64,000 nucleotides of DNA from Herbidospora sakaeratensis (GTDB lineage Bacteria > Actinomycetota > Actinomycetes > Streptosporangiales > Streptosporangiaceae): the NCBI RefSeq assembly GCF_001570525.1, contig NZ_BBXC01000022.1:62001-126000 (forward strand). Direction: 5' to 3'. Below the pieces are notes generated by a model. It saw only the letters and a program-made list of their open reading frames with translations. It did not search any database and was not told the origin of the DNA. Made by a program: the position numbers and the translations under genes. Positions 1 through 64,000 of this stretch are shown in pieces; the stretch's first letter is position 1, and every line of letters starts with the position of its first letter.

Positions 1-1442
1 CCGACGGCGACACCGGCACCAACCTCCACCTCACGCTGCTCGCGGCGGCCGACGCCCTCGACGCGCTGCCCGACACGGCCGACCACGACGCGACCTGGCG
101 GGCCCTCGCCCACGGCGCGCTCCTGGGGGCCAGGGGGAACTCGGGGGTGATCGTCAGCCAGGCGCTGCGCGGGCTGGCCGAGGTCCTGCGCACGGCCGAG
201 GGACGCGCCGACGACCTGCGGACCGGCCTGGCCAGGGCGGCCGAGCTCGCCACGGCGGCGGTGTCGCGGCCGGTCGAGGGCACCGTGCTGAGCGTGCTGA
301 CCACGGCCGCCTCGGCGGTGCGCGACCTGCCCGGCGACCTCGCGGCCATCGCGGCGAAGGCCGCCGAGGAGGCGCGCGGGGCGCTCGCCCGCACGACCGC
401 CCAGCTCGACGTGCTGGCCAGGAACGGGGTCGTCGACGCGGGCGCGGCCGGGCTGGTGATCATCCTCGAAACGCTCGTGGACGTCGTCACGGGCGTCCAC
501 GGCCGGCACGAGGTGCCCGCGCCGGCGCGGCCGGTGATCCGCGCCGAAGACGACGACGCCCACGGCTACGAGGTCATGTACCTCCTGGACGCCCCCTCGG
601 TCGACCGCCTGCGCGAGGAGCTCGACGCCCTCGGCGACTCGCTGGTGATCGTGGGCGGCGACGGGCTCTGGAACGTGCACGTCCACGTCGCCGACGCCGG
701 GGCCGCCGTCGAGGCCGGGCTGGCGGCCGGGCGGCCGCACCGGATCAGGATCACCTACCTGGGCGGGCGGGCCCACGTCCAGGGCGGACGCGGGGTCGTC
801 GCGGTCGCCGCCGGAGACGGGCTCGCGGCGCTGTTCCGCGAGTCGGGGGCCGTGGTGGTCACCCGCGAACCGGGCTCGTCGCCGCCGCTGGCGGCGGTGC
901 TCGCGGCGATCAGGGAGTCCGGGTCGGAGGTCGCGGTGCTGCCCAACGACGCGGCGGTCCGCTCGGTCGCCGCCGCCGCGGCCGAGATCGCCCGGGAGGA
1001 GGGCTCGGCCGTCGCCGTGTTGCCGACGCTCGCGTCGGTGCAGGGCCTGGCGGCGCTCGCGGTGCACGACCCGGCCCGGCGGTTCGACGACGACGTGCTG
1101 GCCATGGCCGAGGCCGCCGCGCACACCCGGCACGGGCACGTCTGGGTGGCCAACCGGGAGGCGATGACCTCGGCGGGGTTGTGCCGGCCGGGCGACGTGC
1201 TGGGCGTGGTCGACGGCGACGTCGCGCTCATCGGGTCCGAGTTGCGGGAGGTGACCGAGGACGTCGTGCGGCGGCTGGTGTCGGCCTCCAGCGAGCTGGT
1301 GACCCTGGTGACCGGGAGCGAGACGGGGGAGGGGCTGGCGAAGGCCGTACAGGACCTGCTGGCCCTGGAGAGGCCCGACGTCGAGGTGGCCGTCCACGCC
1401 GGCGGGCAGGGCGGTTACCCGTTGCTCATCGGCGTCGAGTGA
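1..1442 (+). CDS. DAK2/DhaL-domain protein (FakA/YloV-like), 5'-truncated
   Basis: The reading frame is open from the first base of the window, so the start lies upstream. It begins inside the DhaL nucleotide and metal loop (DGDTGTN at nt 3-23), followed by the GARGNSG motif of DhaL domains at about nt 127-147. The C-terminal half resembles the DegV/FakA-like substrate-binding module. Proteins of this architecture are kinase-like; FakA of Firmicutes phosphorylates fatty acids together with a FakB partner, but the substrate in actinobacteria is not established. The gene usually sits between rpmB and recG in actinobacteria and here recG follows after 34 nt, which supports orthology with that conserved locus. 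An internal GTG at 147 lies within the conserved domain and is not the true start. Confidence 0.88.
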   Translation, partial: DGDTGTNLHLTLLAAADALDALPDTADHDATWRALAHGALLGARGNSGVIVSQALRGLAEVLRTAEGRADDLRTGLARAAELATAAVSRPVEGTVLSVLTTAASAVRDLPGDLAAIAAKAAEEARGALARTTAQLDVLARNGVVDAGAAGLVIILETLVDVVTGVHGRHEVPAPARPVIRAEDDDAHGYEVMYLLDAPSVDRLREELDALGDSLVIVGGDGLWNVHVHVADAGAAVEAGLAAGRPHRIRITYLGGRAHVQGGRGVVAVAAGDGLAALFRESGAVVVTREPGSSPPLAAVLAAIRESGSEVAVLPNDAAVRSVAAAAAEIAREEGSAVAVLPTLASVQGLAALAVHDPARRFDDDVLAMAEAAAHTRHGHVWVANREAMTSAGLCRPGDVLGVVDGDVALIGSELREVTEDVVRRLVSASSELVTLVTGSETGEGLAKAVQDLLALERPDVEVAVHAGGQGGYPLLIGVE

Positions 1443-1476
1443 TTTCTGTCGGCCGGTCGCGGTAGAACTGGGTGTC

Positions 1477-3639
1477 GTGACCAGGTTCGACGAGCCGTTG
1501 AAGCGGGTGGTCGGCGCCAAGACCGCCGCGCCGCTCGAAAGCGCCCTCGGCGTCGCCACCGTCGGCGAGCTGCTGCGCCACTATCCGCGCCGCTACGCCG
1601 AGCGCGGTGAGCTGACCTCGATCGCCTCGCTGGAGCACGACGAGATCGCCACCGTGCGGGGGCGCGTGTCGGCGGTGCAGCGGCGGCCGATGAAGAACCG
1701 CCAGGGCACCTGGCTCGACGTCGAGGTCACCGACGGCAAAGACCGCATCCACCTGGCCTTCTTCGGCAAGGGCGCGTTCGTGGCCGAGCAGCGGCTGCTG
1801 CCGGGCACCGAGGCGACCTTCTCCGGCAAGGTCAACGTGTTCGTCTCGCCGAAGGGCGCGAAACGCCGCTCGCTCACCCATCCCGACTACGTCACCGACG
1901 ATGAGGAGACCAGCGAGGAGTTCGCCACCGCGCCGGTGCCGATCTACCCGTCGGCGCAGAACCTGGCGAGCTGGAAGATCGGCCGCGCGGTCCGGCTGAT
2001 CCTCGACACCCTGTCGCTCGACGACCCGCTCCCGGCCCCCATGCGTGAGCGCCACGGCCTGATCGGCCTGGCCGAGGCGCTGACCCTGATCCACCGCCCC
2101 CGCGACCAGGGCGACGTCGCCCGCGCGAAGAAGCGGCTCAAGTTCGACGAGGCGTTCAACCTCCAGGCCGTCCTGGTACGCCGCCGCATGGCCGCCGACG
2201 CCCTGCCCGCCCAGCCCAGGCCCGGCAGCGCCGACGGCCTGCTGGCCGGGTTCGACGGGCGGTTGCCGTTCCAGCTCACCGAGGGCCAGCGCACGGTCGG
2301 CGACGAGATCGCCGCCGACCTTGGGCGCGACCACCCGATGCACCGCCTGCTCCAGGGCGAGGTGGGCGCGGGCAAGACCGTGGTGGCCCTGCGCGCGATG
2401 TTGCAGGTCGCCGACTCGGGCGGGCAGGCGGCCCTGCTGGCCCCGACCGAGGTGCTGGCCCAGCAGCACCACCGCTCGATCACCGCCATGCTCGGCGACC
2501 TCGCGGGCGGCGGCATGTTCGGCGGCACGTCGGTGGCCCTGCTGACGGGCTCGATGGGCGCCGCCGCGCGGCGGCAGAACCTCCTCGACGCCGCCTCCGG
2601 CGCGGCCGGCATCGTCGTCGGCACCCACGCCCTGCTGCAGGACAAGGTCCAGTTCGCCGACCTGGGGCTGGTCGTGGTCGACGAGCAGCACCGGTTCGGC
2701 GTCGAACAGCGCGACGCGCTGCGCGAGAAGTCGGCGTCCGGGCGGCCCCACGTGCTGGTGATGACGGCCACCCCGATCCCGCGCACGGTCGCGATGACCG
2801 TGTTCGGCGACCTGGAGGTCTCCACGCTCTCGCAGCTGCCCTCGGGCCGCGCGCCGATCACCACCCACGTGGTGCCCGCCGCCGAGAAGCCCCACTACCT
2901 GGAGCGCACGTGGGAGCGGGTGCGCGAGGAGGTCGGGCTCGGCCGCCAGGCCTACATCGTCTGCCCCCGCATCGGCGACGTGGAGGGCGACGAGGGCGAC
3001 CTGACCAAGGACGCCGACGAGCGCCGCCCGCCGCTGGCGGTCGTCGAGGTGGCCGAGATGCTGGCCTCCGGCCCGCTGGCGGGCCTGCGGGTCGAGGTGC
3101 TCCACGGCAAGCTGCCGCCCGAGGAGAAAGACGCGATCATGCGCTCCTTCACCCGGGGCGAGATCGACGTGCTGGTGGCCACCACGGTCATCGAGGTCGG
3201 CGTCGACGTGCCGAACTCCTCGGTCATGATCATCATGGACGCCGACCGCTTCGGCGTGTCGCAGCTCCACCAGCTGCGCGGCCGGGTCGGCCGGGGCGGC
3301 CTGCCCGGCCTGTGCCTGCTGGTCAGCGAGACCATGCCCGGCACCCCCGCCCGCGACCGCCTCGACGCGGTGGCGAGCACCCTCGACGGCTTCGAGTTGT
3401 CCCGCGTCGACCTGGAACAGCGGCGTGAGGGCGACGTGCTCGGCGCGGCCCAGTCGGGCCGCAAGTCGTCGCTGCGCATGCTCCAGCTGCTGCGCGACGA
3501 AGACGTCATCGCCGAAGCCCGCGAGGAGGCCCAGAACCTGCTGGCCCGCGATCCCGAGCTGACCGGCCACCCGGCCCTGAAGGCCGAACTCGACGCACTG
3601 GCGGCGGGGGAGCGCGCGGAATACCTGGAGAAGACCTGA
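1477..3639 (+). CDS. recG: ATP-dependent DNA helicase RecG
   Basis: The 720-residue protein is a superfamily 2 helicase that remodels stalled replication forks and branch-migrates Holliday junctions. An N-terminal OB-fold wedge domain (about residues 1-230) precedes a Walker A motif GEVGAGKT near residue 295, a DEQH Walker B box near 401, the TATPIPRT motif III and the C-terminal helicase motif VI QLRGRVGRG near 600. Family members are usually 680-780 residues, so the length is normal. The GTG start at 1477 lies 34 nt after the upstream stop, and the two genes are probably cotranscribed. Position between the DhaL-domain gene and rsmD matches the conserved actinobacterial order. Confidence 0.97.
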   Translation: MTRFDEPLKRVVGAKTAAPLESALGVATVGELLRHYPRRYAERGELTSIASLEHDEIATVRGRVSAVQRRPMKNRQGTWLDVEVTDGKDRIHLAFFGKGAFVAEQRLLPGTEATFSGKVNVFVSPKGAKRRSLTHPDYVTDDEETSEEFATAPVPIYPSAQNLASWKIGRAVRLILDTLSLDDPLPAPMRERHGLIGLAEALTLIHRPRDQGDVARAKKRLKFDEAFNLQAVLVRRRMAADALPAQPRPGSADGLLAGFDGRLPFQLTEGQRTVGDEIAADLGRDHPMHRLLQGEVGAGKTVVALRAMLQVADSGGQAALLAPTEVLAQQHHRSITAMLGDLAGGGMFGGTSVALLTGSMGAAARRQNLLDAASGAAGIVVGTHALLQDKVQFADLGLVVVDEQHRFGVEQRDALREKSASGRPHVLVMTATPIPRTVAMTVFGDLEVSTLSQLPSGRAPITTHVVPAAEKPHYLERTWERVREEVGLGRQAYIVCPRIGDVEGDEGDLTKDADERRPPLAVVEVAEMLASGPLAGLRVEVLHGKLPPEEKDAIMRSFTRGEIDVLVATTVIEVGVDVPNSSVMIIMDADRFGVSQLHQLRGRVGRGGLPGLCLLVSETMPGTPARDRLDAVASTLDGFELSRVDLEQRREGDVLGAAQSGRKSSLRMLQLLRDEDVIAEAREEAQNLLARDPELTGHPALKAELDALAAGERAEYLEKT

Positions 3640-4126
3640 CCTGGCTCGGTGGGCGGGCTGATCGCCGACGCTGCGCGAGCGCTCGGCAGGGTCGTGGCGT
3701 CGACCTGATCCGGCGTGGCGGTGCGGGGCGGGAGCGGGTGGTCGGCGCCGGTTGCGGCGAGGCGCGGGGGCGGCGGGCGGGGCCGCCCAGGCGGGAGCCG
3801 TAACGGAAGAAGAGTTTCGAAAAGGGAGCGATCCGGGCAGAAGGCTGCCGGGTGGAGGGCCCTGGGTCATAGAAATGACCCAGGGCCCAGCCATGGGACG
3901 GCCTCCCCCCGAATGCCGTCCCCGGCTGGGCCCACCCTCGGGTCAGGTGCCGAGGGCGCCGGCGTGCGGAAGGGCTCACGATCACGCCGGCCGGCCTTCC
4001 CCTGGGTCACCTTGAAGGCCGCACGTTCATAGTGCAGGGCCACGACCACGAACGGAACGACCCTGGCCGTTCCTTCGCCAGGCATTACCGAGCTTTTCCA
4101 TTCCGGCTCTCCGCGACAATGGGCTG
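3640..4126. other. 487-bp intergenic region between recG and rsmD
   Basis: No convincing gene was found. Open frames here encode only low-complexity Gly/Arg/Pro-rich peptides typical of high-GC shadow frames. The one clear structure is the palindrome at 3857-3888. The copy at 4000-4009 (CCTGGGTCAC) resembles a half-site of that palindrome. A promoter for rsmD-coaD is expected near 4050-4120, where AT content rises, but no confident -35/-10 pair can be named. Confidence 0.5.
3857..3888. repeat. Perfect 14-bp inverted repeat with AGAA loop
   Basis: GGGCCCTGGGTCAT is followed by AGAA and then its exact reverse complement. As RNA it would be a very stable hairpin with a four-base loop. No T-run follows on either strand, so it is not a canonical intrinsic terminator. 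It lies 218 bp after the recG stop and about 240 bp before rsmD. It could be an operator for a dimeric regulator, a rho-dependent or hairpin-only terminator, or one copy of a dispersed palindromic element. Confidence 0.6.
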
Positions 4127-4693
4127 GTGACGCGTCTCATCGCCGGAACCGCCGGTGGCAGGCGGATCGAGGTCCCGCCCGGCAGGGGAACCCGGCCCAC
4201 CAGCGACCGCGCCCGTGAGGGCATCTTCTCGACCGTCGGGTCGCTCGCCGGCGTGCCGGAGCGGGTGGCCGACCTCTACGCCGGGTCGGGGGCCATCGGG
4301 CTGGAGTCGCTGAGCCGGGGGTCCGGCCACGCGCTGCTCGTCGAGTCCGACGCCAAGGCGCTGCGCACGATCCGGGCCAACGTCGCCGCGCTGGGCCTGC
4401 CCGGCGCGGTGGTGCGGGCCGAGAAGGTCGAGCGGCTCGTCGCGCGCCCCTGTGAGGGCGAGCCCTACGACTTCGTCTTCGCCGACCCTCCTTACGCCGT
4501 GTCCGACGAGGTGGTCGGAAAGGTGCTGGTCCAGCTGCTGGAGAACGGGTGGCTCGCCGAGGGGGCGCTGGTGGCGGTCGAACGCGAGACCAGAGGGAAT
4601 GATCTGCGGTGGCCCCCCGGCTATGAGGAGGCCAGGGCGCGTCGTTACGGTGAAGCGACCGTTTGGTACGGTCACGCCAACCGGGCCGAGTAG
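4127..4693 (+). CDS. rsmD: 16S rRNA (guanine(966)-N2)-methyltransferase RsmD
   Basis: A 188-residue SAM-dependent methyltransferase that modifies G966 of 16S rRNA on the 30S subunit. The N-terminus RLIAGTAGGRRIEVP and the sequence TRPTSDRAREGIFS are family hallmarks. The SAM motif YAGSGAIGLE lies near residue 50, and the catalytic DPPY of N2-methyltransferases near residue 120. The GTG start at 4127 gives the normal N-terminus. coaD follows after 9 nt, an arrangement conserved through the actinobacteria. Confidence 0.95.
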   Translation: MTRLIAGTAGGRRIEVPPGRGTRPTSDRAREGIFSTVGSLAGVPERVADLYAGSGAIGLESLSRGSGHALLVESDAKALRTIRANVAALGLPGAVVRAEKVERLVARPCEGEPYDFVFADPPYAVSDEVVGKVLVQLLENGWLAEGALVAVERETRGNDLRWPPGYEEARARRYGEATVWYGHANRAE

Positions 4694-4702
4694 GGGGTTG
4701 TT

Positions 4703-5179
4703 GTGCGCAGAGTCGTCTGCCCCGGATCGTTCGATCCCGTGACGAACGGCCATCTCGACATCATTGGCCGAACGTCGCGTCTGTACGACGAGGTCGTCGT
4801 CGCGGTGTTGATCAACATCGAGAAGACGAGCCTGTTCACCGTCGAGGAGCGCATCGACATGCTCCAGGCGGTGACCAAGGAATACGGCAACGTCCGCGTG
4901 GAGAAGTTCCACGGCCTCCTGGTCGACTTCGCCCGCCAGCAGGGCATCCCGACCATCGTCAAGGGCCTGCGCGCGGTCAGCGACTTCGACTACGAGCTCC
5001 AGATGGCGCAGCTCAACTACCGCATGTCGGGGGTCGAGACGCTGTTCATGTCGACCAACCCCGAATACTCCTTCCTGTCGTCCAGCCGGCTGAAGGAGAT
5101 CGCCCGCTACGGCGGCGACGTGTCGGGCCTGGTGCCCGACCTCGTGCTCGAACTGCTGGTCGAACGCGTGCGCGGCTGA
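4703..5179 (+). CDS. coaD: Phosphopantetheine adenylyltransferase CoaD
   Basis: A 158-residue nucleotidyltransferase for the fourth step of coenzyme A biosynthesis: 4'-phosphopantetheine plus ATP gives dephospho-CoA. GSFDPVTNGH at residues 8-17 carries the (T/H)xGH-type ATP-binding motif, and SSSRLKEIA near residue 130 is the ISSTxxR-like loop. Length is typical of the family. The GTG start has a purine-rich Shine-Dalgarno (GGGGG) 6-7 nt upstream. It is probably translated from the same message as rsmD. Confidence 0.96.
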   Translation: MRRVVCPGSFDPVTNGHLDIIGRTSRLYDEVVVAVLINIEKTSLFTVEERIDMLQAVTKEYGNVRVEKFHGLLVDFARQQGIPTIVKGLRAVSDFDYELQMAQLNYRMSGVETLFMSTNPEYSFLSSSRLKEIARYGGDVSGLVPDLVLELLVERVRG

Positions 5180-5254
5180 GTTCCCCGGCGGGCTGGTATT
5201 CTTGCGTTTCGGCCTTGCACGACGGCGGTGATTCGCCATGCCTAAGAGACCAGG

Positions 5255-5812
5255 ATGAAAGTGCACACCCTCGACCCTCGCGCTCCATGGGTGATTTCGA
5301 CCCATGACCTCGGGCGCCGCCCGGGGTCGATGCGCACGATGAAACCCGTTCTCCCGGCTCCGGCGGACGTCGCGGTCGGCTTGATCGGCGTCCCCAAAGA
5401 CGCCGACGTCGAGCTGGATCTCCGGCTCGAAGCAGTGATGGAAGGCGTGCTCGTCACGGGCACGGCGCTGGCCCCTCTCACGGGAGAGTGCTCGCGCTGC
5501 CTGGAACCCCTGACCTCGGATGTCGAGGTCGACTTCCAGGAGCTCTTCTTCTACACGGCGGAAGACGCCGGAGAGGACGACCAGATCCTCGACGGCGAGC
5601 TGCTGGATCTTGAGCCGACCTTCCGTGACGCGGTGGTGCTCGCGCTGCCGCTGAGCCCGGTGTGCAGCGACGACTGCGCCGGTCTCTGCACGGAGTGCGG
5701 GGTCAAACTGGCCGAGGCCGGTCCCGACCACCGCCACGAGACGCTCGATCCCCGCTGGGCATCACTGCGGGGCCTGGTTTCCAACAACGACGAAGACGAT
5801 CAGGAGGCCTGA
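5255..5812 (+). CDS. DUF177 (YceD-family) protein preceding rpmF
   Basis: A 185-residue DUF177 protein. The segment TRELGRRPG-like (here [11 protein letters not shown], residues 16-26) and the block [10 protein letters not shown] are characteristic. Later Cys residues in [11 protein letters not shown] suggest a metal site. The bacterial family is associated with ribosome and 23S rRNA metabolism and sits upstream of rpmF in many phyla, as here, with only 1 nt between stop and start. The ATG at 5255 has AGGA upstream (AAGAGACCAGGATG), which suggests it but does not decide it; the conserved LGRRPG block means the start cannot be much further downstream. The exact molecular role is not proven. 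Confidence 0.88.
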
Positions 5813-5813
5813 C

Positions 5814-5993
5814 GTGGCCGTTCCCAAGAGGAAGATGTCGCGGGCCAACACGCGCGCCCGCAGGTCCCAGTGGAAGACCAGCGCGGTCGCTCTCGTGAGC
5901 TGCCCGCAGTGCCGTTCCCCCAAGCGCCCCCACATGGCCTGTGGCGAGTGCGGTACCTACAACCGCCGCCAGGTCATCGAGCCCAACGCCTAG
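5814..5993 (+). CDS. rpmF: 50S ribosomal protein L32
   Basis: A 59-residue basic protein with a GTG start. It begins [16 protein letters not shown] and carries two CxxC pairs (CPQC at residues 30-33, CGEC at 43-46), i.e. the zinc-ribbon form of L32. The GTG lies 1 nt after the DUF177 stop, which indicates translational coupling, and GGAGG lies just upstream. A strong intrinsic terminator follows 18 nt after the stop, closing this transcription unit. Confidence 0.97.
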
Positions 5994-6010
5994 ATCCGGC
6001 GTGACTCCTT

Positions 6011-6052
6011 CGCCGGCCGGGATCGTCAAACGACCCCGGTCGGCGTTATTTT
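6011..6052 (+). terminator. Intrinsic terminator after rpmF
   Basis: A 15-bp GC-rich stem (6011-6025 with 6031-6045; one G-U pair and one mismatch) with a short TCAAA loop is followed by TTATTTT at 6046-6052. It lies 18 nt after the rpmF stop, so it should end transcripts from the coaD or DUF177 promoters before rnc. Confidence 0.85.
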
Positions 6053-6113
6053 GCTCCACAGACGCGTCAATTCGGGCGCGTCTCCACAGCGCGGTGGCGG
6101 TCGTGCCCGCGGT

Positions 6114-6150
6114 CGTGGTGGACGCCGGGTTCAACCCGGCGTCCACCACG
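6114..6150 (+). promoter_or_regulatory. Perfect 18-bp stem-loop in the rnc leader, candidate RNase III site
   Basis: CGTGGTGGACGCCGGGTT at 6114-6131 and its exact reverse complement at 6133-6150 are separated by one base, so the folded RNA would have a stem of about 16-18 bp. It lies between the rpmF terminator and the rnc start, 71 nt before the ATG, and has no T-run. RNase III genes in E. coli and Streptomyces are autoregulated by cleavage of their own mRNA at double-stranded structures. A long perfect stem here fits that pattern, but cleavage is inferred. Confidence 0.55.
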
Positions 6151-6220
6151 CCTTCGGGGCTTCGCCAGAAGTTCACTCCTGCCACCGTGCGGGCGATTCG
6201 CCATGCACAGGAGGAACTTC

Positions 6221-6973
6221 ATGATCGGTAAGCCCGTCGCCGTCGAGATCGTCCGGGACGAACTGGAGACCGTGCTCCAGGTCCGGCTCGACGTGGCGAT
6301 CCTGGAACGCGCCCTGACCCACCGCTCTTACGCCTACGAGAACGGCGGGCTGCCCACCAACGAGCGCCTGGAGTTCCTGGGCGACTCGGTGCTGGGGCTC
6401 GTGGTCACCGACACGCTCTACCGCGACCACCCCGACCTGCCCGAGGGCCAGCTGGCCAAGCTCCGGGCGGCCGTGGTCAACATGCGCGCCCTGGCCGACG
6501 TCGCCCGCTCGCTCGGCATGGGCCGCTACCTGCGGCTGGGCCGGGGCGAGGAGGGCACCGGCGGCCGCGACAAGTCGTCGATCCTGGCCGACACGCTGGA
6601 GGCCCTGATCGGCACCGTGTACGTCGACAAGGGCCTCGACGAGGCGTTCCGGGTCGTCCACACGCTCTTCGACCCGCTGATCAAGCGGTCGGCGTCGCTG
6701 GGCGCCGGGCTCGACTGGAAGACCTCGCTGCAGGAGCTGACCGCCTCCGAGGTGCTCGGCGTGCCCGAGTACCACGTCGAGGAGTCGGGCCCCGACCACG
6801 CCAAGTCGTTCGTGGCGACGGTCCGGGTCGGCGGGCAGGACTACGGCAAGGGCGCCGGACGGTCGAAGAAGGAGGCCGAGCAGCAGGCCGCCGAGGCCGC
6901 CTGGACGGCCATCCGCGCGATGCGCGACGCCCGTGAGGCCGCCGCCGCTGCCGCGGCGGGCCAGGCCGTCTGA
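6221..6973 (+). CDS. rnc: Ribonuclease III
   Basis: A 250-residue double-strand-specific endoribonuclease that processes rRNA precursors and structured mRNAs. The signature ERLEFLGDS is at residues 48-56, the second acidic cluster (DTLEALIG) near 125-132, and a C-terminal dsRBD spans about residues 170-240. The start at 6221 was preferred over an in-frame ATG at 6203 because AGGAGG at 6209-6214 is correctly spaced for 6221. The stop overlaps the mutM ATG (TGATG), so the two are translationally coupled. In Streptomyces the orthologue is absB, a global regulator of antibiotic synthesis. Confidence 0.96.
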
Positions 6974-7830
6974 TGCCCGAACTTCCGGAGGTCGAGGTCG
7001 TCCGGCGCGGCCTCGACGTCTGGGTGTCGGGCCGCACGATCGAGTCGGCCGAGGTGCTGCACACGCGGGCGGTCCGCCGGCACGAGGGCGTGCTGTCCGA
7101 CCAGCTCAAGGGCCGCCGCGTCGAGTCGGCCGACCGGCGCGGCAAGTACCTGTGGCTGCCGCTCGACGACGGCGCCGCCCTGATGGCCCATCTGGGCATG
7201 AGCGGCCAGGTGCTGATGCTGCCGAAGGGGTCGCCCGACGAGAAGCACCTGCGGGTCAGGGTGACCTTCACCGACGACGGGCCCGAGATGCGCTTCGTCG
7301 ACCAGCGCACGTTCGGCCATCTCATGATCACCCAGCTGACGGCGGCGTGGGGGCGTACCGTCCCGATGCCGATCGCGCACATCGCCCCCGACCCGCTGGA
7401 GGACGCCTTCGACGAGGCGGCCTTTACGGCAGCTCTGAAAAAGCGAAAAACCGGAATAAAGCGGGCGCTTCTTGACCAGAGCCTGATCAGCGGCGTGGGG
7501 AACATCTACGCCGACGAGGCCCTCTGGCGGGCGAAACTGCACTGGGCCCGCGCGACCGAGACCCTGACCAGGCCGAAGATCTCCGAACTCCTTGCCGCCG
7601 CCCGTGCGGTCATGACCGAAGCGCTCGGCCAGGGGGGTACATCGTTCGACAGCCTGTATGTGAACGTGAACGGCGAATCGGGCTACTTCGACCGGTCACT
7701 CAACGTGTACGGCCGCCGCGACGAACCCTGCCCGAGATGTGGCACGCCGATCCGGAGAGACCCATTCATGAACCGCAGCAGCTACTCGTGCCCCACCTGC
7801 CAGCCGCGTCCGAGGAACGGACGATGGTGA
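6973..7830 (+). CDS. mutM: Formamidopyrimidine-DNA glycosylase (Fpg)
   Basis: A 285-residue bifunctional glycosylase/AP lyase that removes 8-oxoguanine and formamidopyrimidines. The N-terminus MPELPEVE supplies the catalytic Pro2 and Glu3. The H2TH region contains [15 protein letters not shown], and the C-terminal zinc finger has Cys at about residues 253, 256, 273 and 276. It shares one base with the end of rnc and overlaps acylphosphatase by 7 nt, so rnc-mutM-acyP is one translationally coupled unit. Confidence 0.96.
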
Positions 7831-8093
7831 GGCTCACCGCGTGGGTGCGCGGGCGGGTGCAGGGCGTGGGTTTCCGCTGGTGGACGCGGGCGCGGGCGCT
7901 GGAGCTCGGTTTGACGGGCTGGGCGCTCAACCTGGGCGACGGGCGGGTCGAGGTGGTGGCGGAGGGTCCCAGAGACGCCTGTGAGCGCCTCCTGGAGCGT
8001 CTGAGAGGCTCTGACACGCCCGGACATGTCTTAGGAGTGTCTGAGCGCTGGTCGGACGTCAAGGGCGGTTTGGTGGGGTTCGTGGAGCGCTAG
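7824..8093 (+). CDS. acyP: Acylphosphatase
   Basis: An 89-residue enzyme that hydrolyses acyl phosphates. The family motif [11 protein letters not shown] contains the phosphate-binding Arg18, and [12 protein letters not shown] contains the catalytic Asn36. The ATG at 7824 overlaps the mutM stop by 7 nt. A longer in-frame extension to 7737 lies inside mutM and is not needed. Acylphosphatase upstream of smc is the usual actinobacterial arrangement. Confidence 0.93.
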
Positions 8094-8282
8094 CTCTTCC
8101 CTTAAACCGCCCAAATGAGGTATATTTACATGTCGACAGTGTCCAACGGCTGATCCTTACGAGGCGTTCAACTTGACCGACTTCGCAGCCGGTGCGACTC
8201 TTGGACAAGAACCACGCGCACCCCTCCCGCGGCTTGAAGTGCGCGAACCAGTCTGGTCACTCAGCGTGGAGGACCCTTAACC

Positions 8283-8477
8283 ATGGCTAAGGCTCTACTC
8301 GGCCACGTCGGCGGTCCTGATCCTCGAATGGTCTCGGAAATGCGTCGCCTCCAGCAGCGCATCCGTGATCTGGAGGCAGAACTCACCCGACTCCAGGAAC
8401 AGAACGAGGCCCTTGCGGCGCAAACTCGTGACGAAGACCTGGTCAGGCTGCAGGATCGCGAGCCGGCTCTCACCTGA
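8283..8477 (+). CDS. Small coiled-coil protein upstream of smc
   Basis: A 64-residue protein with a long amphipathic helix (about residues 15-60; RRLQQRIRDLEAEL-type heptads) predicted to form a coiled coil. No signal peptide or membrane segment is seen. GGAGG lies 7-11 nt before the ATG at 8283, giving a good start. Small proteins of this kind occur between acyP and smc in other actinobacteria, but no function is known to me. It has its own 189-bp leader with an AT-rich stretch (TATATT at 8121-8126) that could be a -10 element. Confidence 0.75.
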   Translation: MAKALLGHVGGPDPRMVSEMRRLQQRIRDLEAELTRLQEQNEALAAQTRDEDLVRLQDREPALT

Positions 8478-8509
8478 GAGACCGGGTTTTCACGAGAATC
8501 AAATTGCAA

Positions 8510-8532
8510 GGGGCGCCTCGTAGGGGCGTCCC
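8510..8532 (+). terminator. Weak hairpin terminator after the small coiled-coil gene
   Basis: GGGGCGCC (8510-8517) can pair with GGCGTCCC (8525-8532, one G-U pair), followed by TCGTCATTTCTCT. The T-rich tail is interrupted, so termination is likely to be partial. It lies 33 nt after the stop and about 150 nt before smc. Confidence 0.4.
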
Positions 8533-8682
8533 TCGTCATTTCTCTCTGAGGCAGATTCCAAGGCGCGCGAACCACAGCCGGCCTTCGGCCGTCCGCGTCT
8601 CGCTTTGGGTTCCCTGACGGCTTTCCCGGGAAGCAGGCGATAGTCTTCCCCGGTACTGTCGGCGCAGGGAGGGACTCCTGAG

Positions 8683-11600
8683 GTGTACCTGAAGACCCTC
8701 ACCCTGCGCGGCTTCAAGTCGTTCGCGTCCGCGACGAAACTCCAGTTCGAGCCCGGCATCACCTGTGTGGTCGGGCCCAACGGGTCGGGCAAGTCCAACG
8801 TCGTCGACGCCCTCGCGTGGGTGATGGGCGAGCACAGCGCCAAGTCGCTGCGCGGCGGCAAGATGGAAGACGTCATCTTCGCGGGCACCTCCTCACGGCC
8901 GCCGCTCGGGCGTGCCGAGGTCACCCTGACGATCGACAACACCGACGGCGCGTTGCCGATCGAATACTCCGAGGTGACGATCAGCCGCCTCATGTTCCGG
9001 TCGGGCCAGAGCGAATACGCGATCAACGGCGACACCTGCCGCCTGCTCGACATCCAGGAACTGCTGTCCGACTCCGGCATCGGCCGGGAGATGCACGTCA
9101 TCGTCGGCCAGGGCCAGCTCGACCAGGTGCTGCACGCCGGTCCCGAGGAGCGCAGGGCGTTCATCGAGGAGGCCGCCGGCGTCCTCAAGCACCGCAAGCG
9201 CAAGGAGAAGGCGCTCCGCAAGCTCGACGCGATGCAGGCCAACCTCACCCGTGTCCAGGACCTCGCGACCGAGCTCCGGCGTCAGCTCAAGCCGCTGGGC
9301 CGCCAGGCCGAGATCGCCCGCAAGGCCGCCGTCATCCAGGCCGACCTGCGCGACGCCCGCCTGCGGCTGCTGGCCGACGACGTGGTCTCCCTGCGCGACA
9401 CGCTGGAGCGTGAGGCGGCCGACGAGGCGGCCGTACAGGCCCGGCGGTCGCAGGTCGAACAGGGGCTCAACGAGAACCAGGAGCGCGAGGCCGCGCTGGA
9501 GGCCGCCGCGGCCGAGGCCCAGCCCCGGCTGACCGTGGCCCAGGAGACCTTCTACGCCCTGTCGGCGCTGCGCGAGCGGCTGCGCTCGGTCGAGAACCTG
9601 GCGGCCGAGCGGGAGCGCCACGCGACCGACGCGGCCTCGATCGAGCGGCGCGGGCGCGACCCCGAGGAGTTCGAGCGCGAGGCCGCCGAGATCCGCGAGA
9701 AGGAGCGGGTGCTCCAGGAGGCGCTCGACGAGGCCCAGATGCGCCTCGAAGCGGCCGTCGACGCCCGGAGCGAGGCCGAAGAGGCCCTGGCCGGTGAGGA
9801 GCGGCGGTTGTCGATCGCCGCCCGGGCCGCCGCCGACCGCCGTGAGTCCCTCGCGCGGTTGCGCGGCCAGGCCGAGTCGGCCCGGGGACGGGTGCGGGCC
9901 GCCGACGACGAGATCGGCCGGCTGGAGGCCGCCGTCCGGCAGGCGAAGGAACGTGCCGCCCAGGCGCAGGGCGATCTGGAGGCCCAGGCGGTCGCCGAAC
10001 CCGCCACCGATCCCGAGGTCGCCGCCGAGCTGGCCGTCGCCGCGGAGGGCGTCGAGCTCGCCCGCGCCGAGGTCGAGGTGGCCCGCGAGGCCGCCGACGA
10101 GGCCAAGGCCACTGTCGATGAAGCCCGCGCCGCGCTGGCGGGCCCCCGAGCGGCCCTGTCGGCCGCGTCTTCGGGGGTCTCGGCCGCCCGTACGGCCGAT
10201 CAGGAGGCCCAGAAGGCCGTCACCGCGCTGGAGGCCCGGCGGGAGGCGCTCGGGCTGAGCCTGTCGGGAGGGGCCGACGGCACCGCCCTGCTGGCCGACG
10301 GCGGCCACGCGCCGCTGGCCGCCGTGATGAGCGTGCGGGCGGGCGCCGAGACCGCGATCGCCTCCGTGCTCGGGCCGCTGGCCGAGGCGGTGACGGTGGG
10401 GTCGATCGAGATCGCGCTCGACTCCCTCGAACTGCTCCGCGCCAAGGAGACCGGCCGCACCTCCCTGGTCATCGGCGCGGCCCCCGCGGTCAACCGGCCC
10501 GCCGGGACCTTCGAGTGGGCCGCCGACCTGGTCGAGGTCCCCGCCGAGCTGCGGCCCGCCCTCGAACACCTCCTGTACGGCGTCGTCGTCGCCCCCGACC
10601 TCGACGCCGCCCGCACGATCGTCGCCGCGCGCCCCGACCTGCGGGCGGTCACCCGCGACGGCGACCTCCTCGGGGCCCACACCGCCCAGGGCGGTTCGGG
10701 CGGCGGCTCGGTCCTCCAGGTCCGGGCCGCGCTCGACCAGGCGGGAGCCGACCTCGACCAGGCCCGCGCGGCGGGAGAAGAGACCGCGTTCGCCCTGGAG
10801 GAGGCCCACGAGGCCGAGGCCGCCGCCCAGGAGGCCCTCGAAGCGGCCCAGGGCGCGGTGGCAGAGGCGCAGGCCCAGCAGTCGGCCGCCCAGAACGGCG
10901 TCAACGCCGCCCGCTCCCGCCTCGACCAGGCGCAGGCGGCCCTCGACCGGGCCCGGGGCCGGCAACGCGCCGCCGACCAGCGCCTCGCCGACGCCGCCAA
11001 GCAGCTCGCCCGCCTCGAAGCCAACGTCAAGGCGGCCCTCGACGAGGCCGAGCGCCTCCAGGGCTCGGTGACCTTCGCCGAAGAGGGCCGCGAGCTGGCC
11101 CGCGAGGAGTCCCTCACGCTGGAGGAACGCCTCGCCGAGGCCGAGTTCGCCGCCGAGCTGGAGTCGGAGCCCACCACCGAGGAACGCGACCGCCTGGCCG
11201 CCACGGTCGGCGTCACCCGGCAGGCCGAGATGGAGGCCCGCCTGACGGTCCGCACCGCCGAGGAGCGGGTCCGCGGCATCGCCGGCCGGGCCGACGGCCT
11301 GATGCGCGCCGCCCAGCGCGAACGCGACGACCGCGCCCAGGCCGCCGCCCAGCGCGCCCGGCGCCGCCGCCAGGCCACCGTCGCCGCGAGCGTGGTCAGG
11401 GCCGCCCGGGTCGCCCTCCACTCCCTTGAGGCGTCGATCATGCGGGCCGCCGCCGAACGCGACGAGCTCACCGTCGCCAGGGAGGCCGTCGACGCCGAGC
11501 TCAAGACGGTCCGGATCAGGGTCCGCGAGCTCGGCTCCGAACTCGACAAGCTGGTCAACCGCGCCCACGGCAGCGAGATGGCCCGCACCGAGCAGCGCCT

Positions 11601-12372
11601 GCGCCTCGAACAGCTCGAGGAGCGCGCCGTCGAGGAGTACGGCGTCGAGTCGGAGGCCCTGATCGCCGAATACGGCCCGAAGGCGCTCGTCCCTGGCGAC
11701 CCTCCGGTGCCCTACGTACGCGAGGAGCAGGAGAAGCGGGCCCGGATCGCCGACAAGCAGATGCAGCAGCTCGGCAAGGTCAACCCGCTGGCCCTGGAGG
11801 AGTTCGCCGCCCTGGAGGAACGCCACACGTTCCTCACCTCCCAGCTCGAAGACCTCAAGAAGACCCGCCGCGACCTGCTCCTCGTCGTCAAAGAGGTCGA
11901 CGACCGGGTCGAGCAGGTGTTCTCGGCGGCGTACGAAGACGTCCAGCGCGAGTTCGCGACCATCTTCGAGCGGGTCTTCCCCGGCGGTGAGGGCCGGCTG
12001 CTGCTGACCGACCCGACCGACATGCTGACCACCGGCGTCGAGGTCGAGGCCCGCCCGCCCGGCAAGAAGGTCAAGCGCCTGTCCCTGCTGTCGGGCGGCG
12101 AGCGGTCGCTGACGGCGGTGGCCTTCCTAGTGGCCATCTTCAAGGCCCGCCCGTCGCCCTTCTACGTGATGGACGAGGTCGAGGCCGCCCTCGACGACAC
12201 CAACACCCAGCGCCTGCTGACCCTCTTCGAGGAGCTGCGGCAGAACTCCCAGCTGATCGTCATCACCCACCAGAAACGCACCATGGAGATCGCCGACGCG
12301 CTGTACGGCGTCTCGATGCGCGGCGACGGCGTCACCCAGGTCGTCAGCCAGCGGCTGCGCGAGAACGCCTGA
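8683..12372 (+). CDS. smc: Chromosome segregation protein SMC
   Basis: A 1229-residue condensin ATPase that compacts and segregates the chromosome with ScpA/ScpB. The Walker A motif GPNGSGKS is at residues 31-38, two long Ala/Glu/Arg-rich coiled coils flank a hinge at about 515-690 (with a Gly-rich GGSGGGS near its end), and the ABC signature LSGGERS near 1135 precedes Walker B YVMDEVEAALDD near 1160. The GTG start at 8683 has GGGAGG about 11 nt upstream. Bacterial SMCs are usually about 1180 residues; the extra length is in the coiled coils. Confidence 0.97.
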   Translation: MYLKTLTLRGFKSFASATKLQFEPGITCVVGPNGSGKSNVVDALAWVMGEHSAKSLRGGKMEDVIFAGTSSRPPLGRAEVTLTIDNTDGALPIEYSEVTISRLMFRSGQSEYAINGDTCRLLDIQELLSDSGIGREMHVIVGQGQLDQVLHAGPEERRAFIEEAAGVLKHRKRKEKALRKLDAMQANLTRVQDLATELRRQLKPLGRQAEIARKAAVIQADLRDARLRLLADDVVSLRDTLEREAADEAAVQARRSQVEQGLNENQEREAALEAAAAEAQPRLTVAQETFYALSALRERLRSVENLAAERERHATDAASIERRGRDPEEFEREAAEIREKERVLQEALDEAQMRLEAAVDARSEAEEALAGEERRLSIAARAAADRRESLARLRGQAESARGRVRAADDEIGRLEAAVRQAKERAAQAQGDLEAQAVAEPATDPEVAAELAVAAEGVELARAEVEVAREAADEAKATVDEARAALAGPRAALSAASSGVSAARTADQEAQKAVTALEARREALGLSLSGGADGTALLADGGHAPLAAVMSVRAGAETAIASVLGPLAEAVTVGSIEIALDSLELLRAKETGRTSLVIGAAPAVNRPAGTFEWAADLVEVPAELRPALEHLLYGVVVAPDLDAARTIVAARPDLRAVTRDGDLLGAHTAQGGSGGGSVLQVRAALDQAGADLDQARAAGEETAFALEEAHEAEAAAQEALEAAQGAVAEAQAQQSAAQNGVNAARSRLDQAQAALDRARGRQRAADQRLADAAKQLARLEANVKAALDEAERLQGSVTFAEEGRELAREESLTLEERLAEAEFAAELESEPTTEERDRLAATVGVTRQAEMEARLTVRTAEERVRGIAGRADGLMRAAQRERDDRAQAAAQRARRRRQATVAASVVRAARVALHSLEASIMRAAAERDELTVAREAVDAELKTVRIRVRELGSELDKLVNRAHGSEMARTEQRLRLEQLEERAVEEYGVESEALIAEYGPKALVPGDPPVPYVREEQEKRARIADKQMQQLGKVNPLALEEFAALEERHTFLTSQLEDLKKTRRDLLLVVKEVDDRVEQVFSAAYEDVQREFATIFERVFPGGEGRLLLTDPTDMLTTGVEVEARPPGKKVKRLSLLSGGERSLTAVAFLVAIFKARPSPFYVMDEVEAALDDTNTQRLLTLFEELRQNSQLIVITHQKRTMEIADALYGVSMRGDGVTQVVSQRLRENA

Positions 12373-12379
12373 CTTCGCG

Positions 12380-13603
12380 TCAGTCGATCGCCTTGAGGTT
12401 CACCAGCCACGACACCGCCGGGTCGGCGCTCCTCCCGTAGACCAGCTCGTCGCCGACGCCCACGCTTTCGGGCACCTCGATGAGGTGGTCGAGGGTGATC
12501 ACCTGATTCCGCTCGGGGTCGTAGAAGCGGTGGCGGACATCGGTGATCAGCTTGCCGCCGTGGGCCAGCCACGAGTATCCCGTCAGGGGTGACTCCCGGA
12601 ACCCCGTGCCGTCCACCCGCTGGATGTAGGTCCGCATCGACAGCAGGCCGGGCTCCCGCAGGTCCGTCGGCGCCTGCCCCGTGTCCACGTAGTAGCCGCC
12701 ATACGGGTTGTCGGGATCGATCGGCGTGAGCGTGGGCTGCGCCCTCGTGGCGGTGCACCATTCCGGGCCGCAGGCGGTCAGACCCTTTCCGTCGGCCGGG
12801 GTGACCCAGAGATTGTTCGCGGTCATCAGGTTGGTGAGGATTCCCGGGGACCCCCGCATGAGTTCGGTGGACATCAGCCACGGCCACACGGCCATCGCCG
12901 GGCGGTTCGTGCCCTCCATGCTGAAGTTGAAGATCGCTTCCGACGGGCTGCCGTCGAGGGGGACGTCCACGACGGACCCGAACCCGCCCAGCCAGACGAC
13001 CTTTCCGTCATCGATGGCCATGAGGGTGGGCAGCGCCCCCTTCCCCAGATCGTCCAGGCGGCGGGCGGGCCCGCCCGGCAACGGGGTCTGCCACAGTTCC
13101 GTGCCGCTCAGCCAGGCGGCGGTCTGGCCGTCGGTCGTCACGACGGTCGGGGACGCGGCCGCCGGGTCGAGGGCGGTGACGGTCGTGATCACGCCGGTCG
13201 CCGTGTCGAGGAGGTCCATGCGGGTCGCCGTCCCGCCCTCCGGGCCGGTGAGCAGCAGCGTCCGGGTCGCGTCGACCGCCAGCAGAGGCGTGTACGTCAG
13301 CCCGTCGGCCGATCGTGTGGGGAACCGCGTGACCGCGCCCGGCCAGGCCTCCTCGGCGGTGACGATGGCCGGCGACGGGTCGCCGACCGGGGGAGGGTCG
13401 GCCCGCAGCCGGCCCGTGACCAGCGTCGACCCGGCGATCACGGCGATGACGGCGGCGGCCGCCAGCACCGCTTGGGCGCGGCGGCGGGTCCGGGCGCGGC
13501 GGCGGCGGGCCACGCCGGTAAGCAGGTCGTCGGCGGACGGGAGGACGAGGGCGTCGGCGGCCCTGAGCGTCCGGATGAGGCGGGACTCCATGGTCTCGGG
13601 CAT
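12380..13603 (-). CDS. Membrane-anchored beta-propeller-like protein, partner of the ECF sigma factor
   Basis: A 407-residue protein. The N-terminal cytoplasmic segment (residues 1-45) ends in an Arg-rich stretch, then one membrane helix (about 46-66, AVLAAAAVIAVIAGSTLV). The exported C-terminal domain carries repeated beta-strand blocks of the TolB/WD-like propeller type. The ATG at 13603 shares one base with the sigma-factor stop (TGATG), so the pair is coupled. Position suggests an anti-sigma or sensor role, but no zinc-binding HxxxCxxC anti-sigma motif is visible, so the mechanism is inference. The gene is convergent with smc, 7 nt apart. Confidence 0.75.
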   Translation of the reverse strand: MPETMESRLIRTLRAADALVLPSADDLLTGVARRRRARTRRRAQAVLAAAAVIAVIAGSTLVTGRLRADPPPVGDPSPAIVTAEEAWPGAVTRFPTRSADGLTYTPLLAVDATRTLLLTGPEGGTATRMDLLDTATGVITTVTALDPAAASPTVVTTDGQTAAWLSGTELWQTPLPGGPARRLDDLGKGALPTLMAIDDGKVVWLGGFGSVVDVPLDGSPSEAIFNFSMEGTNRPAMAVWPWLMSTELMRGSPGILTNLMTANNLWVTPADGKGLTACGPEWCTATRAQPTLTPIDPDNPYGGYYVDTGQAPTDLREPGLLSMRTYIQRVDGTGFRESPLTGYSWLAHGGKLITDVRHRFYDPERNQVITLDHLIEVPESVGVGDELVYGRSADPAVSWLVNLKAID

Positions 13604-14109
13604 CACACGCTCCCCAGGTCGGGAATGGGCAGGCCGGGTTCGGCGCGCAGCCGGGCCAGGCCCCGGGCGGCCAGGCTGCGGACCGTGTTGCGGGAGACGC
13701 CGATCCGGGCGGCGATGTCCTCGTCGGAGAGGTCCTCGTAGTAGCGCAGGACCAGGACGGCCCGCTGGCGCGGGGACAGGGCCGCCAGCAGCCGCCACGT
13801 GCCCGCGTCACCCGACAGCCGTTCGATGTCGGCGTCGCGGTAGGACGACTCCGGCACCTCGGCCACCAGGCGTTCCCGGCGTGATCGCCGCCAGCGGCTG
13901 ATGTGGAGGCGGACCATCGTGACGCGGACGAAGCCCTCCGGGTCGTCCTTCGACCTGACCCGGGGCCACGCGTCGCTCAGGCGCAGCAGGGCCTCCTGGA
14001 CGAGGTCGGCGCCGTCGTCCCGGTTCCCGGTCAGCACGAAGCCGTAGCGGAGGAGCGCGAGACCCCGTACATGAACGAACTCCTCGAAGCCGGTCGGCTG
14101 GTCGTCCAT
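13603..14109 (-). CDS. ECF sigma factor, SigE-like Streptomyces family
   Basis: A 168-residue sigma-70 family protein of ECF size. Region 2 (about residues 8-75) includes DLVQEALLRLSDAWPRV, and region 4 (about 105-160) includes the helix-turn-helix DEDIAARIGVSRNTVRSLAA. It belongs to the SigE-family group common in Streptomyces and relatives. It is cotranscribed with the downstream membrane protein. The cassette sits between smc and ftsY on the opposite strand, which breaks a normally contiguous arrangement. Confidence 0.9.
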   Translation of the reverse strand: MDDQPTGFEEFVHVRGLALLRYGFVLTGNRDDGADLVQEALLRLSDAWPRVRSKDDPEGFVRVTMVRLHISRWRRSRRERLVAEVPESSYRDADIERLSGDAGTWRLLAALSPRQRAVLVLRYYEDLSDEDIAARIGVSRNTVRSLAARGLARLRAEPGLPIPDLGSV

Positions 14110-14242
14110 CTCGTACCTCCCCGTTCATCCCAGGGACGCGTGTCGCGGGCGATCTGTTGCGGTTCGTCGCGGCGGCGGGGAGAGAGCGGCCTGACGTGCC
14201 GGAGGCACGGCGACGGGCGCCCCTCTGGAAGACTGACGTTTT

Positions 14243-15394
14243 GTGGATGGGTACATCGGCATCATCGCGATCATCATCGTCGTCATACTCCTGGGCATAG
14301 GCACCACCGCCCTGCTCGTACGGCCGAGGTCGAAGACGACCCTGCCGCCGCCCCCTGCCCCGACCCCGCAGGCCCCCGCGCCGCCGGTCGAGGAGGAGGT
14401 CGCCGAGACGGTGGCGCCTCCGGCCGTTCCGGTCGAGGAGCTGGTCAAGCCGCCGGAGGTGGAGGTCCCGCCGCCGTCGGCGGGGCGGATGGTCCGGCTG
14501 CGCGCCCGGCTGGCCCGCTCGCAGACCACGCTGGGCCGGGGCCTGCTCGAACTGCTGTCGCGCGACCGGCTCGACGACGACGTGTGGGACGAGATCGAGG
14601 AGACCCTGATCACGGCCGACGTCGGCGTCGCGCCGACCCGGGCCATGGTCGAAGACCTGAAGACGAAGGTGAAGGTCCTCGGCAGCCGTACGCCCACCGA
14701 GGTCCGCGCCCTGCTGCGCGCCGAGCTGCTCACCCAGATCGACCCCGGCCTCGACCGGACCCTCCACACCTCCGCCCCCGGCGAGCGCCCGGCGGTCCTG
14801 CTGGTCGTCGGCGTGAACGGCACCGGCAAGACCACCACCACCGGCAAGCTGGCCCGCTCCCTGATCGGCGACGGCAAGTCGGTCGTCCTGGGCGCGGCCG
14901 ACACCTTCCGCGCGGCGGCCGCCGACCAGCTCCAGACGTGGGGCGACCGCGTCGGGGCCCCCGTGGTGCGCGGCCCCGAGGCCGGCGACCCGGCGTCGGT
15001 CGCCTTCGACGCCGTGGCGCGGGGCATCGCCGACAAGGCCGACGTGGTGATCGTCGACACGGCCGGGCGGCTGCACACCAAGACCGGCCTGATGGACGAG
15101 CTCGGCAAGGTCAAGCGCGTCATCGAGAAGAAGGCCCAGGTCGACGAGGTCCTGCTGGTCCTCGACGCGACGACCGGGCAGAACGGCATGCGGCAGGCGC
15201 AGGTGTTCGGCGAGGTCGTGAACATCACCGGCATCGCGCTGACCAAGCTCGACGGCACGGCCAAGGGCGGCATCGTGATCTCGGTGCAGCGGGAGCTGGG
15301 CGTACCGGTGAAGCTGGTCGGCCTGGGCGAGGGCCCCGACGACCTGGCGCCGTTCGACCCGGAGGTCTTCGTCGACGCCCTGCTGGGCGACTGA
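14243..15394 (+). CDS. ftsY: Signal recognition particle receptor FtsY
   Basis: A 383-residue SRP GTPase that docks ribosome-nascent chain complexes at the membrane. An N-terminal membrane helix (residues 5-26) is followed by a Pro/Glu-rich linker (to about 85), the N domain, and the G domain with GVNGTGKTTT near 190, DTAGR near 272 and TKLDG near 333. The membrane anchor is typical of actinobacterial FtsY. The GTG start at 14243 has no strong Shine-Dalgarno. An intrinsic terminator follows the gene. Confidence 0.96.
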   Translation: MDGYIGIIAIIIVVILLGIGTTALLVRPRSKTTLPPPPAPTPQAPAPPVEEEVAETVAPPAVPVEELVKPPEVEVPPPSAGRMVRLRARLARSQTTLGRGLLELLSRDRLDDDVWDEIEETLITADVGVAPTRAMVEDLKTKVKVLGSRTPTEVRALLRAELLTQIDPGLDRTLHTSAPGERPAVLLVVGVNGTGKTTTTGKLARSLIGDGKSVVLGAADTFRAAAADQLQTWGDRVGAPVVRGPEAGDPASVAFDAVARGIADKADVVIVDTAGRLHTKTGLMDELGKVKRVIEKKAQVDEVLLVLDATTGQNGMRQAQVFGEVVNITGIALTKLDGTAKGGIVISVQRELGVPVKLVGLGEGPDDLAPFDPEVFVDALLGD

Positions 15395-15441
15395 GCCTCT
15401 AAGAGCATTCCAAGGAAAGCACAAGGTCGTTTTCGGAAGAT

Positions 15442-15476
15442 GCCTCCTGAGTCCGAAGGACACGGGAGGCGTTTTT
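15442..15476 (+). terminator. ftsY terminator that also covers the next gene's ribosome-binding site
   Basis: GCCTCCTGAGTCC (15442-15454) pairs with GGACACGGGAGGC (15458-15470) across a GAA loop, with one G-U pair and one mismatch, followed by GTTTTT. It terminates ftsY transcripts. The right arm contains GGGAGG (15464-15469), which is the only Shine-Dalgarno for the ATG at 15478. Confidence 0.8.
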
Positions 15477-15477
15477 C

Positions 15478-15864
15478 ATGCGAAGACTCATGCTCACACT
15501 CGCCGCAGGAGCGGTCGTCCTGGGATCGGCGGCCGGTCCGGTGCGGGCCGAACCGATCGGCATCCCCTATCTGGTCATGTTCCACGACGAGTACTTCCGG
15601 GGGCGGCAGATCGTCGTCACGCAGGCCACGTCGCATCTCGACGGCGACAGCGACGAGGCCAGTTCCGTCATCAACAATGACGGCGTCGCCTGGGTGCTCT
15701 ACGACGACGAGTCCTACGGCGACCGCAGGTACTGCGTCCGGCCGGGGGAGTCGGTGCTCGACCTGGGGGACGACCGCTGGAAGTTCAACGACAAGATCAC
15801 CTCGGCGCTGCCGCTGAAGTCGGCGGGGTGCGGGACCTTCCCGCCCTTCCACGGCAACGGCTAG
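15478..15864 (+). CDS. Secreted beta/gamma-crystallin / peptidase inhibitor I36-like protein
   Basis: A 128-residue exported protein. A signal peptide (about residues 1-24, cleavage after VRA) precedes a compact domain with the crystallin-type strands FHDEYFRGRQIVV and YDDESYGDRRYCV. The YFRGR and YGDRRYC blocks and the phrase FNDKITS match the I36/crystallin-fold proteins found in Streptomyces as secreted protease inhibitors. Two Cys residues could form a disulfide. Target unknown. Its stop overlaps the stop of the convergent gene at the shared CTAG (15861-15864). Confidence 0.78.
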   Translation: MRRLMLTLAAGAVVLGSAAGPVRAEPIGIPYLVMFHDEYFRGRQIVVTQATSHLDGDSDEASSVINNDGVAWVLYDDESYGDRRYCVRPGESVLDLGDDRWKFNDKITSALPLKSAGCGTFPPFHGNG

Positions 15865-16364
15865 GGGTTGTTCCGGTCGCGGGGCAGCCGGACCCCCGTC
15901 GCCCGGTCGGCCAAAGCCAGGGCGCGGGCGGCGTGGTCGGCGGGGAAGTCGACCGACTCGCCCGTCAGGTGGAGGCGCAGGTCTTCGACCTCGGCCCTGA
16001 GCCGGTCGGGGTCGAGACCCTCGCGCAGCTCGTAGGAGAAGAGGCTGAACCCGGTCACCAGGCGGCCGTTCTCGCAGTAGGTGAAGCGGTCGCTGTTCAC
16101 GGTCACCTCGACCAGGGCCGCCGCCGTCCCCGCCGACAGGCGGGCGGTCAGTTCGCGGGGGTGCAGCTCGCTGAGGCCGCCGAAGAACACGACCGTTCCC
16201 CCCTCGGCCGGGGTCGCGTAGAGCTCCTTCTCGGGTGTCAGGCGGGCGAGGGCCTCGTCGGGCGATACGCCGCGCACGAATGCGACCTCCAGCCACGTCT
16301 CGCCCGCGTCGTCGGTGGAGTCGCGGGAGAGCCACGTGTAGGTGCGGGCGGTCGCCTTCCTCAT
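15861..16364 (-). CDS. DUF6461-like protein
   Basis: A 167-residue cytoplasmic protein without signal or membrane segments. The opening YTWL, the phrase FVRGVSPDEALARL and an internal aromatic beta-rich region resemble the DUF6461 family of actinobacteria, whose function is unknown. The assignment rests on recalled motif similarity and is moderate. It starts 19 nt downstream of the PLP-dependent enzyme gene and is probably cotranscribed with it. Confidence 0.6.
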   Translation of the reverse strand: MRKATARTYTWLSRDSTDDAGETWLEVAFVRGVSPDEALARLTPEKELYATPAEGGTVVFFGGLSELHPRELTARLSAGTAAALVEVTVNSDRFTYCENGRLVTGFSLFSYELREGLDPDRLRAEVEDLRLHLTGESVDFPADHAARALALADRATGVRLPRDRNNP

Positions 16365-16383
16365 CCGGCGATCATGGCAGACG

Positions 16384-17454
16384 TCACCGGCGGAAGAGGC
16401 TCCGGAACTCCTCCAGGGCCGGGGCGATGTCGATGCCGTTCTTCCGCAACCACGCGTCCTTCTCGTACGTCCCCTTGTAGCGGCTGGCGCTGTCGCAGAT
16501 CAGCGTCACGACGCTGCCCCTGATGCCGTGGCTGCGCATCTCGCGGATGATCTCCATGGCGGCCGCCACGCTGGTGCCGGTCGAGGCGCCCACCTGGTGG
16601 TGGGTGACCTCGTTGACCCAGCGCATCGCGGCGATCGAGGTCGCGTCGGGCACCGAGGTCATGCGGTCGATGACCATCGGCAGGAACGACGGCTCCACGC
16701 GGGGGCGGCCGATGCCCTCGATGCGGGAGGGCGTGCCGGGATGCGCGGCTCCCGTCACCCACGACGGGTAGAACGACGAGCCCTCGGGGTCGGCCACGCA
16801 CAACCGGGTCGAGTGGCGGCGGTAGCGGATATAGCGGCCGATGGTGGCGGAGGTGCCGCCGGTGCCGGCGCCGACCACGATCCAGGCCGGGATGGGGAAC
16901 CGCTCCATCGCCATCTGCTCGTAGACGCTCTCGGCGATGTTGTTGTTGCCGCGCCAGTCGGTGGCCCGTTCGGCGTAGGTGAACTGGTCCATGTAGTGCC
17001 CGCCGGTCTCCAGGGCCAGGCGGGCCGACTCTTCGTAGATCTTCCCCGGGTCGTCCACGAGATGGCACTTGCCGCCGTAGAACTCGATGATCTCCCGTTT
17101 CTCGGGAGAAGTGGTGGCTGGGATCACCGCGATGAAGGGCAGACCCAGGAGCCTGGCGAAGTACGCCTCACTGACCGCGGTCGAGCCCGAGGACGCCTCG
17201 ATGATCGTGGTGCTGGGGCCGATCCAGCCGTTCGACAGGCCGTAGAGGAAGAGGGAGCGGGCCAGCCGGTGTTTGAGTGAACCGGTCGGGTGGACCGACT
17301 CGTCTTTCAGGTAGAGGTCCACGCCCCACGAGGGCGGGAGGGGAAAGACGTGGAGATGGGTGTCGCAACTGCGGTTGGCGTCGGCCTCGACAGCGCGGAT
17401 GGCGTCGTTCACCCAGGTCCGCGTGGCGGGGTCGTGCCGGTCCACGTGTTTCAT
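16384..17454 (-). CDS. PLP-dependent cysteine synthase-family enzyme, Cds1-like cysteine desulfhydrase
   Basis: A 356-residue fold-type II PLP enzyme. The Schiff-base lysine lies in [11 protein letters not shown] (about residue 62), the substrate loop is [12 protein letters not shown] and the phosphate-binding loop is [12 protein letters not shown]. The overall sequence resembles the mycobacterial cysteine desulfhydrase Cds1 more than housekeeping CysK/CysM; that activity converts cysteine to sulfide, pyruvate and ammonia. The ATG at 17454 was chosen because upstream codons lack family similarity. It is divergent from a SigR-like sigma factor, and SigR regulons include thiol metabolism, so thiol-stress control is plausible. 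Confidence 0.8.
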
Positions 17455-17681
17455 GTGGCCCACTGTAGTGAGTGTGGTTTGACATATTTTACGCCGGTTA
17501 GGGGGTTCGGTGTTACGATAATGAGACCTGTCCGGCTTGCGTGTGACCGATGCCACGCCCGCCGATGCGCCGCCTAACGCCCGACTTACGGGCCGGTTGA
17601 AACGATGACGACGGGATCCGCCCAACCCGCATGGATCACATTCGGACGGGTAACGGGGGAGAGTTCAGCAGGGGGGATGAC

Positions 17682-18269
17682 ATGATCTCGATGACCGACG
17701 AGCAGCGTCAGGCCTGGTTCGAGCGCGACGTCGTGCCGGTGACCAGCCAGCTCTACGCGTCAGCCATGCGACTCACCCGCAACCCGGCCGACGCCGAAGA
17801 CCTCGTGCAGGAGACGGTGACCAAGGCGTTCACCTCCTACCACCAGTTCCGCGAGGGCACCAACCTCAAGGCGTGGCTGCACCGCATCCTCACCAACAAC
17901 TTCATCAACGACTACCGCAAGAAGCAGCGCTCGCCGAAGCTCTCGGCCGCCGAGGAGATCGAAGACTGGCAGCTCGCCGCCGCCGAGTCGCACACCTCGA
18001 CGGGGCTGCGCTCGGCCGAGAACGAGGCGCTCGACTCGCTGCCCGACAACGTCGTGATGAACGCCCTGCGCTCGCTGCCCGAGGAGTTCCGGGTGGCCGT
18101 CTACCTCGCCGACGTCGAGGGCTTCGCCTACAAGGAGATCGCCGACCGGATGGGCACCCCCATCGGGACCGTGATGTCGCGCCTGCACCGGGGCCGCCGT
18201 CAGCTGCGCGGCATGCTGGAGGGCTACGCCCGCGAGGAAGGCGTGGTCAAAGAGGCGATAGCCGCCTGA
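17682..18269 (+). CDS. ECF sigma factor of the SigR/SigH redox type
   Basis: A 195-residue ECF sigma factor. Region 2 contains [18 protein letters not shown] and [18 protein letters not shown]; region 4 contains [17 protein letters not shown] followed by [18 protein letters not shown]. These are hallmarks of the SigR (Streptomyces) and SigH (Mycobacterium) oxidative-stress group. The start at 17682 has AGGGGGG about 7 nt upstream. The usual downstream rsrA zinc anti-sigma gene is absent: a convergent YCII-domain gene follows 8 nt after the stop. Confidence 0.88.
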
Positions 18270-18277
18270 GCCGGCCG

Positions 18278-18607
18278 TCAGGAGAGCGGGTCGTACTGGA
18301 ACGCCCGCACCTCCTGGGGGCAGCGGCAGGAGGCCGCGATCTTCTGCGCCCATTCGAGCGCCGCCTCATGTGAGGGCAGGTCGAGCACGGTGTAGCCGCC
18401 GTCGAGCCGCGTGGTGCCGCCGGTGACCGTGCCGTCGGGGGCCACGAGGACGGGATCGACCTCCTCGTCGATTCCGCCGCCGAAGACGTACACCCCGGCG
18501 TCCTTCGCCTCCTGGATGACGGCGCGGGCCTCGCGGACCACGTCGGGGAACTCCTCCTCGGTGAGGACCATGGCGGCGCTGGGGAACGAGATGAGGAAAT
18601 GCGTCAT
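18278..18607 (-). CDS. YCII-related domain protein
   Basis: A 109-residue single-domain protein of the YciI-like dimeric alpha/beta family. It begins MTHFLISFPSAAM, has a central KDAGVYVFGGG, and ends with a TRLDGGYTVLDLPSHEAALEWAQKI-type segment. Related small proteins are often encoded near ECF sigma factors of the ECF41/ECF42 types. Here it is convergent with the SigR-like gene, so the link is only positional. Function unknown. Confidence 0.8.
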   Translation of the reverse strand: MTHFLISFPSAAMVLTEEEFPDVVREARAVIQEAKDAGVYVFGGGIDEEVDPVLVAPDGTVTGGTTRLDGGYTVLDLPSHEAALEWAQKIAASCRCPQEVRAFQYDPLS

Positions 18608-18666
18608 CCCCCGATGATGTCCCGCCCCACCGACATTTCGGTCGGGAGAGGGGGAACTGGATCCCG

Positions 18667-19584
18667 TCACGCCATCGCCATGTGCAGGCGGATCCGCGAC
18701 TCCCGTCCCGTCGTCTGGACCTCCATCAGGTCGCACAACTGGCGGCTGATCCACAGGCCGTAACCCCGGAGCGACTCCTGTTCCGGCGGGATGTAGCCCG
18801 GGAACTCGACCTCGATGCCGCCCCCGTCGGGGTTGGTGATCTCGCAGACCAGGTCGGTGCCGGCCGTCCAGATCGTGACGGTCCCGTGGCCGGCGCCGTG
18901 TTCGACCGCGTTGGCGGCGATCTCGGACGCCGCCAGGACCAGGGAGCCGGCCGCGTCGTCGCTCAGGCCCGCCTCGGTGGCGGTGGTGCGGACGAACGAC
19001 CGCATGGCCCGTACGGTCGGCAGGTCGAACTCCATCACCCTCGCGCCGTCGGGCGGGGCGGGAAAGGGCGGCGGATCCCAGTTCATGCGCTGCGGCGGGA
19101 CGTACCCGCCGCTGCGGTGTTCCCCGGCCATGTCGAGGTAGCGCGGGTGGGTGCGCAGGGCCTCCTCGGCGGGGCGGCGGTAGACGCACAACGCCGCGCC
19201 CTTCAGGGAGGCGCAGACGATGTTGACGATCGCCTCCACCCTGGCCCACTCGGCCGCGTCGCGCGGCGAGCGCCACGTGGGCTCGCCGACGAACAACGAC
19301 GGGCCGCCCCGGCGGGCGTAGTCGAAGTATTCGGCCAGGACGCGGGCCGGATGGCCGTACCAGTCCTGGCTCCTGATGGAGCGGATGCGGGAGGCGTCGG
19401 CGCCCAGATGAGCGCGGACCAGGTCGAGGTTCTCCTCCGGAGCCACGAACAGGATGCGGTCGCCCCGCCGCAACCCGTCGATGAGGGCCGGCAGCACCAG
19501 CCGGAGGTATTCCTCACTCGTCCCATATGGCACAGCAAGGTGCGTGAAGGCCACCGCACCGCGACTTCCCCGTTCGGCCTGCAC
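18667..19584 (-). CDS. RsbA-family anti-sigma regulator, MEDS domain plus HATPase
   Basis: About 305 residues. The N-terminal MEDS domain (about 8-165) includes FTHLAVPYGTSEEYL and FVAPEENLDLV. The C-terminal GHKL ATPase domain (about 185-305) has LAASEIAANAVEHG (N box) and GYGLWISRQLCD (G2 box). Proteins of this architecture act as serine kinases or anti-sigma factors in SigB/SigF-type partner switching. The start is uncertain: GTG at 19584 or 19557 both give a normal N-terminus, and neither has a strong Shine-Dalgarno. No anti-anti-sigma gene lies nearby. Confidence 0.82.
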   Translation of the reverse strand: MQAERGSRGAVAFTHLAVPYGTSEEYLRLVLPALIDGLRRGDRILFVAPEENLDLVRAHLGADASRIRSIRSQDWYGHPARVLAEYFDYARRGGPSLFVGEPTWRSPRDAAEWARVEAIVNIVCASLKGAALCVYRRPAEEALRTHPRYLDMAGEHRSGGYVPPQRMNWDPPPFPAPPDGARVMEFDLPTVRAMRSFVRTTATEAGLSDDAAGSLVLAASEIAANAVEHGAGHGTVTIWTAGTDLVCEITNPDGGGIEVEFPGYIPPEQESLRGYGLWISRQLCDLMEVQTTGRESRIRLHMAMA

Positions 19585-19802
19585 GGGGATGAACGTAACA
19601 AGCGTCGTGCGTCGTGACAATGCGTCAGGAAGCGACAATAAACCGAATACAGCAGGAACTTCCCGGGACGCGCAACCTTGGGGGGAATACGCCTGCGTGA
19701 TGACGGGATGGAGTCCCATGATTACTCCATGCCGTTGCAACGCGGTGTCCCAAATTTGGGTACATCCACCAATGTGCGCGTCTCGTCCTGGAGGTTGCCC
19801 CG

Positions 19803-20108
19803 GTGAGTGAGTCTCGCGCAGCTATACAAAAACTGCATTCGGACTTGATCGAACTCGGCGTGAACGGCGCCTACGAGCTGGGCGACGACGCTACGCTCTG
19901 TGTGTGGATCGGCCTGGTGGTCGTCTATCGCGATGGCTGTTTCCGCTGGTGGGAAGGTGCCTCCCGATGTCGGCACCCGGGAGATGATCCGCGCGGGTGC
20001 GCCGTCCGGGTGGCCCGGCGGCACGCCGGGTTGATCAAGGAAGTGCCGCCCTGGTGGGAGGACCAGAACGAGGTCCTGCGGGGGGAAGCCGTGGACGACC
20101 ATCCATAA
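19803..20108 (+). CDS. Hypothetical 101-residue protein
   Basis: A 101-residue protein with a GTG start preceded by GGAGG at 10 nt. It has no signal peptide or membrane helix. The N-terminal helix is followed by a strand pattern (ATLCVWIGLVVVYRDGCFRWW) suggesting a small alpha/beta domain. Trp-rich ends (WWEG, PWWEDQ) are distinctive. I do not recognise the family. It is probably transcribed with the polysaccharide deacetylase 28 nt downstream. Confidence 0.6.
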   Translation: MSESRAAIQKLHSDLIELGVNGAYELGDDATLCVWIGLVVVYRDGCFRWWEGASRCRHPGDDPRGCAVRVARRHAGLIKEVPPWWEDQNEVLRGEAVDDHP

Positions 20109-20136
20109 CCCCCATCGAGTCTGGGGGGACGAATAC

Positions 20137-20904
20137 ATGCGGGGATTTCTGCGGCTGCTGGCGGTCACCGTCTGTGTCATGGTGAACACGCCGCCGGTAC
20201 ACGCGAGCCCCGACCCCGACCTGCTGAACCGCAAGCTCACGCTCGCGCAGCCCGACTTCCCCCGCACCCACTTCCCGCCGATCAGGCAGGTCGACTGCGC
20301 CAAGGCCAAGTGCGTCGCGCTCACCTTCGACGACGGGCCCGGCGCCGAGACCGGCAAGGTGCTCAACCACCTGGCCCGCCACCAGGCCAGGGCCACCTTC
20401 TACGTGCTCGGCAAACTGGTCACGCCCGAGTCGGCGCCGCTGCTGAAGCGCATGGTCGCCGAGGGCCACGAGCTGGGCAACCACTCCTGGGACCACGCCA
20501 TGCTCTCCGGCCTGTCGCGCCACGGCGTCGACCGGCAGCTGGCCCGCACCCAGCAGGTCGTCCGGAAGATGGCCGGCGTCCGCATGCGGACCATGCGCCC
20601 GCCCTACGGCGCGACCAGCAAGATGGTCGGCGAGGTCAGCAAGGTCCACGGGCTGGCTCAGATCATCTGGAGCGTCGACACGCAGGACTGGCTGGTCCGC
20701 AAGCCCGACCGCATCGTGCGGCGGTCGGCGTCGGCCAAGCCCGGCGAGGTGATCCTGCTGCACGACATCCACGAGTCGACCGTCCGGTCGGTGCCGCGCC
20801 TGCTCGACGCGCTCGACAAGAAGGGGTTCGTGTACGTCACCATCAGCGAGCTCTTCGGCGAGATGACCCCGGGCCGGAAGTACTTCGACAACCGGCCTCA
20901 ATAA
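20137..20904 (+). CDS. Secreted polysaccharide deacetylase (NodB domain, CE4)
   Basis: A 255-residue exported enzyme with an N-terminal signal peptide (cleavage after VHA, about residue 23). All five CE4 motifs are present: TFDDGP (63-68), HSWDH (116-120, metal His pair), RPPYG (about 152), DTQDW (about 177) and LLHD (about 207). The likely substrates are N-acetylated glycans such as peptidoglycan or chitin oligomers. It acts outside the membrane. ATG at 20137 follows a GGGGGGA Shine-Dalgarno. Confidence 0.92.
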   Translation: MRGFLRLLAVTVCVMVNTPPVHASPDPDLLNRKLTLAQPDFPRTHFPPIRQVDCAKAKCVALTFDDGPGAETGKVLNHLARHQARATFYVLGKLVTPESAPLLKRMVAEGHELGNHSWDHAMLSGLSRHGVDRQLARTQQVVRKMAGVRMRTMRPPYGATSKMVGEVSKVHGLAQIIWSVDTQDWLVRKPDRIVRRSASAKPGEVILLHDIHESTVRSVPRLLDALDKKGFVYVTISELFGEMTPGRKYFDNRPQ

Positions 20905-20913
20905 AGTAGGGCA

Positions 20914-21537
20914 ATGGCATTCACCGGGTTCCCCGACGAGGCGCTGCTGTTCTACGAAGGGCTGATCGCCGACAACAGCAAGGCCTACTGGACCGCCAAC
21001 AAGCACCTCTACGACAGCGCCGTCAAAGCCCCGATGCAGGAGCTGATGGCCGAACTGGCGGACGAGTTCGGCGAGCCCCACGTGTTCCGTCCCTACCGCG
21101 ACGTGCGGTTCTCCAAGGACAAGACGCCCTACAAGGACCACCAGGGCGCCTACGTGGCCAAGCTCGACGGCGTCGGCTACTACGTCCAGGTCGACGCCGA
21201 CGGCCTCTACGTGGCCGGCGGCTGGTGGGCGTCGGGCGAGATGACCCACCGCTTCCGCGCGGCCGTCGACCACGACGACCACGGCGGCGAGCTGGAGAAG
21301 ATCGTGGCCGAGCTGCCGGGCCGTTACGCGATCGAGGGTGACCGAGTGAAGACGCGCCCCCGTGGCGTCTCCCTCGATCACCCCCGGATCGAGCTGATGA
21401 AGCACCGGACTCTCTACGCGGGTCACCGCTTCGAGCCCGACCCCTGGTTCCACACCGCCGAGGTGACCCAGCGGGTGCGCGCCGCGTGGCGCGAGCTCAC
21501 CCCGCTGGTCGACTGGTTGCGCGTACGGCTGAGCTAG
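20914..21537 (+). CDS. DUF2461 (TIGR02453) family protein
   Basis: A 207-residue cytoplasmic protein. The N-terminus FTGFPDEALLFYEGLIADNSKAYW and the block RPYRDVRFSKDKTPYKDH are the defining features of the DUF2461 family, a widespread alpha/beta protein of unknown function. Family length is about 210-220. It starts 9 nt after the deacetylase stop, so cotranscription is likely. Its stop is shared in the CTAG overlap with a tiny convergent frame. Confidence 0.85.
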   Translation: MAFTGFPDEALLFYEGLIADNSKAYWTANKHLYDSAVKAPMQELMAELADEFGEPHVFRPYRDVRFSKDKTPYKDHQGAYVAKLDGVGYYVQVDADGLYVAGGWWASGEMTHRFRAAVDHDDHGGELEKIVAELPGRYAIEGDRVKTRPRGVSLDHPRIELMKHRTLYAGHRFEPDPWFHTAEVTQRVRAAWRELTPLVDWLRVRLS

Positions 21538-21617
21538 CCGATCACGATGACGAGGAGGGCGATCAACGCCCAGGCGCCCACGAGCGCCATGTAGGTTGCC
21601 CCGCTGACGATTCTCAT
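21534..21617 (-). CDS. Candidate 27-residue single-span membrane peptide
   Basis: An ATG at 21617 opens 27 codons that encode almost entirely one hydrophobic helix (MALVGAWALIALLVIVIG at the C-terminus), ending at CTAG shared with the DUF2461 stop. Tiny membrane proteins are common in actinobacteria, but the Shine-Dalgarno here is weak (GGA at -8). A chance frame cannot be excluded. Confidence 0.35.
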   Translation of the reverse strand: MRIVSGATYMALVGAWALIALLVIVIG

Positions 21618-21675
21618 GGTCCGAGGATCGCGCCGGCAGCTTGTGACTGACTTGCAGTTCAATCAGTGGGTTCGA

Positions 21676-22302
21676 TCATCGCAACACGCCGCAGGCCACC
21701 CGTCCGCCCGCGTCGCCGGTGCGCAGCGTGGCGGCGTCGGCCGCGCCGTAGCGCTCGGGGAGGTGGGCGAGGTTGTCGGGCAGCGCGTGCACGACGAACG
21801 CGGCCCCGTCGGCGTCGGTCAGCTTGCCGATCCGGAACCGGTCGGTGATGAACGACGCGGCGGCCACGCCGTCTTCGCCGGCCAGCAGCGGCGGCAGGTC
21901 GCCCGCGTGGTCGCCGTGGTTGTGCGGCGCGACCGGCAGGGGCAGGACGGTCGTGTCGGGCTCGGCGGCGTTCCTGGCGACGTCGAGATGGCCGCCGGCG
22001 GAGAAGAAGGGGGTCGCCTGGCCGGTCGCCGCGTCGACCGCCTTGGGGTCGCAGACCCCCGTGGTGTGCACGTGGAACCCGTGGAAGCCCGGAGCCAGCC
22101 CTCTGACCTGGACCCCCACCCGGACCTTGGTGACGCCTCTGCGCTGCACCACGACGGTGCCCACGCGGGTGCCGGCGGCGTCGTGGAGCGCGATCGAGCG
22201 GCCCCGGCTCCAGGGCCCGGCCTCGGCGACCGTCGTGGCCCCGATGACGCCGACACCCGTGAGCAGCGCTCCGGCGAGCGCGAGATGAACCTTGCCCGGC
22301 AT
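21676..22302 (-). CDS. sodC: Secreted Cu/Zn superoxide dismutase
   Basis: A 208-residue exported SOD. A signal peptide (cleavage after AEA, about residue 28) precedes a Greek-key domain with copper ligands in GFHVHTTGVCD (two His) and a downstream His in VVHALPDN. The zinc loop HNHGDHAGDLPPL is intact, and DAGGRVACGVL carries the conserved C-terminal Arg and disulfide Cys. It detoxifies extracytoplasmic superoxide. Shine-Dalgarno GGGGGAGG lies 5 nt before the ATG but inside a potential long stem. Confidence 0.92.
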   Translation of the reverse strand: MPGKVHLALAGALLTGVGVIGATTVAEAGPWSRGRSIALHDAAGTRVGTVVVQRRGVTKVRVGVQVRGLAPGFHGFHVHTTGVCDPKAVDAATGQATPFFSAGGHLDVARNAAEPDTTVLPLPVAPHNHGDHAGDLPPLLAGEDGVAAASFITDRFRIGKLTDADGAAFVVHALPDNLAHLPERYGAADAATLRTGDAGGRVACGVLR

Positions 22303-22366
22303 GCGAGCCTCCCCCTCAGATCACAACTCTGCGTGACTAGGCAAGCACAGAGGGTGGAGGCTCGCA
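22302..22366 (-). promoter_or_regulatory. sodC leader with an 11-bp stem hiding the ribosome-binding site
   Basis: On the minus strand TGCGAGCCTCC (22366-22356) is the exact complement of GGAGGCTCGCA (22312-22302), which contains the end of the sodC Shine-Dalgarno and the A of its start codon. The 43-nt intervening segment can form its own 7-bp hairpin (CTCTGTG with CGCAGAG). If transcribed, this leader would occlude translation initiation unless opened by a ligand, protein, metal or temperature. The fold is read from sequence; regulation is inferred. Confidence 0.6.
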
Positions 22367-22395
22367 CGGAGAAAGGCCGAAGCGGCCCTCTCGAG

Positions 22396-24249
<1,854 letters not shown>

Positions 24250-24418
24250 AGTTGAGTCTCGCTCTGGTCGTCGGGGCGGTGCCGCGTCTCGCTCCCGATC
24301 GGGAGACGCGTTCGGCCGCGCAAAGGCGCGACCTTCCCATTTTAGTTGATCGCCATTACCGCTCCGAGCCTGCCGCCCGCAAGAGGGCGACAATTCACAG
24401 CGTCGTAATGTTGCCCCC

Positions 24419-25174
24419 ATGATCTATGGGGCCATGTTGCGCACTCCTGACGGTGTCCGGATCGACGCGGCGCACCTGCCGGGCGACGGGGAACTCGGGA
24501 TCGTGCTGGCCCACGGCTTCACCGGGACCTGGCGTTCCCCGGCCACCCGGCGGATCGCCGCCGCGCTCAACCGGCGCGCCGGGGTGGTCGCGTTCGACTT
24601 CCGGGGGCACGGCCGCTCGTCGGGGCTGAGCACCGTCGGCGACCTGGAGGTCCTCGACCTCGATGCGGCGGTACGCCACGCGCGCGCCCACTACGCCAAG
24701 GTGGTGACCGTCGGCTTCTCGATGGGGGCCGCCGTGGCGGTCCGGCACGCCGCGCTGAACCGGGGCGTCGACGCGGTCGTCTCGGTGAGCGGCCCGGCGC
24801 GGTGGTACTACCGGGGCACCCGGCCGATGCGGACGGTCCACTGGGCGATCGAGCGCAGGTCGGGCCGGCTGGCCGCCCGGCTGGCCAAGCGCACCCGGAT
24901 CAAGGTCGGCACGTGGGACCCGATTCCGCTCGCCCCCTTCGAGGCCGTGCCGCTCGTCTCGCCGACGCCGCTGCTGGTCGTGCACGGCGACGCCGACGCC
25001 TTCTTCCCGCTGGAGCACGCCGAGCAGCTGTACGCCTGCGCGAACGAGCCGAAGGAGCTCTGGGTCGAGCCCGGTTTCGGGCACGCCGAGAACGCCGCGA
25101 GCGCCCATCTGATCCGGCGCATCGAAGAATGGATTTTCGCGCGAACCAAATCGGCTCAGGCGTCGTCTACATGA
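24419..25174 (+). CDS. Alpha/beta hydrolase
   Basis: A 251-residue serine hydrolase. The nucleophile elbow GFSMG contains Ser at about residue 101, the acid lies in [11 protein letters not shown], and the histidine in GFGHAENA near residue 222. LAHGFTGTW supplies the oxyanion hole. No signal peptide is present. Substrate unknown; similarity is to the general esterase/acylglycerol lipase-like group. It is transcribed away from typA and convergent with an aldehyde dehydrogenase, with a strong hairpin between them. Confidence 0.85.
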
Positions 25175-25179
25175 ACGTG

Positions 25180-25223
25180 CGGGAGGGGCCCAGCGTCGCG
25201 GGGGCGCGTTGGGCACCCTCCCG
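25180..25223. terminator. Hairpin between convergent genes, likely bidirectional terminator
   Basis: CGGGAGGGGCCCA (25180-25192) pairs with TGGGC-A-CCCTCCCG (25210-25223), 13 bp with one bulged A. It lies 5 nt after the hydrolase stop and 18 nt beyond the convergent aldehyde dehydrogenase stop. No T-run is present, which is common for actinobacterial terminators. Confidence 0.6.
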
Positions 25224-25241
25224 GGTGACTCCGGAGACCTC

Positions 25242-26678
25242 CTAGCCCAGCCGGGCGATGCTCTTGTACTCCAGGTAGCCCGCCAGCCCCTCCGGCCCGA
25301 GTTCGCGGCCGATGCCGCTGGCCTTGTAGCCGCCGAACGGGGTGCCGCTCTCCAGCGGGTTCATCATGTTGACGCCGTAGGTGCCGGTGCGGACCTGGCG
25401 GGCGACGTCCATGCCGTGGTCGGCGTCGGCGGTCCACACGCTGCCCGACAGGCCGTAGTCGCTGTCGTTGGCGATCCTGATCGCGTCGGCCTCGTCGTCG
25501 TAGGGGATCACGGTCAGGACCGGGCCGAAGATCTCCTCGCGGGCGATCCGCATGTCGTTGGTGGCGTTGGCGAAGACCGTGGGGGCGACGTACCAGCCTC
25601 GGTCGTGGGGGCGGTCGAGGCCGCCGACCACCGCCTTGGCGCCCTCCTCCAGGCCGATGCGGATGTAGCCCTCGACCCGTTCCTGCTGGCGCTTGGCGAC
25701 CATCGGGCCGATGCCGGTGGCCGGGTCGGCGGGGTCGCCGACCTGCTGCCCGGCGGCCATCTCGGCGACCGCCTGGACGACCTCGTCGTAGCGGTTGCGG
25801 CTGGCCAGGACCCGGGTCTGGGCCACGCACGCCTGGCCGCTGTTGAGCAGGGCGGCGATCGAGAACATGCCCATCGCCGAGGGCAGGTCGCAGTCGTCCA
25901 GGATGATCGCGGCCGACTTGCCGCCGAGCTCCAGGCTGACCCGCTTGAGCTGCTCGCCGCAGATCGAGGCGATGCGCCGCCCGGCGGCCGTCGAGCCGGT
26001 GAAGGCGACCTTGTCGATCCCGGGGTGGGAGACCAGGTGCTCGCCGGCCTCGCGCCCGGCGGCGACGATGTTGACCACGCCCGGCGGGATCTCCGCCTCG
26101 CGGATCACCTCGGCCAGGATGTAGCTGTCGAGCGGGGTCTCCGGCGCGGGCTTCACCACGACAGTGCAGCCGGCGAGCAGGGCGGGGGCCAGCTTGGTCA
26201 TGATGACGAACTGCGGGACGTTCCACGGCACCACGGCCGCCACCACGCCCACCGGCTCGCGGCGGACGGTGACCGCGCCGAACATGCCCGGCCGCTGCTC
26301 CTCGACCTGGAAGGTCGTGCCGAGTTCGGCGTACCACTGGAGGACCCCGGTCGGCGGGCCGACCTGGCCGAAGTGGGAGAAGGTGATGGGGGAGCCCATC
26401 TCCAGGGTGATCAGGTCGGCGAGCTCGGCGGCGCGGGCCGCGTAGAGCCCGGCCAGGCGGCCCAGCGCCGCGGCCCGCTCGGCCATCGTCAGGCGCGGCC
26501 ACGGGCCGTGGTCGAAGGCCTGCCGCGCGGCGGCGACGGCCCGGTCGAGGTCGGCCGGGGTGCCTTCCGGAACCCTGCCGACGACCTCCTCCGTGTGGGG
26601 GGAGACCACGTCGATCGTGCCGGTGCCCGCCGGGGGAACCCAGTCGCCGCCGATGAAGAGCGTCTCGTGCTGGATCAT
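25242..26678 (-). CDS. NAD(P)-dependent aldehyde dehydrogenase
   Basis: A 478-residue ALDH superfamily enzyme oxidising an aldehyde to an acid. PWNVPQF and KPAPETP form the coenzyme site, FTGSTAAGR the Rossmann turn, LELGGKSA carries the general-base Glu, and NSGQACVAQTR the nucleophilic Cys. The ATG at 26678 is preferred because GGAGGT lies 7 nt upstream. Substrate cannot be assigned; sequence features resemble the broad-specificity group near betaine and gamma-aminobutyraldehyde dehydrogenases. A 7-bp inverted repeat (ATGGGAC at 26754 with GTCCCAT at 26770) in the leader is a possible operator. Confidence 0.9.
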   Translation of the reverse strand: MIQHETLFIGGDWVPPAGTGTIDVVSPHTEEVVGRVPEGTPADLDRAVAAARQAFDHGPWPRLTMAERAAALGRLAGLYAARAAELADLITLEMGSPITFSHFGQVGPPTGVLQWYAELGTTFQVEEQRPGMFGAVTVRREPVGVVAAVVPWNVPQFVIMTKLAPALLAGCTVVVKPAPETPLDSYILAEVIREAEIPPGVVNIVAAGREAGEHLVSHPGIDKVAFTGSTAAGRRIASICGEQLKRVSLELGGKSAAIILDDCDLPSAMGMFSIAALLNSGQACVAQTRVLASRNRYDEVVQAVAEMAAGQQVGDPADPATGIGPMVAKRQQERVEGYIRIGLEEGAKAVVGGLDRPHDRGWYVAPTVFANATNDMRIAREEIFGPVLTVIPYDDEADAIRIANDSDYGLSGSVWTADADHGMDVARQVRTGTYGVNMMNPLESGTPFGGYKASGIGRELGPEGLAGYLEYKSIARLG

Positions 26679-26881
26679 GGAATGCACCTCCATAAGGTCT
26701 GCCGCACCCGACCGAATCATGTTCTGTGAGCCCTTGGCAAGGATGGGACAGTCCTCGCGCATCATCTCGTCCCATACAAAATGGATGAATCTTCGCCAAA
26801 GGCGCATGGGTTCCCTGGTTCGGGTGGCGACCACCAAGATCGCCTTCTATAGTTTCGGTCCGACTGGGAGGGGAGGGGCAC

Positions 26882-27760
26882 ATGCGGCGGGCACTCGCGG
26901 CTCTCGTCGTCTCCGGTCTCCTGCTCTCTCTCTGCGTGTCGCCCTCGGCCGCCGAACCCGACCGGCAGGCCCGGCTGAACAAGCTGACCAAACAGGCCGC
27001 CGACCTCGAGAAGGCGTACCGGGGCGAGATCGCCACCCTCGACGACACCAAGAAGGCCGCGCAGAAGGCCGACTCCAAGGTCAAGAAGCTGCGGCGCGAC
27101 CTCGGCGCGGCCGAGCGACGGGCGATCCAGTTCGCCCAGACCTCCTACATGGGCGGCGGCCTCGACACGGTCGGCATCTTCTCCATGTCGTCCGACCCCG
27201 GCGACGCGGCCACCCTCACCTACCTGTCGAGCGAGAAGGTCGAGCGGCTCGGCAACATCCGGCGTCTCGTCGACCGGCAGAAGCAGGCCGCGAAAGAGGC
27301 CGACCAGAAGATCGACGAGCTCGAGCGCGACATCAAGGAGCTGAAGGCCAAGCAGCGCGACGTCGAGAAGCTGCTCGCCAAGTTCGGCTTCCAGACCCCC
27401 GACGCGGGCAACGGCCTGACCGCCCGCATGGTCAGCATCCGCAACGCGATCATGGCCCAGTTCCCGATGCCCTACGGCATCGGCTGCCTGCGCCCCGGCG
27501 ACTTCGGCGAACACGGCAAGGGCCGGGCCTGCGACTTCATGATGTCGAGCGGCGGCCGCATGGCCGGCGGCGCCGACAAGGCCCGCGGCGACGCCCTGCT
27601 GCAGTGGTGCATCACCAACGGCCGCGCCCTCGGCATCATGTACGTCATCTGGCAGCAGAAGTACTACGACATCCGCACCGGCGCCCCCGGCAAGATGATG
27701 GCCAACCGCGGCGGCGCGACCGCCAACCACTACGACCACGTCCACGTGTCAGTGCTCTGA
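26882..27760 (+). CDS. Secreted coiled-coil protein with ARB-07466-like C-terminal domain
   Basis: A 292-residue exported protein. A signal peptide (cleavage after SAA, about residue 24) is followed by two Lys/Glu-rich coiled-coil segments (about 28-85 and 120-165). The C-terminal domain (about 185-292) ends in NHYDHVHVSVL. That His-rich ending and the CDFMMSSGG block match the ARB-07466/VldE-like domain often fused to cell-wall coiled coils. A cell-wall role is likely by analogy with PcsB/RipA-type proteins. TATAGT at 26848-26853 is a good -10 candidate, and GGGAGGGGAGGGG is the Shine-Dalgarno. Confidence 0.8.
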   Translation: MRRALAALVVSGLLLSLCVSPSAAEPDRQARLNKLTKQAADLEKAYRGEIATLDDTKKAAQKADSKVKKLRRDLGAAERRAIQFAQTSYMGGGLDTVGIFSMSSDPGDAATLTYLSSEKVERLGNIRRLVDRQKQAAKEADQKIDELERDIKELKAKQRDVEKLLAKFGFQTPDAGNGLTARMVSIRNAIMAQFPMPYGIGCLRPGDFGEHGKGRACDFMMSSGGRMAGGADKARGDALLQWCITNGRALGIMYVIWQQKYYDIRTGAPGKMMANRGGATANHYDHVHVSVL

Positions 27761-29596
27761 CGGTTCGAGCACCACGACCTCCCACGACATCCCGGCCACG
27801 AGTCTCCCGGCGGGGTGCCAGGCGAGCGCGGAGACCGGCCAGGGGAAGGTGACCGGCGGCGCGACCTCCTCACCCGTGCGCAGGTCCCACGTCCGGAGCG
27901 TGTGGTCCCATCCGCCGGAGACGGCCCGGCCGCCGCGCAGCGCCACCGCCGTCACCGCGCCCGCGTGCCCGCGCAGCCGTCTGCCCGCCCGTTCGCGCAG
28001 GTCCCAGACCCGCAGGTCGGCTCCGCCGACAAGGGCCGTGCGATCCTGTACGTCGATCGCGTGCGCCACTCCGGTCGGCAGCGCGCCCAGGGCCTCCTCG
28101 GTACGGAGATCGAAGAGCCGGGTGACGCCGTCTGCCCCGCACGCGAAGATCCGGCCCCCGCTGACGGTGAGCGCGTCGACGGCGCAGGGGGAGACGATCG
28201 ACCGCGACGACCCGGTCGCCACGTCCCAGATCCCGATCATGCCGTCGAGCCCGCCGCTGACGACCGTGCCGTCCTCGGCGGCCAGTGCGTGGACGGGACC
28301 GGAGTGGCCTGCCAGCACGCGGCGTTCGCCGGTCTCCAGGTCGTGGACCCTGAGCGCGCCGTCCCGCCACCAGGAGGTGACCACGGCCCCGGGGACCGTG
28401 GTGACCGCCGAGACGCCGGGCGCCGAGAGCGCGTGCTTGAGCGGCGACGATTCGCCGTCGGCCAGGTTCTCGGCGGCGAGGAACATGCCCTCCTCCCACG
28501 CGTAGAAGACACCGTCCCCTGCGAGGGCGGCCGCCCCCACCCGGGGGTGGCCGGGCAGCGGCGTGCCGCGGAGGGTGCGCAGGTCCCAGACCCGCACCAC
28601 GCCGTGGGAGGAGCAGGTCACGGCCTGATGGCCGACGGCGGCGACGGCCCGGCCCGCCTCGCCGAGGGTGCCCAGGTCCACGCCGGTGCGCAGGTTCCAC
28701 ACCCGGGTGCGCCGCCCGGGTGCGCCGCCGATCCCGACGGCCCGGCCGCCGACCTCGGCCGTCGCCAGGGTGGTCACGGGCTCGCGCCGGGGCCGGCCGC
28801 GCGGGGCGCCGGTGCGCAGGTCCCACAACCTGACCGTGTCGTCGTGCCCGGCGACCACGACGACCGGACGGCCCGCCACGTGGGCGACGGCCAGGGCGCG
28901 CGTATGGCCGCCCATCGGACCGCCGCAGGGCTCGCCGGTCCGCAGGTCGTAGACGCGCGTCGTGTCTCCTCCGACGACGACGCGTCGACGGCCGTCGACG
29001 CGGATCGTGGCGGCGGAGGTGTCGCCGGGATGGCCGATCCTCCGCCACGGCCCGCGTGGGCCGCGGATCCGCACCCGCCCCTGCTGGGCGAGCAGCAGAT
29101 GCCATTTCCCCGCGTCCCGGACCGTCGCGGCCTGGCCGACGCCCCAGTGGCGCTCCCGGGTCGTCTCGCCGGTGCGCGGGTGCCAGGTGAACAGGTGGGC
29201 CCAGTCGGTGGCCACGACCACCTCGTCCATGACCGCGATCGAGCCGATGTCGTGGGCGTCGACCCGCTGTTCGCCCAGCGGCAGCCCGGTGCGCAGGTCC
29301 CAGGCGCGCAGCACCCCGTGGTCGGAGCCGGTGACGGCCACCGGCACGCCGTCCAGCAGGCCCGCCGCCACGGCGGTCACCGCGCCGGTCTGGTTGTTCC
29401 AGGGTGCGCGGACGTGCCGGTTCTCCTGGATCCCGGCGGACCGGACGATGCGCCAGCCGCCGCCGGGCTGCTCCGGCCGAACCGCCCCCAGGCGGGCGGC
29501 GTGCACGGCCGCCACCCAGGCGCGGATCTCGGGATCGGCGGCGGCGAAGCGCCCGTCCGAATAGCGGTCGAGCCACTCGTGGTGGAGGTCAGGCAT
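27749..29596 (-). CDS. WD40-repeat beta-propeller protein
   Basis: A 615-residue protein built mostly of WD40 repeats. At least ten repeat ends of the form (A/V/I)WDLRTG-like are visible from about residue 90 to the C-terminus (for example AWDLRTGLPLG, LWDLRTGAPRG, IWDVATGSSRS, TWDLRTGEEV). A short alpha-helical N-terminal region precedes the propeller. There is no signal peptide or membrane helix, so it is a cytoplasmic scaffold; no enzymatic domain is fused. The start overlaps the end of the upstream glucosidase by 8 nt, so it is translated from the same message. Its 3' end overlaps the convergent secreted protein by 12 nt. Confidence 0.85.
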   Translation of the reverse strand: MPDLHHEWLDRYSDGRFAAADPEIRAWVAAVHAARLGAVRPEQPGGGWRIVRSAGIQENRHVRAPWNNQTGAVTAVAAGLLDGVPVAVTGSDHGVLRAWDLRTGLPLGEQRVDAHDIGSIAVMDEVVVATDWAHLFTWHPRTGETTRERHWGVGQAATVRDAGKWHLLLAQQGRVRIRGPRGPWRRIGHPGDTSAATIRVDGRRRVVVGGDTTRVYDLRTGEPCGGPMGGHTRALAVAHVAGRPVVVVAGHDDTVRLWDLRTGAPRGRPRREPVTTLATAEVGGRAVGIGGAPGRRTRVWNLRTGVDLGTLGEAGRAVAAVGHQAVTCSSHGVVRVWDLRTLRGTPLPGHPRVGAAALAGDGVFYAWEEGMFLAAENLADGESSPLKHALSAPGVSAVTTVPGAVVTSWWRDGALRVHDLETGERRVLAGHSGPVHALAAEDGTVVSGGLDGMIGIWDVATGSSRSIVSPCAVDALTVSGGRIFACGADGVTRLFDLRTEEALGALPTGVAHAIDVQDRTALVGGADLRVWDLRERAGRRLRGHAGAVTAVALRGGRAVSGGWDHTLRTWDLRTGEEVAPPVTFPWPVSALAWHPAGRLVAGMSWEVVVLEPSEH

Positions 29597-30836
29597 CCCG
29601 GGCGATCCGCTCCCGATACCACCGGTACGACGCCTTCGGGGTCCGCGCGCCGGTCTCGAAGTCGACGTGCACCAGCCCGAAGCGCTGGTGGTAGCCCTCG
29701 GCCCACTCGAAGTTGTCGAGCAGCGACCAGACGAAGTAGCCGCGCACGTCGGCGTCGGCGGCCAGCGCGGCGTCGATGTGGCCCTCCAGGTAGGCGATGC
29801 GCTCACGGTCGTCGAGGCCCTCGTAGGAGCAGCCGTTCTCGGTGACGTAGAGGGGCACGCCGTAGCGCCGGTGCAGGCCGGTGAGGAGTTCGCGCAGGCC
29901 GTCGGGCACGACCGGCCAGCCGAAGGCCGTGGTGGGGTGGCCCTCGACGCCCGCGTCGGTGAAGGGCAGCTCGGGCGACTGAGGCGCGGAGATCCGGGTC
30001 GGGTTGTAGTAGTTGACCCCCAGGCCGTCGATCGGCCGGCTGATGACCGCGAGGTCGCCGTCGCGCAGGCCCGCCATCGCGTCGAGGCCGAAGGCGCGCA
30101 GGTCGGGGTATTCGCCCCGGAAGACCGGGTCGTTGAACATGCGGTTGTGCAGGGTGTCGTAGGCGTCGGCGGCCGCCCGGTCCTCGGGGGAGTCCGAGGC
30201 GGCCCACACGGGGGTCAGGTTGTTGGTGATCAGGACCGTCCCGGCGCCGGCGGCGCGCAGCGCGTCGACGGCCAGGCCGTGGCCGAGGAGCTGGTGGTGG
30301 GCGGCGGGCAGGGCGTCCAGGAAGAGCGCCTGCCCGGGGGCGTGCACGCCCAGGGCGTGGCCGTAGACGGTGTGCACGAACGGCTCGTTCAGGGTGATCC
30401 ACAGGCCGACGCGGTCGGCCAGCCGGTCGGCGACCAGCGCGGCGTAGTCGGCGAACCGGTAAGCCGTCTCGCGGTCGAGCCAGCCGGGCAGCGCCGCCGG
30501 CAGGTCCCAGTGGAAGAGCGTCAGGGCCGGGGTGACGCCGGCCGCCAGGAGGGCGTCGACCAGCCGTTCGTAGTGGTCGAGGCCCTTCGGGTTCGCCGGG
30601 CCGGTCCCGTCGGGCTGGACGCGGGACCAGGAGACCGAGAAGCGGTAGGCGTTCACGCCGAGTCCGGCCAGCAGGGCCACGTCGTCGGCCCAGCGGCGGT
30701 AGCTGTCGCAGGCGACCTCGGCCGTGTGGCCGTCGCGGATCGGGCCGAACGAGTCCCAGATCGACGGGCCCCGGCCGTCGTCCGACAACGCGCCCTCGAT
30801 CTGGAAGGCGGCGGTGGCCGCGCCCCACAGGAACAT
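29589..30836 (-). CDS. Family GH1 beta-glucosidase
   Basis: A 415-residue (beta/alpha)8 retaining glycosidase. WGAATAAFQIEGA starts the barrel. The acid/base is Glu151 in TLNEPFV and the nucleophile Glu333 in YVTENG. DNFEWAEGYHQRFGLVHVDF forms the aglycone/+ subsite. The family is usually 440-480 residues, so this is slightly short. No signal peptide, so it cleaves imported beta-glucosides. It is divergent from a TetR regulator that may control it. Confidence 0.93.
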   Translation of the reverse strand: MFLWGAATAAFQIEGALSDDGRGPSIWDSFGPIRDGHTAEVACDSYRRWADDVALLAGLGVNAYRFSVSWSRVQPDGTGPANPKGLDHYERLVDALLAAGVTPALTLFHWDLPAALPGWLDRETAYRFADYAALVADRLADRVGLWITLNEPFVHTVYGHALGVHAPGQALFLDALPAAHHQLLGHGLAVDALRAAGAGTVLITNNLTPVWAASDSPEDRAAADAYDTLHNRMFNDPVFRGEYPDLRAFGLDAMAGLRDGDLAVISRPIDGLGVNYYNPTRISAPQSPELPFTDAGVEGHPTTAFGWPVVPDGLRELLTGLHRRYGVPLYVTENGCSYEGLDDRERIAYLEGHIDAALAADADVRGYFVWSLLDNFEWAEGYHQRFGLVHVDFETGARTPKASYRWYRERIARDA

Positions 30837-30909
30837 CAGCGGTCCTCCCTAGAACATGAGTGCGACTCAGGTTAACTCGTTGGCAATCGAATCGGGAGAA
30901 AATGGGGTC

Positions 30910-31542
30910 ATGACAAACACCGCCACCGGCACCCTGCGCCGCAAACCCGCCCAGCGCAGGAGCGCCGAGAGGGTGGAGCGCATGCTCGACGAGTGCGCCC
31001 TGCTGCTCGACGAGGTGGGTTACGAGGGCCTGACCACCAAAGAGGTCGCCCGCCGGGCCGAGGTCCCCATCGGCACCTTCTACCAGTTCTTCCCCGACAA
31101 GCAGGGGCTGGTCCGCGCGCTGGCCTACCGCAACCTCGAGGCCTACCTGGCCCGGATCACCACCACCCTCGCGCACACGACTATCAACGACTGGACCGAG
31201 GCGACCGACCTCGTCATCGACGAGTTCGTGTGGATGAAGCGGTCGACGCCCGGCTTCAGCGTCTTCGACTTCGGCCTCGCGCTGGCCGAGCCGGGCTCCT
31301 CCCGGATGCTCGACGAGGCGCTGGAGGACAACCTCGTCGTCGCCGACCGGCTGCGCGGCCTGCTGATCGACCTCATCGGGGTGCCCGCCGGCGAGGTGGA
31401 GGCGCGCGCGTTCGTGGTGGCCGTCGAGGCCGCCGACGCCGTGCTCAAGCTGGCCTTCCGGGCCTGCCCCGACGGCGACCCCGACCTGATCGCCGAGTGC
31501 AAGCGGCTGGTCCGCCGCTACCTGTCCGACCACCTCGGCTAG
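30910..31542 (+). CDS. TetR-family transcriptional regulator
   Basis: A 210-residue regulator. The N-terminal helix-turn-helix (about 40-62) reads GLTTKEVARRAEVPIGTFYQFFPDKQGLVRAL, the classic TetR pattern; the C-terminal ligand domain is unassigned. The ATG at 30910 is preferred over 30856 because of GGGAG and GGGG upstream. It is divergent from the GH1/WD40 operon across 73 bp and is its likely regulator, possibly together with autoregulation. Confidence 0.88.
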   Translation: MTNTATGTLRRKPAQRRSAERVERMLDECALLLDEVGYEGLTTKEVARRAEVPIGTFYQFFPDKQGLVRALAYRNLEAYLARITTTLAHTTINDWTEATDLVIDEFVWMKRSTPGFSVFDFGLALAEPGSSRMLDEALEDNLVVADRLRGLLIDLIGVPAGEVEARAFVVAVEAADAVLKLAFRACPDGDPDLIAECKRLVRRYLSDHLG

Positions 31543-31543
31543 C

Positions 31544-31574
31544 TTGACCTGGAGCCGACTCCAGGTGTGATGAT
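31544..31574 (+). promoter_or_regulatory. MerR-type promoter with dyad in a 19-bp spacer
   Basis: TTGACC (-35, 31544-31549) and GATGAT (-10-like, 31569-31574) are 19 bp apart. The spacer holds the perfect dyad ACCTGGAG-CCGA-CTCCAGGT (31547-31566). Overlong spacers with a central dyad are the hallmark of MerR-activated promoters. Predicted transcription would begin close to the ATG at 31582, giving a nearly leaderless mRNA. Confidence 0.75.
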
Positions 31575-31581
31575 GCCGTGC

Positions 31582-31959
31582 ATGGCCGTATACACACCCG
31601 GACAGGTCGTCGAGGAGACGGGGTTCAGCCTCGACACGCTCAGGTACTACGAACGGATCGGGCTCCTCGGCAACGTCGGCCGCAACTCGGCAGGTCAGCG
31701 CCGGTTCACCGACGGCGACGTCGGCTGGCTCGGCATGATCCGCTGCCTGCGCGACACCGGCATGCCGATCGCCGAGATGTTGCGGTTCGCCGAGCTGACC
31801 CGCGCGGGCGACCACACCATCCCCGAGCGCATCCGCCTGCTGGAGGCGCACGACCGCCAGGTCGAGGAACAGGTCGCCGACCTGCGCCACAAGCAGGGCG
31901 CGATCCAGCGCAAAATCGACTACTACAAGGACCACGTGATCGTCCCCGAAGCGATCTAG
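31582..31959 (+). CDS. MerR-family transcriptional regulator
   Basis: A 125-residue regulator. The winged helix-turn-helix (residues 3-70) contains YTPGQVVEETGFSLDTLRYYERIGLL, and a long dimerisation helix follows (about 80-118). No Cys cluster for metal or iron-sulfur sensing is seen, so it resembles the small-molecule-responsive or housekeeping MerR subgroup. The ATG at 31582 is chosen because the promoter dyad places transcription start next to it. Probably autoregulated. Confidence 0.88.
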   Translation: MAVYTPGQVVEETGFSLDTLRYYERIGLLGNVGRNSAGQRRFTDGDVGWLGMIRCLRDTGMPIAEMLRFAELTRAGDHTIPERIRLLEAHDRQVEEQVADLRHKQGAIQRKIDYYKDHVIVPEAI

Positions 31960-32033
31960 TTCCCCGCTTTACCCACCCCCCGCCCCCTCTTTCCGGTCCG
32001 GCTGTTAGACCGGACTCCAAAGGAGGGGGCGAC

Positions 32034-33479
32034 ATGGCGGGTCCGCGCGCCGGGCGCATGAACGTGCCGCTGCGCGGTGTCGCGGCGGTGTCCGGTCTGA
32101 TGTTGTTCGCACTGCTCGGCAACGTCACCTACCTCCAGGCGTTCCGGTACGACGCCCTGACGGCCGACCCGCGCAACAACCGGACCATGATCCTGCGGTT
32201 CGACGAACCCCGGGGCGAGGTGCGCCTGCGCGACGGCACCGTGGTCGCGGCCAGCGAACGCGTCACCGACCAGCGGTTCGGCTACCGCCGCGTCTACCCG
32301 CACGGCCCCCTCTACGCCGCCGTCACCGGCTACGCCTCCCTCTACCGGACCACCGGCATCGAGGGCGCCGAAGACGGCTCCCTGACCGGTGAGGATCCCC
32401 GGGTCCGGGTGCGCGCGCTGCTCAAGGACATCGACCGCGGCGCGACCGTGACGCTCACGCTCGACCCGCGCGCCCAGAAGGCCGCCCACGACGGCCTGGC
32501 CGCCACGGGCGACCGCGGCGCGGTGGTCGCCCTCGACCCCCGCACGGGCGCGATCCTCGCCATGGTCTCGCTGCCCTCCTACGACCCCAACCGGTTCGCC
32601 ACCTTCTCGGCGGAGGAACTGGCGGCGTACGACCGCGAACTGCAACGGGACCCCGCGCGGCCGCTGCTGAACCGCGCGATCGGGGAGAACTACCCGCCCG
32701 GCTCGACCTTCAAGGTGATCACCGCGGCGGCGGCCCTCGCGTCGGGCGACTACGACCCCGAGACCGAGGTGCGGGCCCCCGCCCGGCTGAAGCTGCCCGG
32801 CACCCAGACGTGGTTGCGCAACTCCGGCGGCGCGGAGTGCGGCGACGGCACCCCCGCGCTCCTGGACGCCTTCGTCATGTCGTGCAACACCGCCTTCGCC
32901 GACCTCGGCCTGGAACTCGGCGAGCAGGAACTGAGCCGCTGGGCGGCCGCCTTCGGCTTCGGCGACGCCGGCCTGACGGTCCCGCTGGCCGTCGCCGCGA
33001 GCGTCTACCCGACCGGCCTCGACCGCGCCCAGACCGCGATGAGCGCCATCGGCCAGTACGACGACCGCGCCACCCCGCTGAGCATCGCGATGATCTCGGC
33101 GGCGGTGGCCAACGGCGGCAGCCTGATGCGCCCCTACCTGGTCGACGAGGTGCGCCTGCGCGACGGCACGATCGTGCGCTCGGCCGACCCCGCCGAGTAC
33201 CGCGACGCGATGCCGGCCGCCGTGGCCGACCGGCTGACCGAGATGATGGTCGCCGTCACCGGCCCCGGCGGCACCGGCACGGCCGCCGCGATCCCGGGCG
33301 TGAAGGTCGCGGCCAAGACCGGCACCGCCGAGAACGAGGGCACCGACCACGCGATCTTCACGGCCTTCGCGCCCGCCGACGACCCGGTGGTGGCCGTCGG
33401 GGTGCTGGTCGAACACGGCGGCTTCGGCGGCCGGGTGGCCGCCCCCATCGCCAGGGCGGTCATCCGCGCCCTGCTGTAG
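32034..33479 (+). CDS. Class B penicillin-binding protein (PbpA-like transpeptidase)
   Basis: A 481-residue peptidoglycan DD-transpeptidase. One membrane anchor (residues 13-35) is followed by the PBP dimerisation region starting NPRNNR-like (DPRNNRT at 45-51) and the transpeptidase domain. Active-site motifs are intact: STFK (Ser224), SCN (283-285) and KTGT (428-431). AGGAGGGGG precedes the ATG at 32034. The actinobacterial pbpA usually sits with rodA, pknA and pstP; those are absent here, so this is probably a paralogue. Its 3' end is duplicated at 35498-35556. Confidence 0.92.
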   Translation: MAGPRAGRMNVPLRGVAAVSGLMLFALLGNVTYLQAFRYDALTADPRNNRTMILRFDEPRGEVRLRDGTVVAASERVTDQRFGYRRVYPHGPLYAAVTGYASLYRTTGIEGAEDGSLTGEDPRVRVRALLKDIDRGATVTLTLDPRAQKAAHDGLAATGDRGAVVALDPRTGAILAMVSLPSYDPNRFATFSAEELAAYDRELQRDPARPLLNRAIGENYPPGSTFKVITAAAALASGDYDPETEVRAPARLKLPGTQTWLRNSGGAECGDGTPALLDAFVMSCNTAFADLGLELGEQELSRWAAAFGFGDAGLTVPLAVAASVYPTGLDRAQTAMSAIGQYDDRATPLSIAMISAAVANGGSLMRPYLVDEVRLRDGTIVRSADPAEYRDAMPAAVADRLTEMMVAVTGPGGTGTAAAIPGVKVAAKTGTAENEGTDHAIFTAFAPADDPVVAVGVLVEHGGFGGRVAAPIARAVIRALL

Positions 33480-33544
33480 GGTCCGCGCCGCTCGTGCGCG
33501 CCGGCCAGGAGGTCGACGCGTCTCGCCGCCCCGGCGCGGCTCGC

Positions 33545-34101
33545 AATCCATAGAGATCGGCGTAGATGCCCTGGCGGTCGATGAGTTCGTCGTGGGTGCC
33601 CTGCTCGACGACCAGGCCGTGGTCCAGGACGTAGACGCGGTCGGCGTAGCGGACGCCGGCCAGGCGGTGGGTGATGAGGAGGACGGCCCGGTCGTCGGCG
33701 TGCTGGCGGATGGGCCGGCCAGCAGTTCGCTGACGATCCACTTGTGCCGGTGGACCGGCAGCAGCGACAACATCGTCGTGTAGCGCGTGCGAGCCGACCG
33801 GACTGTGGCCCACGCGTCGGGCAGCACAGGGTGGCGCACACCGAGCATGCTGCTCGCGGCGATCAGACTGATCGTGGCGGTCAGCACGTCGGCGGCCGAG
33901 CCGACCACCTCGTCGGAGGAGTTGACGCCGCGGGTGCGGGCCCGCTGGAGGGTGTCGTGGAACTCCGGGTCGTCGAACCTGATCAGGTCGACCCGGGAGG
34001 TCAGGCCGTACAGACGCTTCTCGGCGATGCGCAGGACCAGGGGCCGGAGCCGGGCCTGCGCCCATCCGGCACCCGCCTGGAGCAGGGAGCGGTGAGGTCG
34101 G
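33545..34101 (-). pseudogene. Deleted copy of the ABC exporter at 35721-37622
   Basis: This stretch aligns with the intact exporter gene in three blocks. Positions 33550-33710 match its 3' end (the segment after Walker B). A junction near 33711 then skips about 945 bp, removing Walker A, the signature motif, Walker B and much of the membrane domain. Positions 33716-34098 match the middle of the membrane domain, with a further deletion of about 27 bp near 33835. The start of the gene is also missing. No single frame spans it, so it cannot make an exporter. Confidence 0.85.
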
Positions 34102-34127
34102 CAATGGTGCGCCGCGCCCCTCGATCA

Positions 34128-34183
34128 CCGTCCGGTGGTCGTTCCACCGGACGGCACCGCCCCTGCCGAGCAGGGGCGGTGCC
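34128..34183. repeat. Two adjoining perfect hairpins (11 bp and 14 bp)
   Basis: CCGTCCGGTGG pairs with CCACCGGACGG (34128-34138 with 34144-34154, loop TCGTT). Immediately after, GGCACCGCCCCTGC pairs with GCAGGGGCGGTGCC (34153-34166 with 34170-34183, loop CGA). The second stem re-uses the last two bases of the first. They mark the boundary between the exporter pseudogene and the lower-GC insert. Neither has a T-run; they could be terminator relics or ends of a mobile element. Confidence 0.65.
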
Positions 34184-34349
34184 GTCGGAGCGGCCAAGGC
34201 GCTCCGGTTGGCTCTGATGCGCCTGGAGGCTTGGGCCTCTCGGTGTTCTCCTACCGAAACTGATCGAATAGGTCTGGGCCCTTTTCAGGGCGGCCAGAAT
34301 CAATCGGGTTCCGAACCGGGAATATCTCCGTGTTGGCGCCAGGCCACGC

Positions 34350-34691
34350 TTACAGAATGTCGTAGTACCAGTAATAAAGCTCGTCCACGGGACTGTTGCA
34401 GTATACCGTGATGGTTCCGTTTCCCTTACGGCTGCGGCTCCAGTCGTAGTCGGTGTTCATGGGATAGTTCCGGCACCGGATTGTCAGGAGCCAGGTGGTG
34501 GTGTTGGCGAGGCCCGTGCACGTTGATCGTCGGCCCGGACGGTTGTAGGTGCTATCCCGAACAAAGCTATGCGTGCAGCTCACCGCCGCTTTTTTGCTGG
34601 TGCCCGCCTTGGCGGGGCTCGCCACCGTGGTCATTGCGAACGCGAGAATCGCAGATGCGAGGATGCTGAGCGCTGATCGATGTAGCTTCAA
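34350..34691 (-). CDS. Small secreted cysteine-containing protein
   Basis: A 113-residue exported protein. A signal peptide (about residues 1-29, cleavage after AKA) precedes a mature part of about 84 residues with four Cys (in VSCTHS, STCTGL, IRCRN and VYCNS), enough for two disulfides, and an aromatic C-terminus (ELYYWYYDIL). The local GC content is clearly below that of the flanks, which suggests recent acquisition. No family recognised; the disulfide pattern would fit a small inhibitor, toxin or lectin-like factor. Located beside an ABC exporter, but a Sec signal makes that exporter unnecessary for it. Confidence 0.7.
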   Translation of the reverse strand: MKLHRSALSILASAILAFAMTTVASPAKAGTSKKAAVSCTHSFVRDSTYNRPGRRSTCTGLANTTTWLLTIRCRNYPMNTDYDWSRSRKGNGTITVYCNSPVDELYYWYYDIL

Positions 34692-35355
34692 TTCAACCTC
34701 TGTTCTCGAGTCGGGCTAATGAATGACCGGTCGGCCACGAGGGGAAATTACTAAGACATTTACCTCTTGTCAATCATGATCTGGCTGGTTTTTGCCGCAG
34801 CGGCCTTTGTGCGGGCGCGACTAAGTGTTGACGCGGTGTGCGGGACCTGCCTGTTCGGGCAGCAGAAATAAGTCGACGTGAGTCGTGGAATCGGCGAGAC
34901 GCCTGGGTGCCTCTGGAGGTCCGGCGCGAATCATGGGAGTAAGCGCTGCCGGTGAGGCCGAATTCACAAGAAGGCGCAAATGCGGGAGCTTCCCTTCCCT
35001 GTCGTACTTCTTACTCTGACGTCTTGCATTCTGCTGAAGAAGATGCCTGGCAAGATCAGAACGTTCAGGGCTGCGTGGGAGGGGTGTGACGCCCAGTCCC
35101 AGGGCAAGCGAGCAAATTCGGGATCAATCTACCCAAATAACATCTGTTTGCCAACGCCGCAACCAGAGGTTGATCTTCCGAAAAGTCGTTGGTAAGCGGG
35201 CAGGGCCCAGAACCGTGGACTCGATCATCTAGACCGTGAACCTGCCGCGCCGCCACTGCCAGTGGCGGCCGGCGCGCAGGTGATCCGTGGCGGCGCGCTG
35301 CAAAACGGTATCGCGCTGCAAAACGGTATTGCGGGCAGGGCGTCGAGCGGTGTGG
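34692..35355. other. 664-bp lower-GC stretch without a convincing gene
   Basis: A frame at 34980-35195 (+) could encode 71 residues, but codon use is poor, no Shine-Dalgarno fits, and no family is recognisable. AT-rich positions 34740-34780 could hold the promoter of the secreted-protein gene. A 9-bp hairpin (35249-35257 with 35261-35269) and an 18-bp tandem repeat (35295-35330) are the only structures. The stretch looks like degraded or acquired DNA. Confidence 0.5.
35295..35330. repeat. Tandem 18-bp direct repeat, two units
   Basis: GCGCTGCAAAACGGTATC at 35295-35312 is repeated at 35313-35330 with one change in the last base (T). The repeat lies just downstream of the minus-strand gene fragment and near the edge of the duplicated region. 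Confidence 0.7.
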
Positions 35356-35583
35356 TCAGCGAGCGGAACACGAATCGGAGTTCCTCGACGCCTCGTAGGG
35401 CTCCAACTGGAACATGCGCTGGAACCTGGCGATGTTGGAGCTTTCCGGCAGGTATTCGGCCAGTTGCGGGTCGAGCGGCCACGAGCCGCAGGCGAAATGT
35501 GTGGAGTGCTCGGCGGCCAGGCGGCGGCCCGATCGCCCGCGCGGTGACGCGGGCGCTGCTGTGGCGGTCCGCGCCGCCGACAT
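35356..35583 (-). pseudogene. Fragment of an unidentified gene (75 codons)
   Basis: A frame ending at 35356 encodes a segment with natural-looking composition (HFACGSWPLDPQLAEYLPES, then SNIARFQRMFQLEPYEAS), unlike shadow frames. The first 25 codons, by contrast, lie opposite the PBP-derived remnant and look random. This reads as the tail of a gene whose front was replaced by the duplicated segment. I cannot assign the family; the tail could belong to an acyltransferase-like protein. Confidence 0.35.
35498..35556 (+). pseudogene. Remnant of the 3' end of the penicillin-binding protein gene
   Basis: Positions 35498-35556 align with 33422-33479, the last codons of the intact PBP gene: GGCGGCC, then ATCGCC, GCGGT and GCTGCTGT are shared in order. 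A 1-nt deletion breaks the frame, and the stop codon TAG has become TGG. Similarity continues beyond into the PBP-to-exporter spacer (GTCCGCGCCGC and GTCGACGC-TCTCGCCGC blocks). Confidence 0.6.
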
Positions 35584-35720
35584 GCGCCGATCGGGTGGGT
35601 CGACGCCTCTCGCCGCCCCGGCGCCGAAGCAGGGCACTGGTTCCCGAGCCAGGGCGGGTGCCTGGCCCGGGCCGGTGGGTGCGTCAGACGCAAGCGCGCC
35701 GGACCTGGGCGCGATGAACC

Positions 35721-37622
35721 TTATGCCTGGTAGGCGCTGGCCTGGAGGCCGTAGAGGTCGGCGTAGATGCCCTGGCCGTCCATCAGCTCGTCGTGGGTGC
35801 CCTCCTCGACGACCAGGCCGTGGTCGAGGACGTAGACGCGGTCGGCGTAGCGGACGCTGGCCAGGCGGTGGGTGATGAGCAGGACGGTGCGCCCGTCGGC
35901 GTGCGCGCGGATGCGTTCGAACAGGGCGTGCTCGGCCCGCGCGTCGAGGGCCGCGGTCGGTTCGTCGCAGATGAGCAGCGGGGCGTCGCGGTAGAAGCCC
36001 CGCGCCACCGCGATGCGCTGCCACTGGCCGCCCGAAAGCTCCTGGCCGTCCTTGAAGCGGCGGTCGAGGAGGGTGCGGTAACCGTGCGGCAGCTCGCCGA
36101 TGACCTCGTCGGCCCCGGCGACCCCGGCGGCGCGCACCACGGCCGGTTCGCCCTTGTTCAGGCCCATCGTGATGTTGTGGCGGGCCGACAGCGGCCAGCG
36201 CGTGTGGTCCTGGGCGATGACCGCGATGCGGCCCCGCAGTTCGTCGGCGTCGACCGTGGCCAGGTCGGTGTCGTCCCAGCACACCCGGCCCGACTGGGGT
36301 GCGTAGAGACCGGCCAGGATCTTGGCGAGGGTGGTCTTGCCGGAGCCGTTCTCGCCGACCAGCGCGACCACCTCGCCGTGGTCGAGGTGGACCGACACGC
36401 CCTTGAGGGCCGGGGTGTCCTTGCCGGGATAACTGAAGACCACGTTCTCGGCGGCGATGCGGCCGAAGCGGCGGGGCGGCGCTCCCGTGCCCGCCATGAC
36501 CGGCGTGGCCTCACCGGCGGCGCAGAAGTCGAGGAAGTCGGTGAAGTAGAGGCCGTTCTCGTAGAGCCGGTTGACGCTGTAGAGGAGGTTCTGCAGGGCG
36601 CCCTGGCCCGTGCGGACCGCCAGCACCGCGGTGCCCGCGATGGCGAGCTCCACCTGGCCGCCCGCCAGCAGCAGGCCGAGGGCGACGAACACCAGAGCCG
36701 TGCCGACGCCGCCGAGCGCCTGGCCGATGACGCCGGCCACGGCCTGCCGGCGGGCCAGGTCGACCAGGACGTCCTGCTGGGTGCGGGCCACCATGTCGTA
36801 GACGCGGAGCAGGAAGCCGCGCATCGTGAACGAGCGCACCTCGGCGGCGGTGTTCCGGTCGGCCAGCAGTTCGCTGACGATCCACTTGCGGCGGTAGACC
36901 GGCAGCAGCGACAACATCGTCGTGTAGCGCATGCGGGCCGACCGGACCGTGGCCCACGCGTCGGGCAGCACGGCCAGGAGGAGCAGGGGCAGCAGGACCG
37001 GGTGCAGCACTCCGAGCACGCCGCCCGCCGCCACCAGGCCGATGGCGGCGGTCAGCACGTCGACGGCCGAGCCGACCACCTCGTCGGAGGAGTTGACGCC
37101 GCTGGTGCGGGCCCGCTGGAGCGTGTCGTGGAACTCCGGGTCGTCGAACCTGATCAGGTCGACCCGGGAGGTCAGGCCGTACAGACGCTTCTCGGCGATG
37201 CGCAGGACCTGGGGCTGGAGCCGCGACTGCGCCCAGCCCGCGCCCGCCTGCAGCAGGGCGCGGGTGACGGCGGCGGCGCCGACGAGCAGCAGGGCGGGCA
37301 GCGCGTCGCGCACCCGCTCGGGGGTCGGCCCGGCCGCGAACAGCGCCTCCAGCACGCCCGCGGTGGCCAGCAGCCCGAACGCGGTGAAGACGCCGCCGAG
37401 CCCGTTGAGGGCGATCGTGGCGGCGGTGTCGCGGGGGCTGGCCTCCCAGGCCATGCGGAACGACTGCACGATGAGGGCGGGGAGCCGCCGCGCCACGGTC
37501 AGGAACCCGATGTTGCTCATCAGGTCGTCGTGGTGGTGCCAGTTGGTGGTGGTCAGATCGGAGAAATCCGGAAGGTCATCGCTTTCTGGGGAGTCGTCCC
37601 TGTCGATCGGAGTGACGGTCAT
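35721..37622 (-). CDS. ABC exporter, fused membrane and ATPase domains
   Basis: A 633-residue half-transporter. The N-terminal region (1-60) is cytoplasmic and Asp-rich, followed by about six membrane helices (about 70-370) and an ATPase domain with Walker A GENGSGKTT near 425, signature LSGGQW near 524, Walker B LLICDEPTAALD near 549 and the H-loop in LITHR. It resembles ABC exporters found in peptide natural-product clusters, but no precursor peptide or modification enzyme is seen here. ATG at 37622 is preferred; a TTG at 37652 would add ten residues. The truncated copy lies at 33545-34101. Confidence 0.9.
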   Translation of the reverse strand: MTVTPIDRDDSPESDDLPDFSDLTTTNWHHHDDLMSNIGFLTVARRLPALIVQSFRMAWEASPRDTAATIALNGLGGVFTAFGLLATAGVLEALFAAGPTPERVRDALPALLLVGAAAVTRALLQAGAGWAQSRLQPQVLRIAEKRLYGLTSRVDLIRFDDPEFHDTLQRARTSGVNSSDEVVGSAVDVLTAAIGLVAAGGVLGVLHPVLLPLLLLAVLPDAWATVRSARMRYTTMLSLLPVYRRKWIVSELLADRNTAAEVRSFTMRGFLLRVYDMVARTQQDVLVDLARRQAVAGVIGQALGGVGTALVFVALGLLLAGGQVELAIAGTAVLAVRTGQGALQNLLYSVNRLYENGLYFTDFLDFCAAGEATPVMAGTGAPPRRFGRIAAENVVFSYPGKDTPALKGVSVHLDHGEVVALVGENGSGKTTLAKILAGLYAPQSGRVCWDDTDLATVDADELRGRIAVIAQDHTRWPLSARHNITMGLNKGEPAVVRAAGVAGADEVIGELPHGYRTLLDRRFKDGQELSGGQWQRIAVARGFYRDAPLLICDEPTAALDARAEHALFERIRAHADGRTVLLITHRLASVRYADRVYVLDHGLVVEEGTHDELMDGQGIYADLYGLQASAYQA

Positions 37623-37773
37623 GCCGTCCAGTGTGCGCTCGCCCACCGACAAAGGGCACCGGGGATGTCAGGGGTCAAAGCGGAATACGATCTGGGCACG
37701 TTCCGGAATTGATGCGACACTTCCTGTGACGATCCACCCCCGAAGCTCACGCGAAGGCGACTCCCGAGGGCCG

Positions 37774-40203
37774 ATGACCACTGAGATCTCCCACTCGATC
37801 GCCGTCGAGGGCAACCTCCCCCTGGAACCCAACGCGTTCGTGGGACGCGAGCCCGACGTCGAGGAACTCCTGCAACTGATGACGGCCACGCGGGTCGTCA
37901 CCCTCTGCGGCGTGGGCGGGATCGGGAAGAGCCGGCTCGGCCTGCGGGTCGCCGCCGAGCTCGCCCGCGACCTGCCCGACGGCGCGTGGCTGGTGGAGTT
38001 CCCCGAGGGCACCCGGCCCAAGGAGACCATCCGCCGCATCGCGTCGGTGCTGGGCGTCGAGGGGGAGCCGGGGCGCGATCTCGACCTGGCCGTCGCCGAG
38101 GTGTTCGCGGGACGCAAGGCGGTGATCCTGCTCGACAACTGCGAGACCGTGGTCGGCGAGTGCGCGCTGCTGACCCGGCGGCTGGCCGAGCACTGCCCCG
38201 AGGTGCGGGTGCTGGCCACCAGCCGCGAGCCGCTGCGGGTGCCCGGCGAGACCGTCTGGCGGGTGCCGCCGCTGGCCCTGCCGCCCGACCACAACGCGGG
38301 CGCGGCCGTCGTCGGCGGCTACGAGGCGGTCCGCCTGTTCCAGGACCGCGCGGCCTCGGCCCGGCCCGGGTTCACCCTCACCGACGACAACGCGCCCGAC
38401 GTGTCGCGGCTGTGCCACGCGCTCGACGGCATGCCGCTGGCGCTCGAACTGGCCGCCGGCATGACCCGGGTGCTCTCGATCCCGCAGATCGTGGCCCGGC
38501 TCGGCGACCGGTTCCGGTTGTTGTCGGCCGGCGACCGCACCGCGCCGCCCCGGCAGCGCACCCTTCGGGCGACCGTCGACTGGAGCTACGACCTGCTGAC
38601 CGAGCCCGAGCGGGTGCTGCTGCGCCGGGCCACCGTGTTCCGCTCCGGCTGGACGCTCCCGATGGCCGAGCTCGTCTGCGCGGGCGGCCCGGTCGACGGG
38701 CCCGACGTCCTGGGCCACCTGACCGCCCTGGTCGACAAGTCCCTGGTCGTGGTCGACGGCGAACTCGCGGGCGAGGCCCGCTACCGGCTCCTCGACACCA
38801 TCCGCCAGTACGCCGCCGAGCAGCTCGACGGCCCCGACGAGGAGGCCACCCGGCGGCGGCACCGCGACTTCTTCGTCACGTTCGCGCGCGACTGGGAGAT
38901 CGCGGTCGACGCGGGGTCGTGGCCGGCGGTGCACCGGCGTACCGAACGGCTCGAACGGCTGCAGAGCGACCTGCGGGCGGCGGTCGAGTGGTCGCTCACC
39001 ACCGGAGACGCGGCGCCGATGTTGCGGGCCCTGCTCGGGCTGCGGTGGATGCTGCTCGGCAGCGGCCGGTTCCAGGCCGAGCTGACCCGGTGGGCCGACC
39101 GGCTGGTGGAGCTCGCGCTGCCCGAGATCGACCCGGCCACCCACGGGCGGGCGCTGGCCTTCACCGCCAACCTGCTGTCGAACACCGCCGACTTCGCCGG
39201 GGCGCGGGAGCGGGCTCGGCAGGCCCTCGACCTGTGCCGGCAGGCCGGCGACCGGCTCGGCGAGGGGCAGGCGCTGCTCGTGCTCGCCATCAGCGACGGG
39301 TCGCGGCCGGCCGAAGACCGGCTGGAGGAGTCCATCTCGATCGCCCGCGCCATCGGCGAGCGGGTGCTGGAGGCCGAGGGCCACGGCACCCGCGCGTTCC
39401 TCGCGCTGGCGCAGGGCCGGCTGCGCGAGGCGCAGCGCTCGGCCGAACGGCTGGTGGTGCTGGCCACCGAGCTCGACAACCACCTGGCGCTGGTCATCGG
39501 CCTGTCGGGGCTGGGCCAGACCGCCCGCCGCCGCGGCGACCTGCAGGCCGCCCGCCACCACTTCACCCGGGCGCTGCGCATCGTGCGCACTTTCGACGCC
39601 CGGCAGTGGCTCATCTCGTGCCTGGCCGGGCTCGGGTCGGTCGCGCTCGACGCGGGGGACCTGCCCGAGGCGCGCCGCCGGCTGGGCGAGGCGCTGCGGC
39701 TCGGCCGCGACGCCGGGTTGCGCATGCAGTCGGCCCGCCGCCTGGAGACCTTCGCCACGCTCTACCTCAAGCAGGGCGACCCGCGCCGGGCCGTGCTGCT
39801 GGCCGCCGCCTCCGCCGGGCTGCGCAGCGGACGGCCGGGGGCCCGCGTCGAGGGCGTGCTGACCCCCGCCCGCGACACGCTGGGCGAGCCCGTCGTGGCG
39901 GCGTTGTGGGCCGAGGGGCTCGCCCTGCCGTTCGACGCGGCCGTCACCCTCGCCCTGGAGGAGTCGGCCGGCAGCCCGCCGCCCGTCGTCGCGCCCGTGG
40001 CGGTCGTGCCGCAGAGCACGCTGACCGCCCGCGAGCGCGAGATCGCCGAGCTGGTCGCCCGGGGTCTGAGCAACCGGGCCATCGCCGACGAGCTCGTCAT
40101 CAGCCAGGCCACCGTGGCCCGCCACGTCGCCAACATCCTGGCCAAACTCGGTTTCTCCTCGCGCACCCAGGTCGCCACCTGGGTCGTCGAACACGGTGTG
40201 TAG
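37774..40203 (+). CDS. Large AAA/NB-ARC-type ATPase regulator with LuxR helix-turn-helix
   Basis: An 809-residue regulator. The NB-ARC ATPase has Walker A GVGGIGKS at residues 46-53 and Walker B VILLDN near 118. A helical TPR-like region follows (about 390-690, with DAGDLPEARRRLGEALRLGR-type repeats). The C-terminal LuxR DNA-binding domain (about 750-805) reads LTAREREIAELVARGLSNRA then IADELVISQATVARHVANIL. These proteins usually activate specialised metabolism or transport on binding a ligand at the TPR region. ATG at 37774 has GAGGG upstream. It is divergent from the ABC exporter, which may be its target. Confidence 0.9.
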   Translation: MTTEISHSIAVEGNLPLEPNAFVGREPDVEELLQLMTATRVVTLCGVGGIGKSRLGLRVAAELARDLPDGAWLVEFPEGTRPKETIRRIASVLGVEGEPGRDLDLAVAEVFAGRKAVILLDNCETVVGECALLTRRLAEHCPEVRVLATSREPLRVPGETVWRVPPLALPPDHNAGAAVVGGYEAVRLFQDRAASARPGFTLTDDNAPDVSRLCHALDGMPLALELAAGMTRVLSIPQIVARLGDRFRLLSAGDRTAPPRQRTLRATVDWSYDLLTEPERVLLRRATVFRSGWTLPMAELVCAGGPVDGPDVLGHLTALVDKSLVVVDGELAGEARYRLLDTIRQYAAEQLDGPDEEATRRRHRDFFVTFARDWEIAVDAGSWPAVHRRTERLERLQSDLRAAVEWSLTTGDAAPMLRALLGLRWMLLGSGRFQAELTRWADRLVELALPEIDPATHGRALAFTANLLSNTADFAGARERARQALDLCRQAGDRLGEGQALLVLAISDGSRPAEDRLEESISIARAIGERVLEAEGHGTRAFLALAQGRLREAQRSAERLVVLATELDNHLALVIGLSGLGQTARRRGDLQAARHHFTRALRIVRTFDARQWLISCLAGLGSVALDAGDLPEARRRLGEALRLGRDAGLRMQSARRLETFATLYLKQGDPRRAVLLAAASAGLRSGRPGARVEGVLTPARDTLGEPVVAALWAEGLALPFDAAVTLALEESAGSPPPVVAPVAVVPQSTLTAREREIAELVARGLSNRAIADELVISQATVARHVANILAKLGFSSRTQVATWVVEHGV

Positions 40204-40557
40204 ACGCCCCGCGGCGTTCCTTCTACACACCCACGTGCGCACATTCGCCGATGTGAGGGCGGCCCGCGCCGATCTACGGTGAATCCGTGGTCGGGGGCGG
40301 CGACTCCGTGGCCGCCACCAGGCCCGCGAGGGCGGATGCCTACTGAAGCCGGACGTCAGGGGGGGCATCTGGAAACGGCCGCGTGTCCGTCACGCCGGTC
40401 GAGGTCACCTCGGAGGGGTGGAGACCGAGACCGGGGGCACGTGGCCCGCGGGCCCGGGTCGCGCAGGACCCGGGCCCGTCCACGCGCCGGCTTTACACAC
40501 CCCCCTACACAGTTATGCGGATTCCGGCGCGGGAGCCCGGCCCGTACGGTCACGGAC
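40204..40557. other. 354-bp intergenic region after the LuxR-type gene
   Basis: Immediately after the stop, ACGCC-CCGC-GGCGT followed by TCCTTCT is a possible weak terminator (40204-40222). The rest shows no gene with credible codon use and no strong promoter. TTTACAC at 40493 may belong to the promoter of the next gene. Confidence 0.4.
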
Positions 40558-41289
40558 ATGGAGTCAGGGGTCACCGGCGCGGTGTTCGGCCGATCCGCGC
40601 TGTGGGCCGACCGGCCGGCGCTGATCGATTTCGGCGAAGGCCGGGCCGTCAGCCACGAGACGCTCGCGGCGACGGTCAGGCGGGCTGCCACGGGGCTGGT
40701 CAGGAGGGGGACCCGCCCCGGGCAGACCGCCGCCGTCTGCACCGACGGCGTGAGCGGGCATCTGACCGCCGTCTTCGCGATCGTCGCGGCCGGCGGGGTG
40801 GCGCTGCCGCTGGGCGTGCCCGACCCGGCCGAGCTGCTCGCCCACGACGTGCGGCTGATGTTCACCGGCGAGAGCCGGGCCGCCGAGGCGGTCTCGGCGG
40901 CGGAGGCGTCGCGGGTGCGGCAGGTCGTCTCGTTCGGCGGCGGGCCCGGCCGGGAACACGGCGCGACCGAGTTCGAGGTGCTGCTGGGGCTCGACCCGCT
41001 GCCGCTGCCGGTCGCCGCCGCGCGCGACCCGGCGGTCGTCGCGGAGGAGGGCGAGCTCAGCCACGACGGGTTCACCGAGGCGATGGCGCTGCTCGACGGG
41101 CACGTCAGCCTCGACGAACACGACGTCGTGCTGGTCGACTGGCCGCCGTCGGGGTCGGCCGACCTGGCGGTGCTGGGCGGGCTGGCGTTCGCGAAGGGGG
41201 CGGTGCTGGTGACGGGCGGCGGGCGGGAGCTGGGGGTGACGGTGGCGGCCGTGGTGGAGTGCGGCAAACGGGGGCTGCGTCGCATATAG
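40558..41289 (+). CDS. N-terminal half of an adenylate-forming (AMP-binding) enzyme, stand-alone
   Basis: A 243-residue protein resembling only the N-terminal subdomain of acyl-CoA/4-coumarate ligases: RPALIDFGEGRAVSHETLA and VFAIVAAGGVALPLGVPDPA are typical. The ATP-binding P-loop (SGTTGxPK), the adenylation motif and the C-terminal lid are missing. The stop is genuine and no continuation follows in another frame, so it is either an evolved non-catalytic protein or a truncated gene. Family enzymes are about 500-550 residues. Confidence 0.6.
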   Translation: MESGVTGAVFGRSALWADRPALIDFGEGRAVSHETLAATVRRAATGLVRRGTRPGQTAAVCTDGVSGHLTAVFAIVAAGGVALPLGVPDPAELLAHDVRLMFTGESRAAEAVSAAEASRVRQVVSFGGGPGREHGATEFEVLLGLDPLPLPVAAARDPAVVAEEGELSHDGFTEAMALLDGHVSLDEHDVVLVDWPPSGSADLAVLGGLAFAKGAVLVTGGGRELGVTVAAVVECGKRGLRRI

Positions 41290-41373
41290 AGGCGTATATA
41301 GAACCGTTGCTTGACGGGGCACCTTCGGTGGTGGGTTGATGGGCTGCCATTTCACACCCGGAGGTCGGCCGCG

Positions 41374-42645
41374 ATGAGGCGACGATGGACCGCGGTCGCC
41401 GCGGCGCTGCTGGTATTGGTGACGTCGTGCTCGGGCGAGGCGGCGGAGACCCCCGAGCCCTCGGCCAAGCAGCGCGTCGAGGTGTTCTCGTGGTGGACGG
41501 GCCCCGGTGAGGGCCCCGGCCTGATGGCGATGCGCAAGCTGTTCGAGCAGCAGAACCCCGGCTACACGTTCGTCGACGCGGCCGTCGAGGGCGGGTCGGG
41601 CGACCAGGCCCGCGCCCTGTTAGCCAGCAAGCTCCAGGCCAACCAGCCCCCCGACACCTTCCAGGGTCACGCGGGCGCGGAACTCCAGGGCTACATCACC
41701 GCCGGCAAGCTCGAACCCCTCAATTTCCTGTACGACGAACTGAAGCTGCGCGACGCCTTCCCGCCCCAGCTCGTCGAGCAGATCTCCGTCCACGGCGAGA
41801 TCTACTCCGTCCCGGTGAACATCCACCGCTCGAACGTCCTGTGGTTCAACCCCCGCGTGCTCAAGGCCGCCGGGGTGAGCGGCGCCCCGCGCACCCTCCC
41901 GCAGTTCCTCGACGCGCTCGGCAAGGTCCGCGACGCCGGGCGGATCCCGCTGGCCATCGGGCCGCAGTGGACGGTCGTCCACCTCTTCGAGTCGGTGCTG
42001 CTGGGGTCGCTCGGGACGCGGGCGTACAACAAGTTGTGGACCGCCGACGCCGACTGGAGCAGCGCGGCGATGAAGAAGGCGCTGACCGACTTCGCGGCGA
42101 TCCTCTCGATGACCGGGCCGCCGCAGACCGACTGGCAGCCGGCCGCCAAGCAGGTGGCCGACGGCGAGGCCGCCTTCACCGTCATGGGCGACTGGGCCTA
42201 CGCCTACTTCCACAACAAGCCCGACACCGGGCTCGGCAAGACCTCGAAGACCGACTTCGACTGGGCCGCCTCGCCGGGCACCGAGGGCACCTTCATGTGG
42301 CTCTCCGACAGCTTCACGCTGCCGCGCGGCGCCCCCAACCGCGCGGGCGCGCTGGCCTGGCTCAAGGTGGCCGCCAGCAAGGCCGGGCAGGACACCTTCA
42401 ACCCGATCAAGGGCTCGATCCCGGCCCGCCGCGACGCCGACACCTCCCTCTACCGGAACTACCTGGAGTGGAGCCTGAGCGAGTGGGCGCGCGACGAGCT
42501 GGCCGGGTCGATCCAGCACGGCGTCGTCGCCAACGACGGCTGGCGCGCGGCCATCAACGACGCGGTCGGCATCTTCATGGAGAACCCGGACGTCGCGGAG
42601 TTGCAGCGGGCCTTGGTGCTGGCGGCGAAAAACAGTGGCCAATAG
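41374..42645 (+). CDS. Extracellular solute-binding lipoprotein, family 1 (sugar ABC transport)
   Basis: A 423-residue binding protein. A lipoprotein signal (residues 1-21) ends in LVTSC, with Cys19 the likely lipidated residue. The mature protein has the family-1 features VFSWWTGPGEGPGL, DTFQGHAGAEL and DFDWAASPGTEGTFMW. Similar proteins feed sugars to ABC importers. GGAGG lies 9 nt before the ATG at 41374. No permease or ATPase gene is adjacent, so it is an orphan that must use a permease encoded elsewhere, or is a sensor. Confidence 0.88.
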   Translation: MRRRWTAVAAALLVLVTSCSGEAAETPEPSAKQRVEVFSWWTGPGEGPGLMAMRKLFEQQNPGYTFVDAAVEGGSGDQARALLASKLQANQPPDTFQGHAGAELQGYITAGKLEPLNFLYDELKLRDAFPPQLVEQISVHGEIYSVPVNIHRSNVLWFNPRVLKAAGVSGAPRTLPQFLDALGKVRDAGRIPLAIGPQWTVVHLFESVLLGSLGTRAYNKLWTADADWSSAAMKKALTDFAAILSMTGPPQTDWQPAAKQVADGEAAFTVMGDWAYAYFHNKPDTGLGKTSKTDFDWAASPGTEGTFMWLSDSFTLPRGAPNRAGALAWLKVAASKAGQDTFNPIKGSIPARRDADTSLYRNYLEWSLSEWARDELAGSIQHGVVANDGWRAAINDAVGIFMENPDVAELQRALVLAAKNSGQ

Positions 42646-42669
42646 ACCGGTTTGTCATAACATCGCCCG

Positions 42670-43875
42670 GTGAGTGTGGTTGACGACCGGGGCGCGACCT
42701 TCGGTGAACTGTTCCGGATCGGCGAGTTCCGCGCGCTGTTCGGCAGCCAGCTGCTGCTGACGCTGAGCGAGTCGGTCAAGATGCTGGCCTTCTCCGTCAT
42801 CGTCTACGACCGCACCGAGTCGGCCGGGCTCTCGGCCATCTCGTGGATGATCGGCTTCCTGCCGATGATGCTCGGCGGCCTCTTCCTGTCGTCGGTGGCC
42901 GACCGCGTCCGGCCCCGGGTGCTGATGGTCACCGGGGAGCTCACCCGGGTCGTGGTCTGCCTGGTCCTGGCGTTCGCCGGGCTGCCGGTGTGGGCGATGT
43001 TCGCGGTCGTGCTGGTCACCGGCGTGCCCACCGCCGTCTTCATGGCGGCCCGCAACGCGGTGCTGCCCGACATCCTCGACGGCGACCGGTTCGTGCTCGG
43101 GCGGGCCCTGTTCACCATGACGGGAGCCGGGGCGCAGATCGCCGGGCTCGCGGTCGGCGGGGCGATGCTCGCGCTGACCGGGCCCGAGGGGGCGCTGCTG
43201 ATCACCGCCGGGCTCTCGCTGGCCGCCGTGCCGCTCATCAGGTTCGGCATCGCCAACCGGCCGGCCCGCGTGGTCGCCGACGGCGACGGCGCGATCCGCG
43301 CCACGCTGCGCGGCAACTGGGAGCTGCTGACCGACCGGACCGTGCGGGGGCTGCTGCTGGCGGGGTGGTTGCCGCTGATGTTCATGGTCGGCTCCGAGGC
43401 CGTCTTCATCCCCTATCTGACCGAGATGGGGCAGGCCGGGGCGGCCGGGTTCGTGCTGGCCGCGACGGCGGCCGGGATGGGCTTCGGGGAGTTCGTCGTC
43501 GGCCGGTTCGTGTCGCCGGCGAACCGGGCCCGGCTCGGATTGCCGCTGGTCGCGCTGATGGGGGTGCCGCTCATCGGGTTCGTGACCGCGCCGGGGCCGT
43601 GGTGGGCCGGGATCCTGGCGTTCCTGGCGGGCAACGGGCTGGCCTACCAGCTGATGTTGCAGCGGCCCTTCGTCGACGCGGTGCCCGAGGAGCGGCGCGG
43701 GCTGGCGTTCGGTTTGCAGGGGTCGGGGATGATGACCGTCCAGGGGCTCGGCGGCGTGGTGGCCGGGGGCCTGGCCGAACTGGTCGCCGTGCACCACGCC
43801 ATCGCCGTCTGCGGCGGGCTGGTGCTGGTGGCGGGTGCGGTGTTGTGGCGGCCGCTCACCCCGTCTCGGGGGTAG
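42670..43875 (+). CDS. MFS transporter
   Basis: A 401-residue integral membrane protein with about 12 hydrophobic helices. The A-like motif SSVADRVRPRVLM follows helix 2. The organisation resembles the drug-efflux/enterobactin-exporter-like MFS group. The GTG start lies 24 nt after the binding-protein gene, but functional linkage is not implied by sequence. The 3' end overlaps the convergent IclR gene by 20 nt. Confidence 0.85.
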   Translation: MSVVDDRGATFGELFRIGEFRALFGSQLLLTLSESVKMLAFSVIVYDRTESAGLSAISWMIGFLPMMLGGLFLSSVADRVRPRVLMVTGELTRVVVCLVLAFAGLPVWAMFAVVLVTGVPTAVFMAARNAVLPDILDGDRFVLGRALFTMTGAGAQIAGLAVGGAMLALTGPEGALLITAGLSLAAVPLIRFGIANRPARVVADGDGAIRATLRGNWELLTDRTVRGLLLAGWLPLMFMVGSEAVFIPYLTEMGQAGAAGFVLAATAAGMGFGEFVVGRFVSPANRARLGLPLVALMGVPLIGFVTAPGPWWAGILAFLAGNGLAYQLMLQRPFVDAVPEERRGLAFGLQGSGMMTVQGLGGVVAGGLAELVAVHHAIAVCGGLVLVAGAVLWRPLTPSRG

Positions 43876-44641
43876 GCCGGCGCTGGGTCGCGTGCAGGTC
43901 GGTCTCGATCCTGGCCACGCCGGCCCGGAGCGGGGGCAGCAGGTCGCGCCGGGCCGACTCCAGAGACGTGCGGCTGGCGTGCGACGACAGGTTGACGGCC
44001 GCGACGACCCGGCCGGCCCGGTCGCGGACGGGCACCGCGATCGACCGCAGGCCGTCTTCGAGCTCCTGGTCGACCAGGGCGTAGCCGTTGGCGCGCACCT
44101 CGGCCAGCACCGCGCGCAGGTCCTCCTCCGACGTGAGGGTGCGGTCGGTCATCTGGACCAGGTCGGCCTTGGCGAAGTAGGCGTCGAGGTCGCAGGGGGA
44201 CAACCCGGCGAGCAGGACGCGGCCCATCGACGTGCAGTGGGCCGGGAAGCGGGTGCCGATCGCGATGGTGACCCGCATGATGCGGGTGGTGGGCACCCGG
44301 GCGACGTAGATGATGTCGGTGTCGTCGAGCACCGAGACCGACGCCGACTCGTGCACCTCGCCGACGAGCTGTTCGAGGTGGGGGAAGGCGACGTCGGGCA
44401 GCGACAGGTTCGACAGGTAGGCGTAGCCGAGTTCGAGCACCCGGGGCGACAACGAGAACAGCCGGCCGTCGGTGCGGACGTAGCCGAGGTCGACCAGCGT
44501 GAGCAGGAACCGGCGGGCCGCCGCCCGCGTGAGCTCGGTCTTCCTGGCCACCTCGCTCAGCGTCAGCTCGGGAGAGGACCCGTCGAACGCGCGGATGACC
44601 GCCAGGCCGCGCGCCAGCGACTGCACGAATTCCTCAGCCAT
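43856..44641 (-). CDS. IclR-family regulator (PcaR/PobR-like)
   Basis: A 261-residue regulator. The N-terminal winged helix-turn-helix (about 8-70) contains LTLSEVARKTELTRAAARRF, and the C-terminal effector domain (about 80-245) contains SVSVLDDTDIIYVARVP and GTRFPAHCTSMGRVLLAGL. The sequence is closest in type to IclR regulators of protocatechuate and p-hydroxybenzoate catabolism. It is divergent from the benzoylformate decarboxylase gene, and four operator-like boxes lie between them. The ATG at 44641 fits the family N-terminus. Confidence 0.92.
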   Translation of the reverse strand: MAEEFVQSLARGLAVIRAFDGSSPELTLSEVARKTELTRAAARRFLLTLVDLGYVRTDGRLFSLSPRVLELGYAYLSNLSLPDVAFPHLEQLVGEVHESASVSVLDDTDIIYVARVPTTRIMRVTIAIGTRFPAHCTSMGRVLLAGLSPCDLDAYFAKADLVQMTDRTLTSEEDLRAVLAEVRANGYALVDQELEDGLRSIAVPVRDRAGRVVAAVNLSSHASRTSLESARRDLLPPLRAGVARIETDLHATQRRPTPETG

Positions 44642-44667
44642 AGTCCGGCACTCTAGCGCCTCGTATC

Positions 44668-44746
44668 GTTCCCATAACGAACCATTGTTCTCTATGCGAA
44701 CAATGTGCCATCGTTCGCCAGGAGAACCATCGTTCGGATGACGAAC
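44668..44746. promoter_or_regulatory. Four GTTC-N7-GAAC boxes between iclR and mdlC homologues
   Basis: GTTC-N7-GAAC dyads occur at 44668-44682, 44687-44701, 44713-44727 and 44732-44746. Starts are 19, 26 and 19 nt apart, so they form two pairs. In each pair the inner spacer is CCAT or CATT-like (CATT, CATC). Two pairs suit two divergent promoters. IclR proteins bind such partly symmetrical 15-bp sites as paired dimers. Confidence 0.8.
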
Positions 44747-44777
44747 TTCGCCCCAGTGGGAGCCGTGCGTATCCCAG

Positions 44778-46319
44778 ATGGACGGCCCTTCAGCGGGCGC
44801 GGATCCGAGCCGACTGGAGGACCTGACTCTGAACAGATCACCCCATGGTGTGCGTGAAGAGGTCGTCGCGTTGCTCAGGGAGACCGGCCTGACCACGGTC
44901 TTCGCCGCGCACGCCGCCGCCGGGGCGTCGCTCCTGGCGGGCCGGCCGCCTGAGCTGCGGCCGGTGCTGGCCCTGCACGAGAGCGCGGTGGTCGGCATGG
45001 CCACCGGCTGGGCCGTCGCCCGCGACGCCCCCGCGCTGGTGCTGCTGCACACCGCGACGGGGCTCGGCAACGCGGTCGGCGCGCTGGCCACCGCACGGGC
45101 CAACCGCGCGCCGCTGGTCGTGCTGGTCGGCCGGCCGGGCCGCCGCCACCTGGTCGACGAGCCGTTCCTCACCGGCGACCACGCCGTGTGGGTGAGCACC
45201 CCGGCGCGGGCGCAGGACGTGCCGGGCGCCATCGCGCGGGCCCGCCACGAGGCGGTGACCGGGCGCGGCCCCGCGCTGGTCGTCGTGCCCGAGGACGACT
45301 GGGACGCGCCCGGCTCCGGCCTCGGGATCCCGGCCCCGCGGCAGGTGGTCAGGACCAGGGCGGTGGGCGACGGAGAGCTCGCCCCGGTGGCCGAACTCCT
45401 CGACGACGCCCGGTCGCCCGCGCTGGTGACGGGCACGGGCGCCGACTCCCCGGCGGCCTGGGCGGGGCTGGTCGCGCTGGCCGAACGGCTCGGGTCGCCG
45501 GTGTTCCAGGAGCCGTCCGGCGCGCGCGCCGGGTTCCCGCAGGACCACCGGCTGTTCGCCGGGGTGCTCCCGGCCGACCGCCGGTCGCTGGGCCGTGCGC
45601 TCGGCGGCCACGATGTGGTCCTGGTGGTGGGGGCGGCGGCGTTCCGCCAGCACCCCTACCGGGAGGGGTCGTCGACCCCGCCGGGCACCACCGTCGCGGT
45701 CATCTCCGACGACGCCGCCGAACTGCACCGCAGCTCGGCCGAGGTCGCGCTGCGGGCCGATCCGGGGGTGGCCGCCCGGCGGCTGGCCGAGCTGGTGCGG
45801 CCGCGCGACTCCCGCGCGGTCGACAGGGTCGTCCCGGAGCCCGGCGAGGGGTTCCGGGCCGCCCACGTGCTGGCCGCGCTGGCCGAACGGCTGCCCCCGG
45901 AGACGGTCGTGGTCGAGGAGACCCCCTCGTCGCGGCCCGACCTGCACCGGCTGCTGCCGGCCCGCCGCCCGCTCGGGCTGGTCTCGGCCGCGACCGGCGG
46001 GCCGGGGTTCGCGCTCCCGGCTGCGGCCGGGTTGCGGATGGCGCTGCCGGCCCGTCCGGTGGTGGCGGTCGTCGGCGACGGGTCGGCCATGTACGGCGTC
46101 CAGGCCCTCTGGAGCGCCGCCCACTACGGCGTCGGGGCGCTGTTCGTGGTGCTCTCGGACTTTCCCGGGATCAGCCTCGCGGGCCTGGCGCGGGCCCAGG
46201 GGTGCGCCGCCGTCGAGATCGGCGACCGGACCACCCTCGTCGACACCCTTGACGCGGTCATCCCGACCCTGACAGAACGGTCAGAACCCCTTCTTCTCGA
46301 CATAGCAGTCACTCCGTAG
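44778..46319 (+). CDS. Benzoylformate decarboxylase-like ThDP enzyme with altered active site
   Basis: A 513-residue protein along the whole length of benzoylformate decarboxylase (MdlC). Present are the cofactor Glu68 (ALHES), the catalytic His91 (LLHTATGLGNA), the second His near 291 (FRQHPY) and the ThDP motif start GDGS at 434-437. Two features are lost: the N-terminal NPGS (with the active-site Ser) reads AHAAA, and the Mg/ThDP stretch NNGTYGALRW with the following lid is missing, leaving LSDFPGIS near 459. Activity is thus doubtful or altered. Operon with the aldehyde dehydrogenase 8 nt downstream; start at 44778 is uncertain. Confidence 0.8.
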   Translation: MDGPSAGADPSRLEDLTLNRSPHGVREEVVALLRETGLTTVFAAHAAAGASLLAGRPPELRPVLALHESAVVGMATGWAVARDAPALVLLHTATGLGNAVGALATARANRAPLVVLVGRPGRRHLVDEPFLTGDHAVWVSTPARAQDVPGAIARARHEAVTGRGPALVVVPEDDWDAPGSGLGIPAPRQVVRTRAVGDGELAPVAELLDDARSPALVTGTGADSPAAWAGLVALAERLGSPVFQEPSGARAGFPQDHRLFAGVLPADRRSLGRALGGHDVVLVVGAAAFRQHPYREGSSTPPGTTVAVISDDAAELHRSSAEVALRADPGVAARRLAELVRPRDSRAVDRVVPEPGEGFRAAHVLAALAERLPPETVVVEETPSSRPDLHRLLPARRPLGLVSAATGGPGFALPAAAGLRMALPARPVVAVVGDGSAMYGVQALWSAAHYGVGALFVVLSDFPGISLAGLARAQGCAAVEIGDRTTLVDTLDAVIPTLTERSEPLLLDIAVTP

Positions 46320-46327
46320 GAGGTCTC

Positions 46328-47779
46328 ATGTCCCTGCTGGACCCCAAACTCTGGACCGGCCGGATCTTCAGCGACGGCTGGGTCGCCTCGCAGGCGGGTG
46401 ACGCGGCCGTGGTCGAGCCCGCCACCGGCGGCGAACTCGGCCGCATCGGCGTCGCCGGGGCCGACGACGTGCGGGCCGCCACCCGCCGGGCCGCCGAGGC
46501 GCAGAAGGAGTGGGCGGCGACCAACTTCGAGGAGCGCGCCGCCGTGCTCCGCCGCGCGGGCGCCCTCTTCGAGCAGTACGCCGACGAGATCCACCAGTGG
46601 ATCATCCGGGAGACCGGATCCGTACCGCCGAAAGCCGGCCTGGAGACCCACGTCGCCGCGCAGGAGTGCTTCGAGGCGGCCGCGCTGGCCTCCGGGACGA
46701 CCGGGGAGATCCTGCCGACCAACCGCAAGCGGCTCAGCCTGGCCCGGCGCATCCCGGTCGGGGTGGTCGGCGTGATCGCGCCCTTCAACGTGCCGCTGAT
46801 CCTGGGCATCCGGTCGGTCGCGCCCGCGCTGGCGCTGGGCAACGCCGTCGTGCTGAAGCCCGACCCCCGGACCGCCGTCTCCGGCGGCGTGGTGATCGCC
46901 CGGGTGCTGGAGGAGGCCGGGCTGCCCGAAGGGCTGCTGCACGTGCTGCCCGGCGGGCCCGAGGCGGGGGAGGCGCTGGTCGCCGACCCGCTGGTGCCGG
47001 TCATCTCGTTCACCGGCTCGACCGCCGCCGGGCGCAGGGTCGGCGAGGCGTGCGGACGCCTGCTCAAGCGCGCCCACCTGGAGCTCGGCGGGAACTCGGC
47101 GCTGGTCGTGCTCGACGACGCCGACCTCGACCTGGCCGCCGCGGCCGGGGCGTGGGGCTCGTTCCTGCACCAGGGCCAGATCTGCATGACCACCGGCCGC
47201 CACCTCGTGCACGCCTCGCTGGCCGACGAGTACGTCGAGCGCCTCGCCGCCAAGGCCGACCACCTGCCCGTGGGCGACCCGGCCACCCAGCAGGTCGCCC
47301 TCGGGCCGCTGATCTCGGCGGGCCAGCGCGACAAGGTGCACGCCCTGGTCACCGGCAGCGTCGAGGCGGGCGCGCGGCTGGCGGCGGGCGGCACGTACGA
47401 GGACCTGTTCTACCGCCCAACGGTGCTGGCCGGGGCGGGGCCCGCGTACGACAACGAGGTGTTCGGGCCGGTCGCCCCCGTCATGCCCTTCCACACGATC
47501 GAGGAGGCGGTGGCCCTGGCGGGCGACAGCGAGTACGGCCTGTCGCTCGGCATCCTCACCCGGGACGTCATGAAGGCGATGCACCTGGCCGAGCAGATCC
47601 CGACCGGGATCGTGCACATCAACGACCAGACCGTCGACGACGAGGCGGTCGCGCCCTTCGGCGGGCTGGGCGCCTCGGGCACCGGATCGAGGTTCGGCGG
47701 ACCCCGCGCGAACGCCGACGCGTTCACCCACACCCAGTGGGTGACCGTCCAGGGTGACATCGCCGTATATCCGTTTTGA
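46328..47779 (+). CDS. Benzaldehyde dehydrogenase (XylC/MdlD-like)
   Basis: A 483-residue ALDH. PFNVPLIL, KPDPRT and FTGSTAAGRRVG form the coenzyme site; LELGGNSALVVL holds the general-base Glu; HQGQICMTTGR holds the nucleophilic Cys. Sequence type is that of aromatic aldehyde dehydrogenases such as XylC. It would oxidise the benzaldehyde produced by the upstream decarboxylase to benzoate. GGAGG lies 6 nt before the ATG, so it is strongly translated. Part of the IclR-controlled unit. Confidence 0.88.
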   Translation: MSLLDPKLWTGRIFSDGWVASQAGDAAVVEPATGGELGRIGVAGADDVRAATRRAAEAQKEWAATNFEERAAVLRRAGALFEQYADEIHQWIIRETGSVPPKAGLETHVAAQECFEAAALASGTTGEILPTNRKRLSLARRIPVGVVGVIAPFNVPLILGIRSVAPALALGNAVVLKPDPRTAVSGGVVIARVLEEAGLPEGLLHVLPGGPEAGEALVADPLVPVISFTGSTAAGRRVGEACGRLLKRAHLELGGNSALVVLDDADLDLAAAAGAWGSFLHQGQICMTTGRHLVHASLADEYVERLAAKADHLPVGDPATQQVALGPLISAGQRDKVHALVTGSVEAGARLAAGGTYEDLFYRPTVLAGAGPAYDNEVFGPVAPVMPFHTIEEAVALAGDSEYGLSLGILTRDVMKAMHLAEQIPTGIVHINDQTVDDEAVAPFGGLGASGTGSRFGGPRANADAFTHTQWVTVQGDIAVYPF

Positions 47780-47802
47780 CCGATCTTGTAGGTTCGGGGG
47801 TC

Positions 47803-48963
47803 ATGAGAAAGAACGGCTGGTTGTTGCTGGTCGCCGGGTTCGTCCTGGCCGCCCTCAACCTGCGACCGGCGCTCGCCGGAGTCTCGCCGCTTCTGGGCGA
47901 GATCATGTCCGACCTGTCCCTATCCCCCGCCGCGGCCGGGGCCATCACCACCGTCATGTTGTTGTGCCTCGGCCTGCTGGGCCCGCTGGGCCCGATCCTG
48001 TCCTCCCGCCTCGGTCTCGACCGCACCCTGATGGCGGGCATGCTGCTGCTGATCGCCGGAGTCGTGATCCGCAGCTCCGGCGGCGTGGTCACGCTCTACC
48101 TGGGCGCGGCGATGGCCGGCACCGCCATCGCGTTCATGAACGTGATCATGCCCGGCCTGGTCAAGCAGCACTTCCCCGACCGGGTGGGGCTGTTCACCGG
48201 CCTCTACGTCACCAGCCTGGTCAGCGGCGCCGCCCTCGGCTCGGCCGTGATGGTGCCGCTGGCCCAGGAGATGGGCTGGCGCTGGGCCGCCGCCACGACG
48301 GCGGTCTTCGCCCTGGTCTCGGCGATCGTCTGGTTGCCGCAGGTGCTGAAGCCCCCGACCCCGCCCCCTCCGCAGGCGCCGCGCCCCTTCCGCGCGCTGA
48401 TGCGGCGGCGGGTGACCTGGTACGTCGCGACGTACATGGGCGTGCAGTCGATGACCTTCTACATCATGCTCGCCTGGTTGCCGACGATCTTCCAGGACGC
48501 CGGGCTCAGCGCCGACGACGCCGGATACCTCCTGGGCCTCACCAACCTGGCCCAGATCGCCGCCACCCTGACCGTGCCGATTCACGCGGGGAAGGCGAAA
48601 TCGCAGGTACCGCACGTCGTCTGGGCGGCCGTGATCACCATCGTCGGATACGTCGGGGTGCTGTTCTGGCCGACCACCGTCCCGTGGTTGTGGATGATCG
48701 TGCTCGGCCTCGGCCAGGGCGCGTCGATCGCGCTCGCGCTGCTGATCATCACGCTGCGCGCCCCCGACCCCCGTTCGGTCACCGCCCTGTCGGCCGTCGC
48801 CCAGTCGACCGGCTACACCCTGGCCGCCATCGGCCCGGTCGTGATCGGCGCCATCTACCAGGTCAGCGGGAACTGGACGGTTCCCCTGGTCGTGGGGCTC
48901 GGCGTCTGCGGGGTGCAATTGGTGTTGGGTTATCTCGCCGCACGTCAACCGCACGGCACCTGA
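47803..48963 (+). CDS. MFS transporter, CynX/NimT type
   Basis: A 386-residue membrane protein with about 12 helices. The opening LAALNLRPALAGVSPLLGEI is distinctive of the CynX/NimT (cyanate/2-nitroimidazole) subfamily. It follows the benzaldehyde dehydrogenase by 23 nt and may import an aromatic acid or export a product. The ATG at 47803 has GGGGG 5-6 nt upstream. Substrate is inference from context. Confidence 0.85.
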   Translation: MRKNGWLLLVAGFVLAALNLRPALAGVSPLLGEIMSDLSLSPAAAGAITTVMLLCLGLLGPLGPILSSRLGLDRTLMAGMLLLIAGVVIRSSGGVVTLYLGAAMAGTAIAFMNVIMPGLVKQHFPDRVGLFTGLYVTSLVSGAALGSAVMVPLAQEMGWRWAAATTAVFALVSAIVWLPQVLKPPTPPPPQAPRPFRALMRRRVTWYVATYMGVQSMTFYIMLAWLPTIFQDAGLSADDAGYLLGLTNLAQIAATLTVPIHAGKAKSQVPHVVWAAVITIVGYVGVLFWPTTVPWLWMIVLGLGQGASIALALLIITLRAPDPRSVTALSAVAQSTGYTLAAIGPVVIGAIYQVSGNWTVPLVVGLGVCGVQLVLGYLAARQPHGT

Positions 48964-48993
48964 TCTTCACCTCACCCCTTTACCGTCCGGCCC

Positions 48994-50076
48994 ATGAGTC
49001 TCACGCGCAGAGGCGCGATCACCGTGCTCGCGGCCGGAACGGCCGCCGGCGCCCTGATGGGCACCACCCCCGCGTCCGCCAAGCGCCGCTTCGGCGACGT
49101 CACCGTGATCGGTCACCGGGGCGCCAGCGCCGTCCGTCCGGAGCACACCCTGCTCTCGTACGAGGCGGCCATCGCCCTGGGGGCCGACTACATCGAGCCC
49201 GACCTCGTCTCCACCAAGGACGGCGTGCTCGTCGCCCGGCACGAGAACGAGATCGGCGGCACCACCGACGTCTCGACCCGCACCGAGTTCGCGGGCCGCC
49301 GCACCACCAAGATCATCGACGGCCGCCCGATCACCGGCTGGTTCACCGAGGACTTCACCCTCGCCGAGCTGAAGACCCTGCGGGCCACCGAGCGCATCCC
49401 CGACCTGCGGCCGAACAACGCCGCCTTCAACGGCCTGGCCGAGATCCCCACCCTGGAGGAGGTGATCCAGCTGGCGCAGCGTCACGAGGTCGGCATCTAC
49501 CCGGAGACGAAGCACCCCACGTACTTCGACTCCATCGGCCTCTCCCTGGAGGAGCCGCTGCTCGACGTGCTCTCCCGCTACGGCTGGACCCGCTCCGGCG
49601 ACCCGGTCATCATCCAGTCGTTCGAGGTCGGCAACCTGAAGGCGCTGCGCCCGAAGACCAAGCTCAAGCTGGCCCAGCTCATCGACGCCGCCGGCAAGCC
49701 GTTCGACACCGCGACCCTCACCTACGACCAGATGGTCACCCGCGAGGGCCTGCGCGAGATCCGCGCCTACGCCAACGGCATCGGCGTCAACACCCGCCGG
49801 ATCCTCCCGGTCGGCCCCGACGGCCGCACCACCGCGCCGACCCGCCTGGTGCACGACGCCCACCGCGAGGACCTGATCGTGCACGCCTGGACGCTGCGCA
49901 ACGAGAACTCGCAGCTGCCGGTCGACTACCAGTTCGGCAACCCGGCCAACCCGGCGTTTCCGCGCGCGGTCGGCAACGTCATGGGCTTCGCGGCGGCCCT
50001 GTTCGAGCAGGAGATCGACGGCATCTTCGCCGACGACCCCTCGATGCCCCGCGCCGTGCTCAGCTCGGACAGGTGA
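48994..50076 (+). CDS. Exported glycerophosphodiester phosphodiesterase
   Basis: A 360-residue GDPD-family enzyme that hydrolyses glycerophosphodiesters to glycerol 3-phosphate and an alcohol. An N-terminal TRRGAIT followed by a hydrophobic stretch looks like a twin-arginine signal (cleavage near ASA, residue 29). The catalytic sequence HRGAS (His41), Glu68/Asp70 in YIEPD, and His in VARHEN are in place. It acts outside the membrane, probably to scavenge phosphate or glycerol. Confidence 0.92.
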   Translation: MSLTRRGAITVLAAGTAAGALMGTTPASAKRRFGDVTVIGHRGASAVRPEHTLLSYEAAIALGADYIEPDLVSTKDGVLVARHENEIGGTTDVSTRTEFAGRRTTKIIDGRPITGWFTEDFTLAELKTLRATERIPDLRPNNAAFNGLAEIPTLEEVIQLAQRHEVGIYPETKHPTYFDSIGLSLEEPLLDVLSRYGWTRSGDPVIIQSFEVGNLKALRPKTKLKLAQLIDAAGKPFDTATLTYDQMVTREGLREIRAYANGIGVNTRRILPVGPDGRTTAPTRLVHDAHREDLIVHAWTLRNENSQLPVDYQFGNPANPAFPRAVGNVMGFAAALFEQEIDGIFADDPSMPRAVLSSDR

Positions 50077-50077
50077 C

Positions 50078-50617
50078 TCAGTCGACAGGCCGCAGCTCGT
50101 CGGCGTAGCTCACCGACTGGCGGCGCATCATGCCGTCGTCGCTGATCGAGTACTGACCGAGCCGCCACAGGGGCGGGGAGTAGGCGTGGATCGACACGCT
50201 CCCGTGCTCCGCCCCTGTGAGGCGGTGGATGTGGTCGGGGCCGAAGCTGAACGAGGTCCCGGCGCTCACGCTGGTCTCCAGGTGTTCGCCGCCGATGCGC
50301 GGGTTGGCCTCCACCAGCGTGCCCCGGACCACGTTGACCGCGCCCGACGAGACGTCGTGGTCGTGCCAGCCCGTGTCGTCCTCGGGCCGCCAGCACAGCA
50401 GCCAGACGTCGACGTAGGCGTCGCGGTAGAGCGAGGCGTAGTGGCGGCCGCCGTCCGCGGAACCCTCGAACGACAGGTGCTCCTGCCAGAGCTCCGGCTT
50501 GACGGCCAGGTCGTCGACCAGTTCCCGCAGCTCACGCCGGTCGAGCGCGCGTGGTGGCAGCGACTCGAAAGGGGCCGGGGGACAGGTCGCGGGCACCGGG
50601 AGGGTGGGCGTGCTCAT
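50078..50617 (-). CDS. Cupin thiol dioxygenase, cysteine dioxygenase-like
   Basis: A 179-residue cupin. The iron site is made by GWHDHDVSSGAVNVVRG (two His) and HIHRL (third His). This is the cysteine dioxygenase/3-mercaptopropionate dioxygenase fold that oxidises thiols to sulfinates. The two activities cannot be told apart confidently by motif. AGGAG precedes the ATG at 50617, which overlaps the stop of the amidohydrolase by 4 nt (ATGA), so the two are coupled. Confidence 0.85.
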   Translation of the reverse strand: MSTPTLPVPATCPPAPFESLPPRALDRRELRELVDDLAVKPELWQEHLSFEGSADGGRHYASLYRDAYVDVWLLCWRPEDDTGWHDHDVSSGAVNVVRGTLVEANPRIGGEHLETSVSAGTSFSFGPDHIHRLTGAEHGSVSIHAYSPPLWRLGQYSISDDGMMRRQSVSYADELRPVD

Positions 50618-51498
50618 GAGGACGGCTCCTTTCGTGTCAGCAATCTGGCGGGATTCGCCACGGTGATGGCGTGCCGGGCGGCCGGCCCGAAGTCGAGCAC
50701 CGGCGCTTCGGCGTAAGGGCGGTCGGACCCGTTGACGATCACGTCGATGCCGAGTTCCCTGATCACCGCGTCGACGGCCCGGGGGCCGTAGGACGAGGTC
50801 TCCACGAACACGGCCGGATCGACCTGGCCGCGGCCCGAGCCGCCGCGGGTGATCTGACGTTCGGCGTGCAGCGGCGCGAGGCCGGCCAGCAGCGCGAAAC
50901 ACACGTTGAGCCGAGGGTGCCGGGCCCGGCCGAACGCCTGGAAGGCGTACCAGGCGGCGTGCATCTGCTGCACGTAGGGCACGACGGCCGGCCACCAGGG
51001 CGGGGTGCCGGGCGCCGAGGCCGGCCCGGGGTGCACGAACAGCGGGCGCTCGCCCAGGGCGTCGAGCAGCGGGGCGACCCGCGCGAGCCCGTCGGCGTCC
51101 TGCACGGCGGTGGCGGGAAGCTGGAGGCCGACCGCTCCGGCGTCGAGCGCCTCGGTCAGTTTCGGCACGGAGACGTCGGTGACCGGCGCGGACGCCCAGA
51201 AGCCGAAGGGCTCGGGGAGGGCCGCCGCGCCCTCGTGGAAGGCGTCGATGAGCGGCCACGCCTCGTCGGGCGGGAGGTGCTCGATGCCCAGCGGGCTCGA
51301 CAACGAGACGAGCGCGAGATCGAGCGTGGCGTTGAGCTTGGCCCGGGCGGCGGGGTCGTGGTCGGCCGGGTTCACCTCGTAGGCCGGTTCGCCGTCGAGC
51401 AGCAGGGTCCAGCCGTCGAGGCGGGGGTTGGCGGTCCGTGATCGCAGCGCGTCGAGGAAAGGCGCAGGCCAGAGGTGCTGGTGCACGTCCACAGCCAT
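50614..51498 (-). CDS. Amidohydrolase-fold decarboxylase-like protein
   Basis: A 294-residue TIM-barrel metal-dependent hydrolase of the amidohydrolase-2/ACMSD type. VDVHQHLWP carries the HxH metal motif; LFVHPGPA supplies another His; the C-terminal GSDRPY holds the catalytic Asp. Members hydrolyse lactones or decarboxylate. ATG at 51498 has GGAGG upstream. It is divergent from a LacI regulator that lies behind a triple operator repeat. Confidence 0.85.
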   Translation of the reverse strand: MAVDVHQHLWPAPFLDALRSRTANPRLDGWTLLLDGEPAYEVNPADHDPAARAKLNATLDLALVSLSSPLGIEHLPPDEAWPLIDAFHEGAAALPEPFGFWASAPVTDVSVPKLTEALDAGAVGLQLPATAVQDADGLARVAPLLDALGERPLFVHPGPASAPGTPPWWPAVVPYVQQMHAAWYAFQAFGRARHPRLNVCFALLAGLAPLHAERQITRGGSGRGQVDPAVFVETSSYGPRAVDAVIRELGIDVIVNGSDRPYAEAPVLDFGPAARHAITVANPARLLTRKEPSS

Positions 51499-51557
51499 CT
51501 CCGCCTCCTCCAACCCGAATTCCCTACTAATAATACAGGTATATCGATCTGAGGCTA

Positions 51558-51597
51558 GTGAACCGCTTCACTGATTCGCTTCAGTGAACCGTTTCAC
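51558..51597. promoter_or_regulatory. Three tandem 13-bp operator-like repeats before lacI-family gene
   Basis: TGAACCGCTTCAC (51559-51571), TGATTCGCTTCAG (51572-51584) and TGAACCGTTTCAC (51585-51597) lie end to end. The first and third are GTGAA-N4-TTCAC palindromes, typical LacI-family half-sites; the middle copy is degenerate. They sit 28 nt upstream of the LacI start and 60 nt from the divergent amidohydrolase start. Confidence 0.8.
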
Positions 51598-51624
51598 CCC
51601 ATATGTGTCAAGTACGCTGGATCG

Positions 51625-52605
51625 ATGCCCCAACGGAAGCGAGCGACGATCCGTGAGGTGGCGCAGGCGACCGGCCTGTCCACCGCCGCCGTCAGCTACG
51701 CGCTACGGGGGCTCCAGGTCTCCGAGGAGACCATGCACCGGGTCCGCCGCGCCGCGGCCGAGCTCGGCTACGAGGCCGATCCCAACGCGCGGGCGCTGGC
51801 GAGCGGGCGTACCGGGATGATCGGGGTGCTCTGCGGCTCGCTCGAAGACCTCTGGCAGCAGTCGCTGGCCGTCGGCATCGGCCGGTCGCTGCGCGAGAAG
51901 GACCACTACGGCCTCATCCTCGACGCCGCCGGCGACCCCGACCGCGAGCGCACCCTGGCCCGGCAGCTGCGGGGGGTCGACGGGCTGATCGTGCAGCCGG
52001 TCGACCCGGCCGCGCCGTTCTGGGCGGGAATCGCGGAGGACATCCCACTCGTCACGATCGGCGACGCCCTGAAGGAGGCCCGGACCGCCGCCGAGGTGGT
52101 GTTCGACAACCAGAGCGGGGTCACGCTGGCCCTCGAATACCTGGCTGGTCGCGGCCACAGGCGGGTCGCGGTGCTGACCTCGACCCTGGCCGAGACGCCC
52201 GACCGCCCCGCCGACCGCCTGGTCACCGCCGAGGCCGCCCGGCTCGGCCTGGAGGCGACCGTGGCGACCTGCCCGCAGGCCCTCGGCCCGGCCGCCGAGA
52301 CGGCCCGCGCCGTGCTCAGGGACCGGCCGAGCGCGGTGTTCTGCTTCTCCGACTCGATCGCCTACGGCGTCCTGAAGGCCGCCGGCGACCTGGGCCTGTC
52401 GGTTCCGGGCGACGTCTCCGTCATGGGCTACGACGACCATCCGATGTCGGAGCTGCTCGGCCTGACCACGGTGAGCTGGGATCTCGACACGATCGTCCGG
52501 TCGGCGGTCAGGCTGGTGCTGGGGGCGGCCGACGGCACGCTGCGGCGCCGCCGGGTGGTGCAGAAGCCGACGCTGCGCGAGCGGGGGTCGGTCGGTCGCC
52601 GCTGA
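51625..52605 (+). CDS. LacI-family transcriptional regulator
   Basis: A 326-residue regulator. The helix-turn-helix at residues 6-28 reads TIREVAQATGLSTAAVSYAL, followed by the hinge helix NARALASGRT, then the periplasmic-binding-protein-like effector domain (65-326, with FCFSDSIAYGVLKAAGDLG and SVMGYDDHPMSE). The effector is unknown. Tandem operator repeats just upstream point to autoregulation and control of the divergent amidohydrolase/dioxygenase pair. Confidence 0.93.
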   Translation: MPQRKRATIREVAQATGLSTAAVSYALRGLQVSEETMHRVRRAAAELGYEADPNARALASGRTGMIGVLCGSLEDLWQQSLAVGIGRSLREKDHYGLILDAAGDPDRERTLARQLRGVDGLIVQPVDPAAPFWAGIAEDIPLVTIGDALKEARTAAEVVFDNQSGVTLALEYLAGRGHRRVAVLTSTLAETPDRPADRLVTAEAARLGLEATVATCPQALGPAAETARAVLRDRPSAVFCFSDSIAYGVLKAAGDLGLSVPGDVSVMGYDDHPMSELLGLTTVSWDLDTIVRSAVRLVLGAADGTLRRRRVVQKPTLRERGSVGRR

Positions 52606-52665
52606 CCGGGCGGCTCCGAAGCGGCCGGTGTCGTGCGGCCGGGCTGCCGGGTGGTTTCGACGCGG

Positions 52666-53991
52666 TCAGTCCGCCAATGCTGATCGGGCCGCGTCGATCT
52701 CGGCCTCCAGTGATCGGTCTTCCGGCGTTTCGCCGGCCCGGATGGCCAGGGCGCGGTCGGCGGCCACCAGCTCGCAGGCCAGGATGATCTCGTAGGGCTC
52801 GCGCGCCGCCAGGCAGGCCCGCGCGGCCTGGGTGCCGAAGCCCGCGTGGTCCTCGACGCTGCGCGACAGGACCGCGCCGCCCAGGGTCACCGGCGCGGCC
52901 AGCTGCCGGAGCGAGGCGAGGGCGTCGTGGGCGACGTACTCGAGGATCAGCGCGCCCGACTTCCCGGGCGACCCGGCCAGGAAGGGCAGCAGGCCGGTGT
53001 AGGCCGGTTCCATCAGGGTGGCCAGCCGGGCGGTCGAGAGCGACGCCGTCTGCACCAGTGCGGCCCGCAGGGCGTCGAGGGCCAGCGCGACCGGGGCGGT
53101 GTGGAAGTTGCCGTTGTGCCAGGCCGCCTCGCCGGCGATCAGCGGGTTCTCGGCGGCCGAGTTCATGTCGATGGTGACCGCGCGGCGGGCCACGTCGAGG
53201 GCGTCGAACGCCGCGCCGTGGACCTGCGGCAGCGCGCGGTAGCCGTAGGGATCCTGGAGGCGGCCCGCGGGGGAGTGGTCGTCGAGGAGGGCGCTCAGCG
53301 CGGCGGCGACCCTGGCCTGACCGGGGTGGCGGCGGGCGCGCTGGACCTCGTACGCGAGCGGCTCGACCGAGGCCCCGGCGGCCCGCCACGTGCGGGCGGC
53401 GACCCGCACCGACGCCTCCAGCAGCCGGGCCAGATCGGCGCAGGCCAGCGCGGCGTCGGCCAGGGTCAGGGCGTTGGAGCTGATGAACGGCAGGGCGTCG
53501 GCGGAGGCCAGCGGGAAACGCGGACCGTTCCAGGGCGTCTCGCCGAGCAGGCACAGGGCCGTGGTCGACAGGGCGGTGAGGTCGCCGGTGCCGATCGCCC
53601 CATAAAGGCGGATCGGCGGGGCGGCCCCCGCGTTGATCGCCTCGGCCAGCACCGGCAGCAGCGCCGGGTCGATGCCGGAACCGCCCCGGAGGAGCTGGTT
53701 GAGGCGGACGGTCAGCATCGCGGTCGCGCGGGCCGGTTCGACCAGCGGCCCGGCGCCTCCGGCGTGGCTGCGCAGCAGGTCGAGGCCCGGTTCGTGCACC
53801 TCGACGTCCTTGTTGGCCCCCACGCCGGTGGTGCGGCCGTAGACCGGGCCGGTCTGCTCCCGGGCGGCGGCGAAGGCGTCTTCGGCCCGGGCCGGGGAGC
53901 CCAGCTCGACCGTCGCCGTGCCGTAGCCGACCGCCCTGACCTCGTCGCAGGTCAGGGTCGAGCCGTCGAGCAGGACCGTCCTAGTCGTCAA
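52666..53991 (-). CDS. HAL/PAL-family aromatic amino acid lyase with unusual MIO site
   Basis: A 441-residue ammonia-lyase-fold protein. The catalytic Tyr51 is in VYGRTTGVG, and RLQDPYGYRALPQVHG and HNGNFHTAPVAL match conserved lyase segments. The MIO-forming Ala-Ser-Gly is replaced by Gly-Thr-Gly (134-136, in AIGTGDL), so a normal methylidene-imidazolone cannot form from Ser. Family length is about 500-510, so it is also short. Possible substrates include histidine or an aromatic amino acid. It overlaps the holin-like gene by 11 nt. Confidence 0.85.
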   Translation of the reverse strand: MTTRTVLLDGSTLTCDEVRAVGYGTATVELGSPARAEDAFAAAREQTGPVYGRTTGVGANKDVEVHEPGLDLLRSHAGGAGPLVEPARATAMLTVRLNQLLRGGSGIDPALLPVLAEAINAGAAPPIRLYGAIGTGDLTALSTTALCLLGETPWNGPRFPLASADALPFISSNALTLADAALACADLARLLEASVRVAARTWRAAGASVEPLAYEVQRARRHPGQARVAAALSALLDDHSPAGRLQDPYGYRALPQVHGAAFDALDVARRAVTIDMNSAAENPLIAGEAAWHNGNFHTAPVALALDALRAALVQTASLSTARLATLMEPAYTGLLPFLAGSPGKSGALILEYVAHDALASLRQLAAPVTLGGAVLSRSVEDHAGFGTQAARACLAAREPYEIILACELVAADRALAIRAGETPEDRSLEAEIDAARSALAD

Positions 53992-54355
53992 TTCCGAGGA
54001 TCAGGTCGAGCAGCCAGGAGATCACGCCGATGATGATCGCTCCCCAGAAGGCCGCCCAGAAACCGACGACCTCGAACGGGAGAGTCAGCTGATCGGCGAT
54101 CCAGCTGGTCAGGAGCAGCAGGCCGGCGTTCACGACGAGCGCGAACAGACCCAGCGTGAGGACATAGAAGGCGCAGCCGATCGTTTTGATGATCGGCTTC
54201 AGGAGGGCGTTGATCACCCCGAAGATCAGCGCGACCGCGAGCAGCGTGCCGATCTCTTTGGCGGTCGACTCGCCGCCGACCGTGATTCCGTCGACGACGC
54301 GGGTCGACACCCACAAGGCCGCCGCGACCACGAGGATCTTGACGATGTATTTCAC
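53981..54355 (-). CDS. Phage-holin-4-family small membrane protein
   Basis: A 124-residue integral membrane protein with four hydrophobic helices (about 5-24, 35-55, 66-86 and 97-118). It matches the Phage_holin_4_2 pattern, common in bacterial chromosomes and not phage-specific. The GTG at 54355 has GAGGATC upstream. It overlaps the lyase start by 11 nt, so the two share a message. Role unknown. Confidence 0.8.
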   Translation of the reverse strand: MKYIVKILVVAAALWVSTRVVDGITVGGESTAKEIGTLLAVALIFGVINALLKPIIKTIGCAFYVLTLGLFALVVNAGLLLLTSWIADQLTLPFEVVGFWAAFWGAIIIGVISWLLDLILGIDD

Positions 54356-54471
54356 GAGGGTGATCCTCGCATGTCCGCCCCCGTCTGGGCGAAGGTCGTG
54401 TGACTCTGACCCGTTGTTGGGCATAGGTGGTGATCGTCCCGGGAAATCACCGCTTGGGGGTGGGCCAGATC

Positions 54472-54753
54472 ATGAACGTCGACCAGCTCGAACAGCTCTC
54501 CGCGAAGGAACTGCACGACCGCGCGGTCCGGTATGCCGTGCGCCACGGCGACTTCGGCTTCCTGTGGGACCTGCTGAAGGTCATCCCGGCCGCCCAGGGT
54601 GCGAGCGGCCGCGAGGAGGAGACCGCCAACGATCTGAGCAGGGTCTCCGCGCTGCTGAGCGACGCCATGGCCGCCGGCGAGGGCAAGCTGGGAGAGGCAC
54701 TGCGCCCGGTCTACATCGAGTACCTCTCCAAACACAACGACCTCGACGACTAG
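54472..54753 (+). CDS. Hypothetical 93-residue protein
   Basis: A 93-residue cytoplasmic protein, largely helical: MNVDQLEQLSAKELHDRAVR is followed by a loop and a second helical region. No family recognised. The ATG at 54472 has no strong Shine-Dalgarno; an earlier GTG or ATG from 54427 is possible. Its stop overlaps the ApbE stop at a shared CTAG. Confidence 0.6.
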   Translation: MNVDQLEQLSAKELHDRAVRYAVRHGDFGFLWDLLKVIPAAQGASGREEETANDLSRVSALLSDAMAAGEGKLGEALRPVYIEYLSKHNDLDD

Positions 54754-55556
54754 CTCGCCTTGACGTCGGGTCCGTACACGAGGAACCCCGGCGTGCTGGT
54801 CACCCGGCCGTCGAGCCCGGTGAGCATCACGTCGTAGGGGGTCGCCTGGGTGTCCTTCGGCAGCGCGATCTCCCGGGCGAACCGGCGCGCCCGGACCGAG
54901 CCCATGGCGTGCAGCGCCGTGGCGTACGCCCCTGCCGTCGCGAGGTCGGGCCCCACGACGGTCACGGAGGCCAGGTCGCCCTGCGCGCCCGAGCCGTTCG
55001 GCCGCTCGGCGGTGGCGACCGCCAGGTCGTGGGCGAACACGACGCGTGACACGGCCCCTTCACTGGGGTCCTTGAGCCCGACCCGCCAGGGCACCCCCGG
55101 CCGGGCCGATCCCCGGACGCGGACGTCGCCGTCGGCGCTGACGCAGTGGTCCACCGCCCCGGCGGCGGCCAGCGCGCGGGACACCCGTTCGAGGGCCCAG
55201 TCGCGCACGTACCCCGACCCCGCCGACTCGCCGGTCGAGCCGCCGAAGAACCCGTCGGTGATCCGGTCGAGCTCCGCGATGCGCTGCAGGACCTCGGTCA
55301 GTTCGGGCGCCGCCTCCTCGGGCGTGATCTCCTTGCGCGCCAGCCGGTTGAGCTGGCTGTCGGGCCGCCGGGTGCTGAACGTCTCTTCGACCCAGCGCAG
55401 CCACTGGAACGCGTCGTCGAGGAGCGGGCGCAGCTCCCGCTGCGGGAGAGCCGTACGGATGTCGATCCCGACATGCGATCCCATCAGGTCCTCAGCTCGG
55501 TGAGCACCGGGGAAGCGGTCGATGCGGCGGGTGGTGGTGTCCGTAGAGGTAGTCAT
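54750..55556 (-). CDS. FAD:protein FMN transferase (ApbE family)
   Basis: A 268-residue ApbE-family protein. ApbE transfers FMN from FAD onto a Thr or Ser of target proteins. MGSHVGIDIRT begins the fold; SGYVRDWALERVSRAL matches the FAD-binding helix; DGDVRVRG and the TPYDVMLTGLDGRVTST segment complete it. The family is usually about 330 residues, so this is a short member. No target protein with the DxxxxGA(T/S) motif is encoded nearby. Confidence 0.75.
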   Translation of the reverse strand: MTTSTDTTTRRIDRFPGAHRAEDLMGSHVGIDIRTALPQRELRPLLDDAFQWLRWVEETFSTRRPDSQLNRLARKEITPEEAAPELTEVLQRIAELDRITDGFFGGSTGESAGSGYVRDWALERVSRALAAAGAVDHCVSADGDVRVRGSARPGVPWRVGLKDPSEGAVSRVVFAHDLAVATAERPNGSGAQGDLASVTVVGPDLATAGAYATALHAMGSVRARRFAREIALPKDTQATPYDVMLTGLDGRVTSTPGFLVYGPDVKAS

Positions 55557-55705
55557 CGCACTCCTTCGTCTCCGAGCTGAGATACGCGCCGGAGCAGGGA
55601 CGCGTTCAAGCCCGATAACGATTCAATCTCAGAACGTTCGTCCCTTTTAAGAGGTATGTCGGATTCTTTACTTTACTCAGCGACTTTTCATGAACCGACG
55701 GCAGA

Positions 55706-56392
55706 ATGTCCGCTGTGCCAGAGACCCGAGTGCTCGTCGTGGACGACGAGCCCGAAGTGCGGACCGCCATCGCCCGCGCGCTCCGCGTCGAGGGCCACCG
55801 CGTGGCCAGCGCCGTCGACGGCGTCACCGCCCTCGCCGCCATCGCCGGGAACGCTCCCGACGTGGTCGTCCTGGACGTGATGATGCCCGACATGGACGGC
55901 CTGGAGGTCTGCCGCCGCCTCCGCAAGAACGGCGACCGCACCCCGGTTCTGATGCTGACGGCGCTCGACGGCGTGGGTGACCGGGTGGCCGGTCTGGACG
56001 CCGGCGCCGACGACTACCTGGTCAAGCCGTTCGCCCTGGAGGAGCTCTTCGCCCGCGTCCGCGCGCTGCTGCGGCGGGCCGCCCCGCCCCCGGAGACCTC
56101 CTTCGCCGACCTGCACCTGATGCCCGACCGCCGCCAGGCCCGCCGCGGCACCCGCGTCTTCGACCTCACCCGCACCGAGTACGCCCTGCTGGAGCTGCTG
56201 ATCCGCAACGGCGGCCAGGTGCTGACCCGCGAGGTCATCCTGGAGCGGATCTGGGGCTACGAGTTCACCCCCGGGTCGAACTCCCTGGAGGTCTACATCC
56301 GCTACCTGCGCCGCAAGACCGAGGCCGACGGCGAACCCCGGCTCATCCAGACCGTCCACGGCCTGGGCTACGCACTCAGGGAGCGCTCGTGA
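55706..56392 (+). CDS. OmpR-family response regulator
   Basis: A 228-residue response regulator. The receiver domain (residues 7-118) has VVDDE, phospho-acceptor Asp57 in LDVMMPD and Lys in VKPFALEE; the C-terminal winged helix (about 130-226) contains [20 protein letters not shown]. Close in style to MprA/TcrA types. The sensor kinase gene starts 4 nt before its stop (coupled GTGA). The 149-bp upstream region is AT-rich and holds the promoter. Confidence 0.95.
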
Positions 56393-57429
56393 AACTCCAC
56401 TGGCGGATGGCCCTGGCCTCGGCGCTCGCCGGGGCGGTGAGCGTCAGCGTGGTCGTCTACGCGGCCTACCGCATCACCTGCAACCGCTTCGAGTCGGCGA
56501 TGGGCAGCTACGGCTACCGCCCGCCGTCGGGCGTGCTGGCCGGCCTCGCCGAGGTGACCGACCTCGGCTGGCCCTTCTTCGCCATCGCCCTGGGAGGCCT
56601 GTGCCTGTCGGGGGCGCTGGGCTGGATCGCCGCCTGGACCGGCCTGCGCCCGGTCGGCAAGTTCAAGGACGCCGCCCAGCGGGTGACCGACACCAGCGAC
56701 CTGACCACCCGGATCGACGTCACCGGCGAGGACGAACTCGGCAGCCTGGCCCGCAGCTTCAACACCATGCTCGACGCCCTCGAACGCTCGGCCAAGGCCC
56801 AGAAACGCCTGGTCGCCGACGCCTCCCACGAGCTGCGCACCCCGCTGACGGCGGTCCGCACCAACGCCGAACTCCTCCAGCGCGGCCGCCTGCCCGCCGA
56901 CGAACGGGAGGAGGTGGCCGCCGCGATGATCAGCGGGATCGAGGAACTGACCGGCCTGGTCTCCGACATCGTCGAACTCGCCCGCGACGAGGAACCCCAG
57001 GCGCTCGTGGAGCCGCTGCGCCTCGACGAGATCGTCTCCCGGGAGATCGTCCGCGCCTCCTCCCACTGGCCGCGCACCAGGTACACCTCCGAACTCGACC
57101 AGGTCGTCGTCCTGGGCGTCGCCGACCGGCTCGCCCGCGCGGTCGGCAACGTGCTCGACAACGCCGCCAAGTACAGCCCTTCGGGCGCGACCGTGGAGGT
57201 CCTGCTGCGCGACGGCGTCCTGACCGTCCGCGACCACGGCCCCGGCATCGCCGTCGAAGACCTCCCGCACGTCTTCGACCGCTTCTACCGCGCCTCCGGC
57301 GCCCGCGCCATGCCCGGCTCCGGCCTCGGCCTGGCCATCGTCCGCCAGGTCGTCGACAGCCACGGCGGTTCCGTCTCCGCAGGTCCCGCCCCCGGTGGGG
57401 GCACGCTCGTGAAGCTGGCCTTCCCGTAG
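56389..57429 (+). CDS. Sensor histidine kinase (MprB-like)
   Basis: A 346-residue membrane kinase. Two membrane helices (about 8-28 and 62-84) flank a short extracytoplasmic segment of about 34 residues, too small for a folded sensor domain. Then HAMP (about 85-138), DHp with phospho-His147 ([10 protein letters not shown]) and the ATPase domain ([28 protein letters not shown]). With such a short loop, sensing probably occurs in the membrane. Confidence 0.95.
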
Positions 57430-57439
57430 GGTGCTTTTC

Positions 57440-57829
57440 ATGGGAGATGTACGGGTCACCCGGACCCCGTCCGGTTTCGTGGCGACCAACGACCGGGGCG
57501 CCTCCGTGGCCCTGGGCCACGGCGAGGGGGAGTTCGGCGCGGTCGAACTGCTCCAGGTCGCCGTGGGGGCCTGCAACGCCATGACCGTCGAGCCGCTGAC
57601 CGCCCAGCGCGGCCTCCGGCTCCCCGAGCTTTCTGTGACGATCAGCGCAGAAAGGTCTGCTCCGACCCTGCTGGGCAAAGTGACGGTCAGCTACGAAATC
57701 GAGCTGCCCGAGGGCATGCCGATGGCCAAGTTCCACGAAATAGCCCAGCGCGTACACGACAGGCACTGCGTCGTGAGCCGATCGCTGGAAGCCGGGACAG
57801 AGGTCAAGCTCGACCTGCCGGACTCCTGA
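57440..57829 (+). CDS. OsmC/Ohr-family protein
   Basis: A 129-residue OsmC-fold protein. The two redox Cys are at about residue 45 (VGACNAMTV) and 109 (DRHCVVSRSL), the spacing expected for the peroxide-reducing site. It detoxifies organic hydroperoxides with thiol cofactors. It starts 10 nt after the histidine kinase stop, so it may be in the same operon. ATG at 57440 is used; an in-frame ATG at 57431 is less likely. Confidence 0.85.
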   Translation: MGDVRVTRTPSGFVATNDRGASVALGHGEGEFGAVELLQVAVGACNAMTVEPLTAQRGLRLPELSVTISAERSAPTLLGKVTVSYEIELPEGMPMAKFHEIAQRVHDRHCVVSRSLEAGTEVKLDLPDS

Positions 57830-57940
57830 GACTTAGACCAACAACCGGCAGTGCCATTGCGCGGTCCTTAAGGTCGGTTCAGTAACGTGGAAGCAGGTCA
57901 AGGGGGCTGGAAAGCCACCACACAAGCCTTTTTCCCATAA

Positions 57941-58065
57941 GGGCGCGGAGGGGGAACCGCGCCCGAGAGCGGGGGAAGCCGTCCAGATGCCTTTGGGGGA
58001 GGGCGTCTCGGCGGCACCGCTTGGAGTCGGGGCCGGCGCAGTTGGGGGACTGCGTCGGCCCCGAC
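57941..58065 (+). ncRNA. Hairpin array with GGGGGA loops upstream of the NYN-domain gene
   Basis: Three stems present the same loop core. H1: GGGCGCGG / CCGCGCCC (57941-57948, 57957-57964), loop AGGGGGAA. H3: AGATGCC / GGCGTCT (57985-57991, 58002-58008, one G-U), extended by GCCG/CGGC, loop TTTGGGGGAG. H4: a 16-bp stem (58026-58041 with 58050-58065, one G-U), loop TTGGGGGA. A fourth GGGGGAA lies single-stranded at 57971. The strand is unproven; on the minus strand the loops read TCCCCC. It fills most of the 342-bp gap between osmC and the nuclease gene, whose first 110 bp (57830-57940) show nothing else clear. Confidence 0.5.
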
Positions 58066-58171
58066 GTATGTCCGGAGGTTGTCGCGACTCTGTGCGACAT
58101 TGGAGCTACTACTGGTAGCGTGCGGCCGAAAGTGCCAATGCCCCCGTTTCCGATTCTGCGAGGCATCCCCC

Positions 58172-58798
58172 GTGCCCGATCGTGTGATCCTGTTTCTGGA
58201 CTACCAGAACGTCTACAAGGGTGCTCGCGAGACCTTCCATGAGCCGTCTCTGGCTCCGGGGACGGACGGGCAGATCGATCCGGTCCGCCTCGGCCGTTGG
58301 CTGATCGAGAACAGCCCCTACGACCGTGAACTGGTCGAAGTGCGTATCTATCGCGGCCAGCCGCACCCGTCGCGCGACGCCCGAGGGCATGCGGCTTTCG
58401 TCCGGCAGCGGGTCGCCTGGGAGAGCGATCCGCGGGTCGTCGGGGTCTTCCGTGACCTGCGCTACCCACGCGGGTGGCCGGATCGGTGCGCGCCCGGGCT
58501 CAAGCCCCAGGAGAAGGGCATCGACGTCGCCCTCGCGATCGACTACGTCAAGCTGGCCTTGGAGGGCCGATACGACGTCGGCATCCTCATGTCGACCGAC
58601 AGCGACCTGAAGCCCGCGCTCGAAGTCGTCGCGGCCATGCGGCCGAACGGCGGTCCGCGCGTCGAGGCGGCGGCCTGGAAGGGGCCGGGCGCCAAGCGGC
58701 CGCTGACGCTCTCGCAGCCGAAGATCTGGAGTCACCTGTTCGACAAGTCCTGCTACGACGCCGTGCGTGACTCGACCAACTACGGAGTGCCCATCTAG
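58172..58798 (+). CDS. NYN-domain (PIN-like) nuclease
   Basis: A 208-residue NYN domain protein of the LabA/PIN-like RNase superfamily. Acidic metal-site residues are in LFLDYQN (residue 8), EKGIDVALAIDYVK (about 115) and STDSDLKPALE (about 140). Such proteins cleave RNA or act in RNA turnover. The GTG at 58172 has GAGG about 8 nt upstream; upstream codons are unrelated to the family. A structured leader precedes it and a good intrinsic terminator follows. Confidence 0.88.
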   Translation: MPDRVILFLDYQNVYKGARETFHEPSLAPGTDGQIDPVRLGRWLIENSPYDRELVEVRIYRGQPHPSRDARGHAAFVRQRVAWESDPRVVGVFRDLRYPRGWPDRCAPGLKPQEKGIDVALAIDYVKLALEGRYDVGILMSTDSDLKPALEVVAAMRPNGGPRVEAAAWKGPGAKRPLTLSQPKIWSHLFDKSCYDAVRDSTNYGVPI

Positions 58799-58838
58799 CA
58801 CGGGTTGCGATCAATGAGTGACTCCTGGTAGTCTCCAG

Positions 58839-59546
58839 TCACTGTTCCCCGCCATCCACTGGATTGGCGGGGCTATTTTTTTGCTCCTCGAACTCGCAGA
58901 CGGCGGCCATGAACTCGTCGTGGTGGCCGTACCAGACGTGGTGGTCGGCGCCCCTGATCGTGACCGCCCCCGGCGTCTCCTCCGGTACGAACCGGCTCCC
59001 CTCCGCCCGGATGACGAGCCCCGGTCGCGTCGGCGTGTAGTCCCTCCCCCCGGACGCGACCAGCAGCGCCACCGCCGTCTCCACGTCGAACAGCTTCGCC
59101 GCCTCGGCCTCGGCCTCCCGGTCGAACACGTCCCAGCCGGGGTGCTTGTCCGTCAGCGCCTCCAGGGTGCGCCGGGACTTGGCCTTCTCGTACGTCCCCC
59201 ACCACGCCTCCGCCGGCATCCGGTGCCCCGCCCCCGTGGGCGCGTCCACGTAGACGAACCGCGAAGGGGCCAGGGCCGCCCCCGCGATGAACGAGCCCAT
59301 CGAGTGCGCCACCGCCAGGTCGACCTCGGCCGGTACCGCCAGGCGCAGCTCCTGGGCCATGCGTTCGACCGTCGCGTCGGGCATCGGGGCGCTGCGGCCG
59401 TGGCCGGGGAGGTCGACGGCCACCACGCGGTAGCCGCGGGAGGCCAGGTCGGGGCCGACGCGCCACCAGCAGCCCGAGTCCGACAGGATGCCGTGCACCA
59501 GGACGGCCGTCTTCGGGCCGGTGCCCCATTCTCGGACGTTCAGCAT
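58839..59546 (-). CDS. Alpha/beta hydrolase, last gene of the chorismate operon
   Basis: A 235-residue serine hydrolase. LVHGILSDSGCWW forms the oxyanion hole, AHSMGS the nucleophile elbow (Ser about 82) and HVWYGHHDEF the catalytic His. No signal peptide. Its ATG overlaps the PhzE-like stop by 7 nt, so it is co-translated. In natural-product operons such enzymes hydrolyse or transfer acyl intermediates, or act as thioesterases; here the substrate is unassigned. Its 3' end carries the opposing terminator. Confidence 0.85.
   Translation of the reverse strand: MLNVREWGTGPKTAVLVHGILSDSGCWWRVGPDLASRGYRVVAVDLPGHGRSAPMPDATVERMAQELRLAVPAEVDLAVAHSMGSFIAGAALAPSRFVYVDAPTGAGHRMPAEAWWGTYEKAKSRRTLEALTDKHPGWDVFDREAEAEAAKLFDVETAVALLVASGGRDYTPTRPGLVIRAEGSRFVPEETPGAVTIRGADHHVWYGHHDEFMAAVCEFEEQKNSPANPVDGGEQ
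58847..58882 (+). terminator. Intrinsic terminator after the NYN gene
   Basis: CCCCGCC (58847-58853) with GGCGGGG (58866-58872), extended inside by ATCC/GGAT, is followed by CTATTTTTTT. It lies 48 nt after the NYN stop and within the 3' end of the convergent hydrolase gene. It is the best terminator in the window for its strand. Confidence 0.9.
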
Positions 59547-61390
59547 GTGGCTTCCTCTCTCGTCAGGGTGGTGAGCAGGTCGGCGAGGATCTCCACGCCG
59601 TTGCGCGTCAGCACCGAGGCCGGGTGGAACTGGACCGACGCGAAGCCGGGGCCCATGAGGGCGTGGACCTCGTCTCCTTCCCTGGAGACGGTGATGTCAC
59701 CGAGGGCGTCGGCGTTGCAGCGGGCGGCGAAGGTGTTGTAGAAGCCGGCCTGTTCCATGCGGCCGAAGAACGGGATGGTGCGCTGGACGCCCTGGTTCGG
59801 GAACGGGTTGCGGGTGATGTCGAGGCCGAGCAGGGTGCACAGGACCTGGTGGCCCAGGCAGACCGACAGGAAGGGGATACGCCGGTCGAGCAGTTCCCGG
59901 GTGGTGGCGCGCAGGCGGGCGATCTTCGGGTGGGTGAAGTCGCGGGGGTCGCCGGGGCCGGGGCCGACGATCACCACGTCGTACGCGCCGACGTCGTAGG
60001 CGTCGGAGTAGCGGGTGACCGTGACCTCGCAGCCCAGGGCGTGGATGATGTGGCGGGCCATCGCCGTGAAGGTGTCCTCCGCGTCGATGACCAGCACCTT
60101 CAGGCCGCACAGCGCCGGGATGCGGCGGTCACGGCAGTCGGGGCCCTCGAACCAGAAGCCGGCCAGGGGCTCGTTGCGCGACATCAGCGCCTGGTAGATG
60201 GCCGGGTGGCCGCCCACGTCGGCGGGGGCGTCGCGACAGGCGCCTCCACGGAGGGCTTCCAGTAGGCCTGCGGCTTTGGCCCTCGTCTCCGCCGCCTCCG
60301 ACGCCGGGTCGCTGTCGCGCACCAGGGTCGCGCCGACCGAGACGCGCAGGTCGCCCGACGCGGCGACGTCGGCGGTGCGGATCAGGATCGCCGAGTCGAG
60401 GGCGCGGGCGCCTGCCGTGTCGCGGCCGATCAGGGCGACCATGCCGGCGTAGTAGTCGCGGCCCTCCGGTTCGAACTTGGAGATCACGCGGCAGGCGCTC
60501 TCCAGCGGGCCGCCGGTGACCGTGGGGGCGAACAGGGTCTCGCGGAGGATGTCCCGGACGTCCAGGGAGCTGCGGCCCTCGATGAGGTATTCGGTGTGGG
60601 CGATGCGGGCCAGCTGCTTCAGGTGCGGGCCGAGGGCCCGGCCGCCCTGGTCGCAGACGCGGCCCATCATCTTGAGCTCCTCGTCGAGGACCATGTAGAG
60701 CTCGCCGGCCTCCTTCTCGTCGTCCAGGAAGTCGAGCACGCCGGGCAGTTCGGGGCCGCCGCGCGGGTAGCGGTAGGTGCCGCTGATGGGGTTCATCACG
60801 ACGGTGCCGGCGTCGAGGGTGATGTGGCGTTCGGGGGAGGAGCCGACGAACGTGCGGGCGCCGGTCCAGATCACGAAGGTCCAGTGGGCGCCGGGGTCGC
60901 GGCCCAGGAGGCGGCGGAAGCACGACAGGGCCGTGCGGGGCGACCAGCCCTCGATCGACGCCTGGTAGGTGCGCTTGATGACGAAGTTGGCGCCGGTGCC
61001 CTCGCCGATCTCCTCGGCCAGGATCCGGCGCACCACCGCTTCGTACTCCTCGTCGGAGGTGTCGAAGTCGCCGTCGCGCAGCTCGACGGGGTCGTCGGGG
61101 AGGACCCGCCGCGCCTCGTCCACGGAGAGGGCCGACTGGTCGGTCACGGTCATCGCCAGCAGGGGCGCGGCGTCGTCGGGGCAGGCGTAGCCGCGCTCGC
61201 GGATCTGGCGGTAGGGGAGCACGACCAGCGTCTCGTGGCCCTCGCCTCCCTCGTCGGACAGGGGGATGTCGGCGATCCGGTCGAGCGGCACGACCTCGCC
61301 GGACAGCACGTCGATGTCGGCCACGCCCGAGCCCGGGCGGTGCAGCAGCGCGAACGGGGGCGGGTCGGCGTCCAGCAGGCGGGTCAGCAT
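59540..61390 (-). CDS. phzE: PhzE-like 2-amino-2-deoxyisochorismate synthase
   Basis: A 616-residue fusion of a chorismate-utilising (MST) domain (about 1-410) and a glutamine amidotransferase domain (about 425-616), the PhzE arrangement. MNPISGTYRYPRG, FAPTVTGGPLESACRVI and HTEYLIEGRSS mark the MST active site. In the amidotransferase, SVCLGHQV contains the nucleophile Cys and QFHPASV the His, but the usual Glu two residues after His is Ala (59618-59620). The product should be ADIC from chorismate. ATG at 61390 overlaps the PhzD stop by 7 nt. Confidence 0.9.
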   Translation of the reverse strand: MLTRLLDADPPPFALLHRPGSGVADIDVLSGEVVPLDRIADIPLSDEGGEGHETLVVLPYRQIRERGYACPDDAAPLLAMTVTDQSALSVDEARRVLPDDPVELRDGDFDTSDEEYEAVVRRILAEEIGEGTGANFVIKRTYQASIEGWSPRTALSCFRRLLGRDPGAHWTFVIWTGARTFVGSSPERHITLDAGTVVMNPISGTYRYPRGGPELPGVLDFLDDEKEAGELYMVLDEELKMMGRVCDQGGRALGPHLKQLARIAHTEYLIEGRSSLDVRDILRETLFAPTVTGGPLESACRVISKFEPEGRDYYAGMVALIGRDTAGARALDSAILIRTADVAASGDLRVSVGATLVRDSDPASEAAETRAKAAGLLEALRGGACRDAPADVGGHPAIYQALMSRNEPLAGFWFEGPDCRDRRIPALCGLKVLVIDAEDTFTAMARHIIHALGCEVTVTRYSDAYDVGAYDVVIVGPGPGDPRDFTHPKIARLRATTRELLDRRIPFLSVCLGHQVLCTLLGLDITRNPFPNQGVQRTIPFFGRMEQAGFYNTFAARCNADALGDITVSREGDEVHALMGPGFASVQFHPASVLTRNGVEILADLLTTLTREEATC

Positions 61391-62010
61391 GTCGGCTCCA
61401 GTTCGTCCAGTACGCCGGCCGTCGGGATCGTCACGGCGCAGCGGGCGGCGGCGTAGTCGAGGGCCAGGCGGTGGAAGTCCGGCGTGAAGTCGGCGATCGC
61501 GTCGGCCACGACGAAGGTCTGGATGTCGTTGGAGAAGCTCTCGTGGGCGGTCATCAGGATGCCCACGTGGGCGTACACGCCGCAGATGACGAGCTGGTCG
61601 CGGCCCTGGTCGCGGAGCCGGCGCAGCAGGTCGGTGCGGCAGAACGCGCTCGGCCGCCACTTGGTCAGCACCACGTCGCCGGGGGAGGGTGCCAGGGCCG
61701 GGACGATGGCCCGGTGGGCGGGGTCGGTGGTCATGCCGGGGCCCCAGAAGTCCATCAGCAGGCCCCGGTCCTCGGTGCTCATGCCGCCGGGCTGGGCGGT
61801 GTAGAAGACCGGTGCGCCGCAGGCCGTGAACCGCTCCTTGAGCGCGCCGACGTTCGCCAGCAGCGCCGAGGGGTCGGTGAACGGGCTGAGGAAGTAGTTC
61901 TGCATGTCGTGGACGAGCAACGCCGCCCGCCGCGGATCCACCCGCCACGGGGCGATGTTGTCGGGCAGCTCGGTCGGCATCGGATAGGGCTCTATCGCGG
62001 GGATCGCCAT
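61384..62010 (-). CDS. phzD: PhzD-like isochorismatase (2,3-dihydro-3-hydroxyanthranilate-forming)
   Basis: A 208-residue cysteine-hydrolase-fold enzyme. [10 protein letters not shown] at the N-terminus, the catalytic Asp35 in LVHDMQNYF, the substrate-binding LTKWRPSAF and CGVYAHVGI match PhzD/EntB isochorismatases. With PhzE upstream in pathway, it would remove pyruvate from ADIC to yield trans-2,3-dihydro-3-hydroxyanthranilic acid. AGGAG lies 8 nt before the ATG, which suggests efficient independent translation. Confidence 0.92.
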
Positions 62011-62046
62011 GACTTTCTCCTTTCGGACGCCCAGAAGGCGCCTCCG

Positions 62047-62739
62047 TCAGACGCCCAGGCAGGCGCCTCCGTCGACCGTCAGGTCCTGCATGGTGATGTG
62101 GGCGGCGCGGTCGGAGAGCAGGAACGCGACCGCTTCTGCGACGTCCGAGGGGCTGGCCACCCGGCCCAGCGGAATGCCCACCCGGTACGCCCCGGGCGCG
62201 CCCTCGACCGAGGTCCGGATCGCGTCGGAACCGTCCCAGAGGCCGGTCAGCATCGGGGTGTCGGTGGAGCCGGGCGCGACCACGTTGCAGCGGATGCCGA
62301 ACTCGGCCAGCTCCAGCCCGAGGCACTTGGTGAACACGGTGGCTGCGGCCTTGGAGGCGGCGTAGGCGGCCATGTTCTGGCGGGCGGTCTTGGCGGCGTT
62401 CGAGGCCACGGTCACGATCGCGCCCGAATGCCGGGGGATCATCCGCCGCGCCACCGCGCGGGAGACGTGGAAGACGCCCGAGGCGTTCACCGCCAGGGTG
62501 TCGGCCCATTCGGCGTCCGACAGGTCGACGGCCCGGCCGGTCCGCAGCACTCCCGCCGCGTTGACCAGCGCGGTGATGGGCCCCGAGGTCTCCACGTGGT
62601 CGACGAAGGACTCGACCTGTGCCGAGGAGGTGACGTCGATCTCGGCGTCCAGGCCGACCACCGTGTAACCGTCGTCGGCCAGGCGTTCGCACACGGCCGA
62701 GCCGATGCCGCCGGACGCGCCGGAGACGAGGGCGATCAT
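62047..62739 (-). CDS. SDR-family dehydrogenase, EntA-like
   Basis: A 230-residue classical short-chain dehydrogenase. The NAD site is [10 protein letters not shown] (residues 6-15), with NAAG at 60-63, and Ser/Tyr/Lys catalytic residues in VASNAAK and YAASK (Tyr126, Lys130). The sequence type resembles EntA/DhbA 2,3-dihydro-2,3-dihydroxybenzoate dehydrogenases. In this operon it should aromatise 2,3-dihydro-3-hydroxyanthranilate to 3-hydroxyanthranilate. It starts within the upstream amidohydrolase stop (ATGA) and ends 36 nt before the phzD ATG. Confidence 0.9.
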
Positions 62740-64000
62740 GGCAGCTCCACCCCCAGGCACCGGACCGAGAACGAGCGCAGGGCCTCCAGGTAGTCGTCGC
62801 GGAGCGTCTGCTCGTCGGCCTTGACGACCCGGCCGTTCACGATGACGGTCTCGACGTCGGCCGACCCGCCGAGGGTCAGGAACGCCTCCAGCGGGCGCGG
62901 GTTGAGCAGGTAGCGCCAGTCGTCGGCGCGGATCAGCACCAGGTCGGCGCGGTTGCCGACCTCCAGCGAGCCGACGTCGGCGAACCCGAGCCCCTTCGCG
63001 GCGATCCGGGTGGCCATCGCGAGGGCGTCGGTCGGCAGCAGGGCGGTCGGGTCGGCGGCCATCTCCGTGTACGCCTGCCACGCCGCCGTCATGTTCTCCG
63101 CCATCCCCGGGACGGGCAACGACGCCCCGTCGGTCGACAACGACACGTCGAGCCCGGCGGCCCGCAGGGCGGGGATCTGCCGGGTCTCGGTCAGGGTCGA
63201 CTCCCCGGCGGGGCCGTACTTGGCGGGGGAGTGGGTGATGTGCGCCCCGGCCCGTACGAGCAGCTCCCGCTCCTCGGGCGTGGCGAACGCGCAGTGCACG
63301 GCGGTGAACCGCTCGTCGAGCAGGCCGAGGTCGGCGAACCGGCGTACCGGGGTGAGCCCGAAGTACTCCCGCATGGCCCGGGCCTCGTTCCGCAGCGCGC
63401 CCACGTGGGCGGCGAACGGCAGGTCGTGCGCGGCGCACAGGTCGCGCAGCCCTGATCCGAGCTCGTCGGTCATGTTGGTGGCGTACACGGCGGTGGGTCT
63501 GACCCGCACGAACGCGTCCTGGAGCGCCATGAGCCCCTCGACGCGCGCGAGCGCTTCGGCGGCGTCGCGGGTGCGGCGGCCGCAGACCGCGTCGCTGACC
63601 CACGCCGACACCGAGAGCCGCATGCCGAACTCGCGCGCCGCCTGGGCCAGCGCGGCCGGCTTGTTGACCGACCCGACGTCGCCGAGCGTGGTGACGCCGG
63701 AGCGCAGCTGCGTCCAGAGCGAGTAGCGGGCCACGGCCAGGGCCTCGTCGTCGGTGAGGGCGTCGACCAGGCCGTGGAAACGGTCGAACGCGGTCGAGAT
63801 GGCCGGGATGTCGCCGCCGTGGGCCATGAAGGCCGGTTTGTCGCCCCGGTCGGACGGCGGCCGCAGCGCCCCCTTGAACGGGTAGCGCAGGGCGAACATC
63901 TCGTGCCAGTGCGGGTTCACGAACCCGGGCAGCACCAGCATGCCGGTGGCGTCGAGCACCTCAGCGTCTGAGCTGTCCTCGAATCCGGCGATCACGCCGT
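62736..64000 (-). CDS. TRZ/ATZ-type amidohydrolase, truncated by the window
   Basis: At least 421 residues of a metal-dependent amidohydrolase (TIM barrel with flanking beta-sandwich). The HxH motif is in [10 protein letters not shown], a further His in AAHVGAL, and HCAF and STDGASLP (metal Asp) complete the site. The frame continues past 64000, as the beginning [13 protein letters not shown] lies inside the N-terminal sandwich. Most relatives deaminate or dechlorinate heterocycles; an amidohydrolase-like enzyme (NatAM) forms benzoxazoles from 3-hydroxyanthranilate units in nataxazole biosynthesis, so a cyclisation role is possible. Confidence 0.88.

Follow-up and report, generated by a model that had tools for sequence, protein, structure and literature searches.

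The minus-strand operon at the end of the 64,000-nucleotide window analysed here (C22:62001-126000 of the 8.6 Mb Herbidospora sakaeratensis genome) belongs to a conserved cluster of about 30 kb and 28 genes, which we read, with a probability of roughly 0.6, as encoding a hybrid pathway in which a C7 amino acid activated as its sulfate would be joined to a caboxamycin-type acid, with a nanocompartment involved. The sequence comparisons show the gene content and order, their conservation and the active-site residues; from these we infer the reactions, the join and the cargo of the shell.

Organisation of the locus

Five coupled minus-strand genes form a real operon; gene calls, a check of the junctions and consistent Pfam family assignments for all five genes agree on this. 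The features are listed below in window numbering, with start codons estimated by script.

62736-64088 (62736..64000 in the window), minus strand: NatAM/CbxE-type zinc amidohydrolase, predicted benzoxazole cyclase; its 5' end lies 88 nt past the window
62047-62739, minus strand: EntA/DhbA-like SDR (TIGR04316), predicted to convert DHHA to 3-hydroxyanthranilate; occupies the CbxG position
61384-62010, minus strand: PhzD-like isochorismatase, predicted to convert ADIC to DHHA (PDB 1nf9 phzD match and motifs)
59540-61390, minus strand: PhzE-like fused ADIC synthase/glutamine amidotransferase (Pfam Chorismate_bind and GATase; PDB 3r74)
58839-59546, minus strand: alpha/beta hydrolase (Pfam Abhydrolase_6), the operon's last gene
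64085-64312, past the window end, same operon: ACP
64309-65844, past the window end, same operon: AMP ligase, DHB/salicylate type
65841-66911, past the window end, same operon: KSIII no. 1
66908-68212, past the window end, same operon: salicylate synthase

The amidohydrolase and SDR genes overlap by 4 nt, a 36-nt gap separates the SDR from the PhzD-like gene, and 7-nt overlaps couple the PhzD-like to the PhzE-like gene and the latter to the alpha/beta hydrolase, just as the first-pass annotation had described. That annotation placed the unit at 59540-64000, a span that leaves the alpha/beta hydrolase just outside. It was right that the cluster runs on past the first amidohydrolase codon: the ACP, ligase, KSIII and salicylate synthase genes follow with 4-nt overlaps at the joins, and the acyl-AMP ligase, transporter and regulator that it suggested seeking beyond base 64000 were all found. 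From the SDR through to position 73579 the largest intergenic gap is at most 11 nt. The operon is not the minimal one it had been taken for, being part of the 28-gene stretch (58839-88847; C22:120839-150847) that includes an amino-group-carrier/encapsulin set. In this stretch the benzoxazole half and the amino-carrier/encapsulin half form different operons, divided by a regulator on the plus strand. The alpha/beta hydrolase is present in the other five Herbidospora loci and in genome G593 (51%), and is absent from the Streptomyces, Pseudonocardia and Actinokineospora loci examined.

A predicted benzoxazole pathway

The PhzE-like protein matched PDB 3r74 with 621.7 bits (next match 78.6) and carries the CLGHQ and QFHP motifs, the PhzD-like protein matched phzD (PDB 1nf9, 247 bits) and has the HDMQ, TKW and GVYAHVG motifs, and the EntA-like SDR, searched as a frame 17 aa longer, scored 298.0 bits with TIGR04316, just under the cut-off of 300. 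These three genes together make up the trio of the chorismate/DHHA route, and the assignments support in silico the 3-hydroxyanthranilate supply that had been proposed. The same trio leads to 3-hydroxyanthranilate in the limazepine route, where Lim6 and Lim5 were tested in vitro and Lim4 is putative; the limazepine product, unlike that expected here, is a pyrrolobenzodiazepine (PMC5958127). A phenazine cluster, whose flanking genes had been named as evidence against such a supply, was rejected: the genome's two PhzF-family matches fall on different contigs, C17 and C16, and PHZA_PHZB had no match genome-wide, a weak test because the control was also silent.

Among solved structures, the amidohydrolase matched PDB entries 6sj0-6sj4 with 527.7 bits; these are labelled only 'Amidohydrolase' and we take them to be NatAM, consistent with the published NatAM residue numbering. 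The best other match, of deaminase type, reached 69.2 bits, and an NCBIfam search with the in-window part of the protein (420 aa) gave no near-cut-off score among the best 25 of 33 models. The comparison thus places the enzyme with the NatAM entries, as the first-pass annotation had suggested, and leads us to reject a guanine or triazine deaminase. With NatAM numbering transferred via the G438 homologue, whose numbering coincides at these sites, the zinc ligands (His75, His77, His253 and Asp345), the catalytic residues His290 and Lys315, Glu321 and six pocket residues are identical in all 13 sequences compared. Arg87 of NatAM is replaced by Lys in 10 of the 13, Phe84 by Tyr or Leu in seven and Met79 by Leu in one. 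Residue roles are taken from PMC7204872, according to which Glu321 binds the 3-hydroxyl. The protein is like NatAM of the nataxazole pathway in being a full-length homologue with zinc and catalytic residues retained, but NatAM acts after NatL2, a ligase of the PaaK type that couples two molecules of 3-hydroxyanthranilate (PMC7204872), whereas here a DHB/salicylate-type ligase, an ACP and a KSIII precede the amidohydrolase.

The product of 66908-68212 is a salicylate synthase by model scores (TIGR03494, 437 bits, cut-off 325), and the label isochorismate synthase was rejected. The AMP ligase scores near-equally against DHB ligases (529.3 bits) and salicylate ligases (517.0 bits). Salicylate is the most probable second ring, and 2,3-dihydroxybenzoate is less likely as the second acid, despite the ligase scores, because a salicylate synthase is encoded. 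The order salicylate synthase, KSIII, AMP ligase, ACP, amidohydrolase, SDR, PhzD-like, PhzE-like is that of the caboxamycin cassette, and the flagged operon looks like the 3-hydroxyanthranilate and ring-closing end of a caboxamycin-like pathway. The gene set and order are shared with cbx of Streptomyces sp. NTK937 (cbxA-B-C-D-E, then G-H-I), except that the DAHP synthase here is of the aroFGH type (TIGR00034, 437 bits) and lies upstream, whereas the class II cbxF is placed between cbxE and cbxG (PMC5481532). Also unlike cbx, the operon carries KS2, an A-T protein and an FMO and is accompanied by the amino-carrier/encapsulin half, and Pfam assigns none of the 28 genes to a SARP family, in contrast to cbx with its cbxR (PMC5481532). 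KSIII no. 1 has the active-site Cys, and KSIII no. 2 has Ser in its place. In the caboxamycin producer the benzoxazole cassette functions by itself (PMC5481532), which, like the separation of the two halves into different operons, speaks against a hybrid.

The mycemycin genes mym and mye also include a salicylate synthase, an amidohydrolase, a carrier protein, an AMP ligase and a KSIII, yet no benzoxazole is made, and myeD and myeG are required for mycemycin (PMC5867642). By this analogy the cassette would yield an N-salicyloyl amide or a dibenzoxazepinone, with the amidohydrolase otherwise employed. We consider this very unlikely, since the amine partner here is predicted to be 3-hydroxyanthranilate from the chorismate/DHHA genes. 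The kynurenine route, which supplies anthranilate in mym and mye, is not represented among the 28 cluster genes by any TDO or kynureninase family in Pfam, and Glu321, the 3-hydroxyl-binding residue of NatAM, is unchanged in all 13 sequences.

Amino-group-carrier and encapsulin genes

Pfam models over cut-off identify LysW, a LysX domain, LysY, kinase and M20 domains, both halves of a split transketolase, a sulfotransferase and an SDR, and the cluster encodes a LysZ-LysK fusion with a conserved N-terminus, LG-x-VA. CysD scored 423 bits (cut-off 195) and LysY, as argC, 338 (cut-off 234), while LysX (262.7, cut-off 275.6) and LysW (49.8, cut-off 53.2) fall just below in NCBIfam; the C-terminal EDWGE is present in 9/9 LysW proteins. 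Aziridines are formed in the vazabitide and azinomycin routes by Vzb10/11 and AziU3/U2. The present set resembles those routes in its protected glutamate (carrier or acetyl), kinase, reductase, transketolase and sulfate chemistry (PMC9570651), and this fit, including a LysW-type carrier, is what would be expected if this half led to an aziridine (azabicycle) of that type and the product were a benzoxazole analogue of azinomycin. Such an outcome seems improbable to us, as Pfam finds no aminotransferase, such as would give DADH, among the 28 genes, although one encoded elsewhere could act; the fused LysZ-LysK and the encapsulin are further differences from both systems.

The encapsulin belongs to Family 3 (NF041188, 325 bits, cut-off 180), and a profile built from 23 of its relatives matches HK97 gp5 (E 4.8e-20). 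An account of these encapsulins described their part in natural product pathways as unknown, at a time when one such cluster had been studied experimentally (PMC8346489). Like the clusters in that account, ours combines a shell scoring over cut-off with sulfotransferase, SDR and amino-carrier neighbours; unlike here, a benzoxazole is named nowhere in its main text (PMC8346489). Inspection by eye of the termini of 16 families from up to 13 loci revealed no cargo tag common to several proteins, and our best guess for the shell cargo is the sulfotransferase/SDR pair.

Linkage of the halves and the proposed product

The joint architecture is present in 12/12 genomes found whose amidohydrolase shows 61% identity or more, spanning at least four genera (Herbidospora, Streptomyces, Pseudonocardia and Actinokineospora). 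Ten of these have one encapsulin each, in addition to G593 and the window's genome, and in all ten the encapsulin and amidohydrolase contigs are equally long. The Streptomyces loci and G593 retain the genes despite a different arrangement. KS2, A-T and DAHP synthase accompany the cassette in 10/10 loci compared. For 17 further cluster proteins, distances between species track those of the encapsulin (r 0.915-0.977, 28 species pairs), although such high correlations are to be expected of any jointly inherited genes.

Each half is also found alone. No encapsulin is seen in three more distant relatives (50-59%; two genomes and one plasmid record), and no plasmid record with an encapsulin was found. 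The benzoxazole cassette occurs without it in G438 and plasmid NZ_CP107856.1; the 36 kb and 31 kb read there, respectively, likewise yielded no second KSIII and no homologue of A-T or of the DAHP synthase. In a family sample of 297 genomes, searched genome-wide for both proteins, the encapsulin was over cut-off in 53 and the amidohydrolase (E 1e-60) in six, all within the 53 and all Herbidospora, leaving 47/53 encapsulin-positive genomes without such an amidohydrolase; the single sampled Herbidospora without encapsulin also lacked the amidohydrolase. Neighbourhoods of 20 other encapsulins were covered to about 10 kb on each side, and a cassette farther out would lie beyond that span. These separate occurrences, and the regulator dividing the two operons, are what two independent neighbouring clusters with two products, carried along together through chance or a shared transfer, would leave. 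We think this rather unlikely given the persistence of the pairing across genera and through rearrangement, and given that KS2, A-T and DAHP synthase accompany the cassette in the ten loci compared but were not found in the parts of G438 and the plasmid that were read.

For the hybrid pathway, families with published reactions suggest that the cluster DAHP synthase would supply chorismate, from which the PhzE-like enzyme would make ADIC, the PhzD-like enzyme DHHA and, by aromatisation, the EntA-like SDR 3-hydroxyanthranilate. Salicylate from its synthase would be loaded by the AMP ligase onto the ACP and transferred by KSIII no. 1 to 3-hydroxyanthranilate, and the amidohydrolase would close the benzoxazole to give a caboxamycin-type acid. 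In the other half, glutamate on the carrier LysW would be activated by LysX and the LysZ domain and reduced by LysY, the split transketolase would add C2 to give a C7 amino acid, SDR2 would reduce it, the sulfotransferase would sulfate it using APS from CysD/CysN, and the LysK domain would release it. As no aminotransferase is found in the cluster, we expect a C7 amino acid that is hydroxylated and sulfate-activated, or a pipecolate derived from it, rather than a vazabitide-type aziridine. The A-T protein and the Ser-type KSIII, perhaps with a second AMP ligase and an acyl-CoA dehydrogenase, may modify and join the halves, and the encapsulin most likely encloses part of the amino-carrier chemistry. 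More specifically, and only tentatively, the virus-derived shell may compartmentalise the carrier-bound, sulfate-activated chemistry while the Ser-type KSIII caps the amino acid with the caboxamycin-type benzoxazole.

We know of no member of a natural product class that joins a benzoxazole cap to such an amino acid, and no PMC paper naming both encapsulin and benzoxazole was found, in a search whose scope lay mostly apart from subscription journals and preprints. The cluster also predicts that named strains from culture collections pair a benzoxazole acid with a C7 amino acid built on an amino carrier, which would be a new combination. Because one half is predictable and UV-absorbing, the consequences of taking out the shell or its neighbours would be readable by LC-MS and, if the reading is true, the job of a Family 3 encapsulin could be followed through a UV-absorbing product.

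The extended cluster and its surroundings

The minus-strand operon for an amidohydrolase, an EntA-like SDR, PhzD-like and PhzE-like proteins and an alpha/beta hydrolase has the five genes and junctions described in the first-pass annotation (overlaps of 4, 7 and 7 nt and one 36-nt gap; families by Pfam). The alpha/beta hydrolase ends at 58839, slightly outside the range proposed there, 59540-64000. Within this 8.6 Mb genome of 35 contigs, in which the window corresponds to C22:62001-126000, the stretch was extended to the contig end and genes were called with a codon-usage script, all start codons being estimates. The predicted continuation past base 64000 is present, from an ACP gene onward, and includes the kinds of gene proposed for a search there: a ligase (AMP ligase), transport (MFS) and a regulator (CGNR-type). 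The cluster comprises 28 genes from 58839 to 88847 (window numbering), on all of which Pfam was run.

Cluster genes past base 64000 (window numbering)
64085-64312, -, ACP
64309-65844, -, AMP ligase
65841-66911, -, KSIII no. 1
66908-68212, -, salicylate synthase
68220-70325, -, A-T protein
70337-71407, -, DAHP synthase
71395-72432, -, KSIII no. 2
72419-73579, -, FAD monooxygenase (nearest 3-hydroxybenzoate 6-monooxygenase, 422.6 bits, below cut-off 459)
73715-75106, -, MFS
75162-75752, +, CGNR-type regulator
75767-76906, -, acyl-CoA dehydrogenase
76903-78366, -, second AMP ligase
78363-79289, -, transketolase C
79286-80116, -, transketolase N
80125-81159, -, LysY (NCBIfam argC-type reductase 338, cut-off 234)
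81156-82004, -, LysX (NCBIfam 262.7, just below cut-off 275.6)
82004-82186, -, LysW (NCBIfam 49.8, just below cut-off 53.2)
82411-83247, +, encapsulin (NF041188, 325 bits, cut-off 180)
83240-84154, +, sulfotransferase
84167-84934, +, SDR2
84938-86812, +, LysZ-LysK fusion
86809-87690, +, CysD (NCBIfam 423, cut-off 195)
87690-88847, +, CysN

A LysR regulator (Pfam; C22:157528-158394, window numbering 95528-96394, minus strand) lies 6.7 kb from the cluster and may belong to it despite this distance; by eye it resembles LysR-like genes between LysW and encapsulin in S. megasporus, S. termitum and the relative G593, and one after LysZK in Actinokineospora. Past the window, C22:158634-162279 (96634-100279) carries three genes in series that have the look of a small RiPP cluster for azole formation: a 79-aa ORF to which Pfam gives no match, a 649-aa YcaO cyclodehydratase and a 482-aa ThcOx/nitroreductase-type oxidase. 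The gene at 52666-53991 (minus strand) belongs to the aromatic amino acid lyase family (PF00221, 312.5 bits). The usual MIO triad of such lyases is Ala-Ser-Gly; here the MIO region reads GAIGTGDL, so the triad appears to be missing and the protein is possibly a lyase fold without the MIO cofactor.

Enzymes of the predicted benzoxazole half

The comparison with NatAM-type enzymes proposed in the first-pass annotation gave a nearly full-length match of the amidohydrolase to PDB 6sj0-6sj4 (527.7 bits; next solved chain 69.2), entries listed as Amidohydrolase which we take to be NatAM. The residue numbering of the NatAM paper agrees with the 6sj alignment (HWH 75-77, loop 84-88, Met103, Phe116, Phe119). 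In all 13 sequences compared (the window's, that of the relative G438 and 11 from further full clusters), the zinc ligands, His290, Lys315, Glu321 and Asp345 are identical, as are Met103, Phe116, Phe119, Tyr227, Ala256 and Leu257; Arg87 is Lys in 10 of the 13, Met79 is Leu in one and Phe84 varies. Among solved chains the PhzE-like protein matches 3r74 at 621.7 bits (next 78.6) and the PhzD-like protein matches phzD 1nf9 at 247 bits; the EntA-like SDR scores 298.0 against TIGR04316, just below the cut-off of 300. The salicylate synthase scores 437 against TIGR03494 (cut-off 325) and at most 329 bits against MbtI-type solved chains. Three Herbidospora species have a KSIII no. 1 with roughly 30 residues fewer (326 versus 356 aa, start choice estimated), and its Cys motif is kept in all three.

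In 12/12 loci KSIII no. 2 carries Ser where KSIII no. 1 has its active-site Cys (11 by motif, Pseudonocardia by alignment); Cys is found at this site in relatives of KSIII no. 2 from two other encapsulin/amino-carrier clusters. DpsC is a Ser-type KSIII acyltransferase, and the Ser of KSIII no. 2 suggests acyl transfer.

The gene order matches cbxA-B-C-D-E-G-H-I of the caboxamycin cluster (PMC5481532), in which cbxR is a SARP-type regulator. ORFs of SARP-type appearance (by eye) adjoin the PhzE-like end in Actinokineospora (L037, 10336-11265) and Pseudonocardia (L040, 2090-2947). The chorismate/DHHA route was tested in vitro with Lim6 and Lim5 (PMC5958127), an ester serves as the substrate in the nataxazole pathway, with the amide as a shunt product (PMC7204872), and a similar five-gene set in mycemycin can yield an amide-derived ring instead (PMC5867642).

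The amino-carrier and encapsulin half and its conservation

The C-terminal EDWGE of LysW is present in 9/9 loci. The encapsulin sequence alone matches HK97 gp5 weakly (E 0.0035); with a profile from 23 relatives the match spans most of the length, at E 4.8e-20. Neither search found a close sequence relative among solved chains. We compared the surroundings of 20 other Family 3 encapsulins from the same bacterial family, the loci being hand-picked among 53 genomes over cut-off and some of them cut by contig ends. Homologues of the sulfotransferase and SDR2 occur in 19, LysW in 7 and acyl-CoA dehydrogenase in 7. Because such partners are shared, the shell most likely belongs to the SDR/sulfotransferase step. 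The join between the two halves, the structure of the amino acid and the shell cargo are what we infer.

The amidohydrolase scan returned 10 loci (12 confirmed stretches among 31 candidates) from five Herbidospora species, three Streptomyces, one Pseudonocardia and one Actinokineospora. Homologues of PhzE, PhzD, SDR, ACP, AMP ligase (partly cut in locus L015), KSIII no. 2, DAHP synthase and A-T adjoin the amidohydrolase in all 10, and salicylate synthase and KSIII no. 1 in nine, the exception being L015, cut by a contig end. Each of the 10 genomes has exactly one encapsulin match, on a contig equal in size to that of the amidohydrolase. Six loci were read across, and strain ms191 at its two ends only. 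Gene order is kept in two Herbidospora, Actinokineospora (CysD/CysN apart, on the opposite strand) and Pseudonocardia (no FMO or MFS in the stretch read). In S. megasporus and S. termitum the gene set is unchanged, but the benzoxazole block is inverted relative to the amino-carrier block and KSIII no. 2, DAHP synthase and A-T are relocated behind PhzE; in Pseudonocardia and S. megasporus the stretch ended before any CysD/CysN appeared. Distances of 17 other cluster proteins track those of encapsulin (r 0.915-0.977; 28 pairs, 8 loci).

In a family sample of 297 genomes, encapsulin exceeds the cut-off in 53 and the amidohydrolase (E 1e-60) occurs in six, all within the 53; these six are all Herbidospora and thus not independent. 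A seventh sampled Herbidospora has neither at these thresholds.

Stand-alone cassettes

Among 394 genomes of a class sample, the amidohydrolase (E 1e-80) occurs in five: the window's genome, another Herbidospora, G593 (61% identity to the window's protein by tblastn; full cluster in a Streptomyces-like arrangement), G438 (56%) and G498. The G498 protein (G498:C10:144882-146069) is NatAM-like, with 50% identity by tblastn and 55% in the class-sample search, and stands in another context, other cluster genes not being found in the 20 kb read. An ORF adjoining the G438 cassette (L097, 7781-9160) resembles by eye a PaaK-type ligase, and the cassette may thus belong to the nataxazole or A33853 type. 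On the linear plasmid NZ_CP107856.1 of Streptomyces sp. NBC_00503 (327053-358486), a caboxamycin-type cassette has as neighbours genes for chorismate mutase and acyl carrier protein, and also large genes whose annotations name ketosynthase and SDR proteins.

G438 has KSIII no. 1, ligase, ACP, amidohydrolase, SDR, PhzD-like and PhzE-like genes in unchanged order, with no salicylate synthase found in the 36 kb read. The plasmid (amidohydrolase 58.8% identical, tblastn) has the full caboxamycin order, with only one KSIII and no A-T or DAHP synthase homologue found in the 31 kb read. Encapsulin was not found in the G438 and G498 genomes or in the record of the plasmid itself. These stand-alone occurrences show the cassette to be a module that can move, and make the window's cluster a fusion between two kinds already known.
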